This document shows, one piece after another, positions 1 to 46,882 of a stretch of DNA of 46,882 nt; position 1 is the first letter of the stretch; every line of letters starts with the position of its first letter. Source of the DNA: a virus. The stretch lies in IMG/VR virus record IMGVR_UViG_3300010885_047981, positions 1 through 46,882 of that record. The stretch is one strand, 5' to 3'. The notes beneath the pieces are model-generated. The model worked only from the letters and a program-made list of their open reading frames with translations, searched no databases and had not been told where the DNA came from. The position numbers and the translations under genes are program-made.

Positions 1-12
1 GCTACGCCGAGC
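1..12. repeat. 12-base terminal direct repeat (candidate cohesive end)
   Basis: The first 12 bases, GCTACGCCGAGC, are repeated exactly as the last 12 bases (46871-46882). The 12-mer has partial dyad symmetry: 8 of 12 positions match its reverse complement. A 12-base length and partial symmetry are features of lambda-type cos sites, and the terminase genes lie just downstream. It could instead be an assembly overlap of a circular molecule. Confidence 0.6.
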
Positions 13-151
13 CTCAAAAAATCGCTAGATTAGGGTTAAAAAAGGTGTCGCAGGGTGGTTGGGGGTTTATAGCGAAGCTATAAAAAATGCGACAAAGTAG
101 TAGTAGTTGTCGCAAAAAAATAAAAAAGGTGTCGCACTTTTAAATAATACA
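13..151. other. Non-coding packaging-site candidate with TGTCGCA repeats
   Basis: No gene precedes position 180. The heptamer TGTCGCA occurs at 46-52, 108-114 and 130-136, and inverted at 88-94. A 16-base copy, TAAAAAAGGTGTCGCA, is repeated at 37-52 and 121-136. The inverted pair 88-94/108-114 can form a hairpin, and TATAGC-GAA-GCTATA at 69-83 forms another. Repeats between a cos end and a Nu1-like small terminase gene resemble the terminase-binding (R) sites of cosB. This is inference from position and repetition. Confidence 0.45.
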
Positions 152-159
152 TACATTTG
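152..159 (+). promoter_or_regulatory. Putative -7 box for the late operon
   Basis: TACATTTG matches the Bacteroidota -7 consensus TAnnTTTG and lies 20 bases before the first start codon. A second match, TACTTTTG at 171-178, is too close to the ATG to serve it. No good -33 TTG is seen at the usual spacing, so the call is weak. Confidence 0.3.
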
Positions 160-179
160 TTTTTATAAAATACTTTTGT

Positions 180-917
180 ATGTCAGATTATACTACAATA
201 AATATTAAAACTGATGTCGAAAAAGCAATAAAAGATTTAGGGCAACTAAGCGGAATGCTGAACAAAAAAGGTATTAACAGAGCCACTGTATTTGCCATTA
301 ACGAAACCATATCATTAGGAAAGACTGAAGCAAAAAGAGCAATCAAACAAGTATATACTATTGCAGACATAGCTATACCTAAAGCATTGGGTTTAGATAA
401 AGCAACTGCTTACCCCCATGCTGGTAAAGCTGTAATGAATACTTACCTTACCGGTGCCATCATAGCTTCCTCTACTCCTATTCCTGCTAACTTTTTTAAA
501 TTGAAATTTAGTTATCAATCTGGGAGTACTTCTACTATTTCAAAAAGGGGGGTTCAGAAAACGAAACTTAATACTAGGGGTAAGTTTGGAGGGGGTGTAA
601 CCTTTGAAGCTTTGAGGGGTGTAGTTGAAGTTTACCAACATGCTTTTCTATTGCCAACCATGAGTGGGCGTGTGTTTGCCCGTGGTGACTACAAGGGTGG
701 TGGGGATTATGGTTTTGTACAAAGACTGGGCAAAGGAAGTAGAAGGACTTATGGACCTACTGGTAATGATAGTGTTACTCCTTTGATTGGTGTATCTATA
801 CACGGGGCAGCTATTAACCCTAAAACACAAAAGATAATATCTAACTATATACAGCCATTGTTTGCAGGAAAGATGATTCAGAAATTAGACTATATCCTAG
901 GACAAATGCTATTGTAA
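180..917 (+). CDS. Prophage minor tail protein Z-like
   Basis: This 245-residue protein resembles the gpZ family of minor tail proteins (PF06763), which act in tail completion in lambdoid phages. The N-terminal half is helical and charged. It includes the family-like run with INETISLGKTEAKRAIK near residues 40-55, then a Gly/Lys-rich segment near 115-140. It lies 1 base before the small terminase gene, so the two are probably co-transcribed. A Z-like gene ahead of the terminases is unusual, because Z normally sits among tail genes. On a circular map it would instead follow the cos-like region. The family call rests on overall sequence resemblance, not on catalytic motifs. Confidence 0.6.
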   Translation: MSDYTTINIKTDVEKAIKDLGQLSGMLNKKGINRATVFAINETISLGKTEAKRAIKQVYTIADIAIPKALGLDKATAYPHAGKAVMNTYLTGAIIASSTPIPANFFKLKFSYQSGSTSTISKRGVQKTKLNTRGKFGGGVTFEALRGVVEVYQHAFLLPTMSGRVFARGDYKGGGDYGFVQRLGKGSRRTYGPTGNDSVTPLIGVSIHGAAINPKTQKIISNYIQPLFAGKMIQKLDYILGQMLL

Positions 918-918
918 T

Positions 919-1551
919 ATGCCTAAACTAATAAGTATAAGGGCTTTTGCAAAGCTGATAGGCGTTAGTGAAATAAGTATTCGCAGGGCTATTAAGGATG
1001 GTAAATTTACGGTTGGCATAGATGCGGCCACCAAAAAGATAGATGAAGAGAAAGCCCTAGTTGATGAATGGGTGAAGAGTGTAAGAGTGGTTAAGAAGAA
1101 CGGGATTAGCAAAGCAAAGTTTATTGAAAAGGTTGAAAAAAGCAAAGCAGCTGTAACGCAAAAGAGTAACAAACAAACTACAACTGAAAGCAATGTAACT
1201 ACAAACTATACACCAATTAAAGCAGAAAGTGAACTGCTTAAAAGTTTGAAGATTACATCGAACATGGATTTGGCAAGCGCCATGAGGATAAATGAAATTA
1301 TAAGCGCGGAGCTTGCTAGGTTGAAATTGCTTGAAACGGAAAAGGTACTGGTGAAAAAGATAGATGTTGAAAAGGTGTTATTTGCTTTTGGTAGTCAATT
1401 GAAGAAGAGTATTACCAAACTACCGGAAATGATTGTTGACGAGGTGCTGGCAAGTGGAAACAAAGTGACTGCCATAAATATAATGAAAGAAGCTATAAAC
1501 GATATACTTTCTTCTTATGCAAATTTTAGTGAAATAACAATAAATGAATAA
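919..1551 (+). CDS. Terminase small subunit (Nu1-like)
   Basis: A 210-residue DNA-packaging protein. Residues 4-30 (ISIRAFAKLIGVSEISIRRA) form a winged-helix/MerR-like DNA-binding start typical of Nu1-type small terminases, which recognise the packaging site and recruit the large subunit. The middle is a Lys-rich linker with the low-complexity run near residues 55-75. The C-terminal third (from about 120) is helical and probably oligomerises. A large terminase of the lambda gpA class follows after one small gene, which fits the pairing. The TGTCGCA repeats upstream are candidate binding sites (inference). Confidence 0.75.
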   Translation: MPKLISIRAFAKLIGVSEISIRRAIKDGKFTVGIDAATKKIDEEKALVDEWVKSVRVVKKNGISKAKFIEKVEKSKAAVTQKSNKQTTTESNVTTNYTPIKAESELLKSLKITSNMDLASAMRINEIISAELARLKLLETEKVLVKKIDVEKVLFAFGSQLKKSITKLPEMIVDEVLASGNKVTAINIMKEAINDILSSYANFSEITINE

Positions 1552-1553
1552 AA

Positions 1554-2006
1554 ATGAATACAAAAAAGTTAAGGTTAAATATTACTTGTGAAGTAATAAT
1601 ATATGATGGCATTGAAGTTACTCCAAAAGAAGTGGTTGAGTTTTTAGTGAAACGTAAAAATGAACTATTTAATCCTAAAGATTACGTTGAAGAAAATGAG
1701 ATACTATTAATAAAAAATCGATTAAAAAACTTTGAGGAAAATTTAAAAAAAGAAAGGTTTGTAGAAGGATATTGTTATGGAATTGATAACAATGGTTTTG
1801 ATACCTGTTTTCCAATAAGCGAAATTAATAACAATTGGGTTGAAATTAAAGAACCAATAGTTGATGTGCAAGTAAAAGAAACTGTAAGACTTGTAGATGA
1901 ACTTATTAAAACAAAACCATCTGATAATTTAATAAAATTAAATGGAACATCAGTAACAATAACAAATATCAAAGAAGGCTCCCACATTAAAATTTGTATT
2001 GACTGA
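1554..2006 (+). CDS. Hypothetical protein between terminase genes
   Basis: A 150-residue protein that I do not recognise. It has alternating beta-like and charged helical stretches, no membrane segment and no clear motif. The start ATG lies 2 bases after the small terminase stop, and the gene ends 3 bases before the large terminase start. It is therefore part of the packaging operon and may be an accessory packaging factor. No function can be assigned from sequence. Confidence 0.6.
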   Translation: MNTKKLRLNITCEVIIYDGIEVTPKEVVEFLVKRKNELFNPKDYVEENEILLIKNRLKNFEENLKKERFVEGYCYGIDNNGFDTCFPISEINNNWVEIKEPIVDVQVKETVRLVDELIKTKPSDNLIKLNGTSVTITNIKEGSHIKICID

Positions 2007-2009
2007 TAA

Positions 2010-3902
2010 ATGAATCTCAATCTTTCCATCATATCAGCATTTCAAAGGGGGCTAAGACCTGACGACATCATCACGGTAAGTGAGTGGGCGGATAGGTACC
2101 GCATCCTTCCTGATGAAAACGCTGTACCTGGTAAGTTTAAGATGAGCCGTACTCCTTACCTAAAAGAAATAGCGGACCATTTGAGCGTGACAGATCCTGC
2201 CATAAAAATAATATTTAAAAAGGGTAGTCAGGTAGGAGCTACAGAACTAGGTAATAATTGGCTAGGATATACTATTGATGTTTCTCCTGCTCCGTTTTTA
2301 TATGTAATGCCTACCGATGCCATGATTAAGAAGACAAGTAAGACCAGAATACAGAAGATGGTTGACCTTGTGCCTCGGCTTACGGCTAAAGTAAAAGCAA
2401 TGAAAAGCCGTGAAAGTGGCAACACTATTACTGAAAAGTATTTTGAGGGTGGTAGCCTTACTATGATTGGGGCTAACAGTCCGGTGGGGCTTGCGAGTAC
2501 TGCAATACGTTTTGTGTATATGGATGAGATTGATCGTTACCCATTGAACGTGGGCGGTGAGGGCAGTGCATTGAAACTTGCAGAGACCAGAACTGCTACA
2601 TATGGCAGCACTAAAAAGATGCTTATTACTAGCACACCCACTCTTAAAGGCACTAGCGCTATAGATAAGGAATTTGAAAAAACTAGCCAACGTTATTACC
2701 ATGTTCCTTGCCCTCATTGTAATTACATGCAGATACTATTGTTTTCACAATTGCGCTATGAGATAGGTAAGTATGAGCAAGCGCAATATGAATGTGCAGG
2801 ATGCAGGGAACTGATACCAGAACGGTTTAAGACTACTATGTTGGCAAAGGGTAAGTGGGTATCTGCTTTTCCTCAATTGGAAAATGAAAGGGATTATGGG
2901 TACCACCTATCTGCTATGTATAGCCCACTTGGTATGTATAGCTGGGGAAACATGGCAAAAGACTATGAAGAAAGCATTGGAGATATACCAGAGACGATTG
3001 CCTTTATGAATACTAAACTAGGTGAGTGTTATGAGGCACAGCAGGGAGATAGACCAGAATGGGAAATGCTATACAACCGTTACCAAAGTGAAGCTAATAA
3101 GTATGAGGCTAATATTCCTTTTGCGGATGTGACTTTTATAACAATTGGTTGTGATGTGCAGGCTGATCGTATTGAGTATATGGTAACCGGATGGATGAAG
3201 GGAAAACGTAGCCAATTGATAGACTACCAGGTAATTGTAGGCAGTACTGACCAAGACCCCGTTTGGAGAGAACTTGATAAGGTAGTAAACCGAACATGGG
3301 TAAGAGTGGACAATCATGTTGTGCCTATGCGGTTGATGGCTATAGATACTGGTTACAACACAAAGAAGGTATATGAGTTTGTGAAGAATCACCAACTAAA
3401 CAGGGTAGTGCCCATAAAGGGTATGTCTAAATTGGACATGACATTCTCTGCACCAAAAAGCGTACAGGTTACTAAAGGGGGTACTAAGATAGGAGAAGTA
3501 AAAGTATTTGGGGTGGGTGTGAGCATGATTAAAAGTGAACTGTATGGATACCTGAAACAGTCTATTGATTATGATAGCGGAGAGATACCTAATGGCTACT
3601 GCTACTTCTTACCAAAAGAGCCAAACTTCTTCCGAGGGCTAGTAGCTGAAGAATTGTTGCGCGTGGAAAATAAGAAAGGGTTTTATGAGTATGTATGGAT
3701 AAAGAAGTATGAAAGGAATGAGCCACTAGATACGTTTGTTTATGCCCGTGCTGCTGCTGCCATAATTGGGATGGATAGATGGGATAGCGACAGGTGGGAT
3801 AGGGAACTATTGACAAGCGGAACACCGATTGATGTTATGGGGAAAGATGAGCCGGTAAAAGTTGCACAAAAAAAGAAAAGTGCTTTTTGGAATAACGATT
3901 AA
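2010..3902 (+). CDS. Terminase large subunit, lambda gpA family
   Basis: A 630-residue packaging motor (PF05876-type) that cuts concatemeric DNA and drives it into the prohead with ATP. A Walker A-like segment, KKGSQVGATE, lies at residues 70-79. Walker B, MDEID, lies at 171-175. A CPHC...CAGC pair (about 231-262) looks like a zinc ribbon, as in gpA relatives. The C-terminal half carries acidic nuclease-type residues in GCDVQ and AIDTGYN contexts. Length and motif order match lambda gpA (641 residues). A gpA-type enzyme implies cos packaging, which fits the repeat-flanked ends of the window. Confidence 0.93.
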   Translation: MNLNLSIISAFQRGLRPDDIITVSEWADRYRILPDENAVPGKFKMSRTPYLKEIADHLSVTDPAIKIIFKKGSQVGATELGNNWLGYTIDVSPAPFLYVMPTDAMIKKTSKTRIQKMVDLVPRLTAKVKAMKSRESGNTITEKYFEGGSLTMIGANSPVGLASTAIRFVYMDEIDRYPLNVGGEGSALKLAETRTATYGSTKKMLITSTPTLKGTSAIDKEFEKTSQRYYHVPCPHCNYMQILLFSQLRYEIGKYEQAQYECAGCRELIPERFKTTMLAKGKWVSAFPQLENERDYGYHLSAMYSPLGMYSWGNMAKDYEESIGDIPETIAFMNTKLGECYEAQQGDRPEWEMLYNRYQSEANKYEANIPFADVTFITIGCDVQADRIEYMVTGWMKGKRSQLIDYQVIVGSTDQDPVWRELDKVVNRTWVRVDNHVVPMRLMAIDTGYNTKKVYEFVKNHQLNRVVPIKGMSKLDMTFSAPKSVQVTKGGTKIGEVKVFGVGVSMIKSELYGYLKQSIDYDSGEIPNGYCYFLPKEPNFFRGLVAEELLRVENKKGFYEYVWIKKYERNEPLDTFVYARAAAAIIGMDRWDSDRWDRELLTSGTPIDVMGKDEPVKVAQKKKSAFWNND

Positions 3903-3912
3903 ATACAAATAC

Positions 3913-4275
3913 ATGGGTAAAGAAACAAATTATGTATATATACATCCTAAAGACAAAGAGCTTATGGAGACTGTTATAAATGCTGCCTGTAATTATTTTG
4001 AAATTGATGAAAGCATTATGCTGAATAATTCGAGTACAGACATTGCCAACATAAGATATATAGTGTGCTATATAATAATGAAAAATACAGAATTGAAGGA
4101 TTATATAATAGCTAAAAGGGTAAATAAGGCTAGAAGCACAATAAATACCGGAGTGGAAAAAATTGATATTCACAAGGATATTTATAGGCAAACATTAGAC
4201 AACATCAACGGGGTTATATCTGTTGCCAATAATTTTGAAAAAAAATATGTTTGGCATCTTCGTTTACAAGGTTAA
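3913..4275 (+). CDS. DnaA domain IV-like DNA-binding protein
   Basis: About 120 residues from the ATG at 3913. An upstream in-frame start at 3862 would overlap the terminase by 41 bases. The body resembles the C-terminal DNA-binding domain of DnaA (Bac_DnaA_C): an N-terminal helix with a YFEID turn, a central conserved Arg in IANIRYIVCYI, and an ARSTINTGVEKI segment where DnaA has its HTTV...KI signature. No AAA+ part is present. A stand-alone domain of this kind between the large terminase and gpW suggests specific DNA binding, perhaps at a packaging or replication site. The fold call is by eye and should be held loosely. Confidence 0.5.
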   Translation: MGKETNYVYIHPKDKELMETVINAACNYFEIDESIMLNNSSTDIANIRYIVCYIIMKNTELKDYIIAKRVNKARSTINTGVEKIDIHKDIYRQTLDNINGVISVANNFEKKYVWHLRLQG

Positions 4276-4286
4276 ATAATTAAATA

Positions 4287-4532
4287 ATGGCATTTACACA
4301 AGCACAATACGATGCAATGACTGCTGCAATATCGCAGGGGGCTACAAGGGTTAAGTATGCAGACAAAGAAGTTGAGTATAGAACCCTTGATGAAATGATA
4401 AGAATTAAAGGATTGATGGAGGGTGACTTGGGAATAAATGTATCACCATTGGGAAATAGTAGAAAAATACAAACTACTTACAAAAGTGGGCTTTATCCTT
4501 CTTCACCGAATTGTAATAATGATAACTGGTAA
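4287..4532 (+). CDS. Head-tail connector protein, gpW family
   Basis: An 81-residue protein with the gpW pattern (PF02831): a helical start, then RVKYADKEVEYRTLDEM in the middle. The second strand and the helix after it are diagnostic. In lambda, gpW enters the portal vertex after DNA packaging and creates the site for the neck protein gpFII. It sits directly before the portal gene, as W does in lambda. The C-terminus is polar and probably disordered. Confidence 0.85.
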   Translation: MAFTQAQYDAMTAAISQGATRVKYADKEVEYRTLDEMIRIKGLMEGDLGINVSPLGNSRKIQTTYKSGLYPSSPNCNNDNW

Positions 4533-4534
4533 TT

Positions 4535-6022
4535 ATGAAACAAAATATTGTAGATAAAGTAATTTCTTTTATTGCGCCTGAGATTGGTGTAAGGCGTATG
4601 CTGAATAGAGAACGCCTTGAAGATATGACAGGTACTACAGGCATGAGGAAGTTTGATGGTGCAAGTCGTGGGCGAAATACTGAAGACTTTACCGGCACTA
4701 GTAGTAGTAGCAACGTAGAGAACCAAACGGGTTTTGTATTGCTACGGAATAGAAGCCGAGAACTACACCGTAATGATGCATATACAAAGAACTGGTTGCG
4801 TGTGATGCCTAACAACATTATTGGGACTGGCATAATACCCACACCAGTAGTAAGCGGTAGAAGTGGCAAAGCTGATAGGGCAAAAGAAGTTTGGAAGCTT
4901 TGGGCAGAAAAAGTAAAGTGTGATTATGACCAACGCTATAACTTTTACGGGCTTCAACACCTAATACTTAAAACAGTATTTATGAGTGGTGAATGTTTGA
5001 TAGTACGCAGAAGAGCCACTAGTAAATATACTATTCCTTTGAGACTGCAAGTACTTGAGGCTGACTATATTGATAATGGTAAATTTTCTTTGGAGAATGA
5101 ATATGGGGGTATTACCTGGTATGGCATAGCTTTTAACAAACAAGGTGAAAGAGTTGGATACTGGTTATGGAACAGACACCCTGGAGAATTTGCCACCCAT
5201 AGTAGTTTTATAGATGCTAAAGACATTATTCATGTTTACAATGCGGAAAGACCAGGACAGATAAGGGGTATTCCTGAAAACCATGCAGTACTATTGGATA
5301 TTAAAGATTTAAAGGATTATGAATATAATGAGCGTATAAGAGCAAAGATTGCTAGTTGTATGGTTGGAGCAATAACACAAGATGAAACAAACGGAAAAGA
5401 TGATTTGGCTAGCAGCTTTGATACCATGGAGCCTGGGACATTTCATAAACTAAGACCAGGTGAGACTGTAGCCTTTAATACTCCTCCTACTTCTACTGGG
5501 TATCCTGAATATGTAAAGGGGAATAAGCATAAGATAGCAGCCGGTGTGGGTACTACGCATGAAGCTTTGACAGGTGATTTGAGTAATGTAAACTTTAGCA
5601 GTGGGCGTATGGGATGGCTGGAGTTTCAGCGTAACGTAAACTTTTGGCAGAATAATATAATGATCCCTTTTTGTGACACTGCCTTTGAGTGGTTTGTGGA
5701 GGCTGCACAAATGGCTGCCATGCTACCAATGGGGGCTAGTTTTGATGCACGATGGACACCTCCTCGCCGTGAAATGATAGACCCTTATAAGGAAACCAAG
5801 GCATTGCTAGAAAAAGTAAGAGGGAAATTTACTACATGGGAAGAAGCAATTAAAGAATTTGGAGATAACCCAGAAGAAGTTTTGGTTCAATTGATTAAAG
5901 AGCATGGTGAAATGAAAAAGGCGGGATTGATGCCTACTAGTTTCCCAGAGTTTGATGCTAATAGAAATGATGTTGGTGGCAAAAATGCTGACCGGACAGA
6001 CCCTGGTGCAGCAAGAGAATAA
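4535..6022 (+). CDS. Portal protein, lambda gpB family
   Basis: A 495-residue portal of the lambda family (PF05136), which forms the dodecameric ring through which DNA enters and leaves the head. Recognisable parts are the early RNRSRELHRNDAYTKNW region, the ILKTVFMSGECLIVRR segment, and FSSGRMGWLEFQRNVNFWQ near residue 350. In lambda, gpB is 533 residues and is cleaved by the C protease. Here the protease is fused to the capsid downstream. A terminator follows immediately, so the packaging and portal genes may form one transcript block separate from the capsid. Confidence 0.92.
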   Translation: MKQNIVDKVISFIAPEIGVRRMLNRERLEDMTGTTGMRKFDGASRGRNTEDFTGTSSSSNVENQTGFVLLRNRSRELHRNDAYTKNWLRVMPNNIIGTGIIPTPVVSGRSGKADRAKEVWKLWAEKVKCDYDQRYNFYGLQHLILKTVFMSGECLIVRRRATSKYTIPLRLQVLEADYIDNGKFSLENEYGGITWYGIAFNKQGERVGYWLWNRHPGEFATHSSFIDAKDIIHVYNAERPGQIRGIPENHAVLLDIKDLKDYEYNERIRAKIASCMVGAITQDETNGKDDLASSFDTMEPGTFHKLRPGETVAFNTPPTSTGYPEYVKGNKHKIAAGVGTTHEALTGDLSNVNFSSGRMGWLEFQRNVNFWQNNIMIPFCDTAFEWFVEAAQMAAMLPMGASFDARWTPPRREMIDPYKETKALLEKVRGKFTTWEEAIKEFGDNPEEVLVQLIKEHGEMKKAGLMPTSFPEFDANRNDVGGKNADRTDPGAARE

Positions 6023-6029
6023 ATTGTTT

Positions 6030-6060
6030 AAAAAGGCTTCTGGAAACGGAGGCCTTTTTT
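6030..6060 (+). terminator. Intrinsic terminator after the portal gene
   Basis: AAAAAGGCTTC and GGAGGCCTTTTTT form an 11-base-pair stem with one G-T wobble, a loop near TGGAAACG and a terminal T run. It lies 8 bases after the portal stop and separates packaging genes from the strongly expressed capsid gene. Confidence 0.8.
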
Positions 6061-6112
6061 AATTGCCGAAATACTGCCGATAGCTTGACTAAATGAATGA
6101 TTTGCAGCATAG

Positions 6113-6120
6113 TAGTTTTG
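6113..6120 (+). promoter_or_regulatory. Putative -7 box for the capsid transcript
   Basis: TAGTTTTG matches TAnnTTTG and lies 24 bases before the capsid start, just after a terminator. A TTG at 6085-6087 is a possible -33 element, but the 25-base spacing is long. A separate promoter would make sense for the most abundant virion protein. Confidence 0.4.
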
Positions 6121-6143
6121 GCTTTTAAAAGTAACAAGTATTA

Positions 6144-8261
6144 ATGCCTAAAAATGTAACTACGATACGACAAATGATGAAAACACCTTTTATGGGTGGT
6201 ACTATCAACACTAGTTCTTTTAATGTAGATACAAATGAAATAGAAGTAGTATTTGCTACTGAAAGCCTGGTTATAGAAAAATTGCCTAATGGTGAGCGGT
6301 TTTATGAGCAAGTTGAAATATCTAATGCGGCTGCCGACCTACAAAGGATAAATAACAACGGGGCAGTTTTAGATAACCATCAAGACGAATCAATTACGAG
6401 CCAAATAGGTGTTGTAGTAAGGGCTTGGATAGATGAAGCTACCAAAGAAGCTAAAGCAATACTAAGACTTAGCAAAAGCGATAAATGGAAGGATACGGTA
6501 AAAGATATTTCGGACGGTATCATAAAAAATATATCCTTTCGGTTTGCTAGAAAAAAGATGATTGATACTGGCAATGAAAAGGATGGTATCAGGATTTTAA
6601 AAACAGTTTCTTGGGAAGCACAAGAAGTGAGTTTTGTTACCATCCCTGCTGATTATACTGCCGGTGTAAGAAACAGGACAGAAGAAAACGAAGTAATTAT
6701 TCAAACATTTAATAATAATAACATGCTTACAGAAGCGCAAAAAAAAGCAAGAAAAGAAGCCATTGAAGGTGTTTGTAGAGCTTTGAAGCTAGAGGATAGC
6801 TTTGCTCAAACATTGATTGATGACGAGACTATTACGGAAGAAGTAGCCCGTGGAAAAGCTATTGCAGAAGTAACAAGGATTGCTAATCCTACGCCACCTC
6901 CTGCTAGTACAAAAGCAGAGAGAGAAAGACTTTTAGAAATTACGCAGACTTGCCGCAAGTTTAAACTTGACAGTTTGGTAGATGATAAAGGTGTAAACTT
7001 TATGGATAGCCTTATTGCCGGTACTGAAAGTATTGATGCAGTAAGAAAGTCGATCATTGATAAAGTAGCTGAAATGCAAGATAAAGAATTGAACGGCTTG
7101 GGTGGTCCTGCACCGGTAGTTGTTGGTGACGAAAAGAGAATTGCTGCTCGTGCTTTGGCAAAAGAGCATGCTATCCTGCAAAGGGCTGGTATTCAGTTGA
7201 AAGACGAAGATGGTAAGGATGTGAAGTATGCACCAGATGTGTACAGAGGAATGTCTTTGAAAGATATTGCTTTTGAATGTTTGGTTGAGCGCGGTGTGAA
7301 CCCTCGTACTACAAACCTTCGTGAGTTGAAAAGAATGTGTCTTGACCCTGAATATGCTGTTCGTTCTGCTGGTTCATTGACAACTAGTGATTTCCCTTCC
7401 ATCACAGAAAATGTGTTGAATAAAGTTGCATTGCAACGTTATCAATTGGCGGAAAGAACATGGGAGCCATTGGTAAAGAAACGTACTGCAAAGGATTTTA
7501 AACCATTTAGTAATGTTCGTTTGAATGACGTGTTCATTGACGAGACAAGCGAAATTTTGGAAGGTGGCGAGTACACTCAAATTAAAATGACAGATGGTAA
7601 GGAAAGCTACCGTGTGTATAAATTTGGTAAGAAGTTAATCCTTTCATGGGAAGCGCTTATTAATGATGATTTGAGCATGTTTAATGATGCTGTTGCAAAT
7701 GTTGTTGATGGGTTTACCCAGTTCCACAACAGGGCATTTTACCAAGTGCTTACTTCAGCAACTAGCGTGTTTAAGGGTGCTAACAAAATGAGTGATGGAA
7801 AATATATTTTCCATGCTGATCACAATAACTTGATTGGTACTGGTACCACTATCAACATTGATAGCTTGACTGCCATGAGATTGTTGTTGAGAAGCCAAAC
7901 TTCGCCAAGTGGAAACAAGCTGAACTTGAACCCTAAGTTCTTGATAGTTGGGCCAGCACTTGAAACGCTTGCTGAACAATTTACCTCTAGCAATTATGTT
8001 GCTACAGAGCAAGGCAAAATAAACAAACTTGGTGGTAGCTTAACCCCAATTGTTGATGCAAACATAAGTGGTAACCAATGGTTTTTGTCTGCCACCCCAA
8101 GTGCAATACCAACAATTGAAGTTGCTAACCTTGAAGGTCAAGAGTTGTTTACCGAAAGCCGCTACAGCTTTGATGTAGATGGCATGGAAACAAAAATTCG
8201 TAATACTTATGGTATCAAAGCAATTGATTTCCGTGGTATGGTTAAAAACCCTGGTGCGTAA
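6144..8261 (+). CDS. Fused prohead protease and major capsid protein
   Basis: A 705-residue fusion. Residues 1-180 resemble the HK97/S78 prohead protease, with a likely catalytic set of His79 (in LDNHQD), Ser131 (in NISFRF) and Glu161 (in AQEVSFVTIPA). Residues about 185-330 are a charged helical region of the kind expected of a scaffold or delta domain. From about 400 onward the protein resembles the Mu gpT-type major head subunit (DFPSITENVLNK, then the Trp-rich ERTWEPL). Protease-capsid fusions of this kind are known in Mu-like phages. Self-cleavage would release the mature capsid subunit. No separate scaffold or protease gene is seen, which supports the fusion being the working form. Confidence 0.88.
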   Translation: MPKNVTTIRQMMKTPFMGGTINTSSFNVDTNEIEVVFATESLVIEKLPNGERFYEQVEISNAAADLQRINNNGAVLDNHQDESITSQIGVVVRAWIDEATKEAKAILRLSKSDKWKDTVKDISDGIIKNISFRFARKKMIDTGNEKDGIRILKTVSWEAQEVSFVTIPADYTAGVRNRTEENEVIIQTFNNNNMLTEAQKKARKEAIEGVCRALKLEDSFAQTLIDDETITEEVARGKAIAEVTRIANPTPPPASTKAERERLLEITQTCRKFKLDSLVDDKGVNFMDSLIAGTESIDAVRKSIIDKVAEMQDKELNGLGGPAPVVVGDEKRIAARALAKEHAILQRAGIQLKDEDGKDVKYAPDVYRGMSLKDIAFECLVERGVNPRTTNLRELKRMCLDPEYAVRSAGSLTTSDFPSITENVLNKVALQRYQLAERTWEPLVKKRTAKDFKPFSNVRLNDVFIDETSEILEGGEYTQIKMTDGKESYRVYKFGKKLILSWEALINDDLSMFNDAVANVVDGFTQFHNRAFYQVLTSATSVFKGANKMSDGKYIFHADHNNLIGTGTTINIDSLTAMRLLLRSQTSPSGNKLNLNPKFLIVGPALETLAEQFTSSNYVATEQGKINKLGGSLTPIVDANISGNQWFLSATPSAIPTIEVANLEGQELFTESRYSFDVDGMETKIRNTYGIKAIDFRGMVKNPGA

Positions 8262-8291
8262 TTGATTAAGTAAAAAAATATTATCAAACAA

Positions 8292-8312
8292 GGGGAGGGT
8301 AAATACCTCCCC
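8292..8312 (+). terminator. Hairpin after the capsid gene
   Basis: GGGGAGG and CCTCCCC form a perfect 7-base-pair stem around a 7-base loop, 30 bases after the capsid stop. Only ACATTTTAAG follows, so this is a weak terminator or an RNA-stabilising hairpin. Confidence 0.4.
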
Positions 8313-8326
8313 ACATTTTAAGAAAT

Positions 8327-8659
8327 ATGGCAACGAATTTTGTAACACATGGTGAGTCGATACAATATACTAACGCTACTGGTTCTAACATAACTAGCGG
8401 AAGCGTAGTAGCAGTAGGTGATATGATTGGTATAGCACTAAGTGATATACTAATAGGTAGTACCGGTACTGTGCAGTTGGCTGGTGTTGCTATTGTAGCT
8501 AAGACTACAGGGCAGGCGTGGACACAAGGAGCAAAATTGTATTGGGATGGTACAAGCGCATTTACTACAACCGTAGGAAGTAATGTTTGGGCAGGATGGG
8601 CCTATGCTGCTGCTGCTAGTGGTGATACTACTGGTCAAGTGAAGTTAAAAGTATCGTAA
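8327..8659 (+). CDS. DUF2190 capsid decoration protein
   Basis: A 110-residue protein, rich in Gly, Ala and Thr, with the DUF2190 (PF09956) pattern. It starts with an early THGESIQYTNATG segment and VVAVGDMIGIA, and has a GAKLYWD motif near residue 70. Members of this family are small beta-rich cement proteins near the capsid gene in many siphoviruses and myoviruses. The position directly after the capsid gene agrees. There is no membrane segment or signal peptide. Confidence 0.85.
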   Translation: MATNFVTHGESIQYTNATGSNITSGSVVAVGDMIGIALSDILIGSTGTVQLAGVAIVAKTTGQAWTQGAKLYWDGTSAFTTTVGSNVWAGWAYAAAASGDTTGQVKLKVS

Positions 8660-8662
8660 AAA

Positions 8663-9025
8663 ATGGGCAATCCATTTGATACGATGCGTGATACTATGGT
8701 TGACATGGTTTCTGCTACCATGGGATATGCTGCAACATGGACACCAACAACTGGAGGTGATGCACAAGTAGCTAATGTTCACTATAAGGATAGTACACAA
8801 AAGCAAGAATGGTTTGAACAAAGTTCTTTCAAAATATTTGATTACTGCTTGGAGTATAGAAAAGGGCAGTTTGTGGGACTACTAGAAAGCTGTGAGCAAG
8901 GGAATATTGAAGTAGTGACTATAGTAAAAGATGGTAACACTTTAACCTTTAATGTACAAGCAGTAGAAGCTAAGTTTGATGGTAACACACTCGTAGCTTA
9001 TTTACAAAAGAAAAAGGGTACCTGA
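8663..9025 (+). CDS. Putative neck (head-tail joining) protein
   Basis: A 120-residue protein in the place where lambda-like phages have gpFII-type stoppers, between the capsid/decoration genes and the tail terminator. The sequence is predicted beta-rich, with a conserved-looking KQEWFEQSSFKIFDY segment near residues 48-62. The start is a few bases after the DUF2190 stop, and the stop overlaps the next start (TGATG). The neck assignment comes from gene order and length. No diagnostic motif is visible. Confidence 0.5.
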   Translation: MGNPFDTMRDTMVDMVSATMGYAATWTPTTGGDAQVANVHYKDSTQKQEWFEQSSFKIFDYCLEYRKGQFVGLLESCEQGNIEVVTIVKDGNTLTFNVQAVEAKFDGNTLVAYLQKKKGT

Positions 9026-9531
9026 TGTTAAACTACGCTGACCTAGAAACGGAACTTACTGCTAAACTAAACGCTGACTTTACAACACTAGGGATTAGCG
9101 AAAACGCTGAAGCAGTACTAGAGCCACAGACGGATAAGGAAACAAGAGATCTTACACAGTTTATGGATGGCAGTAAGGTAGTCGTAAAATACTTAGCTAG
9201 TTCTTTTGGTGAAAATAATGGTATTAACCAGGTGAGTTGTGAAGAAGAAATAACCGTAGGGTTTATGTTCCTAAGCACTAACCTAAGAAATATAAACGGG
9301 CTGTATGCTTTGTTTAACATTATAAAGGCTTCGCTAATTGGATACCGACCTGCTAACTGTAAAAAAAGGATGATACCCATTGACTTGAAGCCAGTAGAAC
9401 ACATGAACCTTGGAGTAGTATATATGATGAGTTTTAAAACATCTACCATATTGGTACAAGGGTTTGATGATAGCGAAACAAGCGCCAACCTATTTAAACT
9501 ATTGACAAGTAAGTATTTACCATTGAGTTAA
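9025..9531 (+). CDS. Gp37-like (Mu) tail terminator candidate
   Basis: A 168-residue protein with the general pattern of the Mu gp37/DUF1834 family, which lies between head and sheath genes in Mu-like phages and probably caps the tail tube. It has an N-terminal helix (YADLETELTAKLN), a mid-protein FGENNGINQVSCEEEITVGF strand region and a closing helix. Its start overlaps the previous stop. Synteny with the sheath gene 11 bases downstream supports the role. Confidence 0.65.
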   Translation: MLNYADLETELTAKLNADFTTLGISENAEAVLEPQTDKETRDLTQFMDGSKVVVKYLASSFGENNGINQVSCEEEITVGFMFLSTNLRNINGLYALFNIIKASLIGYRPANCKKRMIPIDLKPVEHMNLGVVYMMSFKTSTILVQGFDDSETSANLFKLLTSKYLPLS

Positions 9532-9542
9532 AAAAAAATATT

Positions 9543-11345
9543 ATGCCTGCAAATTTTTTACACGGTTCAGAAACCGTAAACATAGATTCTCCTAATGGCG
9601 CAATAAGCCTTGTAAGAAGTAGCATTATTGCCTTGATAGGGTTAGCACCAAAAGGAAACGGAGGCGCACCTACTGTAAATGTTACTACCCCTGAAACCAA
9701 AGCAACTGCAAGCATTACATTTACTACTGGTGTAACAGTGGGCAATTCTCTTGCCATATATACACCAAACATGGATCATAGCGATACGCTTTTGATTAGT
9801 TACACAAGGGTGAGCGGAGATACAACTATGACAATATTGGCTGCAAGTATAGCAACAGCTATTAATGCATTATCAAATGGGTTTGTTGCAACCTCTACTG
9901 GCACTACATTGACTGTTACTTATAAAGCAGGATATGGTTCTGCTCCTAATGGTTGGGCGTTAGAAATTACTACACCTGATCCTAATGGTATATTTGCAAA
10001 TGGAGTTGATGCTGTAGCTTCTGTTACACCTAATCCTAATCCACAACAACTTACACTATGCTCCTCTCCTACTGATGATGCACAGTTTGGTAGCCCAGTA
10101 CCTGGATTTAATATTCCTAAGACATTGGATATAATTAGGCAGATTGCTGGTAATGTTGCTGTAGTAGTAGTAAATGTGTTTGATGCTACTACTAACACCA
10201 AAACAATTACTGATGAAGTAGTTACCTTGGTGAATGGTAAAGCAACTTTGGCAAATGCACCAATAGGCACCACTTTTACTGTAAAGAATAGTTCGGGTAG
10301 TGTAATACCTGTTTTGAAAGGAACAGACTATAGCCTTGATGATTATGGAAACTTTGTTTCTTTAAGTTCAAGGATTGGTTTTACTACCACCGTTAAATTT
10401 ACCTACAAAGCTTTGGATGCTACTACCGTTACCGCTAACCAAATAATTGGTGGTGTAGATAGTACAAGTAACATCCGTACCGGATTGGCTTTGTTTGACC
10501 TTACCTACACTACTTTTGGGTTTACACCAAAGATATTTGTTAGCCCGTTCTACTCTCAATTGAGTGCGGTTGCCACACAATTGTCTTTGCTTGCTGACAA
10601 GTTTAGAGCGGTGTACTTGCAAGATGCTCCTTTGGGTACATCTTTGGGTAATGTGATTAAAGGAAGGGGTAATAGCACTATTAACTTTAATACTGCAAGC
10701 AGAAGGGCTATGTTGCTTTATCCTTTTGGTAAAAGCTATGACAAAGCTGCTGGTGCTGATGCGCTATATCCTTACAGTGCTTTTATGGCTGCTTTGATTG
10801 CTTGGAACGATAACGAAAATGGTTATTGGACTTCTCCTAGTAGTAAGCCATTACCGATTGTTACTGGTATGGAAGTGCCTGTGAGTTTTCAAATAAACGA
10901 TGCCGGATGTGAGGCTAACCGTTTGAATGCTGTGGGTGTAACTACCATAGTAAGTGGTTATGGTACTGGGTTTAAGTCTTTTGGAAACCGTTCTGCAGCT
11001 TGGCCTACTGACACTGATCCTAGAAACTTCATAAGCCTGCAAAGGTTGGATGATGTGATTACTGAAAGCATGGAGCTTGCTGTAGCTAGTGACTTGGATA
11101 AGCCAATAACAAGCGCCTTTATTCGTACTATGCTTGCAAAGGGTAATACCTTGATGGCTAACCTTATAAGACAAGGGGCTATACAACCAGGTAGTAAAGT
11201 AGTGTACAATAAAGCAGATAACCCTGCTGACCAATTGGCGAAAGGCCATATTGTATTTACTCGTATTTACATGGGTGCTCCTCCTGCGGAAAGGGTAACA
11301 TTTAACAACGTATTGGACATCACACTATTAAGTAAACTAGGTTAA
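9543..11345 (+). CDS. Tail sheath protein
   Basis: A 600-residue contractile sheath protein. Its N-terminus (GSETVNIDSP near residues 8-17, then a VRSSIIALIGLAPKG segment) and C-terminus (a PADQLAKGHIVFTRIYMGAPPA-like stretch near residue 575) are typical of the P2 FI / Mu L family. At 600 residues it is longer than the P2 sheath (about 396). The extra sequence lies roughly at residues 40-290, is Thr/Gly/Val-rich and probably forms surface beta domains. This gene, with the tube protein after it, shows that the phage has a contractile (myovirus) tail. Confidence 0.93.
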   Translation: MPANFLHGSETVNIDSPNGAISLVRSSIIALIGLAPKGNGGAPTVNVTTPETKATASITFTTGVTVGNSLAIYTPNMDHSDTLLISYTRVSGDTTMTILAASIATAINALSNGFVATSTGTTLTVTYKAGYGSAPNGWALEITTPDPNGIFANGVDAVASVTPNPNPQQLTLCSSPTDDAQFGSPVPGFNIPKTLDIIRQIAGNVAVVVVNVFDATTNTKTITDEVVTLVNGKATLANAPIGTTFTVKNSSGSVIPVLKGTDYSLDDYGNFVSLSSRIGFTTTVKFTYKALDATTVTANQIIGGVDSTSNIRTGLALFDLTYTTFGFTPKIFVSPFYSQLSAVATQLSLLADKFRAVYLQDAPLGTSLGNVIKGRGNSTINFNTASRRAMLLYPFGKSYDKAAGADALYPYSAFMAALIAWNDNENGYWTSPSSKPLPIVTGMEVPVSFQINDAGCEANRLNAVGVTTIVSGYGTGFKSFGNRSAAWPTDTDPRNFISLQRLDDVITESMELAVASDLDKPITSAFIRTMLAKGNTLMANLIRQGAIQPGSKVVYNKADNPADQLAKGHIVFTRIYMGAPPAERVTFNNVLDITLLSKLG

Positions 11346-11366
11346 TAGCCTGCAAAATAAATTGTT

Positions 11367-11888
11367 ATGGCAATTGAAATTAAGAAACTGTATAACGGTA
11401 ATGTGTACCTAGATGGTATTAGCCACTTTGGGACATTTGAAGAAGTGACATTGCCGGAAATTAAAACAGTGGATGCGGAGCATAAGGCTTTGGGCATGAT
11501 TGGCAAAATGGAGTTTCCTACGGGTTTTGATAAAATGACTTGTAAGATTAAGTGGAATGGGCCAGTAGAAGACAGCATTATACAAAGTGCCGATGTATAT
11601 AACGGACATGACTTGTGTGTGTTTGGTAGCCGTGAACAATGGGATGCTGCTGGAGGAAAAACAGGAGAAGATTTGTTTGAAGCCGTACTAAGGGTAAGAC
11701 CAAAAGGTGCAAGCGGAATAGGACTTAAACCAATGGATGATGCCGACTTGGAAACAGAGTGGGCTGTAAGTTACTATCAGTTATCTATTGCTGGTGTGGA
11801 ATTGGTTTGTATTGATGTTGCTAATTCTTACTATGCTGTAAATGGTGTAGATCAATTGCAACAATACAGAGAAAACTTGGGTATTTAA
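11367..11888 (+). CDS. Major tail tube protein (P2 FII family)
   Basis: A 173-residue tube protein (PF04985). Typical features are the YNGNVYLDG start, EEVTLPEIKTVDAEHKALGM and the GFDKMTCKIKW segment. It stacks as hexamers to form the inner tube inside the sheath. Length matches P2 FII (172). A strong terminator follows, so tube and sheath transcripts can greatly exceed the chaperone and tape-measure transcripts. Confidence 0.93.
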   Translation: MAIEIKKLYNGNVYLDGISHFGTFEEVTLPEIKTVDAEHKALGMIGKMEFPTGFDKMTCKIKWNGPVEDSIIQSADVYNGHDLCVFGSREQWDAAGGKTGEDLFEAVLRVRPKGASGIGLKPMDDADLETEWAVSYYQLSIAGVELVCIDVANSYYAVNGVDQLQQYRENLGI

Positions 11889-11912
11889 TATTGAGTGAAT
11901 TTAATAACTTTT

Positions 11913-11946
11913 AAAAAAAGGCGGCGTAATAAACGCTGCCTTTTTT
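11913..11946 (+). terminator. Strong intrinsic terminator after the tube gene
   Basis: AAAAAAGGCGGCGT and ACGCTGCCTTTTTT form a 14-base-pair stem with one G-T wobble and a 5-base loop. The next gene begins only 19 bases later and no promoter fits between them. Downstream tail genes must therefore depend on read-through or antitermination. Confidence 0.85.
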
Positions 11947-11965
11947 ATTTACAAAACAAAAATTT

Positions 11966-12355
11966 ATGAAGCACATTGAAACAACTGAAGAAGAAGTAAA
12001 GAGTTACCCTTCTACCCCTGACAAAGATGGATTTTACTTTGAAAGTGAAGCAGAAGAAGAAAAAGGAGTTGCCACCAAAGCCTATGATAATGGTAATGTG
12101 GTAAAACAAGTAACACTAAAAGGTGGGCGTATAGCAGTGATACGTGAATTGCTTGCTAAGGATGTGATGAAAGCAAGGGAAATAGCCGGCATAAAGGATG
12201 ATAAGAACCCAAAGAATGGTGAAAACTTGCAATATGCTTTGGTACATTTAAGTGTTACCATTGATGGTGCTGTGATATTGCCGCATGATGTTGCGAAGAT
12301 GAGGGCAAAGGATTTTGGTATTATCATGGGTATTAGCTCGGATCTAAATTTTTAA
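11966..12355 (+). CDS. Tail assembly chaperone, short form (gpE / Mu gp41-like)
   Basis: A 129-residue acidic protein in the slot between tube and tape measure held by P2 E and Mu gp41. The core LKGGRIAVIRELLAKDVMKA and NLQYALVHLSVTIDG resembles the tail assembly chaperone family. These proteins coat the tape measure protein during tail assembly. The 0-frame reading ends with CTA AAT TTT TAA. That places the slippery heptamer A AAT TTT (12346-12352) directly before the stop, so a fraction of ribosomes can slip by -1 and make the longer form listed next. Confidence 0.8.
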   Translation: MKHIETTEEEVKSYPSTPDKDGFYFESEAEEEKGVATKAYDNGNVVKQVTLKGGRIAVIRELLAKDVMKAREIAGIKDDKNPKNGENLQYALVHLSVTIDGAVILPHDVAKMRAKDFGIIMGISSDLNF

Positions 12356-12501
12356 TTTCTCCTACGGAAATGGCTTTTACTTGCCACTTCTACGGCAGGT
12401 TTCCTATGGAGCTGATGAATTATAAAAGCCGTGATGTATATGAGTGGTATGAGGAAGCAGTAAAAGTGCATAACCAACTAAACAAAGTGTCTGATGGATA
12501 A
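12337..12501 (+). CDS. -1 frameshift extension of the tail chaperone (gpE' / gpT-like)
   Basis: The -1 frame is open from 12337 to the TAA at 12499-12501. Slippage at 12346-12352 would join residue 129 of the short form to 49 further residues beginning LISPTEMAFTCHFYG, giving a fused product of 178 residues. The extension, with its YKSRDVYEWYEEAV helix, resembles the C-terminal extensions of phage chaperones. An ATG at 12370 could start a free 43-residue peptide, but the slippery site makes fusion more likely. A 7-base-pair hairpin with one wobble (12379-12385/12394-12400) lies downstream. The stop overlaps the tape measure start (ATGGATAA). Confidence 0.75.
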   Translation, partial: LGSKFLISPTEMAFTCHFYGRFPMELMNYKSRDVYEWYEEAVKVHNQLNKVSDG

Positions 12502-14380
12502 GTGGATGAAAATTGCGGTGATGCTTACGGCGGTAGATAATATGAGCGCCGTGGTGCAGAATGCTACTGATAAAGCGCAAAAGGCTTTGAATGGCATGAG
12601 CGGCACTATGATTGGACAAATGTTTATGGAAGCAGGTAAAGCAGGAATAGGTGCAATAGATAAAACCATTACTGCCAGTGGTAACTTGCAGGAAGCTGGG
12701 GCTAAACTAAAAGCCGTAATGATGGGAAAAGATGGTATGTTTAGCGATACCACCTATAAACAAATTGAAAAATCTACCCAAAAATGGTCTGATGTTTATG
12801 CTAACACACAAACATCCTATATTGATATGGTAAGAACCCTTAAAGCAAACCGTATAAACGAAAAAGACATATTGGGTGGTGTAGGTGAATCTGTTGCACA
12901 ATTGGCTGATTACTTTGACCAAATGAATCCTTCTGCAATTGGTTTGTTTGCTGCCAGGATGAAAAATGATTTTGGTATTAATGCCAAAGAAATGCCTGAA
13001 ATGATGGACTTCTTGGCAAGGATGAAAGATAGTGGTGTTGGGCTTGGTGCTGAAAATAGTGTTACCCAAATGACAGAGTTTTATGCTAAGGCTTCGCTTG
13101 GACTTGCTAACTTAAAAACATTGGGATTGAAGTCTGCAAAGGAACTTGGTGCAATAGGTGGGTACTTTATTAGCCGTGGGCTTGGTGGAGCTACTGTAGG
13201 TACTAACCTAAGAAGAATTGAGGATACTATTAGAACGCCTGAAAAACTTGCAGAAATAACGGAAGCTGCTAAGAAATATGGGGTAGCATTAAAGCTATTT
13301 GATAATGGCAAATTCTTGGGTATTAAAAACCTTGTGACTGAATTTAGTAAATTGAAAGGATTGGATGCCAGTAAGATTTCTGAAATTACAAAACCGTTTG
13401 GTGGTAAGATGGGATTGAGTACTGACTTTGTAGATTTCATTGCTAATTATGGTACTGATAAGTTTAAAGAATTTGTGGATGATGAAGAAAGGCAAGCTAA
13501 ATTAATATCTAAGCTAGGGCCTATTATGGAAAGCTACAATTACCAACATAAAGTAATGGATACCAACATTACTAATCTTGAAGCTACTATGGGAAAAAGT
13601 TTACTCCCTTTATATACTAAGTTTATGGAGGGGTTAACATGGGCAATAACTGGTTTGAATGATTTTATGGAGGCTCATCCTAGAATGGCTAAAGTAATTA
13701 TGTATATTGTATTGGCTTTGAGTTTACTAACACTTGGTTTTGGTTCATTACTTATCATTCTTTCGGGAGCTAAAATGTTTATGGCAATTACCGGTGTGAC
13801 TAATTTGACCAGTGCTTTAGCAGCTATGGACATTGCGGCATTAGCTAACCCTTATGTATTAATTACAATTGCAGTATTAGCATTGGCAGGAGCGTTGGTT
13901 TATTGTTATTTCAAAGTTCCAAAATTCAAGTCGGGACTTGAAGAAATTGGAATAGTGGCTAGTAATGTGGCAAAAATATTTCAAGGGCTTTGGAATGTAA
14001 TGGATGGTGCTTTAACATTTGACTCTAGCAAAATAACTGCTGGCATTGCTAAAATATCTGCTGCATCATCTGTATTGGGTTTTGGTGGGCCAACATACGG
14101 GGATTTAATGACAAAAACAGAAAAGGCTACAAGTATACACACTCCTACAAGATGGCAAGGAAGCGTTTTGGAAGGTGGTGGAGGAAGATTGATTGGTGGA
14201 AATACAGTACCTATCAATAGTTCATCCTCTAATAATGCTACACATACAACTATTGCTCCTGTATTTAATATAAATGGTTCTACTGGTGATACAAAGCAAA
14301 TTACAGATTCAATAATGGGACAGATGGACGTATTGATGAAAAAGTATCAGCAAAATAAAACAAGGACTTCATTAAACTAA
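12494..14380 (+). CDS. Tail tape measure protein
   Basis: A 628-residue, largely helical protein whose length sets tail length. The first 120 residues (MLTAVDNMSAVVQNATDKAQ and on) match the start of many tape measure proteins. A hydrophobic pair at about residues 399-422 and 452-473 is the membrane-active segment often seen in this family and linked to DNA ejection. The C-terminus is Ser/Asn-rich. For a contractile tail this is a short tape measure, which suggests a short tail. The start overlaps the chaperone extension by 8 bases. Confidence 0.9.
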   Translation: MDKWMKIAVMLTAVDNMSAVVQNATDKAQKALNGMSGTMIGQMFMEAGKAGIGAIDKTITASGNLQEAGAKLKAVMMGKDGMFSDTTYKQIEKSTQKWSDVYANTQTSYIDMVRTLKANRINEKDILGGVGESVAQLADYFDQMNPSAIGLFAARMKNDFGINAKEMPEMMDFLARMKDSGVGLGAENSVTQMTEFYAKASLGLANLKTLGLKSAKELGAIGGYFISRGLGGATVGTNLRRIEDTIRTPEKLAEITEAAKKYGVALKLFDNGKFLGIKNLVTEFSKLKGLDASKISEITKPFGGKMGLSTDFVDFIANYGTDKFKEFVDDEERQAKLISKLGPIMESYNYQHKVMDTNITNLEATMGKSLLPLYTKFMEGLTWAITGLNDFMEAHPRMAKVIMYIVLALSLLTLGFGSLLIILSGAKMFMAITGVTNLTSALAAMDIAALANPYVLITIAVLALAGALVYCYFKVPKFKSGLEEIGIVASNVAKIFQGLWNVMDGALTFDSSKITAGIAKISAASSVLGFGGPTYGDLMTKTEKATSIHTPTRWQGSVLEGGGGRLIGGNTVPINSSSSNNATHTTIAPVFNINGSTGDTKQITDSIMGQMDVLMKKYQQNKTRTSLN

Positions 14381-14383
14381 CGT

Positions 14384-15244
14384 ATGTACGCGCAATTAGG
14401 CAATATTACTTTTGACAATTTAGCTGGGTTTACGGACTTTGACACGGCCGATGAGGCTTACTATGCAGAACATTCGCTAATAGGGAGAAAGGCACTATTG
14501 CAGCCTACGGGCCAAGCATTGAAAACGGGTACTATAAAGATTGCATTGAGGCAGGACTTTACTGATGTAGCAGGATCTATAGCATTGTTATATGGTATGA
14601 TGCAAACCTTTACTGCTGGTAACTTGATTTGGGGAAATGGTGATGTAGAAGGAATGTTTGTACTAACGAACATTTCTAAAACTAATACTCAACAATTGCC
14701 GGATGGGGCTTTGGTGGCTTGTGAACTAACTATTACCTTGAAAGAGTTTGTAGGTGATTTGACACAAGCTCGTAAAGATGCACCGGCTGTAAACAAACCC
14801 GAAAACAAAAAAGCAATAACTAATAAGCCTACTTGTAACAGTAAAATAGCTGTTTATTGGCGTATAATAAATGCTGCCTATAATGATATACAAAGACTAA
14901 GCAATGACAGTGCTTATGATGGATTATATGTTAAGTGTAAAGGGCAGGATGCAATGACAATGATGGATATTGATTTGGATAAAATAGATAAGAATGCCAG
15001 ATTGATTTTTAATGAAACACAAACTCCTGGTAGTTGTGCTTATGGTGACCAAAATATTATTTACGCCGTTAATGAGTTATTAATGAAAATTCAACCTTTC
15101 AAGGATTTTATTCATAACAGATTTCAAAGCGAAACAGACCCATTGCCCGAAATAAAAATTCTAGCTAATAACCTTGGGGACTATATAGCCCAACTAAAAG
15201 CAGCATTGACTAACTATATTAATGGCAGCATAACCCGTAAATAA
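14384..15244 (+). CDS. Tail protein gpU-like with long C-terminal extension
   Basis: Residues 1-125 match phage P2 protein U (PF06995): MYAQLGNITFD, a GFTDFDT segment, GRKALLQPTGQALKTGTIKIA and a closing ACELTITLKEFVGD strand. In P2, gpU is about 159 residues and acts in tail completion. Here the protein is 286 residues. The extra 150 or so residues (helical, with PFKDFIHNRF and a final LKAALTNYI helix) have no family that I recognise. Gene order U-X-D-V-W-J-I is that of P2. Confidence 0.82.
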   Translation: MYAQLGNITFDNLAGFTDFDTADEAYYAEHSLIGRKALLQPTGQALKTGTIKIALRQDFTDVAGSIALLYGMMQTFTAGNLIWGNGDVEGMFVLTNISKTNTQQLPDGALVACELTITLKEFVGDLTQARKDAPAVNKPENKKAITNKPTCNSKIAVYWRIINAAYNDIQRLSNDSAYDGLYVKCKGQDAMTMMDIDLDKIDKNARLIFNETQTPGSCAYGDQNIIYAVNELLMKIQPFKDFIHNRFQSETDPLPEIKILANNLGDYIAQLKAALTNYINGSITRK

Positions 15245-15474
15245 TGGCAGGATACTATACATACATGGTTAAGGGAGATATGAGCTGGTCGCAGATTAGC
15301 TACGCTGTATATGGTGATGCTACTTTGTTTGCAGGCATCATTGAAGCTAACCCCGATATTCCTATTGATTTGATAGTGCCTAATGGCTATGCTATACAGG
15401 TGCCTATACTTGATACTATTAACGTGCCGGTAGCAAATGAATTGCTACCACCTTGGAAACAAACAACGAACTGA
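15244..15474 (+). CDS. Tail protein X (LysM-like baseplate protein)
   Basis: A 76-residue protein of the gpX family (PF05489). It has a LysM-like arrangement: YMVKGDMSWSQISYAVYGDA, then FAGIIEANPDIP and a final PNGYAIQVPI. In P2-like phages gpX binds the hub protein gpD. It starts on the last base of the gpU stop and ends overlapping the gpD start, so the three are translationally coupled. Confidence 0.88.
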   Translation: MAGYYTYMVKGDMSWSQISYAVYGDATLFAGIIEANPDIPIDLIVPNGYAIQVPILDTINVPVANELLPPWKQTTN

Positions 15475-16499
15475 TGCAAATTGCTGAATATAAAATATTG
15501 TATAACAATGTGAATATCACTAACGATATTTCGCAAAGCCTTATTAGTATTGAGTATAGCGATAAGGTAGCTGGTGAAAGTGATGAACTGACCATAAAAC
15601 TTGAAGATGCAAAGGGATTGTGGAAGAATGAATGGTATCTTGAAAAGGGGGCAACACTGGTAGCATCTATAACACAAGACGGACAAACATTGAATTGTGG
15701 AACATTTGAAATAGACGAGATTGATGTATTTGGTATGCGTAATGTTGGAGACTATGTAACTATAAAAGCATTGGCAGCAGGCATAAAACAGGGTGTTCGT
15801 ACTAGAAAAAACGCTACATATAAAGACAATACCATCAGACAAATTGCTGAATCTATTGCTAAGAAGTTTGGCTATAGCGTGCAAGGAAATATACCTAATG
15901 TAAAACTTGGGTATGTGGTACAAAATAGGGAAACAGATTTGGAATTTCTTTCTCGTATTGCCGCACCGTATGGTTTGCAGTTTAACCTGAAGAATAAAAT
16001 ACTTGTGTTTACCAGCATCTTTGATTTGGAAGGTAAAGCTGCTATTGCAACTTTTAAACGTACCGACCTTACGCAGTATGACATAAAGGATAAAACAAGC
16101 CATATTTATATTGTGGCAACCAGTATTCACTATGTACCAAAGGCGAAGAAAACAATTACTAAGTCGAGCAAGGCAAGTAAAAACCCTTACACGAGTAGTG
16201 ATTATTTATTGATACATACTAAAAGTGAAAACGATCAGCAGGCTGCATTAAAAGCAAAAGCTTTGTTATACCGCAATAATTCGCTAGAGCAAGAGGGCGC
16301 AATAGCTGTACCTGGTTGCATCCTGCTTTGTGCAGGGGTGAATATACAATTAGATGAAATGGGCACCAGCTTTAGTGGCATCTATCATACCATTGGCAGT
16401 AAGCATAAAGTTGATAGAGGTGGGGGGTATATTACCACAGCAGACATAAAGCGTGTAGGGGCTATTGCTAGAGAACTAACAAAACAACAGGATGTATAG
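15474..16499 (+). CDS. Baseplate hub protein gpD (late control protein family)
   Basis: A 341-residue protein from the ATG at 15474, which overlaps the gpX stop (TGATG). A longer in-frame start at 15453 would reach into gpX. The order ISIEYSDKVAGESDELTIKLED, then the LAAGIKQGVRTRKN and VVQNRETDLEFLSRIAAPYGL segments, is that of the phage GPD family (PF05954). It forms the trimeric hub at the base of the tube. A Gly-rich GGGYITTADIKRVG segment closes the domain. The stop overlaps the gpV start by 8 bases. Confidence 0.9.
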   Translation: MQIAEYKILYNNVNITNDISQSLISIEYSDKVAGESDELTIKLEDAKGLWKNEWYLEKGATLVASITQDGQTLNCGTFEIDEIDVFGMRNVGDYVTIKALAAGIKQGVRTRKNATYKDNTIRQIAESIAKKFGYSVQGNIPNVKLGYVVQNRETDLEFLSRIAAPYGLQFNLKNKILVFTSIFDLEGKAAIATFKRTDLTQYDIKDKTSHIYIVATSIHYVPKAKKTITKSSKASKNPYTSSDYLLIHTKSENDQQAALKAKALLYRNNSLEQEGAIAVPGCILLCAGVNIQLDEMGTSFSGIYHTIGSKHKVDRGGGYITTADIKRVGAIARELTKQQDV

Positions 16500-16932
16500 A
16501 GTAGGTGAAATAAATCAGTACAAGGACGGTTACGCAATAGTATTTTTTAAAAAGGAAAATATTGTGAGCGACTGGCTACCTATACTTTATCCTTTTACCA
16601 TTGGCAATAAGCAGATATGGCCATTGAAGGTGGGAACACAAGTACACTGCCTGATGGATGAATATTGTGAAGAGGGATGTATAATGGGTGCTGCCTACAA
16701 TGATGTTGATACTCCTCCATCGGAAACAAACAAGTGTGTGACTGAAATAGCTAGTGGGGTAAGAGTGGAAGTTGATAGCAAGTTTGGGTTGAGTAAAGGG
16801 GGGGATAGTTTGAAAGAAGCTTTTACACTTCTGATTGAAGCGGTGCAGCAGATAATGGTAATATATGGCAACAACCCTGACTTTACAAAACTATCACAGG
16901 CTCAAACCAAAGTGAATAACCTTTTATCTTAA
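16492..16932 (+). CDS. Baseplate spike protein gpV-like
   Basis: A 146-residue protein in the gpV slot. The N-terminal 80 residues look like the OB-type gpV fold (VGEINQYKDGYAIVFF, WPLKVGTQVHCLMDEYCEEGCIMGAAYNDVD). The long beta-helix and iron-binding HxH apex of P2 gpV are absent: instead there is a short VRVEVDSKFGLSKG segment and a helical tail. The puncturing tip may therefore be provided by another protein, or this is a reduced spike. It contains a run of seven G (16798-16804), in frame. Confidence 0.75.
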   Translation: MYRVGEINQYKDGYAIVFFKKENIVSDWLPILYPFTIGNKQIWPLKVGTQVHCLMDEYCEEGCIMGAAYNDVDTPPSETNKCVTEIASGVRVEVDSKFGLSKGGDSLKEAFTLLIEAVQQIMVIYGNNPDFTKLSQAQTKVNNLLS

Positions 16933-16936
16933 AATT

Positions 16937-17194
16937 ATGGCTTTAAATAAAGATGTATTGGGGGCAGCCCTTAAAAGCGTAAGAGATAGCTTTAGCAATA
17001 AAACCAATGATGAATTAATTGCCATATATGGTGATGTTGATGGCATAAGACTTGCCGCCTGCAAAGCAGAAGCAGAAGCTATTATAAATCATTTTAAAGA
17101 CCATGCTTTATTAAACGTACCTGGTACTGGATTGGTTGCTCCTAGTGGTGGTGGGCCAGTGACCGGAACAAGCGCTATTGGTACACTCTCTTAG
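16937..17194 (+). CDS. Hypothetical small baseplate-operon protein
   Basis: An 85-residue protein that I do not recognise. Residues 1-55 are helical (VLGAALKSVRDSFSNKTNDE, then an Ala-rich helix). The last 25 residues are Gly/Pro/Thr-rich and end at a TAG stop. It lies between gpV and the gp25-like gene, 4 bases after gpV. Small genes in this position are common in P2/Mu-like phages. A virion or assembly role is likely only from context. Confidence 0.6.
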   Translation: MALNKDVLGAALKSVRDSFSNKTNDELIAIYGDVDGIRLAACKAEAEAIINHFKDHALLNVPGTGLVAPSGGGPVTGTSAIGTLS

Positions 17195-17263
17195 TCTTTG
17201 CCGATAACTTGTCTATTCTTTGTCTACTTTATAGGGATAGGCAAATTTAATTTAGCCGCAATA

Positions 17264-17962
17264 ATGGCAACGGCAAGTGATATTAAAAACTCTGTTTGGG
17301 GTATAGGAATACAAGGCTATGGCTACATAGTACAAGGAGCTTCGTGTATAAAACAAAGAATAAATATTGCATTGACAACCTCCCAAGGTTCTGACCCATT
17401 GAGACCGCTCTTTGGAACTACTATTTATAAGCAATATGACAAGCCTATAAACGCTGCTATCCCTATCATTAAAAATGAAATAGCAACAGCAATTAAGAAA
17501 TGGGTAAGTGATGTAACTGTAACTAAAGTTACCTGCACAGTAAATGTTAGCCAGTTGACATTTAATGTATATGTAAAGGATATAGACGGCGATACATCTG
17601 TCATTGGCTATGTATATACAAACGGCGTAATTACTCCAATAAACAATAGCGCAACGGAAATAAGAATAGCTAGTAATGTACCGCCATTGGATGTTGCATT
17701 TTTGGGAAGGGTTGAAGGATGGGTGGCAACTATTTGTGTAGATGGTGTAAACCTATTGCAAAGTACTGAAGTAAGCTATACTCTTAATGATTTGCAACAA
17801 TGGTGCACTATTAACTGGGGCAAATATGGCACATGGGAAATTGAAAGGCTAGCCGGTAGTTTTAATGATGATTTTAGTAGTGATTTTGATACAGTACAAT
17901 ATCAGTTGGTGCTTTACACCAATAATTATACAACTGCAACCATACAAGTAAAAGTAGTTTAA
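17264..17962 (+). CDS. Baseplate wedge protein, gp25/W family, extended
   Basis: A 232-residue protein from the ATG at 17264. An in-frame start at 17198 would add a hydrophobic stretch unlike the family. Residues about 8-105 follow the gp25 pattern (GYIVQGASCIKQRINIALTTSQGSD broken up by family-like positions, then RPLFGTTIYKQYDKPIN and EIATAIKKWVSDV). The wedge protein binds the sheath and triggers contraction. P2 gpW is about 115 residues, so roughly 115 extra residues follow here. They are beta-rich, with a WCTINWGKYGTWEIERL segment, and probably decorate the baseplate. Confidence 0.8.
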   Translation: MATASDIKNSVWGIGIQGYGYIVQGASCIKQRINIALTTSQGSDPLRPLFGTTIYKQYDKPINAAIPIIKNEIATAIKKWVSDVTVTKVTCTVNVSQLTFNVYVKDIDGDTSVIGYVYTNGVITPINNSATEIRIASNVPPLDVAFLGRVEGWVATICVDGVNLLQSTEVSYTLNDLQQWCTINWGKYGTWEIERLAGSFNDDFSSDFDTVQYQLVLYTNNYTTATIQVKVV

Positions 17963-17963
17963 A

Positions 17964-19082
17964 ATGGGTTTACCAACATTTGTTACAGAGGATGCTAGCG
18001 CAATACAAGCTGACTTACTTGCAGACATGCAAGCTAGGTTGGGTAAGACTATTGAGCCTGCTGATATTGAAATGTTGCAAGTAAATAGCAGGGCCTATGC
18101 TAGAATGGTTTACAATATAGCCCTAAACTCGGCGGCACGACAAAACCTTGCTGCATTTGCAACAGGAAGTGCCTTGGATTATTTAGCTGAATTGGTAGGC
18201 GTTACAAGGCTTGCTGCTGCTACTGCCAGATGTACCATAACCTTTACTTTGGAAGATGGGCAGCCTGGTACTTACTTGCCAAGGGGAATAAGAATACAGA
18301 GCAAAGACGAAAAGGTAGTATTTACTACTGATGACAGCTTAAGTGTAAATGATGGTGATACTACTGCCTCGGTAACAGCAACTTGTATAATAAGCGGTGC
18401 AATAGGTAATAATTATGCTATTGGTGATATAAACGCTATACTAGATCCTCAACCATTTGTGATAAGCGCTAGCAATAGCGACATTACCAATGGTGGTACT
18501 GATGATGAAACTGATGCAGGGCTTTATGAAAGAATAAAGCTAGCACCAAATAGTTTTAGTGTAGCTGGGCCAACAGATGCTTATATATTTTGGGCTAAAA
18601 CCGCACACCCTTCTATAGTAGATGTGGGTATTAATAACCTTGATGTTACCAATACAACGGTAACACCTGGTACTGTTCACATATATCCATTGTGTGCTGG
18701 TGGCGTACTACCTTCTACTGAAATTAAAGCACTTGTATTGGCAATATGTAGTTCGGAAAAAGTGCGGCCGCTTTGCGATACGGTAATAGTAACTTCTCCT
18801 ATTGTAACTACGTATTCGATAAACGTTGGATTGACCTTGTTTAGTGGCGTAGATTCTACCACCATACTTGCCAAGGTAAATAAGCAACTTCAGGACTATG
18901 TGAATGCAGGGCTTAATCAGTTGGGTAGGGATATAATAGTAGCACAGATAATGGGATGGTGTATGATTGAAGGTAGTGTATATAACGTGAATATTACTGA
19001 TCCTACTGATGATGTGAGTATTGATGAATACCATTATGCACAATGTACTGGAATTGCTGTAACCGTAGTTGGATATGTTTAG
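17964..19082 (+). CDS. Baseplate J-like protein
   Basis: A 372-residue protein of the baseplate J family (PF04865). Recognisable parts are the start (a two-helix segment with NLAAFATGSALDYLAELVGV), the beta-rich middle with IISGAIGNNYAIGDIN, and DDETDAGLYERIKLAPNSFS near residue 180. J forms the outer baseplate ring with gpI and the wedge protein, linking fibres to the sheath. Length is close to P2 J-type proteins (about 300) plus extra. It begins 1 base after the wedge gene stop. Confidence 0.92.
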   Translation: MGLPTFVTEDASAIQADLLADMQARLGKTIEPADIEMLQVNSRAYARMVYNIALNSAARQNLAAFATGSALDYLAELVGVTRLAAATARCTITFTLEDGQPGTYLPRGIRIQSKDEKVVFTTDDSLSVNDGDTTASVTATCIISGAIGNNYAIGDINAILDPQPFVISASNSDITNGGTDDETDAGLYERIKLAPNSFSVAGPTDAYIFWAKTAHPSIVDVGINNLDVTNTTVTPGTVHIYPLCAGGVLPSTEIKALVLAICSSEKVRPLCDTVIVTSPIVTTYSINVGLTLFSGVDSTTILAKVNKQLQDYVNAGLNQLGRDIIVAQIMGWCMIEGSVYNVNITDPTDDVSIDEYHYAQCTGIAVTVVGYV

Positions 19083-19090
19083 TATAAATT

Positions 19091-19747
19091 ATGAATGAGA
19101 AAATAGCTTTAGCGGACAGTATATCGCACATACCAGACTTGGCTGCTTGGGAACAAAGCGATGCTGCCTGGTATGCTAATGTGGATTTGAGCAAAGCTTT
19201 GATATATATAATTGATTTGGTTGATTCATCCGCTCTTTATTTTTTGGCAGAACAGTTTGATGTACTTGGATATAAGGGTTATGACTTGTGTACTAACGAT
19301 GACCAAAGAAGGACATTGATTAAAAACGCTATTAATCTTCATAAGTACAGGGGTACTGTTTGGAGTTTGAGGCAGGCTTTGATAAGTGTAGGATACCAAG
19401 ATGCTGTAATAGCTGAAGGTGTGGAAAGTAACTGGGCTAAGTTTAGTATAAACATCACCCTTAATGATTCGCAAGCTGTAAATGCAACACAAGTTGCAGC
19501 ATTGGTAAAGTTGATAAATGAGTGGAAGAATGCGAGAAGTATTTTGGCATTTATTGATTACTCGATAGCATTTAAAGATGCAGCAATAGTAGTAAATGAC
19601 GAAGGAAGCCTAAACCCTGCTGTAATAGAAAATGATTCGGTAATAGTTGGTATAGATAACTTTTATAACGGGGTGCATTTATTTGATGGTAGTACCTCTT
19701 ATAGTTCTGATGGGGATACTTTAGAAATAACGATAATAAACGTATAG
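19091..19747 (+). CDS. Tail protein I family baseplate protein
   Basis: A 218-residue protein. Residues about 40-120 show the gpI signature: FLAEQFDVLGYKGYDL, RRTLIKNAINLHKYRGT and then VWSLRQALISVGY. gpI links J to the tail fibres. The C-terminal 60 residues are beta-rich and may contact the next gene product. The order J-I-fibre is that of P2. Confidence 0.88.
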   Translation: MNEKIALADSISHIPDLAAWEQSDAAWYANVDLSKALIYIIDLVDSSALYFLAEQFDVLGYKGYDLCTNDDQRRTLIKNAINLHKYRGTVWSLRQALISVGYQDAVIAEGVESNWAKFSINITLNDSQAVNATQVAALVKLINEWKNARSILAFIDYSIAFKDAAIVVNDEGSLNPAVIENDSVIVGIDNFYNGVHLFDGSTSYSSDGDTLEITIINV

Positions 19748-19748
19748 T

Positions 19749-20201
19749 ATGAATACACTTAAAGATATAAAAGGGCTTGTAGGGATATTATCTATAAAAG
19801 TTATAGAAGTATCTACCGGTAAAGTGCTAGACAGCTTTACTGATAATAATCTTATTGTAAACACGGGTAAAACAAACATTACTAAACTGCTTGGTGGTAG
19901 TGGTGGCTTTAACTTAAACACCGTGGGGGTGGGTACTAATGCTACTGCACCTGCTGTAACTGATACTGCCTTAACACCATCTAGTGGAAATATGGTAGGT
20001 GTTGATAGTGTTACCTATCCTGATAGTAAAACGGTGCAGTTTAACTTTACTATAGGCACAGGGGTTGCAAATGGATTGGATATAAATGAATTTGGATTGA
20101 TAGATGATGATGGGAGTTTATTTAGCCGGAAGGTAAGGGCAACTATTTCTAAAACAAGTTCCATCATACTTGTTGGCGCTTGGCAAATTTCAATAGCATA
20201 A
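19749..20201 (+). CDS. Probable fibre-associated tail protein
   Basis: A 150-residue beta-rich protein. It begins LKDIKGLVGILSIKVIEV and has a FTDNNLIVNTGKTNITKLL segment, then a Gly/Ala/Thr-rich stretch. The end (INEFGLIDDDGSLFSRK) resembles the N-terminal, tail-proximal part of many tail fibres (fibre proteins of the DUF3751/collar type). It starts one base after gpI, so it is in the fibre region. The family call is tentative. Confidence 0.5.
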   Translation: MNTLKDIKGLVGILSIKVIEVSTGKVLDSFTDNNLIVNTGKTNITKLLGGSGGFNLNTVGVGTNATAPAVTDTALTPSSGNMVGVDSVTYPDSKTVQFNFTIGTGVANGLDINEFGLIDDDGSLFSRKVRATISKTSSIILVGAWQISIA

Positions 20202-20202
20202 C

Positions 20203-21210
20203 ATGGCAAACTTAACACCAGCAACGACTTTTGATGATGTATATCAGTTAGAAACTACTGATGCTGTTTTGGCAGGAGCAGGTGGCATTGCTAATGCACA
20301 AGCACAAGCATTGACCAATAGAACTGCATATTTACGATTTTTTAGCGGAATGTGGAACAGGGTAGGTGATATTATAACCATGGGCGATGGTGATGTGATT
20401 GGGCCATTGGATGCAGGCGTATTGATAAATGCCAATACTGCCGGTGGAAATATTACTATTAAGTTTAACGACATCAGTGTTTTTACTACTGGGATGGTAT
20501 TCTTTATAAAATGTGTTGGTGCTAAAAGTGCAACTATATCCACTTTTAGCAGTGGCTATGCAATTAAATGGGGTAGCTTATCTGTACAAAACATTTATCT
20601 ACATGATGGTGAATTTTTGAAGATAGTAGTAAATGGCAGTAACCTTGAAGTGTTGGACTATAGCCAAAGTATTGCAGAAACAGGGGATGCAGTACTAGGC
20701 ATAATGGAAAGAAGGGGAACGTTGTTGAAAGATGGAAGGATTCTAAACAGGGCTGACTATCCTAGACTATGGGCCTTTATAAATGATACTTCTCATTCTT
20801 ACTTTCAATTGGTGAGCTTATCGCTTTGGAGTAGTGTACAATCTATTACAGATGATGGAGGGCATGCTGTAAGTGTATATCCATACCGTGGGTTTTTTCA
20901 TACAGGAGATGGAAGTACTACGTTTGGTTTGCCTGATGAAAGGGGCATGAGTGATAGGTACCTAGACCTGGGGAGAGGTATTGATGATGGTAGGATGCTC
21001 GAAAAAGTGGGTGGGTATGCGCATGATGGACTAATGAGCCATAGCCATGAACAACAAACTATGACTGCCATAGGTAATGGTGGGCCTAAGCCAGCAGGAT
21101 ACTTGAATACTGCTAATGATTTGGGGGGACATGGTTACCATACTTTATATGCTGGGGGCGCTGAAACCCGTGTAAAAAATGTTGCAAAACTTCCTTTGAT
21201 TAAAATATAA
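20203..21210 (+). CDS. Tail fibre with collar domain
   Basis: A 335-residue protein. Its first 150 residues are an attachment region (ALTNRTAYLRFF near residue 38). From about residue 165 it has a tail-collar domain (GTLLKDGRILNRADYPRLWAF, then FGLPDERGMSDRYLDLGRGID). It ends with a HSHEQQ metal-binding-like motif and ETRVKNVAKLPLIKI, the variant of the usual ETRPRN...IK ending of phage fibres. It probably forms or carries the receptor-binding tip. Confidence 0.85.
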   Translation: MANLTPATTFDDVYQLETTDAVLAGAGGIANAQAQALTNRTAYLRFFSGMWNRVGDIITMGDGDVIGPLDAGVLINANTAGGNITIKFNDISVFTTGMVFFIKCVGAKSATISTFSSGYAIKWGSLSVQNIYLHDGEFLKIVVNGSNLEVLDYSQSIAETGDAVLGIMERRGTLLKDGRILNRADYPRLWAFINDTSHSYFQLVSLSLWSSVQSITDDGGHAVSVYPYRGFFHTGDGSTTFGLPDERGMSDRYLDLGRGIDDGRMLEKVGGYAHDGLMSHSHEQQTMTAIGNGGPKPAGYLNTANDLGGHGYHTLYAGGAETRVKNVAKLPLIKI

Positions 21211-21214
21211 TAAG

Positions 21215-22909
21215 ATGAAAAAATGTTTGTTTTTATTGTTGCTATTTACAATATCGCTACTAGGTAAAGCACAAATAACTGATAGTGCTACACTACGGTT
21301 TAGGATTAATAATGATATTGTACCTAATAGTGGACAAGGTATTACTGCCCAAAAATTGAATAACATACTTAACGGTAACGTTAATGTAATGGGCAGCTTG
21401 ATAAATAGTAACAAGTTTGACCCTACTTCTAACCAAACAGTTACAGGTGATTGGGAATTTGATGGTGGGTTTGTAGCAGGTAATAATAGTGAAGTAGGTG
21501 GTGCAACTTTTAATGTAAGCGAAGTAGATATAGCTGGAGATTTATACTTTGGCTATGATAGAAGAGCGGGTATAATGGCTAGCGGCTATAATACTACATT
21601 GGGTTCTTGGAATGATGGAAATGGAGTTAAACTAGCTATTGATGATAATGCAGGTACATTCAAGTTTTGGGCGTTAGATTGGAATGAGGACTATCCGGCA
21701 GCGCAAATTAATGGAAATGGTAGTATATATTCTCGTAGTCGATTAATCGTAGATAATCCTGCTGCAAATGATGGTTTTGGAGCGGCTATTAATATAACTA
21801 CAGATGAAATAAATTCATTAGGTACGAATAGTAATGAAGATACATACGGTTTTAGTATCAATAAAGGTGGTGTTGGTGGGCACTATCCTATTGATATTGG
21901 TACTCCTGCTGAATGGGGATTAGACTATAATAGGGTTTATGGTACAAATTATATAGATGGTAGTAGTTGGAGTATGGGTAATGCAGGAATTGATGTAGTT
22001 AATACTTTTGGTGATGATATATTTAATGTAAGTAGTAATGGAGTACTTATTAACAGAAGTATTCAATCCAAAAACACTTATACCGAATACTCGGATGGAA
22101 CAGATGGAACTGATGGACATGAAGTACCTAAGTATATTCTTAATTCTGATGGTGGTGGACAAGTAGTTAATTTACGCTTAGGTAGTAATCAGTGGAATAG
22201 CGATGGTACTAAAAATGATATATCTACTTTAAGTGAAGGTGGCTATCAAATATATTCAACCTCAGACGGATTTAGCACCATCAACTCTACGTATGGTAGT
22301 CAGGGGATGAATTATTATAACAGTGATTTTTCTCAATATGTAAATTTTTATTTAAGTGGTGATGGTTCTGGAGCTAATCTATCAACGCCTAATTGGGGTG
22401 TACAAGGAAATGGTTCAGTAACTTTTGACAATGGCGCTATAACTAGTGATGGTGCAGGTAAATTAAAGACTTCATCAATATCCGTATTAGATTATGTAAA
22501 TGGGTATAATTCTGAAATAAATTCTCATAATTTAACACAAGACAGAACTTACTCGCTATCAGATAAAGATGGAACTATAGCGATGCTAGATGATTTAAGC
22601 CCTGCACCATACATACATAATGATGATAGTTTCGATTATTTTTTTGGAAATATAGTAAATCCCGGTGGATTAACAGTTTTAGACAAGTCTGGCAGTAGTA
22701 TAAATGTAGTCTTTCCAGCCTACCTTTTTACCAGCCCTAAATCAGGAGATTTTTTTGAAGTAAAATTTGCCAAAAATTACAGTTCAGTTTCTTGGTCGTA
22801 TTCGGCGTTTGGAGCATTCGGAGCAATGCCATCATACCTACCATCCTCTGTATCAGCAGGTCAATACTTCAAATTTGTATATGATGCAAATACAGATACC
22901 TGGTATTAA
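21215..22909 (+). CDS. Long beta-rich tail protein with an N-terminal signal peptide
   Basis: A 564-residue protein. Residues 1-19 form a clear signal peptide (MKKCLFLLLLFTISLLGKA, cleavage before Q20). The rest is rich in Gly, Asn, Ser and Asp, with repeated short beta motifs as in fibres. A segment near residue 440-465 (YSLSDKDGTIAMLDDLS) resembles the linkers that precede trimerisation domains in phage fibres. A fibre-like protein with an export signal is odd, because virion proteins assemble in the cytoplasm. It may instead be a secreted or surface protein made by the lysogen. Confidence 0.65.
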   Translation: MKKCLFLLLLFTISLLGKAQITDSATLRFRINNDIVPNSGQGITAQKLNNILNGNVNVMGSLINSNKFDPTSNQTVTGDWEFDGGFVAGNNSEVGGATFNVSEVDIAGDLYFGYDRRAGIMASGYNTTLGSWNDGNGVKLAIDDNAGTFKFWALDWNEDYPAAQINGNGSIYSRSRLIVDNPAANDGFGAAINITTDEINSLGTNSNEDTYGFSINKGGVGGHYPIDIGTPAEWGLDYNRVYGTNYIDGSSWSMGNAGIDVVNTFGDDIFNVSSNGVLINRSIQSKNTYTEYSDGTDGTDGHEVPKYILNSDGGGQVVNLRLGSNQWNSDGTKNDISTLSEGGYQIYSTSDGFSTINSTYGSQGMNYYNSDFSQYVNFYLSGDGSGANLSTPNWGVQGNGSVTFDNGAITSDGAGKLKTSSISVLDYVNGYNSEINSHNLTQDRTYSLSDKDGTIAMLDDLSPAPYIHNDDSFDYFFGNIVNPGGLTVLDKSGSSINVVFPAYLFTSPKSGDFFEVKFAKNYSSVSWSYSAFGAFGAMPSYLPSSVSAGQYFKFVYDANTDTWY

Positions 22910-22941
22910 TTCTTTTTTTCTTAATCTTCAAATAAACAAAA

Positions 22942-23301
22942 ATGAAACGTTTAATGACAATCCTCTCGATGGTGGCAATCGTACTGTTGGTGTCAGAAGT
23001 TAGCAGCCAAGCGCAGTATGCACCACAACAAGGACAAGGGCAGACACGCCCAGTAGTAAAGGCAATTGACAGTGTGCAAATTGCTGGAGTGCCTGTGAAC
23101 GCAATGGGAATTGCCATCACTAGCCTTACTGATAGTTTGGCTACCGTGCAGACTTCTTTTCGTTATGTAGGTACTACTAAGCTAACTAGTAAGGGGCAGT
23201 TTAGTTTCAGCGATACGCTACAGACTACCCCTTCCCTGGGTATGAGTATTAATGCAGCAGCTAGTAGAGTAGCAGCAAAGCATGGGGTACATTTAAAGTA
23301 A
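22942..23301 (+). CDS. Secreted small protein
   Basis: A 119-residue protein with a signal peptide of about 24 residues (hydrophobic MTILSMVAIVLLVSEVSS, cleavage near SQAQ). The mature part begins Gln/Gly-rich (QQGQGQTRP), then has two Thr/Ser-rich beta stretches (TDSLATVQTSF, TSKGQFSFSDTLQTTPSLG) and a short helix. I do not recognise a family. It lies 32 bases after the signal-peptide fibre-like gene and before the lysis block, so it may act in the same surface or lysis context. Confidence 0.6.
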   Translation: MKRLMTILSMVAIVLLVSEVSSQAQYAPQQGQGQTRPVVKAIDSVQIAGVPVNAMGIAITSLTDSLATVQTSFRYVGTTKLTSKGQFSFSDTLQTTPSLGMSINAAASRVAAKHGVHLK

Positions 23302-23379
23302 TTGTTTACCATAGGCATAGCAATTGAGTTGTGCCTATACTTTTTCCTTATTAATCATCTTACAACTATCACAAATAGA

Positions 23380-23586
23380 ATGGAGCATTTACACTTGCAT
23401 GGAAAATATAGTTGGCTAGGCACAATAGCAACGACAACACTAGGTATAATGGCTAAAATAACTGCTAATGATGTACTTGTATATGTATCTATCATTACGG
23501 GCCTAGTAACGCTTGGTTATACAATTGATAAGTGGTTGGTGATGCGTAAAATGGTTAATAAAGGAAAAAAGGTAGAGATTGATTAA
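23380..23586 (+). CDS. Small two-TM membrane protein (holin candidate)
   Basis: A 68-residue protein from the ATG at 23380. An upstream TTG at 23302 would give 94 residues and one more hydrophobic segment. Two hydrophobic stretches (WLGTIATTTLGIMAKI and VLVYVSIITGLVTLGYTI) are separated by a short polar turn. A Lys-rich tail (MRKMVNKGKK) follows. Size, topology and position just before the endolysin suggest a holin or antiholin. The N-terminus has HLHLHG. The stop overlaps the next small ORF start. Confidence 0.5.
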   Translation: MEHLHLHGKYSWLGTIATTTLGIMAKITANDVLVYVSIITGLVTLGYTIDKWLVMRKMVNKGKKVEID

Positions 23587-23675
23587 TGGAAAAGATGATA
23601 GCCATAATACTATTTATAGTAGTGATATGGCTATGGTTTACATATTTTGATAACAATTTAAAGATTAAAAAATGA
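23586..23675 (+). CDS. 29-residue single-TM peptide
   Basis: A very short gene: ATG at 23586, TGA at 23673-23675. The peptide is a single hydrophobic helix (MIAIILFIVVIWLWFTYF) with a charged end (DNNLKIKK). Its start overlaps the previous stop (TAATG) and its stop overlaps the next start (ATGA). This kind of tight coupling is a sign that it is translated. It may tune holin function. The function is inferred only from context. Confidence 0.5.
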   Translation: MEKMIAIILFIVVIWLWFTYFDNNLKIKK

Positions 23676-23920
23676 ACGAATTATTAAACAGGCTTTCTGC
23701 CCCTACACCTAACTTCTTTAAAAAGATTATTAAGGCAGCTATTGCATTGGGAGTTGTTGGTGGCACATTGGTATCGTTGCCTACCGCAGTACCATTTATT
23801 GTATTGCCACCTATCCTTAGCACTATTGGTGGGTACTTAGTGGCTGTGAGTGTAGTAGCAGCGAGTGTTGCTAAGACTGCCAAAATTGATACTGGAGACA
23901 GTAATACACCAACTAATTAG
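23672..23920 (+). CDS. Small membrane protein, likely holin
   Basis: An 82-residue protein with an amphipathic Lys/Phe-rich start (SAPTPNFFKKIIKAA) and two hydrophobic segments (IALGVVGGTLVSLPTAVPFIVL and STIGGYLVAVSVVAASV) with a Pro-rich turn. It ends in a short polar tail. It is the best holin candidate in the block. The Pro-rich turn between the two helices is typical of small two-helix holins. Upstream coupling (ATGA) ties it to the 29-residue peptide. Confidence 0.55.
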   Translation: MNELLNRLSAPTPNFFKKIIKAAIALGVVGGTLVSLPTAVPFIVLPPILSTIGGYLVAVSVVAASVAKTAKIDTGDSNTPTN

Positions 23921-23924
23921 GATT

Positions 23925-24590
23925 ATGAAACAATCAATTACAGCAAGACAAGTACTTATTTATCTTTCAGTGGCAGTGGCTAGTCTGTTAGCAGCTTGTT
24001 GGCTAACTGGATGCGTTACCCAGAAGGGTGCCAATGATTATTTGGTTAAACATCCTGATGTGGCTAAGGTGAATGCCTTGCACTATATTGATGATAACAA
24101 AGCTTTTGGAGATAGCCTTAAAGCAGATGCGCTACAGTCTACACCTTGCCCATCACAGCCACCGGTAGCAATTGGAAGTGTGGATACTAGCAGACTGATG
24201 GCTTACCTGATGGCCATTGGTTGCCCAATTGATAGTAATGGTGAGGATGATTATAAGCCAAATGTTTTAAAGCCATCCATTAAACAGGACTTATCCAGGA
24301 TAATAGATAGTTTAAGGTCACACCTTCACGCAGATACGGTAAGGATTCCTCCCGATCCTAGAATAATGGCAGCATTAAATATAAAGTTGGGTAATGCAGA
24401 GGACAGCATCAATACTTTAAAATTAGATATTGCTACACTTAATGGCGTAATAACTGCTAGAGAATTGGACAAGAAAACTGCTGAAGACAAAGCAAGTGGT
24501 TGGGAATGGAAGTTTTGGGGGTTGGTTATTGCATTAACCGTATTGATAGTTGGCAGGATATGTTGGACTATATATGAAAGTAAACTGTAA
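23925..24590 (+). CDS. Lipoprotein with C-terminal TM helix (u-spanin candidate)
   Basis: A 221-residue protein from the ATG at 23925; a longer in-frame ORF from 23865 overlaps the holin gene. The N-terminus is a lipoprotein signal peptide with lipobox LTGC (Cys30). A periplasmic region of about 160 residues follows, with a coiled-coil part near residues 155-190. The C-terminal 25 residues form a TM helix (WGLVIALTVLIVGRICW). Outer-membrane lipid anchor plus inner-membrane helix in one chain is the layout of unimolecular spanins such as T1 gp11. A spanin role in fusing the two membranes is inferred from topology. Confidence 0.6.
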   Translation: MKQSITARQVLIYLSVAVASLLAACWLTGCVTQKGANDYLVKHPDVAKVNALHYIDDNKAFGDSLKADALQSTPCPSQPPVAIGSVDTSRLMAYLMAIGCPIDSNGEDDYKPNVLKPSIKQDLSRIIDSLRSHLHADTVRIPPDPRIMAALNIKLGNAEDSINTLKLDIATLNGVITARELDKKTAEDKASGWEWKFWGLVIALTVLIVGRICWTIYESKL

Positions 24591-24697
24591 TGATGCTATC
24601 CACCTTCATACAAGCAATTGAAGTTATAGGATTTCTTGCTATAGTGGGTGGTGTATGGGCCGAAACAGCAAAGGATAGAAAAAACTTAATGAAATGA
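24590..24697 (+). CDS. 35-residue membrane peptide
   Basis: ATG at 24590 overlaps the previous stop (TAATG), and TGA ends it at 24697. It has one hydrophobic helix (AIEVIGFLAIVGGVWAE) and a basic tail (KDRKNLMK). Overlap with the lipoprotein gene supports translation. It is the second tiny membrane peptide in the lysis block. Its function is unknown. Confidence 0.45.
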   Translation: MMLSTFIQAIEVIGFLAIVGGVWAETAKDRKNLMK

Positions 24698-24764
24698 ATA
24701 TTACTAATTACTTTTTTCCATTAACACCGGCTAACCCTTTTCATTTGATTCAAATAAGATAGTT

Positions 24765-25178
24765 ATGGCAGATTATGATTTGGCATTTGATGCAAGTATT
24801 GGGGTAGAAGGTGAAGATTGGGAATTAGCACCCAATGATAACGGCAGTTGGACTGGTGGCAGTATCAATAAAGGTGTATGTATTGGAACTAAGTATGGGA
24901 TAACTGCAACCGATTTGGCTAAGATATTAGGCAGGGAAGCTTCTATGGAAGATATGAAGGGATTAACCATTGCTCAGGTAAAAACTTTCAATAAGCCTAT
25001 CTATTGGAATCCAATCAAAGGCGATGAAATTAAAAGCCAAGACGTGGCAAATAAATTATTTGAAAGTGGCTATAATGCAGGAGTTAGGACTGCTATCGGA
25101 ATGATGCAGGAAGCTTTGGGTATTACTGTGACTAAAAAAATGGATGATATTACTTTAACAGCAATAAATAGTTTATAA
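24765..25178 (+). CDS. Endolysin, glycoside hydrolase family 108
   Basis: A 137-residue protein with the GH108 (TtsA/ZliS-like) pattern. The start has Glu15 in GVEGEDWE, the likely catalytic acid. Next come GTKYGIT, the YWNPIKGDEI segment and a final helix GMMQEALGITVTKKMDDITL. Family members cut peptidoglycan glycan strands. The usual length is about 160-180 residues with a C-terminal peptidoglycan-binding part, so this one looks shortened at the C-terminus. Its position among holin and spanin candidates fits an endolysin. There is no signal peptide, so export would depend on a holin. Confidence 0.82.
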   Translation: MADYDLAFDASIGVEGEDWELAPNDNGSWTGGSINKGVCIGTKYGITATDLAKILGREASMEDMKGLTIAQVKTFNKPIYWNPIKGDEIKSQDVANKLFESGYNAGVRTAIGMMQEALGITVTKKMDDITLTAINSL

Positions 25179-25600
25179 TGGATAACGATGATTTAAAATT
25201 TTGGAATAGTTATAATGTTTTTTGGATAATATTCCTTTCATGGGCTATTGGTATGGTGTGCTTTCTGGCTTTTGCTGGTTGCCATAACGGAACAAAAGAA
25301 AATCCAAACATACCTGAAATGGTGGCGAGGTCAACTTATGACAGTTTAGCTAAGATAGACAGTGCTCTACTCGTTCATTGTGAAATGGAAGCAAAGCGCA
25401 ATGATTCTGTTTTGGCCGATGCTGAATATTTATTAAGGGCTTACAAGATAGAAGAGGCTTTAAATAAGAAACTTAAAGACAGCCTCTTTAAACAGAACTG
25501 GAGAATAGTTAAAGCAAAACACTATATCAAGATAGTTCAAAAGAACCCTCACAATTTGGGCTTCTTGATTGGATGGCTCAACAATCAATGTTTTAATTAA
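25178..25600 (+). CDS. Membrane/lipoprotein-like protein of the lysis block
   Basis: A 140-residue protein. One hydrophobic segment (VFWIIFLSWAIGMVCFLAFAGC) near residues 14-35 ends in FAGC, a weak lipobox. The rest is periplasmic-style helix with many Asp/Glu and Lys (KIDSALLVHCEMEAKRNDSV, and on). It could be a second spanin subunit or an Rz-like protein. The start overlaps the endolysin stop (TAATGG), so the two are coupled. The function is inferred from position. Confidence 0.5.
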   Translation: MDNDDLKFWNSYNVFWIIFLSWAIGMVCFLAFAGCHNGTKENPNIPEMVARSTYDSLAKIDSALLVHCEMEAKRNDSVLADAEYLLRAYKIEEALNKKLKDSLFKQNWRIVKAKHYIKIVQKNPHNLGFLIGWLNNQCFN

Positions 25601-25630
25601 CCTGGGCAAATACCCACAATACAAGTATAA
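25601..25630 (+). promoter_or_regulatory. Leader hairpin before 25631 gene
   Basis: GGGCAAATACCC is followed by an ACAATACAA spacer and then the ATG at 25631. A very similar leader, GGGCAAACGCCC plus ACAAACAACCACAA, occurs before 25890. The 3-4 base-pair stem and A/C-rich spacer recall the minus-strand leader elements near 41-46 kb. Confidence 0.4.
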
Positions 25631-25843
25631 ATGAGTTACGATAAAGATTTTGAATTAAAAAGGATGGCTATCCACGAAGAAGCTTTAAAATCTGCACATA
25701 GCGGCAATGAAATTAAAGTATCCTCTAGATATATTAAACGTAGACAAGGCAAAGAAACTTTTTCTGAAAGGCTTAAAAGAGAACAAAGAGAACGCAATTT
25801 GTCTAGTATAAAATGGTCTGTTCCCTCAATTAATAATCTATAA
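25631..25843 (+). CDS. Hypothetical basic protein
   Basis: A 70-residue, highly charged protein (KRRQGKETFSERLKREQRER near the middle) with no hydrophobic segment. It starts just after a short hairpin leader. I do not recognise a family. The basic helix could bind nucleic acid. It lies between the lysis block and the secreted nuclease. Confidence 0.45.
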   Translation: MSYDKDFELKRMAIHEEALKSAHSGNEIKVSSRYIKRRQGKETFSERLKREQRERNLSSIKWSVPSINNL

Positions 25844-25862
25844 TTTCAAATATTTTAAAACC

Positions 25863-25889
25863 CGGGCAAACGCCCACAAACAACCACAA
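25863..25889 (+). promoter_or_regulatory. Leader hairpin before the nuclease gene
   Basis: GGGC-AAAC-GCCC forms a 4-base-pair stem, then an A/C-rich spacer (ACAAACAACCACAA) runs to the ATG at 25890. It matches the leader 260 bases upstream in layout and spacer sequence. Confidence 0.4.
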
Positions 25890-26552
25890 ATGAAGAGATT
25901 ATTAATGTTTTTTATTATGCTGGCATTGGCATTTCAATCGCAAGCACAGCACACAATAACCGTAAAACATACCTATTATACTTTGGAGTATGATACTGTT
26001 TTGAAATCTCCTTTGGTTAGTTGTTACATTCAAACTACTGCTCATGCCACTAGTACGAATAAGATAGACAGAAAGAATATAGCAGCATTCCATCAAGATC
26101 CTTTGATTGATGCCAAATACCAGGTGGCAAATGATAAAGAGTATTTGAATAATGGTAGTTATGATAAAGGACATCTATCCCCTTACTCTGCTTTTTATTT
26201 TGATATTACTGCCGCTAATGAAAGTATGTACTATACTAACACAGCGCCTCAGATTAGCTTCTTTAACGAACACCCATGGGAAAGGCTAGAGCAACACATA
26301 TTAAAGCAGCTAGCGCCTACTACTGATAGTATTTATGTATATACGGGTTGTTTGTATGGTAAGGATAAAATGAAAGATGTGCCAATACCGGATTACTACT
26401 GGAAGGTTATTGAATATAAGAATGGTGAAGAGTGCTGGCTTGCGCCAAACATAGAAACAACATCATCAGACTACAGCGTTTTTCATACTGATATTGAAAC
26501 ATTGAAGGAAAAGATTAAGCAGTATTACCCAAAGTTAGTGCTGCCCTTTTAA
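25890..26552 (+). CDS. Secreted DNA/RNA non-specific endonuclease
   Basis: A 220-residue protein. Residues 1-20 are a signal peptide ending in SQAQ. The DRGH-type motif appears as DKGH at residues 92-95 (His95 the general base). An NTAPQISFFN stretch carries the metal-ligand Asn near residue 126. The motif order matches the NUC1/endonuclease G family, enzymes that degrade DNA and RNA with Mg2+. It lies at the end of the late block. In a lysing cell it could degrade released host DNA or act outside the cell. A hairpin and a terminator follow directly. Confidence 0.85.
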   Translation: MKRLLMFFIMLALAFQSQAQHTITVKHTYYTLEYDTVLKSPLVSCYIQTTAHATSTNKIDRKNIAAFHQDPLIDAKYQVANDKEYLNNGSYDKGHLSPYSAFYFDITAANESMYYTNTAPQISFFNEHPWERLEQHILKQLAPTTDSIYVYTGCLYGKDKMKDVPIPDYYWKVIEYKNGEECWLAPNIETTSSDYSVFHTDIETLKEKIKQYYPKLVLPF

Positions 26553-26572
26553 ATAGAGTTGCCGTTCTATTT
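26551..26572 (+). terminator. Short hairpin after the nuclease gene
   Basis: AAATAGA and TCTATTT form a perfect 7-base-pair stem around an 8-base loop at the nuclease stop, directly ahead of the terminator at 26576-26605. Probably part of a tandem termination region. Confidence 0.35.
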
Positions 26573-26575
26573 AAC

Positions 26576-26605
26576 AAAAAAGGTATCTATTATGATACCT
26601 TTTTT
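26576..26605. terminator. Bidirectional terminator between convergent operons
   Basis: AAAAAAGGTATC and GATACCTTTTTT form a perfect 12-base-pair stem around the loop TATTAT. A-tract and T-tract on the two sides allow termination in both directions. It lies between the last plus-strand gene and the last minus-strand gene. Confidence 0.88.
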
Positions 26606-26608
26606 AAT

Positions 26609-27196
26609 TTAGGAGAAGCCATCCGGCTTTTCAATACGTTTGAAACTGATTACCCAAACGAATGGGTTTGCATCAAATGACTTTTCTCCATTAATAGAAT
26701 ACCATAAGGTCCTAAAAGAAAATTTTGCTGGGACTGTGTCATTAATTGGGTATTTATAATAATAATCCTTAAAAAGAATTGGTCTATCACCTGCAAAAAA
26801 ACGTCCTTCAATCCCCTCATTAATAGCATCCGCCTCACTTATATCCTGCAACCTTTCTACTCGTATATCAGTAATCTCTAGGAAGATTCGGCAAGCAGCT
26901 TTTGGCATGAATAGGGATGGACGCCATTTTGGTTCTATCATTTTAGGATTCCAAGTAGCTTTAAAAACAAAGCATCCATCTATTCCATAATCAGAACAAA
27001 ACGTTTCCCTTACCCAAAGTACATCGCCTACTTTTCCGTATGGGCAAGTGTTATTTTCCTGCATCCATTGACTTGTTTGTCTTAGTGGGTGTTCGTCTGC
27101 TTTGGACAGCTTAATCTTTCTTCTTGTCATTGTCTTACGACCTTCAATGATAGCCTGTACCATAGGTGTACTGAATAAAATGGGTATGCATTTCAT
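26609..27196 (-). CDS. ASCH/PUA-like domain protein
   Basis: A 195-residue protein with the opening seen in many phage ASCH-like proteins: CIPILFSTPMVQAIIEG followed by RKTMTRRK. Then come a CPYGKVGDVLWVRET segment and the ITDIRVERLQDISEADAINEG stretch. ASCH and PUA-like folds bind nucleic acid or modified bases; a defined role here is unknown. It is the last gene of the leftward early operon. Its start overlaps the previous stop (ATGA), so it is coupled to the gene at 27193-27729. Confidence 0.7.
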   Translation of the reverse strand: MKCIPILFSTPMVQAIIEGRKTMTRRKIKLSKADEHPLRQTSQWMQENNTCPYGKVGDVLWVRETFCSDYGIDGCFVFKATWNPKMIEPKWRPSLFMPKAACRIFLEITDIRVERLQDISEADAINEGIEGRFFAGDRPILFKDYYYKYPINDTVPAKFSFRTLWYSINGEKSFDANPFVWVISFKRIEKPDGFS

Positions 27197-27729
27197 AATG
27201 CTAATTTTTGTTGGGGTGATTTCTTACGCTCTTCTTTAATTTCATCTGCTATGTCTTGAAAAACTTTCAAAGCAGAATAGAAGAAATTACTGTTTATCTT
27301 GTTTGCTAATAAGCTATATGGTTCTATGGTAGCACCTTCTATAAAGTTTTCTAACTTATCTGCCGGAACTGCTGCCAACTCTTCTGCTTTTACCTTATCC
27401 CTTATTCTGTTTTTAACATGCTGGTAGAGTGTGGCTTGGAATATCTTAACCTCTGCTTCCTTAGTAAGTCCGTTATCTGTAAGAGCGCCCTGCTGGTCTC
27501 CTTCTGCATACTCCAGATAGTCATACTTTTTCTTTGCCTCTTTTTTATCTGGTACTGATAGTGTGATAACCTGAAAGGTTTCAATCTGCTTTTTAATTTC
27601 ATCACACTGCATAGATACATTGTCCTCAAAGCCATCATCACCCATCTGCAATGCCTCCTGAATACCTGATAACATGTACTTAATCTCATTCAAGAACTTG
27701 GTAACATCTGAATGCTCTATCTTACTCAT
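27193..27729 (-). CDS. Hypothetical early-operon protein
   Basis: A 178-residue, helix-rich and highly charged protein (Lys/Glu pairs throughout, including KKEAKKKYDYLEYAEGD near residue 85). No membrane segment or known motif is visible. It overlaps neighbours on both sides by ATGA junctions, so it is part of a coupled string of early genes. The function is unknown. Confidence 0.55.
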   Translation of the reverse strand: MSKIEHSDVTKFLNEIKYMLSGIQEALQMGDDGFEDNVSMQCDEIKKQIETFQVITLSVPDKKEAKKKYDYLEYAEGDQQGALTDNGLTKEAEVKIFQATLYQHVKNRIRDKVKAEELAAVPADKLENFIEGATIEPYSLLANKINSNFFYSALKVFQDIADEIKEERKKSPQQKLAL

Positions 27730-27950
27730 AACACACCTTTTATAATGTTATTGGCTTCGTTTAATGCACTGTCCATCCGTGTTAGTATTTTAATATCTTC
27801 TTTAGTTGATTCGCAGCACAATTGATATATTGCTACAGAAATAAGCGCAGGAGAAGCATTTATACCTGTTTTATCTTCTGTTATTACAATCCATTCTTTG
27901 CACCTTAATAAGTGCCATATCATAATTAATTTGTTTTTCATAATTACCAT
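27726..27950 (-). CDS. Hypothetical small early protein
   Basis: A 74-residue protein. The ATG at 27950 overlaps the stop of the DUF4406 gene; an ATG three codons in (27941) is an alternative. It contains a CKEWIVITEDKTG beta segment and Cys-Cys near residue 45. The family is not recognised. Its stop overlaps the next start. Confidence 0.5.
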   Translation of the reverse strand: MVIMKNKLIMIWHLLRCKEWIVITEDKTGINASPALISVAIYQLCCESTKEDIKILTRMDSALNEANNIIKGVL

Positions 27951-28252
27951 CTTTCAGTTTGATAAATTATTTCTATTCCCATCTCTTTTGCGATATTATA
28001 CTCGATCCTTGCGCCTTTACTTAACTCCCATCCTTCAATCATGTAAATAGCATTACACTCAAACAAGTGCCTGATGCAGCATACCATTAAAGCATTGTAA
28101 TTTGCTTTATCAATCTTTCTGGTAATAAATAAAGGGTTGACAATAAAGCTGTAGCCCATTGTTAATAGCTGCTCATGGGCCTTAAAGAAATCATTTGTGT
28201 AGGTATGGTGGGTTAAACCAGATATACGACCAGAAATATAAATTTTTGTCAT
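27944..28252 (-). CDS. DUF4406 protein (deoxyribosyltransferase-like)
   Basis: A 102-residue protein with the DUF4406 pattern: an IYISGRISGL start (phosphate-binding-like), MGYSFIVNPLF, and GWELSKGARIEYNIAKEMGI at the end. The fold is related to nucleoside 2-deoxyribosyltransferases and TIR-like enzymes. In phages these proteins are common, but the substrate is unknown. It is coupled on both sides to the neighbouring early genes (ATGA and ATGGTAA overlaps). Confidence 0.75.
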   Translation of the reverse strand: MTKIYISGRISGLTHHTYTNDFFKAHEQLLTMGYSFIVNPLFITRKIDKANYNALMVCCIRHLFECNAIYMIEGWELSKGARIEYNIAKEMGIEIIYQTERW

Positions 28253-28644
28253 TTCAATAAAGTTTCAATTTCTAAATAATTGCGTGACGTGTAGCGGAAT
28301 ACTGACCAACCGAGGCTTTGTGCAAGGTTATACTTAGTAGTGTCTGTAGTAAAGCCGCCTTTGGTGGTGTGACGGGATTTAGCGCTGTTTAAACCTTCAT
28401 ATTCAAAAGCCCACTTTTTTTCGGGAATAGCCCAATCGAAACGAAACTTACGGGCATCGTGAAAGCGGTGCTCTGTGAGTAGAGTGTAGTTGTTTTCGGC
28501 GCAATACCTGGTTAACAAGTCTTGTATTACTATCTTGGACTTGCTTATAATTACGGGCCTACTGCTTTTATGCTTTACCATCAAATGCTTATTAATTTCT
28601 TTTAGAGAAGGGTTATTTGCGAAAATTTCATCTAGCTTATTCAT
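28249..28644 (-). CDS. PD-(D/E)XK-like nuclease domain protein
   Basis: About 131 residues from the ATG at 28644. An upstream TTG would add five residues. The C-terminal half carries a KFRFDWAIPEKKWAFEYEG segment that fits an Asp...Glu-x-Glu core of restriction-like nucleases, followed by the conserved-looking HTTKGGFTTDTTKYNLAQ and a closing GWSVFRYTS strand. A role in resolving or trimming replication intermediates is possible. It sits between two replication-region genes. Catalytic assignment is by eye. Confidence 0.55.
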   Translation of the reverse strand: MNKLDEIFANNPSLKEINKHLMVKHKSSRPVIISKSKIVIQDLLTRYCAENNYTLLTEHRFHDARKFRFDWAIPEKKWAFEYEGLNSAKSRHTTKGGFTTDTTKYNLAQSLGWSVFRYTSRNYLEIETLLK

Positions 28645-29533
28645 GGCTATTTGTTTCAACTTCTTTCGCTTTCAACTCTTCTGCAATCTTTTTAAAATAT
28701 TCTCTGGCACACTCCCTTTTAGCTTCATTCTTTAACTCATTCCATAGCTGTTTTGGAAGCGTCTTAGTTTCTTTATCGCTTTTTAACTCTGACAGCTTAT
28801 CTACATCCTCCCGATTGATATTACCCATCTGGTAATCATGCTCTAGCTTTGACATCATATCTAACCTTGACTTCTCTATTGCCCAGAACTTTTCATCAAC
28901 CGTAAGGGATAGATAACCATAGTCCATTAGCCAATCGCATACGGCAGAAGGAATAACACACTTGTCGATATTACCCACCTTTGCCTGTGATAAAAAGTAC
29001 TCGCAGTTTTCTGACCAATCGGACTTTTTGTTTTCTTCCTGCACTGGTTCTGCAGAAGCAACTTTGGTACGTTCCTCTATCTCTGAAAGCACACGCCTTT
29101 TGCTTAGATATTCCTGCAAAGCATTGTCGATAAGGGAAAGGTTGAGCGACTTACCCCAATCCTTAATTTGTGTACCATACTCACGCATTGCATATTCAAT
29201 CTCATCAATATTCAGGTTCTGATAACTGTCTGCTATCTTCTTTTTAAACTGATCTAGCAGCACATTGGTGTATTCCTGTGCATCTTGCCCACCAGGTATC
29301 TGCCAACCGGTGATTACATTGATTTTGATAAGCAACCCGTTGGCATGGCCGTTAAGTTCCTGCAAAGACATTTCGGCAATACGTTTGCTTTTATATTTCA
29401 AAGAGAGTATCCTCTTCTCCTCCTGCTGCAATGTTTGCAAGTTGCTCTTTAAGGTTGCCGGTAAGAATTTGTAAGCCACCGTTTCTACCGTTTGAATTTC
29501 CTTTGTTGCTTGAATCAGTAATTCGTTTTCCAT
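28637..29533 (-). CDS. Hypothetical replication-region protein
   Basis: About 298 residues from the ATG at 29533. This start lies 143 bases inside the upstream gene; an internal ATG at 29374 would remove the overlap, so the start is uncertain. The sequence is helical and charged. A ITGWQIPGGQDAQEY segment near residue 75 and a VCDWLMDYGYLSLT segment near 200 look folded. I do not recognise the family. Its position between the O-like initiator and a nuclease-like gene suggests a replication accessory such as a helicase loader. Confidence 0.55.
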   Translation of the reverse strand: MENELLIQATKEIQTVETVAYKFLPATLKSNLQTLQQEEKRILSLKYKSKRIAEMSLQELNGHANGLLIKINVITGWQIPGGQDAQEYTNVLLDQFKKKIADSYQNLNIDEIEYAMREYGTQIKDWGKSLNLSLIDNALQEYLSKRRVLSEIEERTKVASAEPVQEENKKSDWSENCEYFLSQAKVGNIDKCVIPSAVCDWLMDYGYLSLTVDEKFWAIEKSRLDMMSKLEHDYQMGNINREDVDKLSELKSDKETKTLPKQLWNELKNEAKRECAREYFKKIAEELKAKEVETNSHE

Positions 29534-30242
29534 TACTTGTGTTGTTAATTGAGTATAAAAGTGAATCTCTAAACCATTTGTAAACGGCATTCCAACTTTC
29601 TTTGTAAACAGATCCTGTGAAGTTGTTTAACTTGAAAGCTCGCCACTCATCCAGAACTTTAGTGTCCTCGATTTGAATACGTTTTTTTAAGAAAACAAAC
29701 TCTTTTGTTCTGTTTAACTCCATGTTGGGTAGTTCTTGCTCAATGTCTTTTACATCTGGCATAAAACCGTTAACTACAAACGGGGGGGGCGGCGCAAAGG
29801 GGGGGCTCTCATTTTCTTCAATTTTTAATGGTGTAATTTTTTTTTCTTCCTCACACGCACTAACACATATACTCTTTATGTTTAGTTTACGTTTAGTTAA
29901 TGGGGTATGGTTAGGTTGTGGGTTAGGTTGTGGGTTAGGGTATAGGTTAGGTTGTGGGTTAGGTATCAAAATTTGATACCTTGTTTTGTCTCCGTGGTAC
30001 TTTCCGCCAATTTTTACCTCAATTAAATTGGCTTGAACTAAACGGTTTCTTGCTGTTTTCATGGAATTTACTGACACTCCCACATTGGCAGCCGTACGAA
30101 CGTCTGAATGTGTCCAGTTATCCAACCAGCCTAAACTATTCGCTGTTTTTACTAAATAAAAATACAGCCTAGTTTCACAGCAGTTAAATTGCCAAGTAAT
30201 ATCCATATCCCAGAAGTTATTTATTAGTTCTATGTAGTTCAT
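29391..30242 (-). CDS. Replication initiation protein, winged-helix, lambda O-like layout
   Basis: A 283-residue protein from the ATG at 30242. The N-terminal 100 residues look like a winged-helix domain (AANVGVSVNSMKTARNRLVQ as a recognition region), as in DnaD/lambda O-type phage initiators. A linker of Pro-Asn-Gln repeats (PNPQPN) follows, then a Pro-rich part (PPFAPPPP). A C-terminal region (about 170-230: KEFVFLKKRIQIEDTKVLDEW) probably binds the helicase or loader. The DNA that encodes the linker consists of 12-base tandem repeats plus a palindrome, which is how lambda O carries its own origin. C8 and C7 tracts lie in frame. Confidence 0.65.
   Translation of the reverse strand: MNYIELINNFWDMDITWQFNCCETRLYFYLVKTANSLGWLDNWTHSDVRTAANVGVSVNSMKTARNRLVQANLIEVKIGGKYHGDKTRYQILIPNPQPNLYPNPQPNPQPNHTPLTKRKLNIKSICVSACEEEKKITPLKIEENESPPFAPPPPFVVNGFMPDVKDIEQELPNMELNRTKEFVFLKKRIQIEDTKVLDEWRAFKLNNFTGSVYKESWNAVYKWFRDSLLYSINNTSNGKRITDSSNKGNSNGRNGGLQILTGNLKEQLANIAAGGEEDTLFEI
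29782..29805. repeat. G8 and G7 homopolymer tracts inside the initiator gene
   Basis: G8 at 29782-29789 and G7 at 29799-29805 (C tracts on the coding strand) encode the Pro-rich linker and are in frame. They are long for this AT-rich genome and lie near three other long G/C tracts. Confidence 0.8.
29909..29980. repeat. Iteron array and palindrome: candidate replication origin
   Basis: Five tandem 12-base units start at 29909, 29921, 29933, 29945 and 29957. Three read GGTTAGGTTGTG exactly and two vary in the last four to five bases. The array runs into a 19-base palindrome at 29962-29980 with arms GGTATCAAA and TTTGATACC. An A/T-rich stretch (29809-29849) lies nearby. Iterons beside an A/T-rich region inside an initiator gene is the lambda ori layout. 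Confidence 0.55.
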
Positions 30243-30307
30243 TGATGTAGCAATTAGAAGTATCAAGTAGGTAGTAGTATATAAGCACATATAAGAAAAC
30301 GGGTAAA

Positions 30308-31015
30308 CTATGGAGGAGGATTGAGCAGTTTTCTCCCTATTAATTCTACCACATCAACCGTAACGGCATTACCCATTAACTTATAGCGTTGTGTGGCTGA
30401 TATTTCTTTTACTGTGCCATTGTAGTTGCCGTGTAAAGTCCAGGTATCGGGAAAACCTTGTAGCCTACAGCATTCAATAGGGGTTAATCTTCTTATACTT
30501 ATACCAGATGCTAGTAGATTATCCTTTGCAACACTGGTTAGTGTATTAGTTGTGCCTTGTGTATTAGGTTCTAACCTTTGCTGCATAAATGCACCTTTGG
30601 TTCTGTCTGAAGGATTATTTGGGTTTCTTCCTCTCTGAGCTACTATTACTGCCTGATTGCTTTGCGTGTCAAGTATTTGTGCCTGTCCGTTCCCAACTCT
30701 GCCACGCCGCGTGGCAGAGTTGGGAACGGACATATTGATAGCATCACCCTCTTTGGCTACTTCAAAACCTTCTTTAGTGGCAGATTTAACAGCAATAGAA
30801 ATACGACCACTCATTGAATCAATCGTTGGGCTTAATCCTTCTGAATCAAACACTCTATTTTGCATATATCGTTGCGCCCCATTGCTTTCCTTGCTTTCGT
30901 TAATCTGTTTTACCTTAATCATATCCCACGAATGTTTTTTAGTTAATGATGCCCCCCCCCCAGTTCTGATGGTTGGCATTTCGTCCTTATCGAATAAACT
31001 TTTATACTCGTTCAT
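30308..31015 (-). CDS. Cytosine-C5 DNA methyltransferase, C-terminal part
   Basis: A 235-residue open frame that holds the target-recognition region and motifs IX-X of a C5 methyltransferase: RRLTPIECCRLQGFPDTW, then ISATQRYKLMGNAVTV. It also has several repeats of a short (S/P/N)T(I/L)-x-n motif that recur in phage Dcm target domains. The ATG at 31015 overlaps the end of the N-terminal part, so it could be a separate subunit, as in split enzymes such as M.AquI. A G10 tract near its start (30952-30961) encodes Gly-Gly-Gly in frame. A 49-base perfect palindrome lies inside (30684-30732). Confidence 0.72.
   Translation of the reverse strand: MNEYKSLFDKDEMPTIRTGGGASLTKKHSWDMIKVKQINESKESNGAQRYMQNRVFDSEGLSPTIDSMSGRISIAVKSATKEGFEVAKEGDAINMSVPNSATRRGRVGNGQAQILDTQSNQAVIVAQRGRNPNNPSDRTKGAFMQQRLEPNTQGTTNTLTSVAKDNLLASGISIRRLTPIECCRLQGFPDTWTLHGNYNGTVKEISATQRYKLMGNAVTVDVVELIGRKLLNPPP
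30684..30732. repeat. 49-base perfect palindrome inside the methyltransferase gene
   Basis: Two 24-base arms are fully complementary around a single central base. They overlay the codons for PNSATRRGRVG, a motif I recall as common in phage C5 methyltransferases. The arms are GC-rich relative to the surroundings. In RNA this would be a very stable hairpin; in DNA, a cruciform candidate. Confidence 0.9.
30952..30961. repeat. G10 tract (third) in the methyltransferase locus
   Basis: Ten C on the plus strand, ten G on the coding strand. It reads in frame as Gly-Gly-Gly (TGGGA context) in the C-terminal part. One base more or less would break that frame. Confidence 0.85.
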
Positions 31016-31191
31016 TATACTTTATTAAGGTTCTTTCGCCGTGAGAATCCATTCCTTTATGATAACTAGCATCTATGCAAGTGCTAATATCCGTGTCTCT
31101 TATTTCGCCGTAATTGTTCACACACGGAGTAAGGTCATACTGCTGTGCATTCCCCCTGAATTGCCCCCTGCCGTTAGTGTGTTCACAATCT

Positions 31192-31201
31192 CCCCCCCCC
31201 C
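31192..31201. repeat. G10 tract (second) in the methyltransferase locus
   Basis: Ten G on the coding strand, encoding DGGGE in the frame that holds motif VIII. With 10 G the reading leads into a plausible target-domain segment (NTLTAGGNSGGMHSSM). Confidence 0.85.
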
Positions 31202-31431
31202 ATCAATTAGAGTATCTGTGGCTTGCTTTGCCCCTTTAACAGACCTGCAATCGTTTTCTGTGATAGGAAATACTTTTGTTCCACTTCCTGTTGTAAGACT
31301 TCCGATAAAGAAGAACCTCTCTCTATTTTGGGGGAGTAGCCAACTTGTATTAAGAAGCTGGACTTCCACGTTGTATTGTGGACCACCTTCACCAGGTATG
31401 GAAAGAAATTTAAGGACTTGGTAGAATGTAT

Positions 31432-31442
31432 CCCCCCCCCCC
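31432..31442. repeat. G11 tract (first) in the methyltransferase locus
   Basis: Eleven G on the coding strand. With 11 the frame runs to a stop 22 bases later; with 10 it would read IGGGDTFYQV and continue to motif VIII. This is the position of the main frame break. Confidence 0.85.
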
Positions 31443-31839
31443 AATCGAGGACAATCCTTTGACATTTTCAGCAATGAAATATTGACACCTACTTTCAGCG
31501 ATGATCCTAACAAGTTCAAAGAATAAACCGCTTCGTGTACCGACTTCAACTCCTTTGCGTTTTCCAGCAATACTAATATCTTGGCAAGGGAATCCTCCAC
31601 AAACAATGATTGTTTCATTTGGGTGCTGCTGTCTGATATTGTGTCCTGAAACATTGAGGACTGAACCGATATACTCTGCATCTGGAAAGTTGTATTTGTA
31701 GTTAGCAATTGCGTGAACGTCTATTTCTGAAAAGTAGCTTTTGATAATATTAAACCCTGCTTGCTCTAAGCCTTTATGAAAGCCGCCTGCACCAGAAAAA
31801 AGGTCTATAAGTATTATATCCTTGGTCATAAACTAATCT

Positions 31840-32610
31840 TTATAGAACGGGAAACTCTCTGATTAATAAATCGTCTGGAATAGGTTGCACTTTATCAATC
31901 TGCTTGAAGAAGAAAGGCACATTTGCATTCTTGCACTGCCAAAGCATCTGACAAGCCCAGTTGATGTCGAAGTAGCGTTTTACATTACCGCTTTCTCCCC
32001 CTTGTATTACCCAATGAATATCATTTGATGCAAGCCACTTTCTTAGGTCAACCTTTCCTATCTGTGGCTCTATACTTAAAAACCTTTTACCATTCACCTT
32101 CAATAAATGTGGTATGTATCTGTCTGCTGTATCCTGGTCTGACACACTACAGCCAAACATGACATTGGTGGGGGGCGTTTCTTTCCAATGCGGAGGAATA
32201 AAGAAATTGATATTGTAGGGCCTCTTTGTAAGTAGTAAAAAAAGAAGGTTGGGGTAATGACCTGAATCTATACGGGTAAACAATACACTTCTTACGTTTC
32301 CTGTATCTCCCTGTGCCAGATTTCCTTTACTGTCTATACATGGCATTGGCTTCTCGAATATATCCATCATTGAACCTACAAACACCCTATGTACTTCGCC
32401 TGCTTTCTTTGCATCTATTTGGAATTTATCTAAATCACTCCAAACAGACTTAATCAGTTTACGTGGGCTTTTGTCTCCCCATACATTAACGCCATATCTG
32501 TTACTTAGCGTTTCGGCATAGCAATGGTCGCATCCTGTATGTACTTTAGTGCATCCCCACCATAAATTAGCCGTGTGATGTGTCCATTCTATTTTACTGT
32601 CTTGTGCCAT
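31840..32610 (-). CDS. DUF5131 (phage Gp37/Gp68 family) protein
   Basis: A 256-residue protein with the family start WTHHTANLWWGC and a Cys set at 20, 27 and 30 (WGCTKVHTGCDHCYAE). This set resembles radical-SAM-type iron-sulfur binding. Also present are the VFVGSMMDIFE segment, a LLTKRP stretch and the IQGGESG loop near residue 205. Members occur in many phages beside methyltransferases and replication genes. The reaction is not established. The gene lies directly upstream of the C5 methyltransferase in the same direction, so it may take part in DNA modification (inference). Confidence 0.8.
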   Translation of the reverse strand: MAQDSKIEWTHHTANLWWGCTKVHTGCDHCYAETLSNRYGVNVWGDKSPRKLIKSVWSDLDKFQIDAKKAGEVHRVFVGSMMDIFEKPMPCIDSKGNLAQGDTGNVRSVLFTRIDSGHYPNLLFLLLTKRPYNINFFIPPHWKETPPTNVMFGCSVSDQDTADRYIPHLLKVNGKRFLSIEPQIGKVDLRKWLASNDIHWVIQGGESGNVKRYFDINWACQMLWQCKNANVPFFFKQIDKVQPIPDDLLIREFPVL

Positions 32611-32637
32611 GGGAATATTTGAAAGAGAAAGAAAGAA

Positions 32638-32672
32638 GTAAGCGTATAGTAATAAGTAAACTATACGCTTAC
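32638..32672 (-). terminator. 12-base-pair inverted repeat
   Basis: GTAAGCGTATAG and CTATACGCTTAC are perfect arms around an 11-base loop, between the stop at 32676 and the DUF5131 start at 32610. On the minus strand a T/C-rich run follows, so it may be a weak terminator. It could also be a protein-binding site. Confidence 0.5.
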
Positions 32673-32675
32673 AAA

Positions 32676-33434
32676 TTATTGATTGATGATAACAAGCCTT
32701 GTCAGATACGGAGCAAGCTGCTCGCTAAATATCTCTTGCTTACGGGTTTCTATCAATTCGGCAAGCTCTACACTTTCAAACCAAAAACGCACACTGGCAT
32801 CTGTAGCTTCTAGGCATATCTCTACACGGAAACTTTCAGCACCAAAGCCTTTGAATATGGGGCAAGTGAGAACAAACTCGGTAGGCACTTTACTGCTATC
32901 AATAACCTTCTTGAAGTAAATCTCTTTGTTGCCTCTGTTATCGTTCTCATCCTTGAAATTGGTTGAGCCGGACAGATCTAACTTTAAATAAGAATCGAGG
33001 ATAGCCTGAAACTTATCGGGCGCAAAAAGTCTGCGGTTGAAACGGAATATCTTAACCAACTGCTCCCTTGTAAACTGTGTGTTTTGATTGATGCAGAACG
33101 GGGCCAAAGAAGTGTCGGGAATAAGAACCCCTTCTACTTCTGTACCGAAAGGATCGTTGGGGTTATTCTGTAGGGTGATAGTGCCTTTATCCTTATTGAT
33201 AAGAATAATTGCGTTGTTATAATCTAGCGCTTGCAAAGGGCTATAATCTTTTGAGATACTCCTTCTATCTAAGTAAGTACGTACTGACTTAATATCGCCA
33301 CTTACCTTTAACTTAACTGGGTTGAGCGGCTCTAGTGCCTGACCGGTTAAAATGGTGTAAGTACCAGGCTGCATACCTTTGTCTATTCCTTCTGATTTTA
33401 ATGTATCAGCGATAGACTGTAATTTGTCTTCCAT
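32676..33434 (-). CDS. Hypothetical early protein
   Basis: About 252 residues from the ATG at 33434 (a longer frame extends upstream but has no coding character). Two regions look folded: ILTGQALEPLNPVKLKVSGDI near residues 28-48, and the acidic C-terminal half (VRFWFESVELAELIE...). It is not recognised. It lies 37 bases after the next gene in the same direction. Together they may form a replication or recombination pair, but nothing in the sequence proves it. Confidence 0.55.
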   Translation of the reverse strand: MEDKLQSIADTLKSEGIDKGMQPGTYTILTGQALEPLNPVKLKVSGDIKSVRTYLDRRSISKDYSPLQALDYNNAIILINKDKGTITLQNNPNDPFGTEVEGVLIPDTSLAPFCINQNTQFTREQLVKIFRFNRRLFAPDKFQAILDSYLKLDLSGSTNFKDENDNRGNKEIYFKKVIDSSKVPTEFVLTCPIFKGFGAESFRVEICLEATDASVRFWFESVELAELIETRKQEIFSEQLAPYLTRLVIINQ

Positions 33435-33471
33435 AAAAAATGTAATTGATTGGTGTGAGAAAAAATGATTA

Positions 33472-33897
33472 TTAACCGTTAGCGACTTGAAGGTGAGAAC
33501 CATCGAAGATGCTTTTCTGCATTTCATTTGGTTTTAAGCGGCGTGATCCTACTAGGAAACCGTTTTCATCGTAGGTTTCCATCATCTTATTGTCGAAGTC
33601 GGCAATATGAAAAACAGTACCTTCTTTTTCTACCATCCTAGTTCTGATTTCACCAAGAATCTTTGTGTTTTCCAACTGCAATGGTTCCATGGTGTCTTTA
33701 AAACCCTTAATGGCTTCTTTCTTTTGTTCGGAAAGGTCGGACAGCTTTATACAGTTGTCTGCAATGATTTCGCGCTTATCATTAAGCTCGTCCTCGCTAA
33801 GAGGCTTGAAGTAAGTAGTTTTCTCTACTTTGTCTGCTGCGGATTGTAATGCCTGAAGCCTTTCTTTGGGCGAAGCATTGGGTAAGTAAATATTCAT
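33472..33897 (-). CDS. Hypothetical coiled-coil-like protein
   Basis: A 141-residue protein, rich in Lys/Glu, with long helices that may form a coiled coil (LNDKREIIADNCIKLSDLSE, EQKKEAIKGFKDTMEPLQLE). The end has a VFHIADFDNKMMETYDENG segment. No family is recognised. It starts after a gap of 74 bases to the gene at 33972-34190. Confidence 0.5.
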   Translation of the reverse strand: MNIYLPNASPKERLQALQSAADKVEKTTYFKPLSEDELNDKREIIADNCIKLSDLSEQKKEAIKGFKDTMEPLQLENTKILGEIRTRMVEKEGTVFHIADFDNKMMETYDENGFLVGSRRLKPNEMQKSIFDGSHLQVANG

Positions 33898-33971
33898 GAT
33901 TAATTAATTTCCCCGTGTTGTGATACATACCATTAAATGGGGATTGCTTAATGATATATTTGAAATATGCT

Positions 33972-34190
33972 TTACCTTCTTTTCTTAGCTGCTTTTGCAG
34001 CGTTTAATATTGTTGAAGGAATACTATTGCTAATCTGATGTTTAAGAATAGGAAAGGCATCTTTTTCTGTACTTCTTACTATCAACACACTTTCATGCTC
34101 GTCTGAAACTATCTCTACCTTATCACCTGCTTTGCCATAAATGACAGACCTTTTTGCGCTGCTATGTATATCCTCAATCAAGTATGGCAT
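33972..34190 (-). CDS. Hypothetical small early protein
   Basis: A 72-residue protein with a beta-rich first half (SVIYGKAGDKVEIVSD, then ESVLIVRS) and a basic, Ala-rich C-terminus (NAAKAAKKRR). It overlaps the previous gene stop by 17 bases. It could bind nucleic acid. The family is unknown. Confidence 0.5.
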   Translation of the reverse strand: MPYLIEDIHSSAKRSVIYGKAGDKVEIVSDEHESVLIVRSTEKDAFPILKHQISNSIPSTILNAAKAAKKRR

Positions 34191-34389
34191 GATCGTCTAA
34201 TTTGATGTGTACCCAGTAGTTGCCTCTGCTGTTTAAATTCTTTATATTATCAATCCATATTGCTAGTACGCTATCCTTTTTTTTCTTGTTATAGAATCGC
34301 TGCCATGCCATTACTTCTACATTATCATCCCTCATTAAGCGCATTTCTCCACTGATCTCTTTTTTTCTAAGTCCGTGTTTATTTGCCAT
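34174..34389 (-). CDS. Hypothetical small early protein
   Basis: A 71-residue basic protein (EVMAWQRFYNKKKKD near the middle, then a SVLAIWIDNI strand). It sits 2 bases after the gene at 34392-34652 and overlaps the next gene. It is not recognised. Confidence 0.45.
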   Translation of the reverse strand: MANKHGLRKKEISGEMRLMRDDNVEVMAWQRFYNKKKKDSVLAIWIDNIKNLNSRGNYWVHIKLDDHAILD

Positions 34390-34391
34390 GA

Positions 34392-34652
34392 CTATTGTTT
34401 TTTTGTTCTAACAGCCCATTTGCTTCCGTCCTTACCTTCTACATGTTTTCCTACCTTATCAATTACCCTGGTAATGGATATTGTTCCTTCGTGACCTAGA
34501 AAATCCATCACTTCAAACCCGTTACTAAATGGGAGCGCCTTTAGTCTTCTTTCTGCTATATTGGCTATGTCCATATTGTAAAGCATTAATGGTGCATCTC
34601 TTTTTGTTGGCAAATCGGGGTACTTACTTTTTCTTCTATCTTCATGTGTCAT
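34392..34652 (-). CDS. Hypothetical small early protein
   Basis: An 86-residue protein with a short basic start, a central MDFLGHEGTISITRVIDKVG segment and a Lys-rich end. Its start is 18 bases after a predicted terminator (34671-34696), so its transcription may be controlled by read-through. The family is not recognised. Confidence 0.45.
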   Translation of the reverse strand: MTHEDRRKSKYPDLPTKRDAPLMLYNMDIANIAERRLKALPFSNGFEVMDFLGHEGTISITRVIDKVGKHVEGKDGSKWAVRTKKQ

Positions 34653-34670
34653 AATTGAAAGCTTTAAAAG

Positions 34671-34696
34671 AGGGGTCGGCTAGACAACCAACCCCG
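34671..34696 (-). terminator. Terminator at the end of the structured intergenic region
   Basis: On the minus strand GGGGTTGG and CCGACCCC form an 8-base-pair stem with one wobble and the loop TTGTCTAG, followed by TCTTTT. It lies just before the gene that starts at 34652. Confidence 0.6.
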
Positions 34697-34989
34697 TATT
34701 TCATTTTATAAAAACCAAACCAAAACGTAAGTAATTTTAAAAGTGGTATACTGTCCTTTTCAGGTGCCGTATACCAGAGCCGCGCGTCACTCCGAGCCTG
34801 ATGAGAAATACTATCCTTCGGGTTACTAGGGTATTTCGTGTCATAGTAACCTTATCAACGCCCATCCTTAGTCCATCCATTCAAGACATTGCAGCTTTCA
34901 ATGCTCCTCGATTAATCCCAATAGACTACTTTGTTTCCTTAACCGAATCATCGCCGTATGTTAGAATTTGAAAGAACTGTTTTAAAATA
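34697..34989 (-). ncRNA. Structured intergenic region, possible non-coding RNA
   Basis: No gene fits in the 34653-35043 gap. On the minus strand there is an H-type pseudoknot: GGTTACTA/TAGTAACC (8 base pairs) encloses GAAATAC, which pairs with GTATTTC 9 bases downstream (34805-34851). Next is GGTATAC/GTATACC around an inner CCT-TTTC-AGG-type hairpin (34745-34775). Upstream is CATTG/CAATG. Predicted terminators flank it (34990-35014 and 34671-34696). No promoter with a TAnnTTTG box was found, so separate transcription is unproven. Confidence 0.4.
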
Positions 34990-35014
34990 CTCCCCAGCTA
35001 AGAATAGCAGGGAG
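34990..35014 (-). terminator. Terminator-like hairpin
   Basis: On the minus strand CTCCC-T-GCTA and TAGC-T-GGGGAG form an interrupted stem with a TTCT loop, followed by TATTTT. It lies 30 bases after the small ORF stop at 35044. Confidence 0.45.
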
Positions 35015-35043
35015 GGATATTCATCTACTTAATTAACCACTAT

Positions 35044-35136
35044 TTAATCTTTTCTATGCCTCATTGATAGTAAGCCTAAAATGCACGAAAAGCATATCCA
35101 CCCTATTGCAAGAAGTATAAATTTGGTAGTATCCAT
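35044..35136 (-). CDS. 30-residue single-TM peptide
   Basis: ATG at 35136 overlaps the stop of the upstream gene (TTAATG). One hydrophobic helix (FILLAIGWICFSCILGLL) is followed by a basic end (RHRKD). Its overlap with the upstream gene supports translation. The function is unknown. Confidence 0.45.
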   Translation of the reverse strand: MDTTKFILLAIGWICFSCILGLLSMRHRKD

Positions 35137-35444
35137 TAATTGTCATTTGTTTTATCGCAAGAGAGGGTGTTGCCATTGAGTAAAGCTTCTACATCATCTA
35201 ACGCCATTGGGTGAAAAATTCTTAATTCTCCCACTACCACTACATTGTTTGGTGGCTCTGGTAAGACAGTAGTAATTACTTCAAATAATGTTTGAATAAA
35301 AGCTGAACGAGGGTGTGCGGTAAGTTTATCTTTATCAGCCCAACCTGCACTATGTATTACTTCGTCACAGTAAGCGTTAAAATTGGCATTTAGCTTATCC
35401 ATTAAGCCCTTTATTTTCTCTATCTCTTGAATGTCCTGCTGCAT
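35136..35444 (-). CDS. Hypothetical early protein
   Basis: A 102-residue protein with an N-terminal helix, a HSAGWADKDKL segment near residue 32 and a VVVVGELRIFHPMALDDVEALL stretch near 70-90. It is not recognised. It lies in a string of small overlapping early genes. Confidence 0.45.
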   Translation of the reverse strand: MQQDIQEIEKIKGLMDKLNANFNAYCDEVIHSAGWADKDKLTAHPRSAFIQTLFEVITTVLPEPPNNVVVVGELRIFHPMALDDVEALLNGNTLSCDKTNDN

Positions 35445-35445
35445 A

Positions 35446-35547
35446 CTAAAAACTATTATCGTTGTTATCTAATTGAACTGAATCGTATTTAATGAATAAG
35501 TAATCTGCTACTGTAATTACTATCATGATGGCAAGTGTGTAAAGCAT
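35446..35547 (-). CDS. 33-residue single-TM peptide
   Basis: ATG at 35547, TAG at 35446-35448, one base before the next start (TAGTATG). One hydrophobic helix (LYTLAIMIVITVADYLFI) is followed by an Asp/Asn-rich tail. It resembles the other tiny membrane peptides of this phage. Confidence 0.4.
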   Translation of the reverse strand: MLYTLAIMIVITVADYLFIKYDSVQLDNNDNSF

Positions 35548-35551
35548 ATCG

Positions 35552-35737
35552 TTATTTGTTTAGTTGAGCAATTTGTGTTTTAAGATAATTGACCCTGTTT
35601 TCGTTTGGACACTTTTTGTCCAATTCTTCTTTGAGCCGCTCTGGTAGGTCTGACACTAGCCATCTGTATAAATGCTTTAGTGAATACTGCCTGTCGCTAT
35701 TCATTAAAGGATGGAAGTTTGCGCGTGTGTTTGTCAT
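35552..35737 (-). CDS. Hypothetical small early protein
   Basis: A 61-residue basic, helical protein (LKHLYRWLVSDLPERLKEEL). Its start lies inside the end of the upstream 57-residue ORF (overlap 41 bases). The family is unknown. It could be a small regulator or DNA-binding protein. Confidence 0.4.
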   Translation of the reverse strand: MTNTRANFHPLMNSDRQYSLKHLYRWLVSDLPERLKEELDKKCPNENRVNYLKTQIAQLNK

Positions 35738-35870
35738 TTTCTAGCATTTTAATTACTAAATCAATTTTGCGGTGCTTTTCGGTTTCGTTTGATAACTTCT
35801 GGGCCTCTATCAAATCGTAAAGTGCATTGTATGGGTAAATAACTGTGATGTGATCTGTATGAATAATCAT
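35697..35870 (-). CDS. 57-residue hypothetical protein
   Basis: ATG at 35870, TAG at 35697-35699. It begins IIHTDHITVIYPYNALYDL and is then helical and charged (EAQKLSNETEKHRK). It starts 3 bases after the HTH gene stop, so it belongs to the early transcript. Not recognised. Confidence 0.4.
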   Translation of the reverse strand: MIIHTDHITVIYPYNALYDLIEAQKLSNETEKHRKIDLVIKMLENDKHTRKLPSFNE

Positions 35871-35873
35871 TAT

Positions 35874-36143
35874 CTACTTGTTTGAATGCACTATTAACTT
35901 GTCTTTGTTGTACTCTACTTTTCGACCAACCTTGCGCCATATATTGGTTGGTATTCTACCATTACACCGGTATGACTGTAGGGTATTTATTGTTACGCCC
36001 AACCATTCTGCCGCCTCTGCTTCGGACAGCCACACCGTTTTGTCTTTACCAATAATCTGCAATTGCATACTTTTTAATTCGGCTATATCTCTAAATAGCT
36101 GATTAATTACAGACTGGGGAAGTGCTACCATTGCCTCTGCCAT
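35874..36143 (-). CDS. Helix-turn-helix domain protein (excisionase/MerR-like)
   Basis: An 89-residue protein with a HTH_17-type domain: WLSEAEAAEWLGVTINTLQS, followed by RIPTNIWRKVGRKVEYNK as the wing. Such proteins are excisionases or early regulators. It lies second in the leftward early operon, after the Cro-like gene, so it could control excision or early transcription. Confidence 0.7.
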   Translation of the reverse strand: MAEAMVALPQSVINQLFRDIAELKSMQLQIIGKDKTVWLSEAEAAEWLGVTINTLQSYRCNGRIPTNIWRKVGRKVEYNKDKLIVHSNK

Positions 36144-36145
36144 AA

Positions 36146-36382
36146 CTATACACTTTGCTTTTCTTCAATTGGTATAAAAATCTCTTCTTTGGTTAAGCCG
36201 GTAATTTTTGTAAGTATTGCAACTACTTCAATTCTTTTAAGGTTTTCATCATTGATTAAAAACCACCTTCTGGAAGTTTGCAAACTGCGACCTACAGCAT
36301 CCGCAACATCTTGTAAATGATGCCCGTTTGAGATTACTAATTTTCTAACCTTTGGGTTAAGTTTATCCCTTGTATTAATCAT
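36146..36382 (-). CDS. Cro-like HTH regulator
   Basis: A 78-residue protein from the ATG at 36382. An upstream TTG at 36418 would start inside the -7 box, so it is rejected. It has a helix-turn-helix (HLQDVADAVGRSLQTSRRWF) with a C-terminal dimer-like helix. It is the first gene leftward from the divergent control region, opposite a CI-like repressor. That is the lambda cro position, and a Cro-type role in the lytic switch is inferred. Confidence 0.65.
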   Translation of the reverse strand: MINTRDKLNPKVRKLVISNGHHLQDVADAVGRSLQTSRRWFLINDENLKRIEVVAILTKITGLTKEEIFIPIEEKQSV

Positions 36383-36388
36383 TGGTAC

Positions 36389-36396
36389 TATATTTG
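36389..36396 (+). promoter_or_regulatory. Putative -7 box, repressor promoter
   Basis: TATATTTG matches TAnnTTTG exactly. A TTG at 36370-36372 gives a 16-base spacing, slightly short. It would drive the CI-like gene at 36495 with a leader that holds the TGAAC repeats. Confidence 0.4.
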
Positions 36397-36415
36397 TTTT
36401 ATTAACATTGAGGCA

Positions 36416-36423
36416 CAAATATA
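36416..36423 (-). promoter_or_regulatory. Putative -7 box, leftward early promoter
   Basis: TATATTTG on the minus strand, 34 bases before the Cro-like ATG. No TTG at the normal -33 distance is clear. The TGAAC repeats lie directly upstream of it, so a repressor bound there would block this promoter. Confidence 0.45.
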
Positions 36424-36435
36424 ATGGTACAAAAT

Positions 36436-36459
36436 TGAACTAAGTGAACAAATGTGAAC
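36436..36459. promoter_or_regulatory. Operator repeats in the divergent control region
   Basis: TGAAC occurs at 36436, 36445 and 36455, spaced 9 and 10 bases apart (one helical turn), and the last two extend to GTGAAC. Direct repeats on one face of the helix between divergent cro- and cI-like genes are strong operator candidates. Confidence 0.55.
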
Positions 36460-36494
36460 TTTTTAATAAATAATTTACTATATCGTTTTCGTAA

Positions 36495-36860
36495 ATGAAA
36501 GTAACACCAGAAATTTTATTAAATGCAAGAGCCCAACTGGGTTATACTCAAGCTAAAGTTGCTGAATTAATAGGGGTAACTACTAGAGCGTATGGGTGTT
36601 ATGAAGATGGGAGTAGAAATCCAAAATTTGCTACAGCAAAAAAATTAGTAGAGGTTTTGAAGCTAGGGAATAGTTTAAATAGCACAATTGGCACAAATGA
36701 TACAAAAGAAGATACTATTGCTGATAGGGCAATAATTCAAGTTATTTATAACAACTTGGCAAGGGTAATGGCAGAAACTTACAAAATTACTTTGGAAGAA
36801 GCATTGAAACGGCTTGATGATGATACTGTTTTGCAGATAGCAACACTTTCAAGAAGTTAA
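36495..36860 (+). CDS. CI-like XRE repressor 1
   Basis: A 121-residue protein with an XRE helix-turn-helix (LGYTQAKVAELIGVTTRAYG) and a GSRNPKFATA segment. The C-terminal 45 residues (IIQVIYNNLARVMAETYKIT, then a short helix and DDDTVLQIATLS) are shared with the repressor at 37563-37916. No LexA-type protease domain is present, so induction would need another signal. It is the first rightward gene from the control region. Confidence 0.75.
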   Translation: MKVTPEILLNARAQLGYTQAKVAELIGVTTRAYGCYEDGSRNPKFATAKKLVEVLKLGNSLNSTIGTNDTKEDTIADRAIIQVIYNNLARVMAETYKITLEEALKRLDDDTVLQIATLSRS

Positions 36861-36999
36861 TAGGCTTGCTTTTTTTGGAAGTTTTCTTTTTCGTTTTCTT
36901 AGACATTATTCTGTGATTTAGCACTCAAAGGAAAGATAAAAACTAACAAGTTTAGTAATATTTGCTAACTATATTTATGAACAATTAAAAACTAGGAAA

Positions 37000-37566
37000 A
37001 TGACTAATGAAGACAAAAAGGGCACTACTGGTTGTTTGGCTATAATAGTCATAGGAATATTAATATGGTCTGGCTTTTCTCTTACCAAAAATGATAAAAC
37101 TGATAATAAAAACACTATTACAAACACATCCTCTTCACAAAATACAACTGGTATAGATACAACCCTAAAAGATTCATCAGCATTGATGATAGATAAAACA
37201 ATAAAGTCAACTAATGTAACAGAAAGTAGCAGCAATGATTATCCTGAAAAGCCTATAGTTGTTTCTGCCTCTCATTATTACCATGACTATGAAAAAAATC
37301 AAGTAAGGGCTGATAAGGATTACTTATACAATAAACTGCAAATAACTGGATATGTATATAGTGTAAAAAAAACAGATCAGGGGGGAAATTGCGTATTGTT
37401 AAAAGTAGATGGTGAAATTGGGTTTGTTTATTTATTAGACGTATTTAATGATGATGCTTTAAAACTTGTTGCAGGGAATAGATACACCTTTGAGGGCAGG
37501 GGAGGTGGTTTATTAAAGGGTCAATATCCAATAGTTAATTCTACAGTATTATACGATGACTTATGA
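37000..37566 (+). CDS. Membrane-anchored OB-fold (tRNA_anti-like) protein
   Basis: A 188-residue protein. A TM helix near residues 12-29 (CLAIIVIGILIWSGFSL) is followed by a Thr/Ser/Asn-rich linker. The C-terminal domain (about 85-188) has the tRNA_anti-like OB-fold pattern: VVSASHYYHDYEKNQVRADK, YLYNKLQITGYVYSVKK, and a GNRYTFEGRGGG loop. A gene between two repressors is expected to be expressed in the lysogen. Superinfection exclusion at the envelope is one possible role. Confidence 0.65.
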   Translation: MTNEDKKGTTGCLAIIVIGILIWSGFSLTKNDKTDNKNTITNTSSSQNTTGIDTTLKDSSALMIDKTIKSTNVTESSSNDYPEKPIVVSASHYYHDYEKNQVRADKDYLYNKLQITGYVYSVKKTDQGGNCVLLKVDGEIGFVYLLDVFNDDALKLVAGNRYTFEGRGGGLLKGQYPIVNSTVLYDDL

Positions 37567-37916
37567 AAATAGACACCGAAAGATTAAAGGAAGCGCGAAG
37601 GGCCAAAAGATTAACCCAGAAGCAGGTGGCTGATGCTATTGGTATTGACCAGGTGCAATATGGTATGTGGGAAAGGGGGGAAAGAAACCCGAAATATGAG
37701 AATATTGTAAAACTGAAAGAAGCACTTGGCCATAACATAGACTTTGCTACTGGTGAACCAATAAATGAAAATGTAGAAAACCAACTTAGAGCCATTATAG
37801 AAGTGCAAAACCGCTATATAATTAAACTATTAAGCGAAGCCCAAAACATAAGCATACTACAAGCCGCAAAGCAATTGAATGATGATATTGCTGTGGAACT
37901 GGCTAAACTATCCTAA
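37563..37916 (+). CDS. CI-like XRE repressor 2
   Basis: A 117-residue protein with an XRE helix-turn-helix (LTQKQVADAIGIDQVQYGMW) and an ERNPKYENIVKLKEAL segment. Its C-terminal helix (QLRAIIEVQNRYIIKLLSEA) parallels the repressor at 36495. Its start overlaps the OB-fold gene stop by 4 bases. It converges with the integrase gene, whose stop overlaps its own end by 9 bases. Two paralogous repressors in one lysogeny module is unusual. Confidence 0.72.
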   Translation: MKIDTERLKEARRAKRLTQKQVADAIGIDQVQYGMWERGERNPKYENIVKLKEALGHNIDFATGEPINENVENQLRAIIEVQNRYIIKLLSEAQNISILQAAKQLNDDIAVELAKLS

Positions 37917-39029
37917 TTTATCCCATATCTCTTTATGTAAGGCTTCGTTTGCTATATGTGCATATATCTTGCTTACATCAATAGTATCTCCTAATAGATC
38001 TGCAACAAACTCACGCCCTACTCCTTTATTTAATAGATTCATAGCAAATGTGTGACGGGCCGTATGAAACTTAACATGTTTTGTGATTCCGGCAAGCTCC
38101 GCTATCTTCTTTACATAATCCCTTACCTTTTGTTCTGATAGGTTGATGGGGTTGGCTCCTACATAATCAATAATCTTTTGCATAAAGGGCAGCACTGGCA
38201 TATTAACGGTCTTTCCGTTCTTTTTTGCACGTATGACAGCAGAACCATTGATAATATTAACAGAGGGGTCGAAAACAAGGCTATCGCTTATTCTGTAGCC
38301 AAAATAGCAGGAAAGAAGAAAGTAGTAACCGGAACGCTTCATTGAACTTTCGCCAATAGCTTCTACGACCCCTTGAAAACTTGCTAATTCTTCAGTAGTT
38401 AGATAAATAGCTTCAGTTGCATCTACTTTTGGCATATCATATTTAACAAAGGGATTTTTTTCCAATAGGTCTTTCTTTACCGCCCTGTTTAGTATAGCAT
38501 TTAAGATACTCATATTACTTTTGAGTGTATTGTTTACTATGCCGGTTTTAAGTAGGTATTTTTCAAAACGCAATAACCAATTGTAATCAACATCACTTAC
38601 AAGCACATTCTTATCAAATATTGTTACTTTGGCTTGCATCACTTTATAATGTTTTAATCGTCCTTCTGATAAGTTGTGGGCCGATTCTCGCATAATTACC
38701 CCAAAGAAGTCTACCAGGGTAACTTCTACCTTAGTTATAGCATTCCCCTTTACTATGTCCTTCAGGATGGGTAACGTAATTACTTGCTTGTTTATGCTGG
38801 CATCGAGTAAGCGCTCTCGTATATCATTCATTTTTGATTGAAGTAATAAATTATACTTCTTTCGTAAAGGGTTATTAATGACGTTGCCATTACTATAATC
38901 GGATGCAATTATTTTAATACCAGAAGGGGCAAAGGCTTTCATTCTTTCAAAAATTACCTGAATGGTAATTGCCTGTAACCCCTTTTTATCTACATGCTTT
39001 TCTAAAATTGTATTTATAGTAAATGCCAT
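37908..39029 (-). CDS. Tyrosine-type site-specific integrase
   Basis: A 373-residue recombinase. Catalytic residues: Arg246 (FGYRISDS), a Lys near 270 (RAKKNGK), His322 and Arg325 (HTARHTFA), and Tyr356 (KIYAH). The place of the usual LGH has LGD (Asp348), so the second histidine appears replaced. The N-terminal half is the SAM-like core-binding region. The enzyme inserts phage DNA at a host site. It lies beside a repeat-rich non-coding region that probably holds attP. Confidence 0.88.
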   Translation of the reverse strand: MAFTINTILEKHVDKKGLQAITIQVIFERMKAFAPSGIKIIASDYSNGNVINNPLRKKYNLLLQSKMNDIRERLLDASINKQVITLPILKDIVKGNAITKVEVTLVDFFGVIMRESAHNLSEGRLKHYKVMQAKVTIFDKNVLVSDVDYNWLLRFEKYLLKTGIVNNTLKSNMSILNAILNRAVKKDLLEKNPFVKYDMPKVDATEAIYLTTEELASFQGVVEAIGESSMKRSGYYFLLSCYFGYRISDSLVFDPSVNIINGSAVIRAKKNGKTVNMPVLPFMQKIIDYVGANPINLSEQKVRDYVKKIAELAGITKHVKFHTARHTFAMNLLNKGVGREFVADLLGDTIDVSKIYAHIANEALHKEIWDKLG

Positions 39030-39299
39030 TAGTAATAATTTCAGAACACGAATATTTATTTACCCCTGTTTTTTCAGAACAAAAATACAAAAACATTCAA
39101 GATAATATAAAAATATTCAACGGACAAATTTTGTCCAAAAATGCTGAAACCTATGCAAATAGGCAATTACAGCGTAAAAAGGCATAAAAAAAGCCCCAAA
39201 GAGGGGCTATGTGTTGTAAGTATATGTGATCCGGATTGGATTCGCAAATGTTGACTATTCTATTGTTGATTTCAGAACATGAATGTATTTCAGAATTAT
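39030..39299. other. Integrase-upstream region, attP candidate with arm-like repeats
   Basis: TTTCAGAA(C/T) occurs at 39039-39048, 39072-39080, 39270-39278 and 39288-39296. The first and third extend to ATTTCAGAACA(C/T)GAAT. A palindrome GGACAAA-T-TTTGTCC lies at 39122-39136. These look like integrase arm sites around a core, but the core itself cannot be picked without the host junction. No gene fits here. Confidence 0.5.
39185..39208 (-). terminator. Terminator for the leftward gene at 39300
   Basis: On the minus strand AGCCCC and GGGGCT form a perfect 6-base-pair stem with a TCTTT loop, then seven T. It ends transcripts arriving from the accessory early genes. Confidence 0.75.
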
Positions 39300-39623
39300 T
39301 TACCGCTTAAACTTTTTATGATAGCTTAAATGTTCAGGTATATAATCATTCAGATAAAAGTCTGCCATATCCTTCAATGCTGCATCAATCTCTTTCAAAG
39401 AATGATTGCTATATCCTTCACAACGAAAATAAATAACCAGAATATTATAACCTTCAATATCAATATGCTCTGGATAGGTTTGTTTCCATCTGATAATCTC
39501 TTCCTCGTCCTTACTAAGATAAACCTTGCCAAATACTACTGGGCTAACTGTAGATAATAGAAAGCCATTGCCTTGCATGTCTTGTTGTGTTTTTATAAAT
39601 AACACTTTTGGTAACTTGTACAT
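39300..39623 (-). CDS. Hypothetical protein
   Basis: A 107-residue protein. It has beta-like segments (LPKVLFIKTQQDMQG, EGYNILVIYFRCEG) and a final helix ending basic. It is not recognised. It is the last gene in its transcript before the terminator at 39185-39208. Upstream is a GGGGTTG...CAATCCCC hairpin (39638-39664). Confidence 0.5.
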   Translation of the reverse strand: MYKLPKVLFIKTQQDMQGNGFLLSTVSPVVFGKVYLSKDEEEIIRWKQTYPEHIDIEGYNILVIYFRCEGYSNHSLKEIDAALKDMADFYLNDYIPEHLSYHKKFKR

Positions 39624-39675
39624 AATTAGTCAAAATTAGGGGATTGCAGCAAAAGCCACAACCCCTGGTAAAAAA

Positions 39676-40428
39676 TCACTTCCGTATTTTGATAATAACG
39701 GTTTCTATGTTGGTGCCTGATTCCTTAAATGTTCCTGCACTTACATTAAAAACTTCTGCCCCTTTCATTTCAAGCCATTGCCTGAAATAGCTTTCCTTTT
39801 TGTTGTTTGATATTTGCCAGTGCTTAGAAGCCATAGTAACAATAACCGCCCCTTTCTTTGCTGTAAGATACATTTTATATATGTGGCTTATATCCTGATT
39901 TTTGGCGAAAGGAGGGTTTGCTATAATTCTGTCAAACTTGCCATAAAGGTCATGCTGTGGGTTTATTTCAGTAAGAAAATCATCGCCTAATAATAAAGCC
40001 TTTTCATTACTATTTAAAACCGTTCTGTTTACGTCCATAAGTTCAAAACAATATACGGGCCTCTTTGCTTTTTCTGCAATTACATTGAGCATGGACCCTT
40101 GTCCTGCACTTGGCTCTAATATCATGTAATCATTTTTATCAAGCTCTGCCATTTCAACCATTCTTTCAGCTAAGGGCCTGGGAGTAGGGAAGTATTGAAA
40201 TTCTTTCTGAAGGTTTACTGTTGTGCCGCTTTTTATCTTTTCCAATAGTTCTGTTGGATCACTAGAGAAGACAAAGCCAAATACTTTGCCGCCCTTCCAT
40301 TTGCCGCCTATCAGTTCAAGTTTTTTGGCTGTATCTAAGTATAGCTTTCTGTCAAGTGTAACCCCTGGTAATTTGACTATATTACCCTCTATTGTACAAT
40401 TCTGTAAAACTTCTGTTACTGTATTCAT
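39676..40428 (-). CDS. DNA N6-adenine methyltransferase-like protein
   Basis: A 250-residue protein. The SAM-binding motif EPSAGQG lies at 105-111 and the amine-methylation motif NPPF at 171-174. Residues 38-55 (ELIGGKWKGGKVFGFVF) resemble the Trp-rich module found in the genes at 40447 and 46118. NPPF enzymes methylate adenine or other exocyclic amines. With the C5 methyltransferase locus this makes two phage modification enzymes. The target sequence is unknown. Confidence 0.82.
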   Translation of the reverse strand: MNTVTEVLQNCTIEGNIVKLPGVTLDRKLYLDTAKKLELIGGKWKGGKVFGFVFSSDPTELLEKIKSGTTVNLQKEFQYFPTPRPLAERMVEMAELDKNDYMILEPSAGQGSMLNVIAEKAKRPVYCFELMDVNRTVLNSNEKALLLGDDFLTEINPQHDLYGKFDRIIANPPFAKNQDISHIYKMYLTAKKGAVIVTMASKHWQISNNKKESYFRQWLEMKGAEVFNVSAGTFKESGTNIETVIIKIRK

Positions 40429-40446
40429 TTTAGTTGGTTTATAGTG

Positions 40447-41511
40447 TTAATTAATTTCTGTTAAGTTATGGCCTATGAACATTTGCCTTACAGCAAAATG
40501 AGCGTTACCGGTTATTTTACGCTGCCAGCACTTATTAGATGGTGACCAATTGAAAGAAGATAGACCCTTTTGCTTCCATGCTGCAAGCTCTTCAGTAGTA
40601 GGTCGGTTATCGAAAAATATTTGTATTCTGTCTGCTTCGTAGTTTATAACCATTTCGCCACCATTAAAACTAAACCTTTTTTCTCCCGTTTCCACCCTTG
40701 CAGCTTCTTTGGCTTCAAGTTCCTTAATACGTTGCTCCACCCTCTTAATATTAGCCAAATTGTTAGTTAATTGGTAAGAGGCAAAGCCTATTCTGCCGCA
40801 ATGGTCTGGCTCTTGTATGCTTTTGGCGTATTTCTCTTTTAATCCGGCAGCAATAAGCTCTGTAGTACAGTCTTTGCCTTTCGCCCTTTTTATAATCACA
40901 TTGCTTGCTTTCATTAGTTCCTGCATTTTCTGCATTCCTTCAAGTTCGCTTTTATACCTTTCAAGTTCGCTTTCAAATGTCTTAACCGGTTGTGCTTTCC
41001 TTACTATAGCCCTTTTTGCCCTTTCTCTCCATTCCCTAAATATTTGATAGTGTCTTTCTTCGCTTCTATTGGCTTTTGAATGCCTTTTGTTATTGAAGCC
41101 AGAAGGGCCAGTAATCATAACGCTAAAGCAATTACTTTTTGCGTTCAACCAACTACTAAAAAAGCGTTTATATCTTTCTTCATAATCAGCAATAGCGGAG
41201 CCGCTTACATTTTCATCCTTGCTTAGTTCTGCAATATCGCTTGCCAACTCTTCGCCGTAGTCGTTTATGACTTGCTCACCTCTTTTTTGAGGATTAAAGG
41301 ATGTCCAATTGTTTGCCTTTACTGCCTGGACTTTAAATTGTAGAAGTGGGTTAACTTGTTGTGGTTGTTTTAATGTTTCAATAGCTGCCTTGTATTGATC
41401 ATTGATAGAGGCCATAGTGTCGGCATCTTTTCCAAATTGTTTGAAAAGCGAAGCATAAGTAGTTTTTATCTCGCTTTCATTACTGCATTGAGCAAAATAT
41501 TTATTTTCCAT
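40447..41511 (-). CDS. Large accessory protein with J-like N-terminus and Trp module
   Basis: A 354-residue protein. The first 55 residues (SNESEIKTTYASLFKQFGKD, MASINDQYKAA) resemble a J-domain-like fold but lack the HPD motif. A basic, helical middle follows. The C-terminus (SFNWSPSNKCWQRKI) is a Trp-rich module also seen in 46118-46561. The start lies 10 bases after a leader pseudoknot (41521-41544). The function is unknown. Confidence 0.55.
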   Translation of the reverse strand: MENKYFAQCSNESEIKTTYASLFKQFGKDADTMASINDQYKAAIETLKQPQQVNPLLQFKVQAVKANNWTSFNPQKRGEQVINDYGEELASDIAELSKDENVSGSAIADYEERYKRFFSSWLNAKSNCFSVMITGPSGFNNKRHSKANRSEERHYQIFREWRERAKRAIVRKAQPVKTFESELERYKSELEGMQKMQELMKASNVIIKRAKGKDCTTELIAAGLKEKYAKSIQEPDHCGRIGFASYQLTNNLANIKRVEQRIKELEAKEAARVETGEKRFSFNGGEMVINYEADRIQIFFDNRPTTEELAAWKQKGLSSFNWSPSNKCWQRKITGNAHFAVRQMFIGHNLTEIN

Positions 41512-41520
41512 ACTTAAAGC

Positions 41521-41544
41521 GGCTGTTTGTTCAGTAGCCTACTG
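41521..41544 (-). promoter_or_regulatory. Leader pseudoknot element (a)
   Basis: Minus strand: CAGT-AGGCT-ACTG hairpin, A-rich spacer AACAAAC, then AGCC, which pairs with GGCT of the loop. It lies 10 bases before the start at 41511. Confidence 0.55.
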
Positions 41545-41552
41545 GTTTAGTG

Positions 41553-41747
41553 TTAAATTATTTGTAAACGCTCTTTAAATTCTTCAGGCAAAACTAGGGC
41601 TATACCTGTTGATACTTTTATACCGTGCACTTCATTTTGAATAGCTGTTTTTTCTTGAATTTTACCTATATAAATTCCGTTTACCCAATGTTGGCAAATG
41701 CCATAAAAAAGTACTTTTACTTTTTGACCAATTTGTAAATTTTCCAT
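41553..41747 (-). CDS. Hypothetical small protein
   Basis: A 64-residue protein, beta-rich (QIGQKVKVLFYGICQHWVNG near residues 6-25) with an Ile/Val-rich end. Small OB/SH3-like size. It is not recognised. It starts 9 bases after a leader pseudoknot nearly identical to that of 40447-41511. Confidence 0.5.
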   Translation of the reverse strand: MENLQIGQKVKVLFYGICQHWVNGIYIGKIQEKTAIQNEVHGIKVSTGIALVLPEEFKERLQII

Positions 41748-41756
41748 GTTTAAAAC

Positions 41757-41780
41757 GGCTGTTTATTCAGTAGCCTACTG
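41757..41780 (-). promoter_or_regulatory. Leader pseudoknot element (b)
   Basis: Minus strand: CAGT-AGGCT-ACTG, spacer AATAAAC, then AGCC pairing with the loop GGCT. Its layout is the same as (a), 9 bases before the start at 41747. Confidence 0.55.
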
Positions 41781-41788
41781 GGTTATTG

Positions 41789-42043
41789 TTAATTATTTCT
41801 GTTTCTTAAAGTGGTTTCTTGTAAAGACTTATTTACAACTGATTCAAACCGCTTAGTTGCTTGCTCTATTGTTTTAAATAATCCGCTATCATTAAACTGC
41901 GATTTCGTAACGTGTTGAACTGCATAAGAAATGCCATTACTATAAGGCTTTTTTAATCTTATAAGGTTTACGTGGGTATTATTGGTAAAATTTGCAAACT
42001 GTACTAATGGGCCATTAAAAACCCTTTGTGTTAATTGTGACAT
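41789..42043 (-). CDS. Hypothetical small protein
   Basis: An 84-residue protein with a polar start, a SNGISYAVQHVTKSQFNDSG core near residues 35-54 and an Arg/Asn-rich end. It is not recognised. It is one of a run of small early genes. Confidence 0.45.
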   Translation of the reverse strand: MSQLTQRVFNGPLVQFANFTNNTHVNLIRLKKPYSNGISYAVQHVTKSQFNDSGLFKTIEQATKRFESVVNKSLQETTLRNRNN

Positions 42044-42071
42044 AATTGTAAATTTTAATTGTGATTAAATA

Positions 42072-42593
42072 TTAAAAAGGTATTTCAAAAAAGCTGTTTA
42101 TCATTTCTTCTCTAGTTGTTTGCAGGATGTCGCAAATAGTGTTTATTGCATCCATTTCGTTAACCAGGTCATTAAAGAACTGACCATTCCATTCTTGTAT
42201 AAATACATCCCATTTGCACCCATTCGGGCCAATGTATTGCCTTTGCTTTGCTAAAGTAAATTCGGGCTTACCGTGATGGCTTTTTTGTCTTATTGGTGAA
42301 GAAGTGCCACCAAAGCCGGTGTATTTAATAAAATCGGATTCGCTAAACTTACCACCCCTTAAAATAAACATCTTAACAAGGTCGGGAAATGTTTCGGGAT
42401 CGTTCCTAAGTATAGCAGCTTTACGGTAGGCTAAGTTGTCGGTGGGCGATGCTTTGAGACTATCAAGAAAGGCTTTGAACTCTTTGTTGATTTCTTGCAT
42501 TGTGTTTTCCAAAAGATAATAGGATAACCAAAGTTTTTGGTAAAGCTGCTTTGCTTCGCTTTCTGTAGTGACAGAATTAAAATAAATAAACAT
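42072..42593 (-). CDS. Hypothetical protein
   Basis: A 173-residue protein. A hydrophobic N-terminus is followed by helical segments (LYQKLWLSYYLLENTMQEIN), then a loop-rich part (FIKYTGFGGTSSP). It is not recognised. It starts 1 base after the leader element (f). Confidence 0.45.
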   Translation of the reverse strand: MFIYFNSVTTESEAKQLYQKLWLSYYLLENTMQEINKEFKAFLDSLKASPTDNLAYRKAAILRNDPETFPDLVKMFILRGGKFSESDFIKYTGFGGTSSPIRQKSHHGKPEFTLAKQRQYIGPNGCKWDVFIQEWNGQFFNDLVNEMDAINTICDILQTTREEMINSFFEIPF

Positions 42594-42594
42594 A

Positions 42595-42625
42595 AATTTT
42601 CGTTTTTTGTAGGGTGAAATTCCCT
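42595..42625 (-). promoter_or_regulatory. Leader pseudoknot element (f), weaker
   Basis: Minus strand: AGGG/CCCT hairpin, spacer ACAAAAAAC, then AAATT pairing with AATTT of the loop. Its layout matches the other copies but the second helix is A/T only, so this copy is less certain. Confidence 0.35.
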
Positions 42626-42635
42626 GGTGATTAAA

Positions 42636-43013
42636 TTAAAAACCTTCGCTTAATATGTTTTCGTCTTCCCAATCCATATAGGCCTTAAACCAATTAGCCG
42701 CCTTTTCAAAAATATCTGTTATCGTTGCCTTTGTTTCTTCAGATATTGTAGCCTCATCGGTATCTATAGCTAAACTAAAATGAAGGGCAAACAAATAGTT
42801 TTCTTTATGCCCCAATGAATTGGTATAAGTAAAACGATATTGATGTGTTTTGAAGTCGCTTATAGTAATTTCATCCAAACAAACTACTTCAATAATTGAA
42901 TAACTGCGAATATGCTGTATAACGGTTCTGCCCTCTAGTAAGTCGCCCAAGTGGCTTGCCCCATCTAAAAAACAGAACTCTGGTAAAGCGAAATTGATAA
43001 ATTGTGATGCCAT
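42636..43013 (-). CDS. Hypothetical protein
   Basis: A 125-residue acidic protein with a beta-rich first half (FINFALPEFCFLDGASHLGD, VVCLDEITISDFKTHQYRFT) and a helical end containing ANWFKAYMDWEDE. It is not recognised. Confidence 0.45.
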   Translation of the reverse strand: MASQFINFALPEFCFLDGASHLGDLLEGRTVIQHIRSYSIIEVVCLDEITISDFKTHQYRFTYTNSLGHKENYLFALHFSLAIDTDEATISEETKATITDIFEKAANWFKAYMDWEDENILSEGF

Positions 43014-43099
43014 AATTGTATATTTGTTTTCTAATAATTCACGAAAATAGTAGTAACCACTGTGTTTGCTGTTTTCAATTGTGATTTGCTTTCAAAATC

Positions 43100-43119
43100 A
43101 GGTGGGGGTATCCCCACCT
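43100..43119. terminator. Terminator-like hairpin
   Basis: AGGTGGGG and CCCCACCT form a perfect 8-base-pair stem around GTAT, between the gene ends at 43123 and 43013. A strong T run follows on the plus strand and only GATTTTG on the minus strand. Confidence 0.6.
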
Positions 43120-43122
43120 TTT

Positions 43123-43677
43123 TTAATTAAATTCAGAAATTGTTGGCTCATCCCATCCCATATACTTCTTACCTTTCATAGTAACCGCCTTTTCAAATTG
43201 ACTATCATTTAAAGTGGTGAAGTTTGATGGCTTACTTAATTCGCTGCCCTCATAAAGCCCTAATACTTTAAAATTGCGCTTTTTGCCATAGTTACCACCA
43301 TAATCAGAAGACCAGGAAAAGTAGAAACCTTTGATTGTAGTTTCTTGCTTTCTTTTTGTTTCGGCTTCAATTTCTGCCTTTCTTTCTGCCACTTTACCCC
43401 AATTTTCGGCTAAATCTTCTATTTGTTCAAGTGTAAAAAAGAAAGTCCTGCCCATTGTGCTTTTGCCCCCATTTTTATAGAAACCGCTATGATGCCATTC
43501 AGGTTCATGCCTGTTAATTAGCTTATAACTTTCAACCACTTCTTTTGCTGTAGCTTTTACGCCTAATTTCTTTAACTCTTTTGCAGCTTCTCCAGCAGTG
43601 TACTTTGTTTGTGATGCAATTGCGTGACGTTCTGAAACATACTTGTTTGAAAGTCCGATTTGATTTGCTAATGCCAT
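43123..43677 (-). CDS. Hypothetical protein, possible replication or defence accessory
   Basis: A 184-residue protein with a helical N-terminus (KEVVESYKLINRHEPEWHHSG), a GRTFFFTLEQIEDLAENWG segment and a YFSWSSDYGGNYGKKR stretch near residue 125. The HEPEWHHSG part looks conserved. No known family is recognised. It starts 9 bases after a leader pseudoknot. Confidence 0.5.
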   Translation of the reverse strand: MALANQIGLSNKYVSERHAIASQTKYTAGEAAKELKKLGVKATAKEVVESYKLINRHEPEWHHSGFYKNGGKSTMGRTFFFTLEQIEDLAENWGKVAERKAEIEAETKRKQETTIKGFYFSWSSDYGGNYGKKRNFKVLGLYEGSELSKPSNFTTLNDSQFEKAVTMKGKKYMGWDEPTISEFN

Positions 43678-43685
43678 AATATAAA

Positions 43686-43711
43686 AGGCCGTTTGTGTCG
43701 GTGGCCTACCG
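43686..43711 (-). promoter_or_regulatory. Leader pseudoknot element (c)
   Basis: Minus strand: CGGT-AGGCC-ACCG hairpin, spacer ACACAAAC, then GGCCT pairing with AGGCC. Compared with (a), both the hairpin stem and the second helix have changed on both sides, which is covariation. Confidence 0.6.
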
Positions 43712-43731
43712 TTTTTATTATTATTAATTGA

Positions 43732-43908
43732 TTAAAAAGATTTGCTCCAGTTTGTTTTGCCAAAGTAATATTTGTAATAAGTGCCGCCACTATTAGCCGG
43801 ACAGCCATAACGGCTGGAACTACAACCGGCAAACATGATAGCAAAAGCCAATAAGAAGATTAATAAAATTGTTTTTATACGTTCTACATCTTTTTTTCTT
43901 TGTGTCAT
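43732..43908 (-). CDS. 58-residue lipoprotein-like peptide
   Basis: ATG at 43908, TAA at 43732-43734. The N-terminal hydrophobic helix (ILLIFLLAFAIMFAGC) ends in a lipobox (FAGC, Cys29). The mature part is Ser/Gly/Tyr-rich, with YKYYFGKTNW. It could be secreted or anchored to a membrane. The function is unknown. Confidence 0.5.
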   Translation of the reverse strand: MTQRKKDVERIKTILLIFLLAFAIMFAGCSSSRYGCPANSGGTYYKYYFGKTNWSKSF

Positions 43909-43919
43909 TGGTTAAGGTT

Positions 43920-44126
43920 TTAAAGGGTTATAAATTGGCAGTAATCTTCAAGATCTAAAAGGTTTATTCTGCCATACTTAGCGCTGCTATAGTAGCCTTG
44001 TACATTATACCTTTCTATCCATTTGTTGAAGGCTTCCATAGCTTTCTTTTTGCTACGATAATAGAAGTTTTCAAACTCGATAGTAAAGCCATCTGGGCTT
44101 AATACTTGATACTTTTTTGCTGCCAT
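43920..44126 (-). CDS. Hypothetical small protein
   Basis: A 68-residue protein rich in Lys, Tyr and Phe (FENFYYRSKKKAMEAFNKWI), with an NLLDLEDYC-like tail. It is not recognised. It lies after a structured leader (44167-44228). Confidence 0.45.
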   Translation of the reverse strand: MAAKKYQVLSPDGFTIEFENFYYRSKKKAMEAFNKWIERYNVQGYYSSAKYGRINLLDLEDYCQFITL

Positions 44127-44166
44127 CTTTTTACTGTCAGTTTTTAATGTCTCGACTTGACTTTAG

Positions 44167-44228
44167 TGCCTTGTTACTTTTGAAAGTCACGGCTTTACCG
44201 CAAGGCAACCACCTATTTTGATAGGTGG
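44167..44228 (-). promoter_or_regulatory. Structured leader with three-way junction
   Basis: On the minus strand an outer stem (TGCCTTG/CAAGGCA, 7 base pairs) encloses two small hairpins (CGG/CCG and ACTT/AAGT), a three-way junction. Next to it is an 8-base-pair hairpin (CCACCTAT/ATAGGTGG, 44209-44228) that overlaps the end of the upstream gene. It lies about 40 bases before the start at 44126. Confidence 0.5.
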
Positions 44229-45028
44229 GGGTAAAACTCATTTATTGGCTTCATATCTTCATAGTAAACCCTTTCGGCTCTTGCATCATGCTCAATTAGG
44301 TTATTTTGATAATCAAAGCAAATAGAGGGGACATAAATAAAATCACTTTCTAATAAGAAACTTTTTTCATAATCTATATCAGCATAACTATTCCCTTTTA
44401 TATGTAGTGATAAAAGCGTTATTTCAGCATAACGCAAAACAATAGGGCTACATACTAAATAAATTAATTGCTGCAAATTGATAGGCTCGTTTGCTTTCTT
44501 TATGTTTAGTTTAAAATTGTAAACCTTGCTACTATCCCTTTTTTTGTTAACTTGTGGATTGCTAAAAACTACAATATTTATATTTAACCTTTGCCCGTTT
44601 GCTTCGCAATTATCAATAAAGTCAATAATTCTTTTGAATTTATTAAAAATATCGGACGGTTTAACCCACCACGAAAAGCCAACGTTTATATTTAGATCTT
44701 TTGCGGTTGTTTGTGTGAAGTCTTCAACTTCATTAATCCAGTGTTCAGGTTGGCCACTTAAAAAGGTTGGGACATCAAAAAATAAACCTTCGTTTGCAAA
44801 TTGGTAAGAATTGCCACAAGTGGCGAAGGGCTTAAAATCAATAGCGCTTTTTTTGTATGCTTCCATCATTTTAGGGCAACCAACAAAAAACTTCTCATGT
44901 ACTTCTTTTGCGCTGGTTTCGTTTGCAAACTTCAAACTACTTTGTATTTTTTCGGGTGCAATTTTGGGGTTTTCAAGGGCTAAAATAAGCCCTTGAATAT
45001 CCCCGTCAAATGTTTGTATTGTTTTCAT
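44213..45028 (-). CDS. Putative AAA-ATPase partner protein
   Basis: A 271-residue protein that starts where the AAA ATPase gene stops (overlap of stop and start). Its beta-rich middle (LNINVGFSWWVKP, INIVVFSNPQVNKK) and the pairing with a MoxR-like ATPase suggest a VWA-like or DUF7192-type partner. No clear metal-site motif (DxSxS) is visible, so the call is from context. The ATPase/partner pair may remodel a protein or complex. Confidence 0.5.
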   Translation of the reverse strand: MKTIQTFDGDIQGLILALENPKIAPEKIQSSLKFANETSAKEVHEKFFVGCPKMMEAYKKSAIDFKPFATCGNSYQFANEGLFFDVPTFLSGQPEHWINEVEDFTQTTAKDLNINVGFSWWVKPSDIFNKFKRIIDFIDNCEANGQRLNINIVVFSNPQVNKKRDSSKVYNFKLNIKKANEPINLQQLIYLVCSPIVLRYAEITLLSLHIKGNSYADIDYEKSFLLESDFIYVPSICFDYQNNLIEHDARAERVYYEDMKPINEFYPHLSK

Positions 45029-46062
45029 TATTTAGCTAGTTTTTGAAGGTTTTCGGGAATTGTGTTTATAACTGCAAGCTCGATCGCTTCACTTTCTGTA
45101 AAGCCAACCGCTACCAATTTTGCCGCGTTGCTAATATTTCGCATTGATATTATTACCCTTTCATTAAGTAGCTTTTGCCTAATTGTTTGGACCTTTGTAG
45201 CAATAGGGCCAAACAAAGAAATTTCAAGCGCTTGATCGTAATTAATAGCCACTTGAACGAAACGGTTAAGGGTTGCCGCGTCTAATTGGTTGCGGCCTAC
45301 ATATTGCCTATCCGCGCCCGTTCCGAAAGTGTTTGCGGCCGCAATACACAAAAAGTCTTCATGTTTTTTTACCATGCCATCAGGAAAAGCGCAAAAACCA
45401 TTTGCCAATGCACTATTGAGAACGGCCAAAACATTAGGGTTGCCATTATCTATTTCATCTATTAAGAAAACCCCACCATTTTCATAAATGTCACGAAATA
45501 GAGTGCTTATATAATTGCCGTTTGCATTCATAAATCCTAGGAGATCGCTTTTAGTTGATTGAGCACAAACCGAAATAAAAGCAAACCTTTTACCTAAAGC
45601 AATTGCCGCATTTTCTGCAAGTTGTGTCTTGCCGGTACCAGCAGGGCCATATAAGTAAAGATTAAGCCCGGCTCCCATCATTTTAACCACTTTCTCAAAT
45701 TGGCAGTGCTGCACACCTTCAACCCTGGTAATGTTTGCCGGTGTAATAACTTCAATTTGTTTAACGGGTGCATGTTGTTTGATTAATTCGATAACTTTTT
45801 TTTCGTCTATTTCGGTGGCTTGCTGCCTACTTAATAGCGGATTGATTGCGGCCGCAATTATAGCGGCTAAATCGTTGTTTTCGGTTGGCTTTGTAACGTT
45901 TGCAGCCTTTGAAACTTCAACCGGCTTTGTTTGTGGTTTTTTGCCGTTTGTTTGATTGTGTGGCAAGTCTTCAAATGGGATACCAGTAAGCTCGCTTACT
46001 TCCTGCCAACTTGTTAAGAAGTCGGGCAAATTGTTTTGTTGTAAATAATCAGTTAAAACCAT
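45028..46062 (-). CDS. MoxR/CobS-like AAA ATPase
   Basis: A 344-residue protein from the ATG at 46062 (a GTG at 46101 is an alternative). Walker A is GPAGTGKT at 139-146 and Walker B is VFLIDEID at 198-205. The QSTKSDLLGFMN segment and FCAFPDGMVKKHEDF stretch are as in MoxR/CobS relatives, which act as chaperone-like remodelling ATPases. It is coupled to the partner gene. A leader pseudoknot lies 10 bases before the start. Confidence 0.82.
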   Translation of the reverse strand: MVLTDYLQQNNLPDFLTSWQEVSELTGIPFEDLPHNQTNGKKPQTKPVEVSKAANVTKPTENNDLAAIIAAAINPLLSRQQATEIDEKKVIELIKQHAPVKQIEVITPANITRVEGVQHCQFEKVVKMMGAGLNLYLYGPAGTGKTQLAENAAIALGKRFAFISVCAQSTKSDLLGFMNANGNYISTLFRDIYENGGVFLIDEIDNGNPNVLAVLNSALANGFCAFPDGMVKKHEDFLCIAAANTFGTGADRQYVGRNQLDAATLNRFVQVAINYDQALEISLFGPIATKVQTIRQKLLNERVIISMRNISNAAKLVAVGFTESEAIELAVINTIPENLQKLAK

Positions 46063-46072
46063 GTTATTAAGC

Positions 46073-46101
46073 AGCCGTTTTTTATTGTGGCGGCTTACCA
46101 C
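46073..46101 (-). promoter_or_regulatory. Leader pseudoknot element (d)
   Basis: Minus strand: GTGG-TAAGCCG-CCAC hairpin, A-rich spacer, then CGGCT pairing with AGCCG in the loop. It lies 10 bases before the start at 46062. Both helices differ from (a) and (c) but keep pairing. Confidence 0.6.
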
Positions 46102-46117
46102 TTTAGTAAAAGAAAAA

Positions 46118-46561
46118 TTAAATTTCGGTTGCCTGGTATTTAGTATAAATTTCGGGTTTTGTTTTATGCGTTCTAATTTTAAAATATTTATCAGTGGTAA
46201 AACGCCAGCAATTATGTTTTTGCGCCCAATGAAAGCCGAAAGCTTTTAATTGATCTTTTGCGGCCTTTGAACGTTCTGTTTGTTCGCACCATAGCCAGGA
46301 ACCGACTAATTCAGTTTTAAGGCCTAAAGACTTCGCAAATATTGCAGCCTTCGCAATTGCTTGTTTTGTGTCTTCGCTTAATTCTTTCGCTTTGCCTGGT
46401 GTGGGTTGTGGGGTTGGCTTGTTTGCAATTTCAATAGCTTCTTTTAATTGGCTATTGATTACGGCCATCAATGTAGCATTTTTAAAATTTGCTTTATAAA
46501 GGGCAACATATTGTGCCTTTAATTCGCTTTCGTTTCCTGGTGTGAAGTATTGCGTTTGCAT
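46118..46561 (-). CDS. Accessory protein with J-like N-terminus and Trp module
   Basis: About 147 residues from the ATG at 46561. Its start (FTPGNESELKAQYVALYKAN, then LMAVINSQLKEAIE) parallels the start of 40447-41511. Its end (FGFHWAQKHNCWRF) is the same Trp module. The two look like paralogues, the longer with an inserted basic middle. The function is unknown. It is the first gene of the leftward cluster. Confidence 0.55.
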   Translation of the reverse strand: MQTQYFTPGNESELKAQYVALYKANFKNATLMAVINSQLKEAIEIANKPTPQPTPGKAKELSEDTKQAIAKAAIFAKSLGLKTELVGSWLWCEQTERSKAAKDQLKAFGFHWAQKHNCWRFTTDKYFKIRTHKTKPEIYTKYQATEI

Positions 46562-46570
46562 TGTATTAAG

Positions 46571-46600
46571 TCGCCGTTTATTAAGTCGGTAGCGATCCGC
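46571..46600 (-). promoter_or_regulatory. Leader pseudoknot element (e)
   Basis: Minus strand: CGG...CCG hairpin with TCGC in the loop, spacer ACTTAATAAACG, then GCGA pairing with TCGC. It lies about 10 bases before the start at 46561. The stem is only 3 base pairs, so this copy is weaker. Confidence 0.45.
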
Positions 46601-46621
46601 TTTATTTATTTGATGGTGCAA

Positions 46622-46882
46622 ATATGAGGTTCAAAAATGAAACAAACAAATGTTTTTTAATCTTTTAAGGTTTTTTTAACATTTTGGCAGTTTTGCTGCA
46701 CTGGTCCAAAGTATGTGCATACATGCCTGGCTGCGCACTCACGTATTACGCATGCGCTCACGTATCGCAATACGTGCCTGCATGTATGCCAGCGTTACGT
46801 GCGTTTACGTGATCGTGTACGTGCACATATTACGTGCGCACTTAGGTTCTCCGCCACCCCTAGCGTTGCGGCTACGCCGAGC
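46622..46882. other. Right-end non-coding region with TACGTG array
   Basis: No gene fits. TACGTG occurs at 46771, 46796, 46806, 46818 and 46831, and inverted (CACGTA) at 46740 and 46759. Larger inverted pairs are CATACATGC/GCATGTATG and CACGTATT/AATACGTG. The stretch is much richer in CG and GC than the rest. It lies beside the 12-base end repeat, so it may be the other half of a cos/packaging site or a terminase-binding region. Confidence 0.5.

Follow-up and report, generated by a model that had tools for sequence, protein, structure and literature searches.

A probable split C5-cytosine methyltransferase gene of a phage with candidate poly-G slippage switches

Introduction

In phasevarions (modA/modH and others), slippage at simple repeats shifts the reading frame of bacterial DNA methyltransferase (MTase) genes. 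To our knowledge, work on phase variation has concerned bacteria almost exclusively. A 2025 review presents one demonstration in a phage, concerning a receptor-binding protein (PMC11868660), and poly-G phase variation of the receptor-binding protein of a Campylobacter phage is reported through that review (Sorensen et al. 2021, cited in PMC11868660). M.AquI and M.EcoHK31I are natural C5 MTases composed of two polypeptides (PMC3404938). In phages of the Streptococcus thermophilus 5093 group, C5 MTase ORFs lying in different frames overlap, and a similar ORF overlap is on record for a pneumococcal phage and for a streptococcal conjugative transposon (PMC5601072).

Here we describe an MTase gene from a viral record, IMGVR_UViG_3300010885_047981, analysed over its whole length of 46,882 nucleotides (the window). 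Among the genes of the phage are those for a contractile tail sheath, terminase, portal, integrase and primase. The cellular genomes that contain relatives of this MTase belong mostly to Bacteroidota. A second, different DNA methyltransferase-like gene, matching several PHROG methyltransferase families, is located at 39676-40428.

Organization of the methyltransferase gene

The gene is encoded on the minus strand and is distributed over several reading frames. ORF A (ORF1; 31410..31829, minus strand; 139 aa) contains motifs I (DLFSGAGG), IV (GGFPCQD) and VI (ENVKG), matches Pfam DNA_methylase (1.8e-31) and ends just past the first poly-G tract. Its frame-1 continuation (31118..31431, minus strand) carries motif VIII (PQNRER), followed by the module TLTAGGNSGGMHSSMTLLRV, and ends at the TGA at 31120-31118. 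At this position, hereafter break 2 (31118..31121, minus strand), the stop TGA overlaps a GTG (GTGA). ORF B (31002..31121, minus strand; 39 aa) follows in frame 0 with the module NNYGEIRDTDISTCIDASYHKGMDSHGERTLI; the segment between the GTGTGTG repeat and the ATG at 31015 is coding as well, as CIDASYHKGMDSHGERTLI matches L094 in frame. At break 3 (31002..31015, minus strand) the stop of ORF B and the start of ORF C overlap by 14 nt, ATGAACGAGTATAA. ORF C (30308..31015, minus strand; 235 aa), constrained in frame 1, comprises the distal variable region and motifs IX-X, and also matches Pfam DNA_methylase (8e-14). The homologous frame therefore runs from frame 0 in ORF1 to frame 1 after the first tract, to frame 0 at the GTGTGTG break and back to frame 1 at 31015.

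When joined, the pieces give a 504-aa reading that covers positions 1-329 of TIGR00675 (dcm) at 2.5e-59, and since this match extends over the whole length of the model, we regard the pieces as one C5 MTase. Motifs I, IV (PCQ), VI (ENV), VIII (QNRER), IX and X occur in order across ORF A, its continuation and ORF C, and relatives of the gene align through motifs I to X. Judged by its predicted products, the window gene is a C5-cytosine methyltransferase, as originally predicted. Motifs I-VIII lie on one predicted product and the distal variable region with motifs IX-X on the other, which is the M.AquI type of split; a split C5 MTase is also present in Streptococcus phage Javan179.

In the window, no combination of lengths of the three tracts would yield a single full-length protein. 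In the stretch from tract 2 to tract 3, frame 1 stops at the TGA at 31120-31118, frame 0 at the TAA at 31004-31002, and frame 2 within a few codons.

Two further features of the gene were observed. A 49-bp perfect palindrome (30684..30732, VPNSATRRGRVGNG) is situated inside the ORF C coding sequence; its predicted RNA hairpin has a free energy of -48.5 kcal/mol (z -11.1), and it is missing from relatives, though they keep its peptide. In addition, 229 bp at 31603-31831 are 90% identical to L005 (5999-6227), with a near-identical downstream part and sharp divergence beyond; read from this alignment, the methylase gene contains a recombination mosaic here.

Poly-G tracts of the window

The coding strand contains three long poly-G tracts at the positions given by the original prediction. 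Tract 1 (G11; 31432..31442, minus strand) lies directly after motif VI, tract 2 (G10; 31192..31201, minus strand) shares the frame of the module that ends in LLRV, and tract 3 (G10; 30952..30961, minus strand) is located in TIRTGGGASLTKKHSWD. Apart from these three, the 46,882-base record has no G/C runs of 10 or longer, and a first-order model predicts 0.02 such runs in the window. Three were detected in 1.29 Mb of comparison loci (L005-L138), and one each in a 3.7 Mb Dysgonomonas genome and a 3.1 Mb Mesonia genome. The window gene thus contains, beyond chance, simple repeats in coding sequence whose length sets its frame, as is characteristic of contingency genes. The tracts are spaced exactly 240 bp apart, a spacing absent from the relative L346 described below. 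A scan for G10 pairs about 240 bp apart returned six matches, all unrelated and mostly of low complexity; the exact spacing is probably due to chance.

Frame breaks conserved in a related phage gene

A homology search through the neighbouring replication and capsid genes retrieved no close sister phage. A relative with the same MTase gene, L346 (from a 45-kb contig), was found only by scanning for the tract-3 pattern (poly-G followed by KH.WD codons), which matched four viral loci, with no match in 395 genomes of the Dysgonomonas phylum or in 398 genomes of the phylum of a Clostridia MAG. The MTase gene of L346 shows 73% nucleotide identity to that of the window over 831 and 269 nt. Otherwise L346 is a different phage, and the 11.6 kb compared show little further resemblance to the window.

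The only G10 runs of L346 are a G10 at the place of tract 2 and a G11 at the place of tract 3; tract 2 is in frame at G10 in the window, as proposed, and tract 3 differs by one G, at a gene identity of only 73%. At the place of tract 1, L346 lacks a tract and keeps an open frame, from which we conclude that the window G11 is one base too long for the frame, in agreement with the original prediction. As assembled, this would truncate A after motif VI and leave the window copy off.

Tract 1 is the only tract that disagrees with the reading frame, and homopolymers are prone to error, so that the G11 might be a sequencing or assembly error in a split gene that is otherwise fixed. We consider this quite improbable, because tract length differs at the same place in many independent contigs (see below) and because an error would leave the existence of the tracts unexplained.

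Breaks 2 and 3 are common to both phages. The stop of break 2 directly follows MTLLRV at the same codon (TGA in the window, TAA in L346), and the 14-nt stop/start overlap at ORF C recurs in L346 as ATGAAAAGATTTAA and in L344 as ATGAACGAAAATAA. Third-position divergence between the window and L346 exceeds that at the other two positions in the module before break 2, the last of A's frame-1 continuation (0.45 vs 0.14/0.05), in ORF B (0.66 vs 0.17/0.26) and in ORF C (0.51 vs 0.22/0.19), indicating codon-level constraint. An exception is the stretch 31430-31205, a mosaic between the window and L346 in which divergence does not favour the MTase frame.

Because both breaks are kept in L346 with purifying selection on either side, we interpret them as part of the gene architecture; on the strength of this comparison they are neither decay nor errors. 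The original prediction had placed all breaks at simple repeats, to be explained by slippage, error or decay. Removing one GT from the GTGTGTG repeat is not the best reading of break 2, given the retained stop after MTLLRV. The proposal that break 3 arose between TATAA repeats 13 bases apart was rejected, as L346 has the same junction without the TATAA repeat. We also considered re-initiation of B at the GTG; this is weakened by L346, which has GTA there and hence no start codon.

The three to four frame changes, together with the lack of one long protein at any tract setting, would fit a pseudogene with accumulated frameshifts. However, a shared pseudogene would not diverge with codon constraint on both sides of breaks 2 and 3, and motifs I, IV, VI, VIII, IX and X are all retained; the random inactivating changes that had been named as a sign of decay are not the case in L346. 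Decay is therefore a very improbable account of the gene.

Tracts in other phage C5 methyltransferases

We scanned IMG/VR for ENV codons followed by G9 within 36 nt and obtained at least 119 loci. Among the matches listed, at least 69 are recognisable C5 MTases, and the gaps between the ENV codons and G9 peak strongly at 17 and 19 nt, the latter being the gap of the window. The tract-1 place carries G9-G12 in many phage MTases. In family A, the GGG codons of a Gly-Gly-Gly motif after motif VI can alone yield G9; since this is a protein motif, the presence of a tract is weak evidence, and the argument rests on differences in length. Two pairs are informative in this respect: L195 (G10, closing after 21 codons) and L234 (G9, open), whose flanks are 100% and 98.7% identical, and L172 (G12) and L214 (G11), which are 97.7% identical and one G apart. 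Tract lengths taken from single contigs could, however, be assembly errors.

In a second family, sampled regardless of tracts, 7 of 80 relatives have a tract of 10 or longer, all in frame, and most relatives of the window gene have no tract. In L344 as in L345, the C5 MTase variable region contains two tracts, every one of them out of frame. Based on this distribution, the tracts are a scattered and probably derived feature.

Two observations concern tracts elsewhere. L344 has a further G10 at 8046-8055; it lies within an HNH-like ORF, close to where an overlapping nuclease-like ORF starts. Within 9.5 kb, L062 (contig 2517572100_000004) has six G/C runs, 8 to 16 long, and is thus an unusually tract-rich phage or prophage.

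A conserved overlapping reading frame

Due to the odd codon statistics at 31430-31205 between the window and L346, relatives were inspected for a second frame. In the window, a +1-frame ORF of 61 aa (31207..31392, minus strand) contains SLSEVLQQEVEQKYFLSQKTIAGLLKGQ and matches phrog_16143 (3.6e-6). Among 36 loci of the family to which the window gene belongs, 32 have an open +1 frame downstream of motif VIII, reading LSDILQEEVSQEYFLSQK or similar, and none has an open +2 frame. Synonymous differences in this stretch number 1130 for the +1 frame, three times the 360 of the MTase frame, with 323 for the +2 frame. The MTase frame keeps the FP of VFP/IFP, a weaker point, as this motif was the criterion for selecting the 25 aligned loci.

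In all 80 sampled MTases of family B, which is tract-bearing, the +1 frame remains open past motif VI for 60 codons or more (median 184), with PTP motifs on it in 79, compared with a median of 10 codons for the +2 frame. The synonymous fraction just after the motif VI site is 0.302 for +1, 0.097 for +2 and 0.418 for the MTase frame, and the +1 product matches phrog_1008 (1.6e-17). Phage C5 MTases of this kind thus carry a conserved overlapping +1 frame. A broader claim, that the second half of a broad class of phage C5 MTases is dual-coded and that poly-G at its entry joins the N-terminal half to either frame, is possible but on balance doubtful. If true, a switching phage population would obtain from one gene two forms of the enzyme, or else an enzyme together with a decoy or regulator.

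All eight out-of-frame tract alleles of family B, among the matches listed, enter the long +1 frame, an indication that slippage may decide which of two conserved C-termini is read. The tracts would then select alternative C-termini for one N-terminal half rather than act as a simple ON/OFF switch, in keeping with the openness and constraint of the +1 frame in family B, its phrog_1008 match and the threefold synonymous excess in the window's own family. On the other hand, out-of-frame alleles of family A close quickly, and the +1 product is predicted only and would lose motif VIII. Because the eight alleles are few, with near-duplicates among them, and the window G11 leads to a short dead end instead of the +1 frame, we rank such a selector below a split enzyme with slippage switches and consider it unlikely.

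A conserved +1 overlap with a dual-coding signal was recorded at 31205-31300 of the window and in L006-L013, L105-L131, L136, L345 and L346. Separately, HNH-like endonuclease ORFs are nested in another frame of the methylase gene in L005 (6534-7154) and L107 (6064-6618), where the methylase frame stays open for about 200 codons through the nested ORFs.

Discussion

The best reading of the locus, and in our view a probable one, is a split phage C5 MTase of the M.AquI kind with poly-G slippage switches. The MTase would comprise at least two separate polypeptides, A (motifs I-VIII and the proximal variable region) and C (the distal variable region and motifs IX-X), with the small frame B between them and overlapping both. 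Tracts in A and C would change length by replication slippage and thereby shift the frame, so that expression or C-terminal make-up would differ between phage genomes. We infer that slippage occurs within one population and that A and C, when both are read, assemble into an active methylase. The most likely benefit would be a population mixed for a methylation mark, which could help against host restriction or serve the lysogen. Of the original alternatives, a phase-variable or a broken MTase, the switch gains from tracts that exceed chance and recur with differing lengths, while breaks 2 and 3 are attributable to neither slippage nor damage.

A phage with slippage-switched DNA modification could hedge against host restriction or randomly alter the methylome of its lysogen, and the recurrence of tracts in many phage families provides a list of genes for direct testing. 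Phase-variable methylases, phage poly-G switching and split C5 MTases are each known; our search of the open-access literature retrieved no report of their combination, of poly-G switched C5 MTases in phages or of phase-variable methylases encoded by phages.

Compared with the phasevarion MTases, the window gene has in common a repeat whose slippage would shift the MTase frame; those enzymes are mostly type III adenine MTases of bacterial pathogens, whereas the window encodes a C5-cytosine MTase of a phage that is split and carries up to three tracts. The Campylobacter phage, as presented in the review that cites it, likewise has hypermutable poly-G in a phage genome, with a receptor-binding protein as target and a different host group, in contrast to the DNA-modifying enzyme of the window. 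M.AquI is divided between motif VIII/the proximal variable region and the distal variable region/motifs IX-X, as in the window; no poly-G tracts are described for M.AquI or M.EcoHK31I (PMC3404938), and the window adds frame B and the 14-nt stop/start overlap. The 5093-group phages resemble the window in that two methylase-like ORFs occupy the same DNA in different frames, and the nested ORF of phage P0092, at 139 aa, has the length of the phrog_16143 profile that is matched by the window +1 ORF. No tracts are reported for that group (PMC5601072), while the window has one at the entry to the overlapped stretch. The conserved overlapping frame bears on a so far unexplained oddity of the streptococcal phage methylases (PMC5601072).
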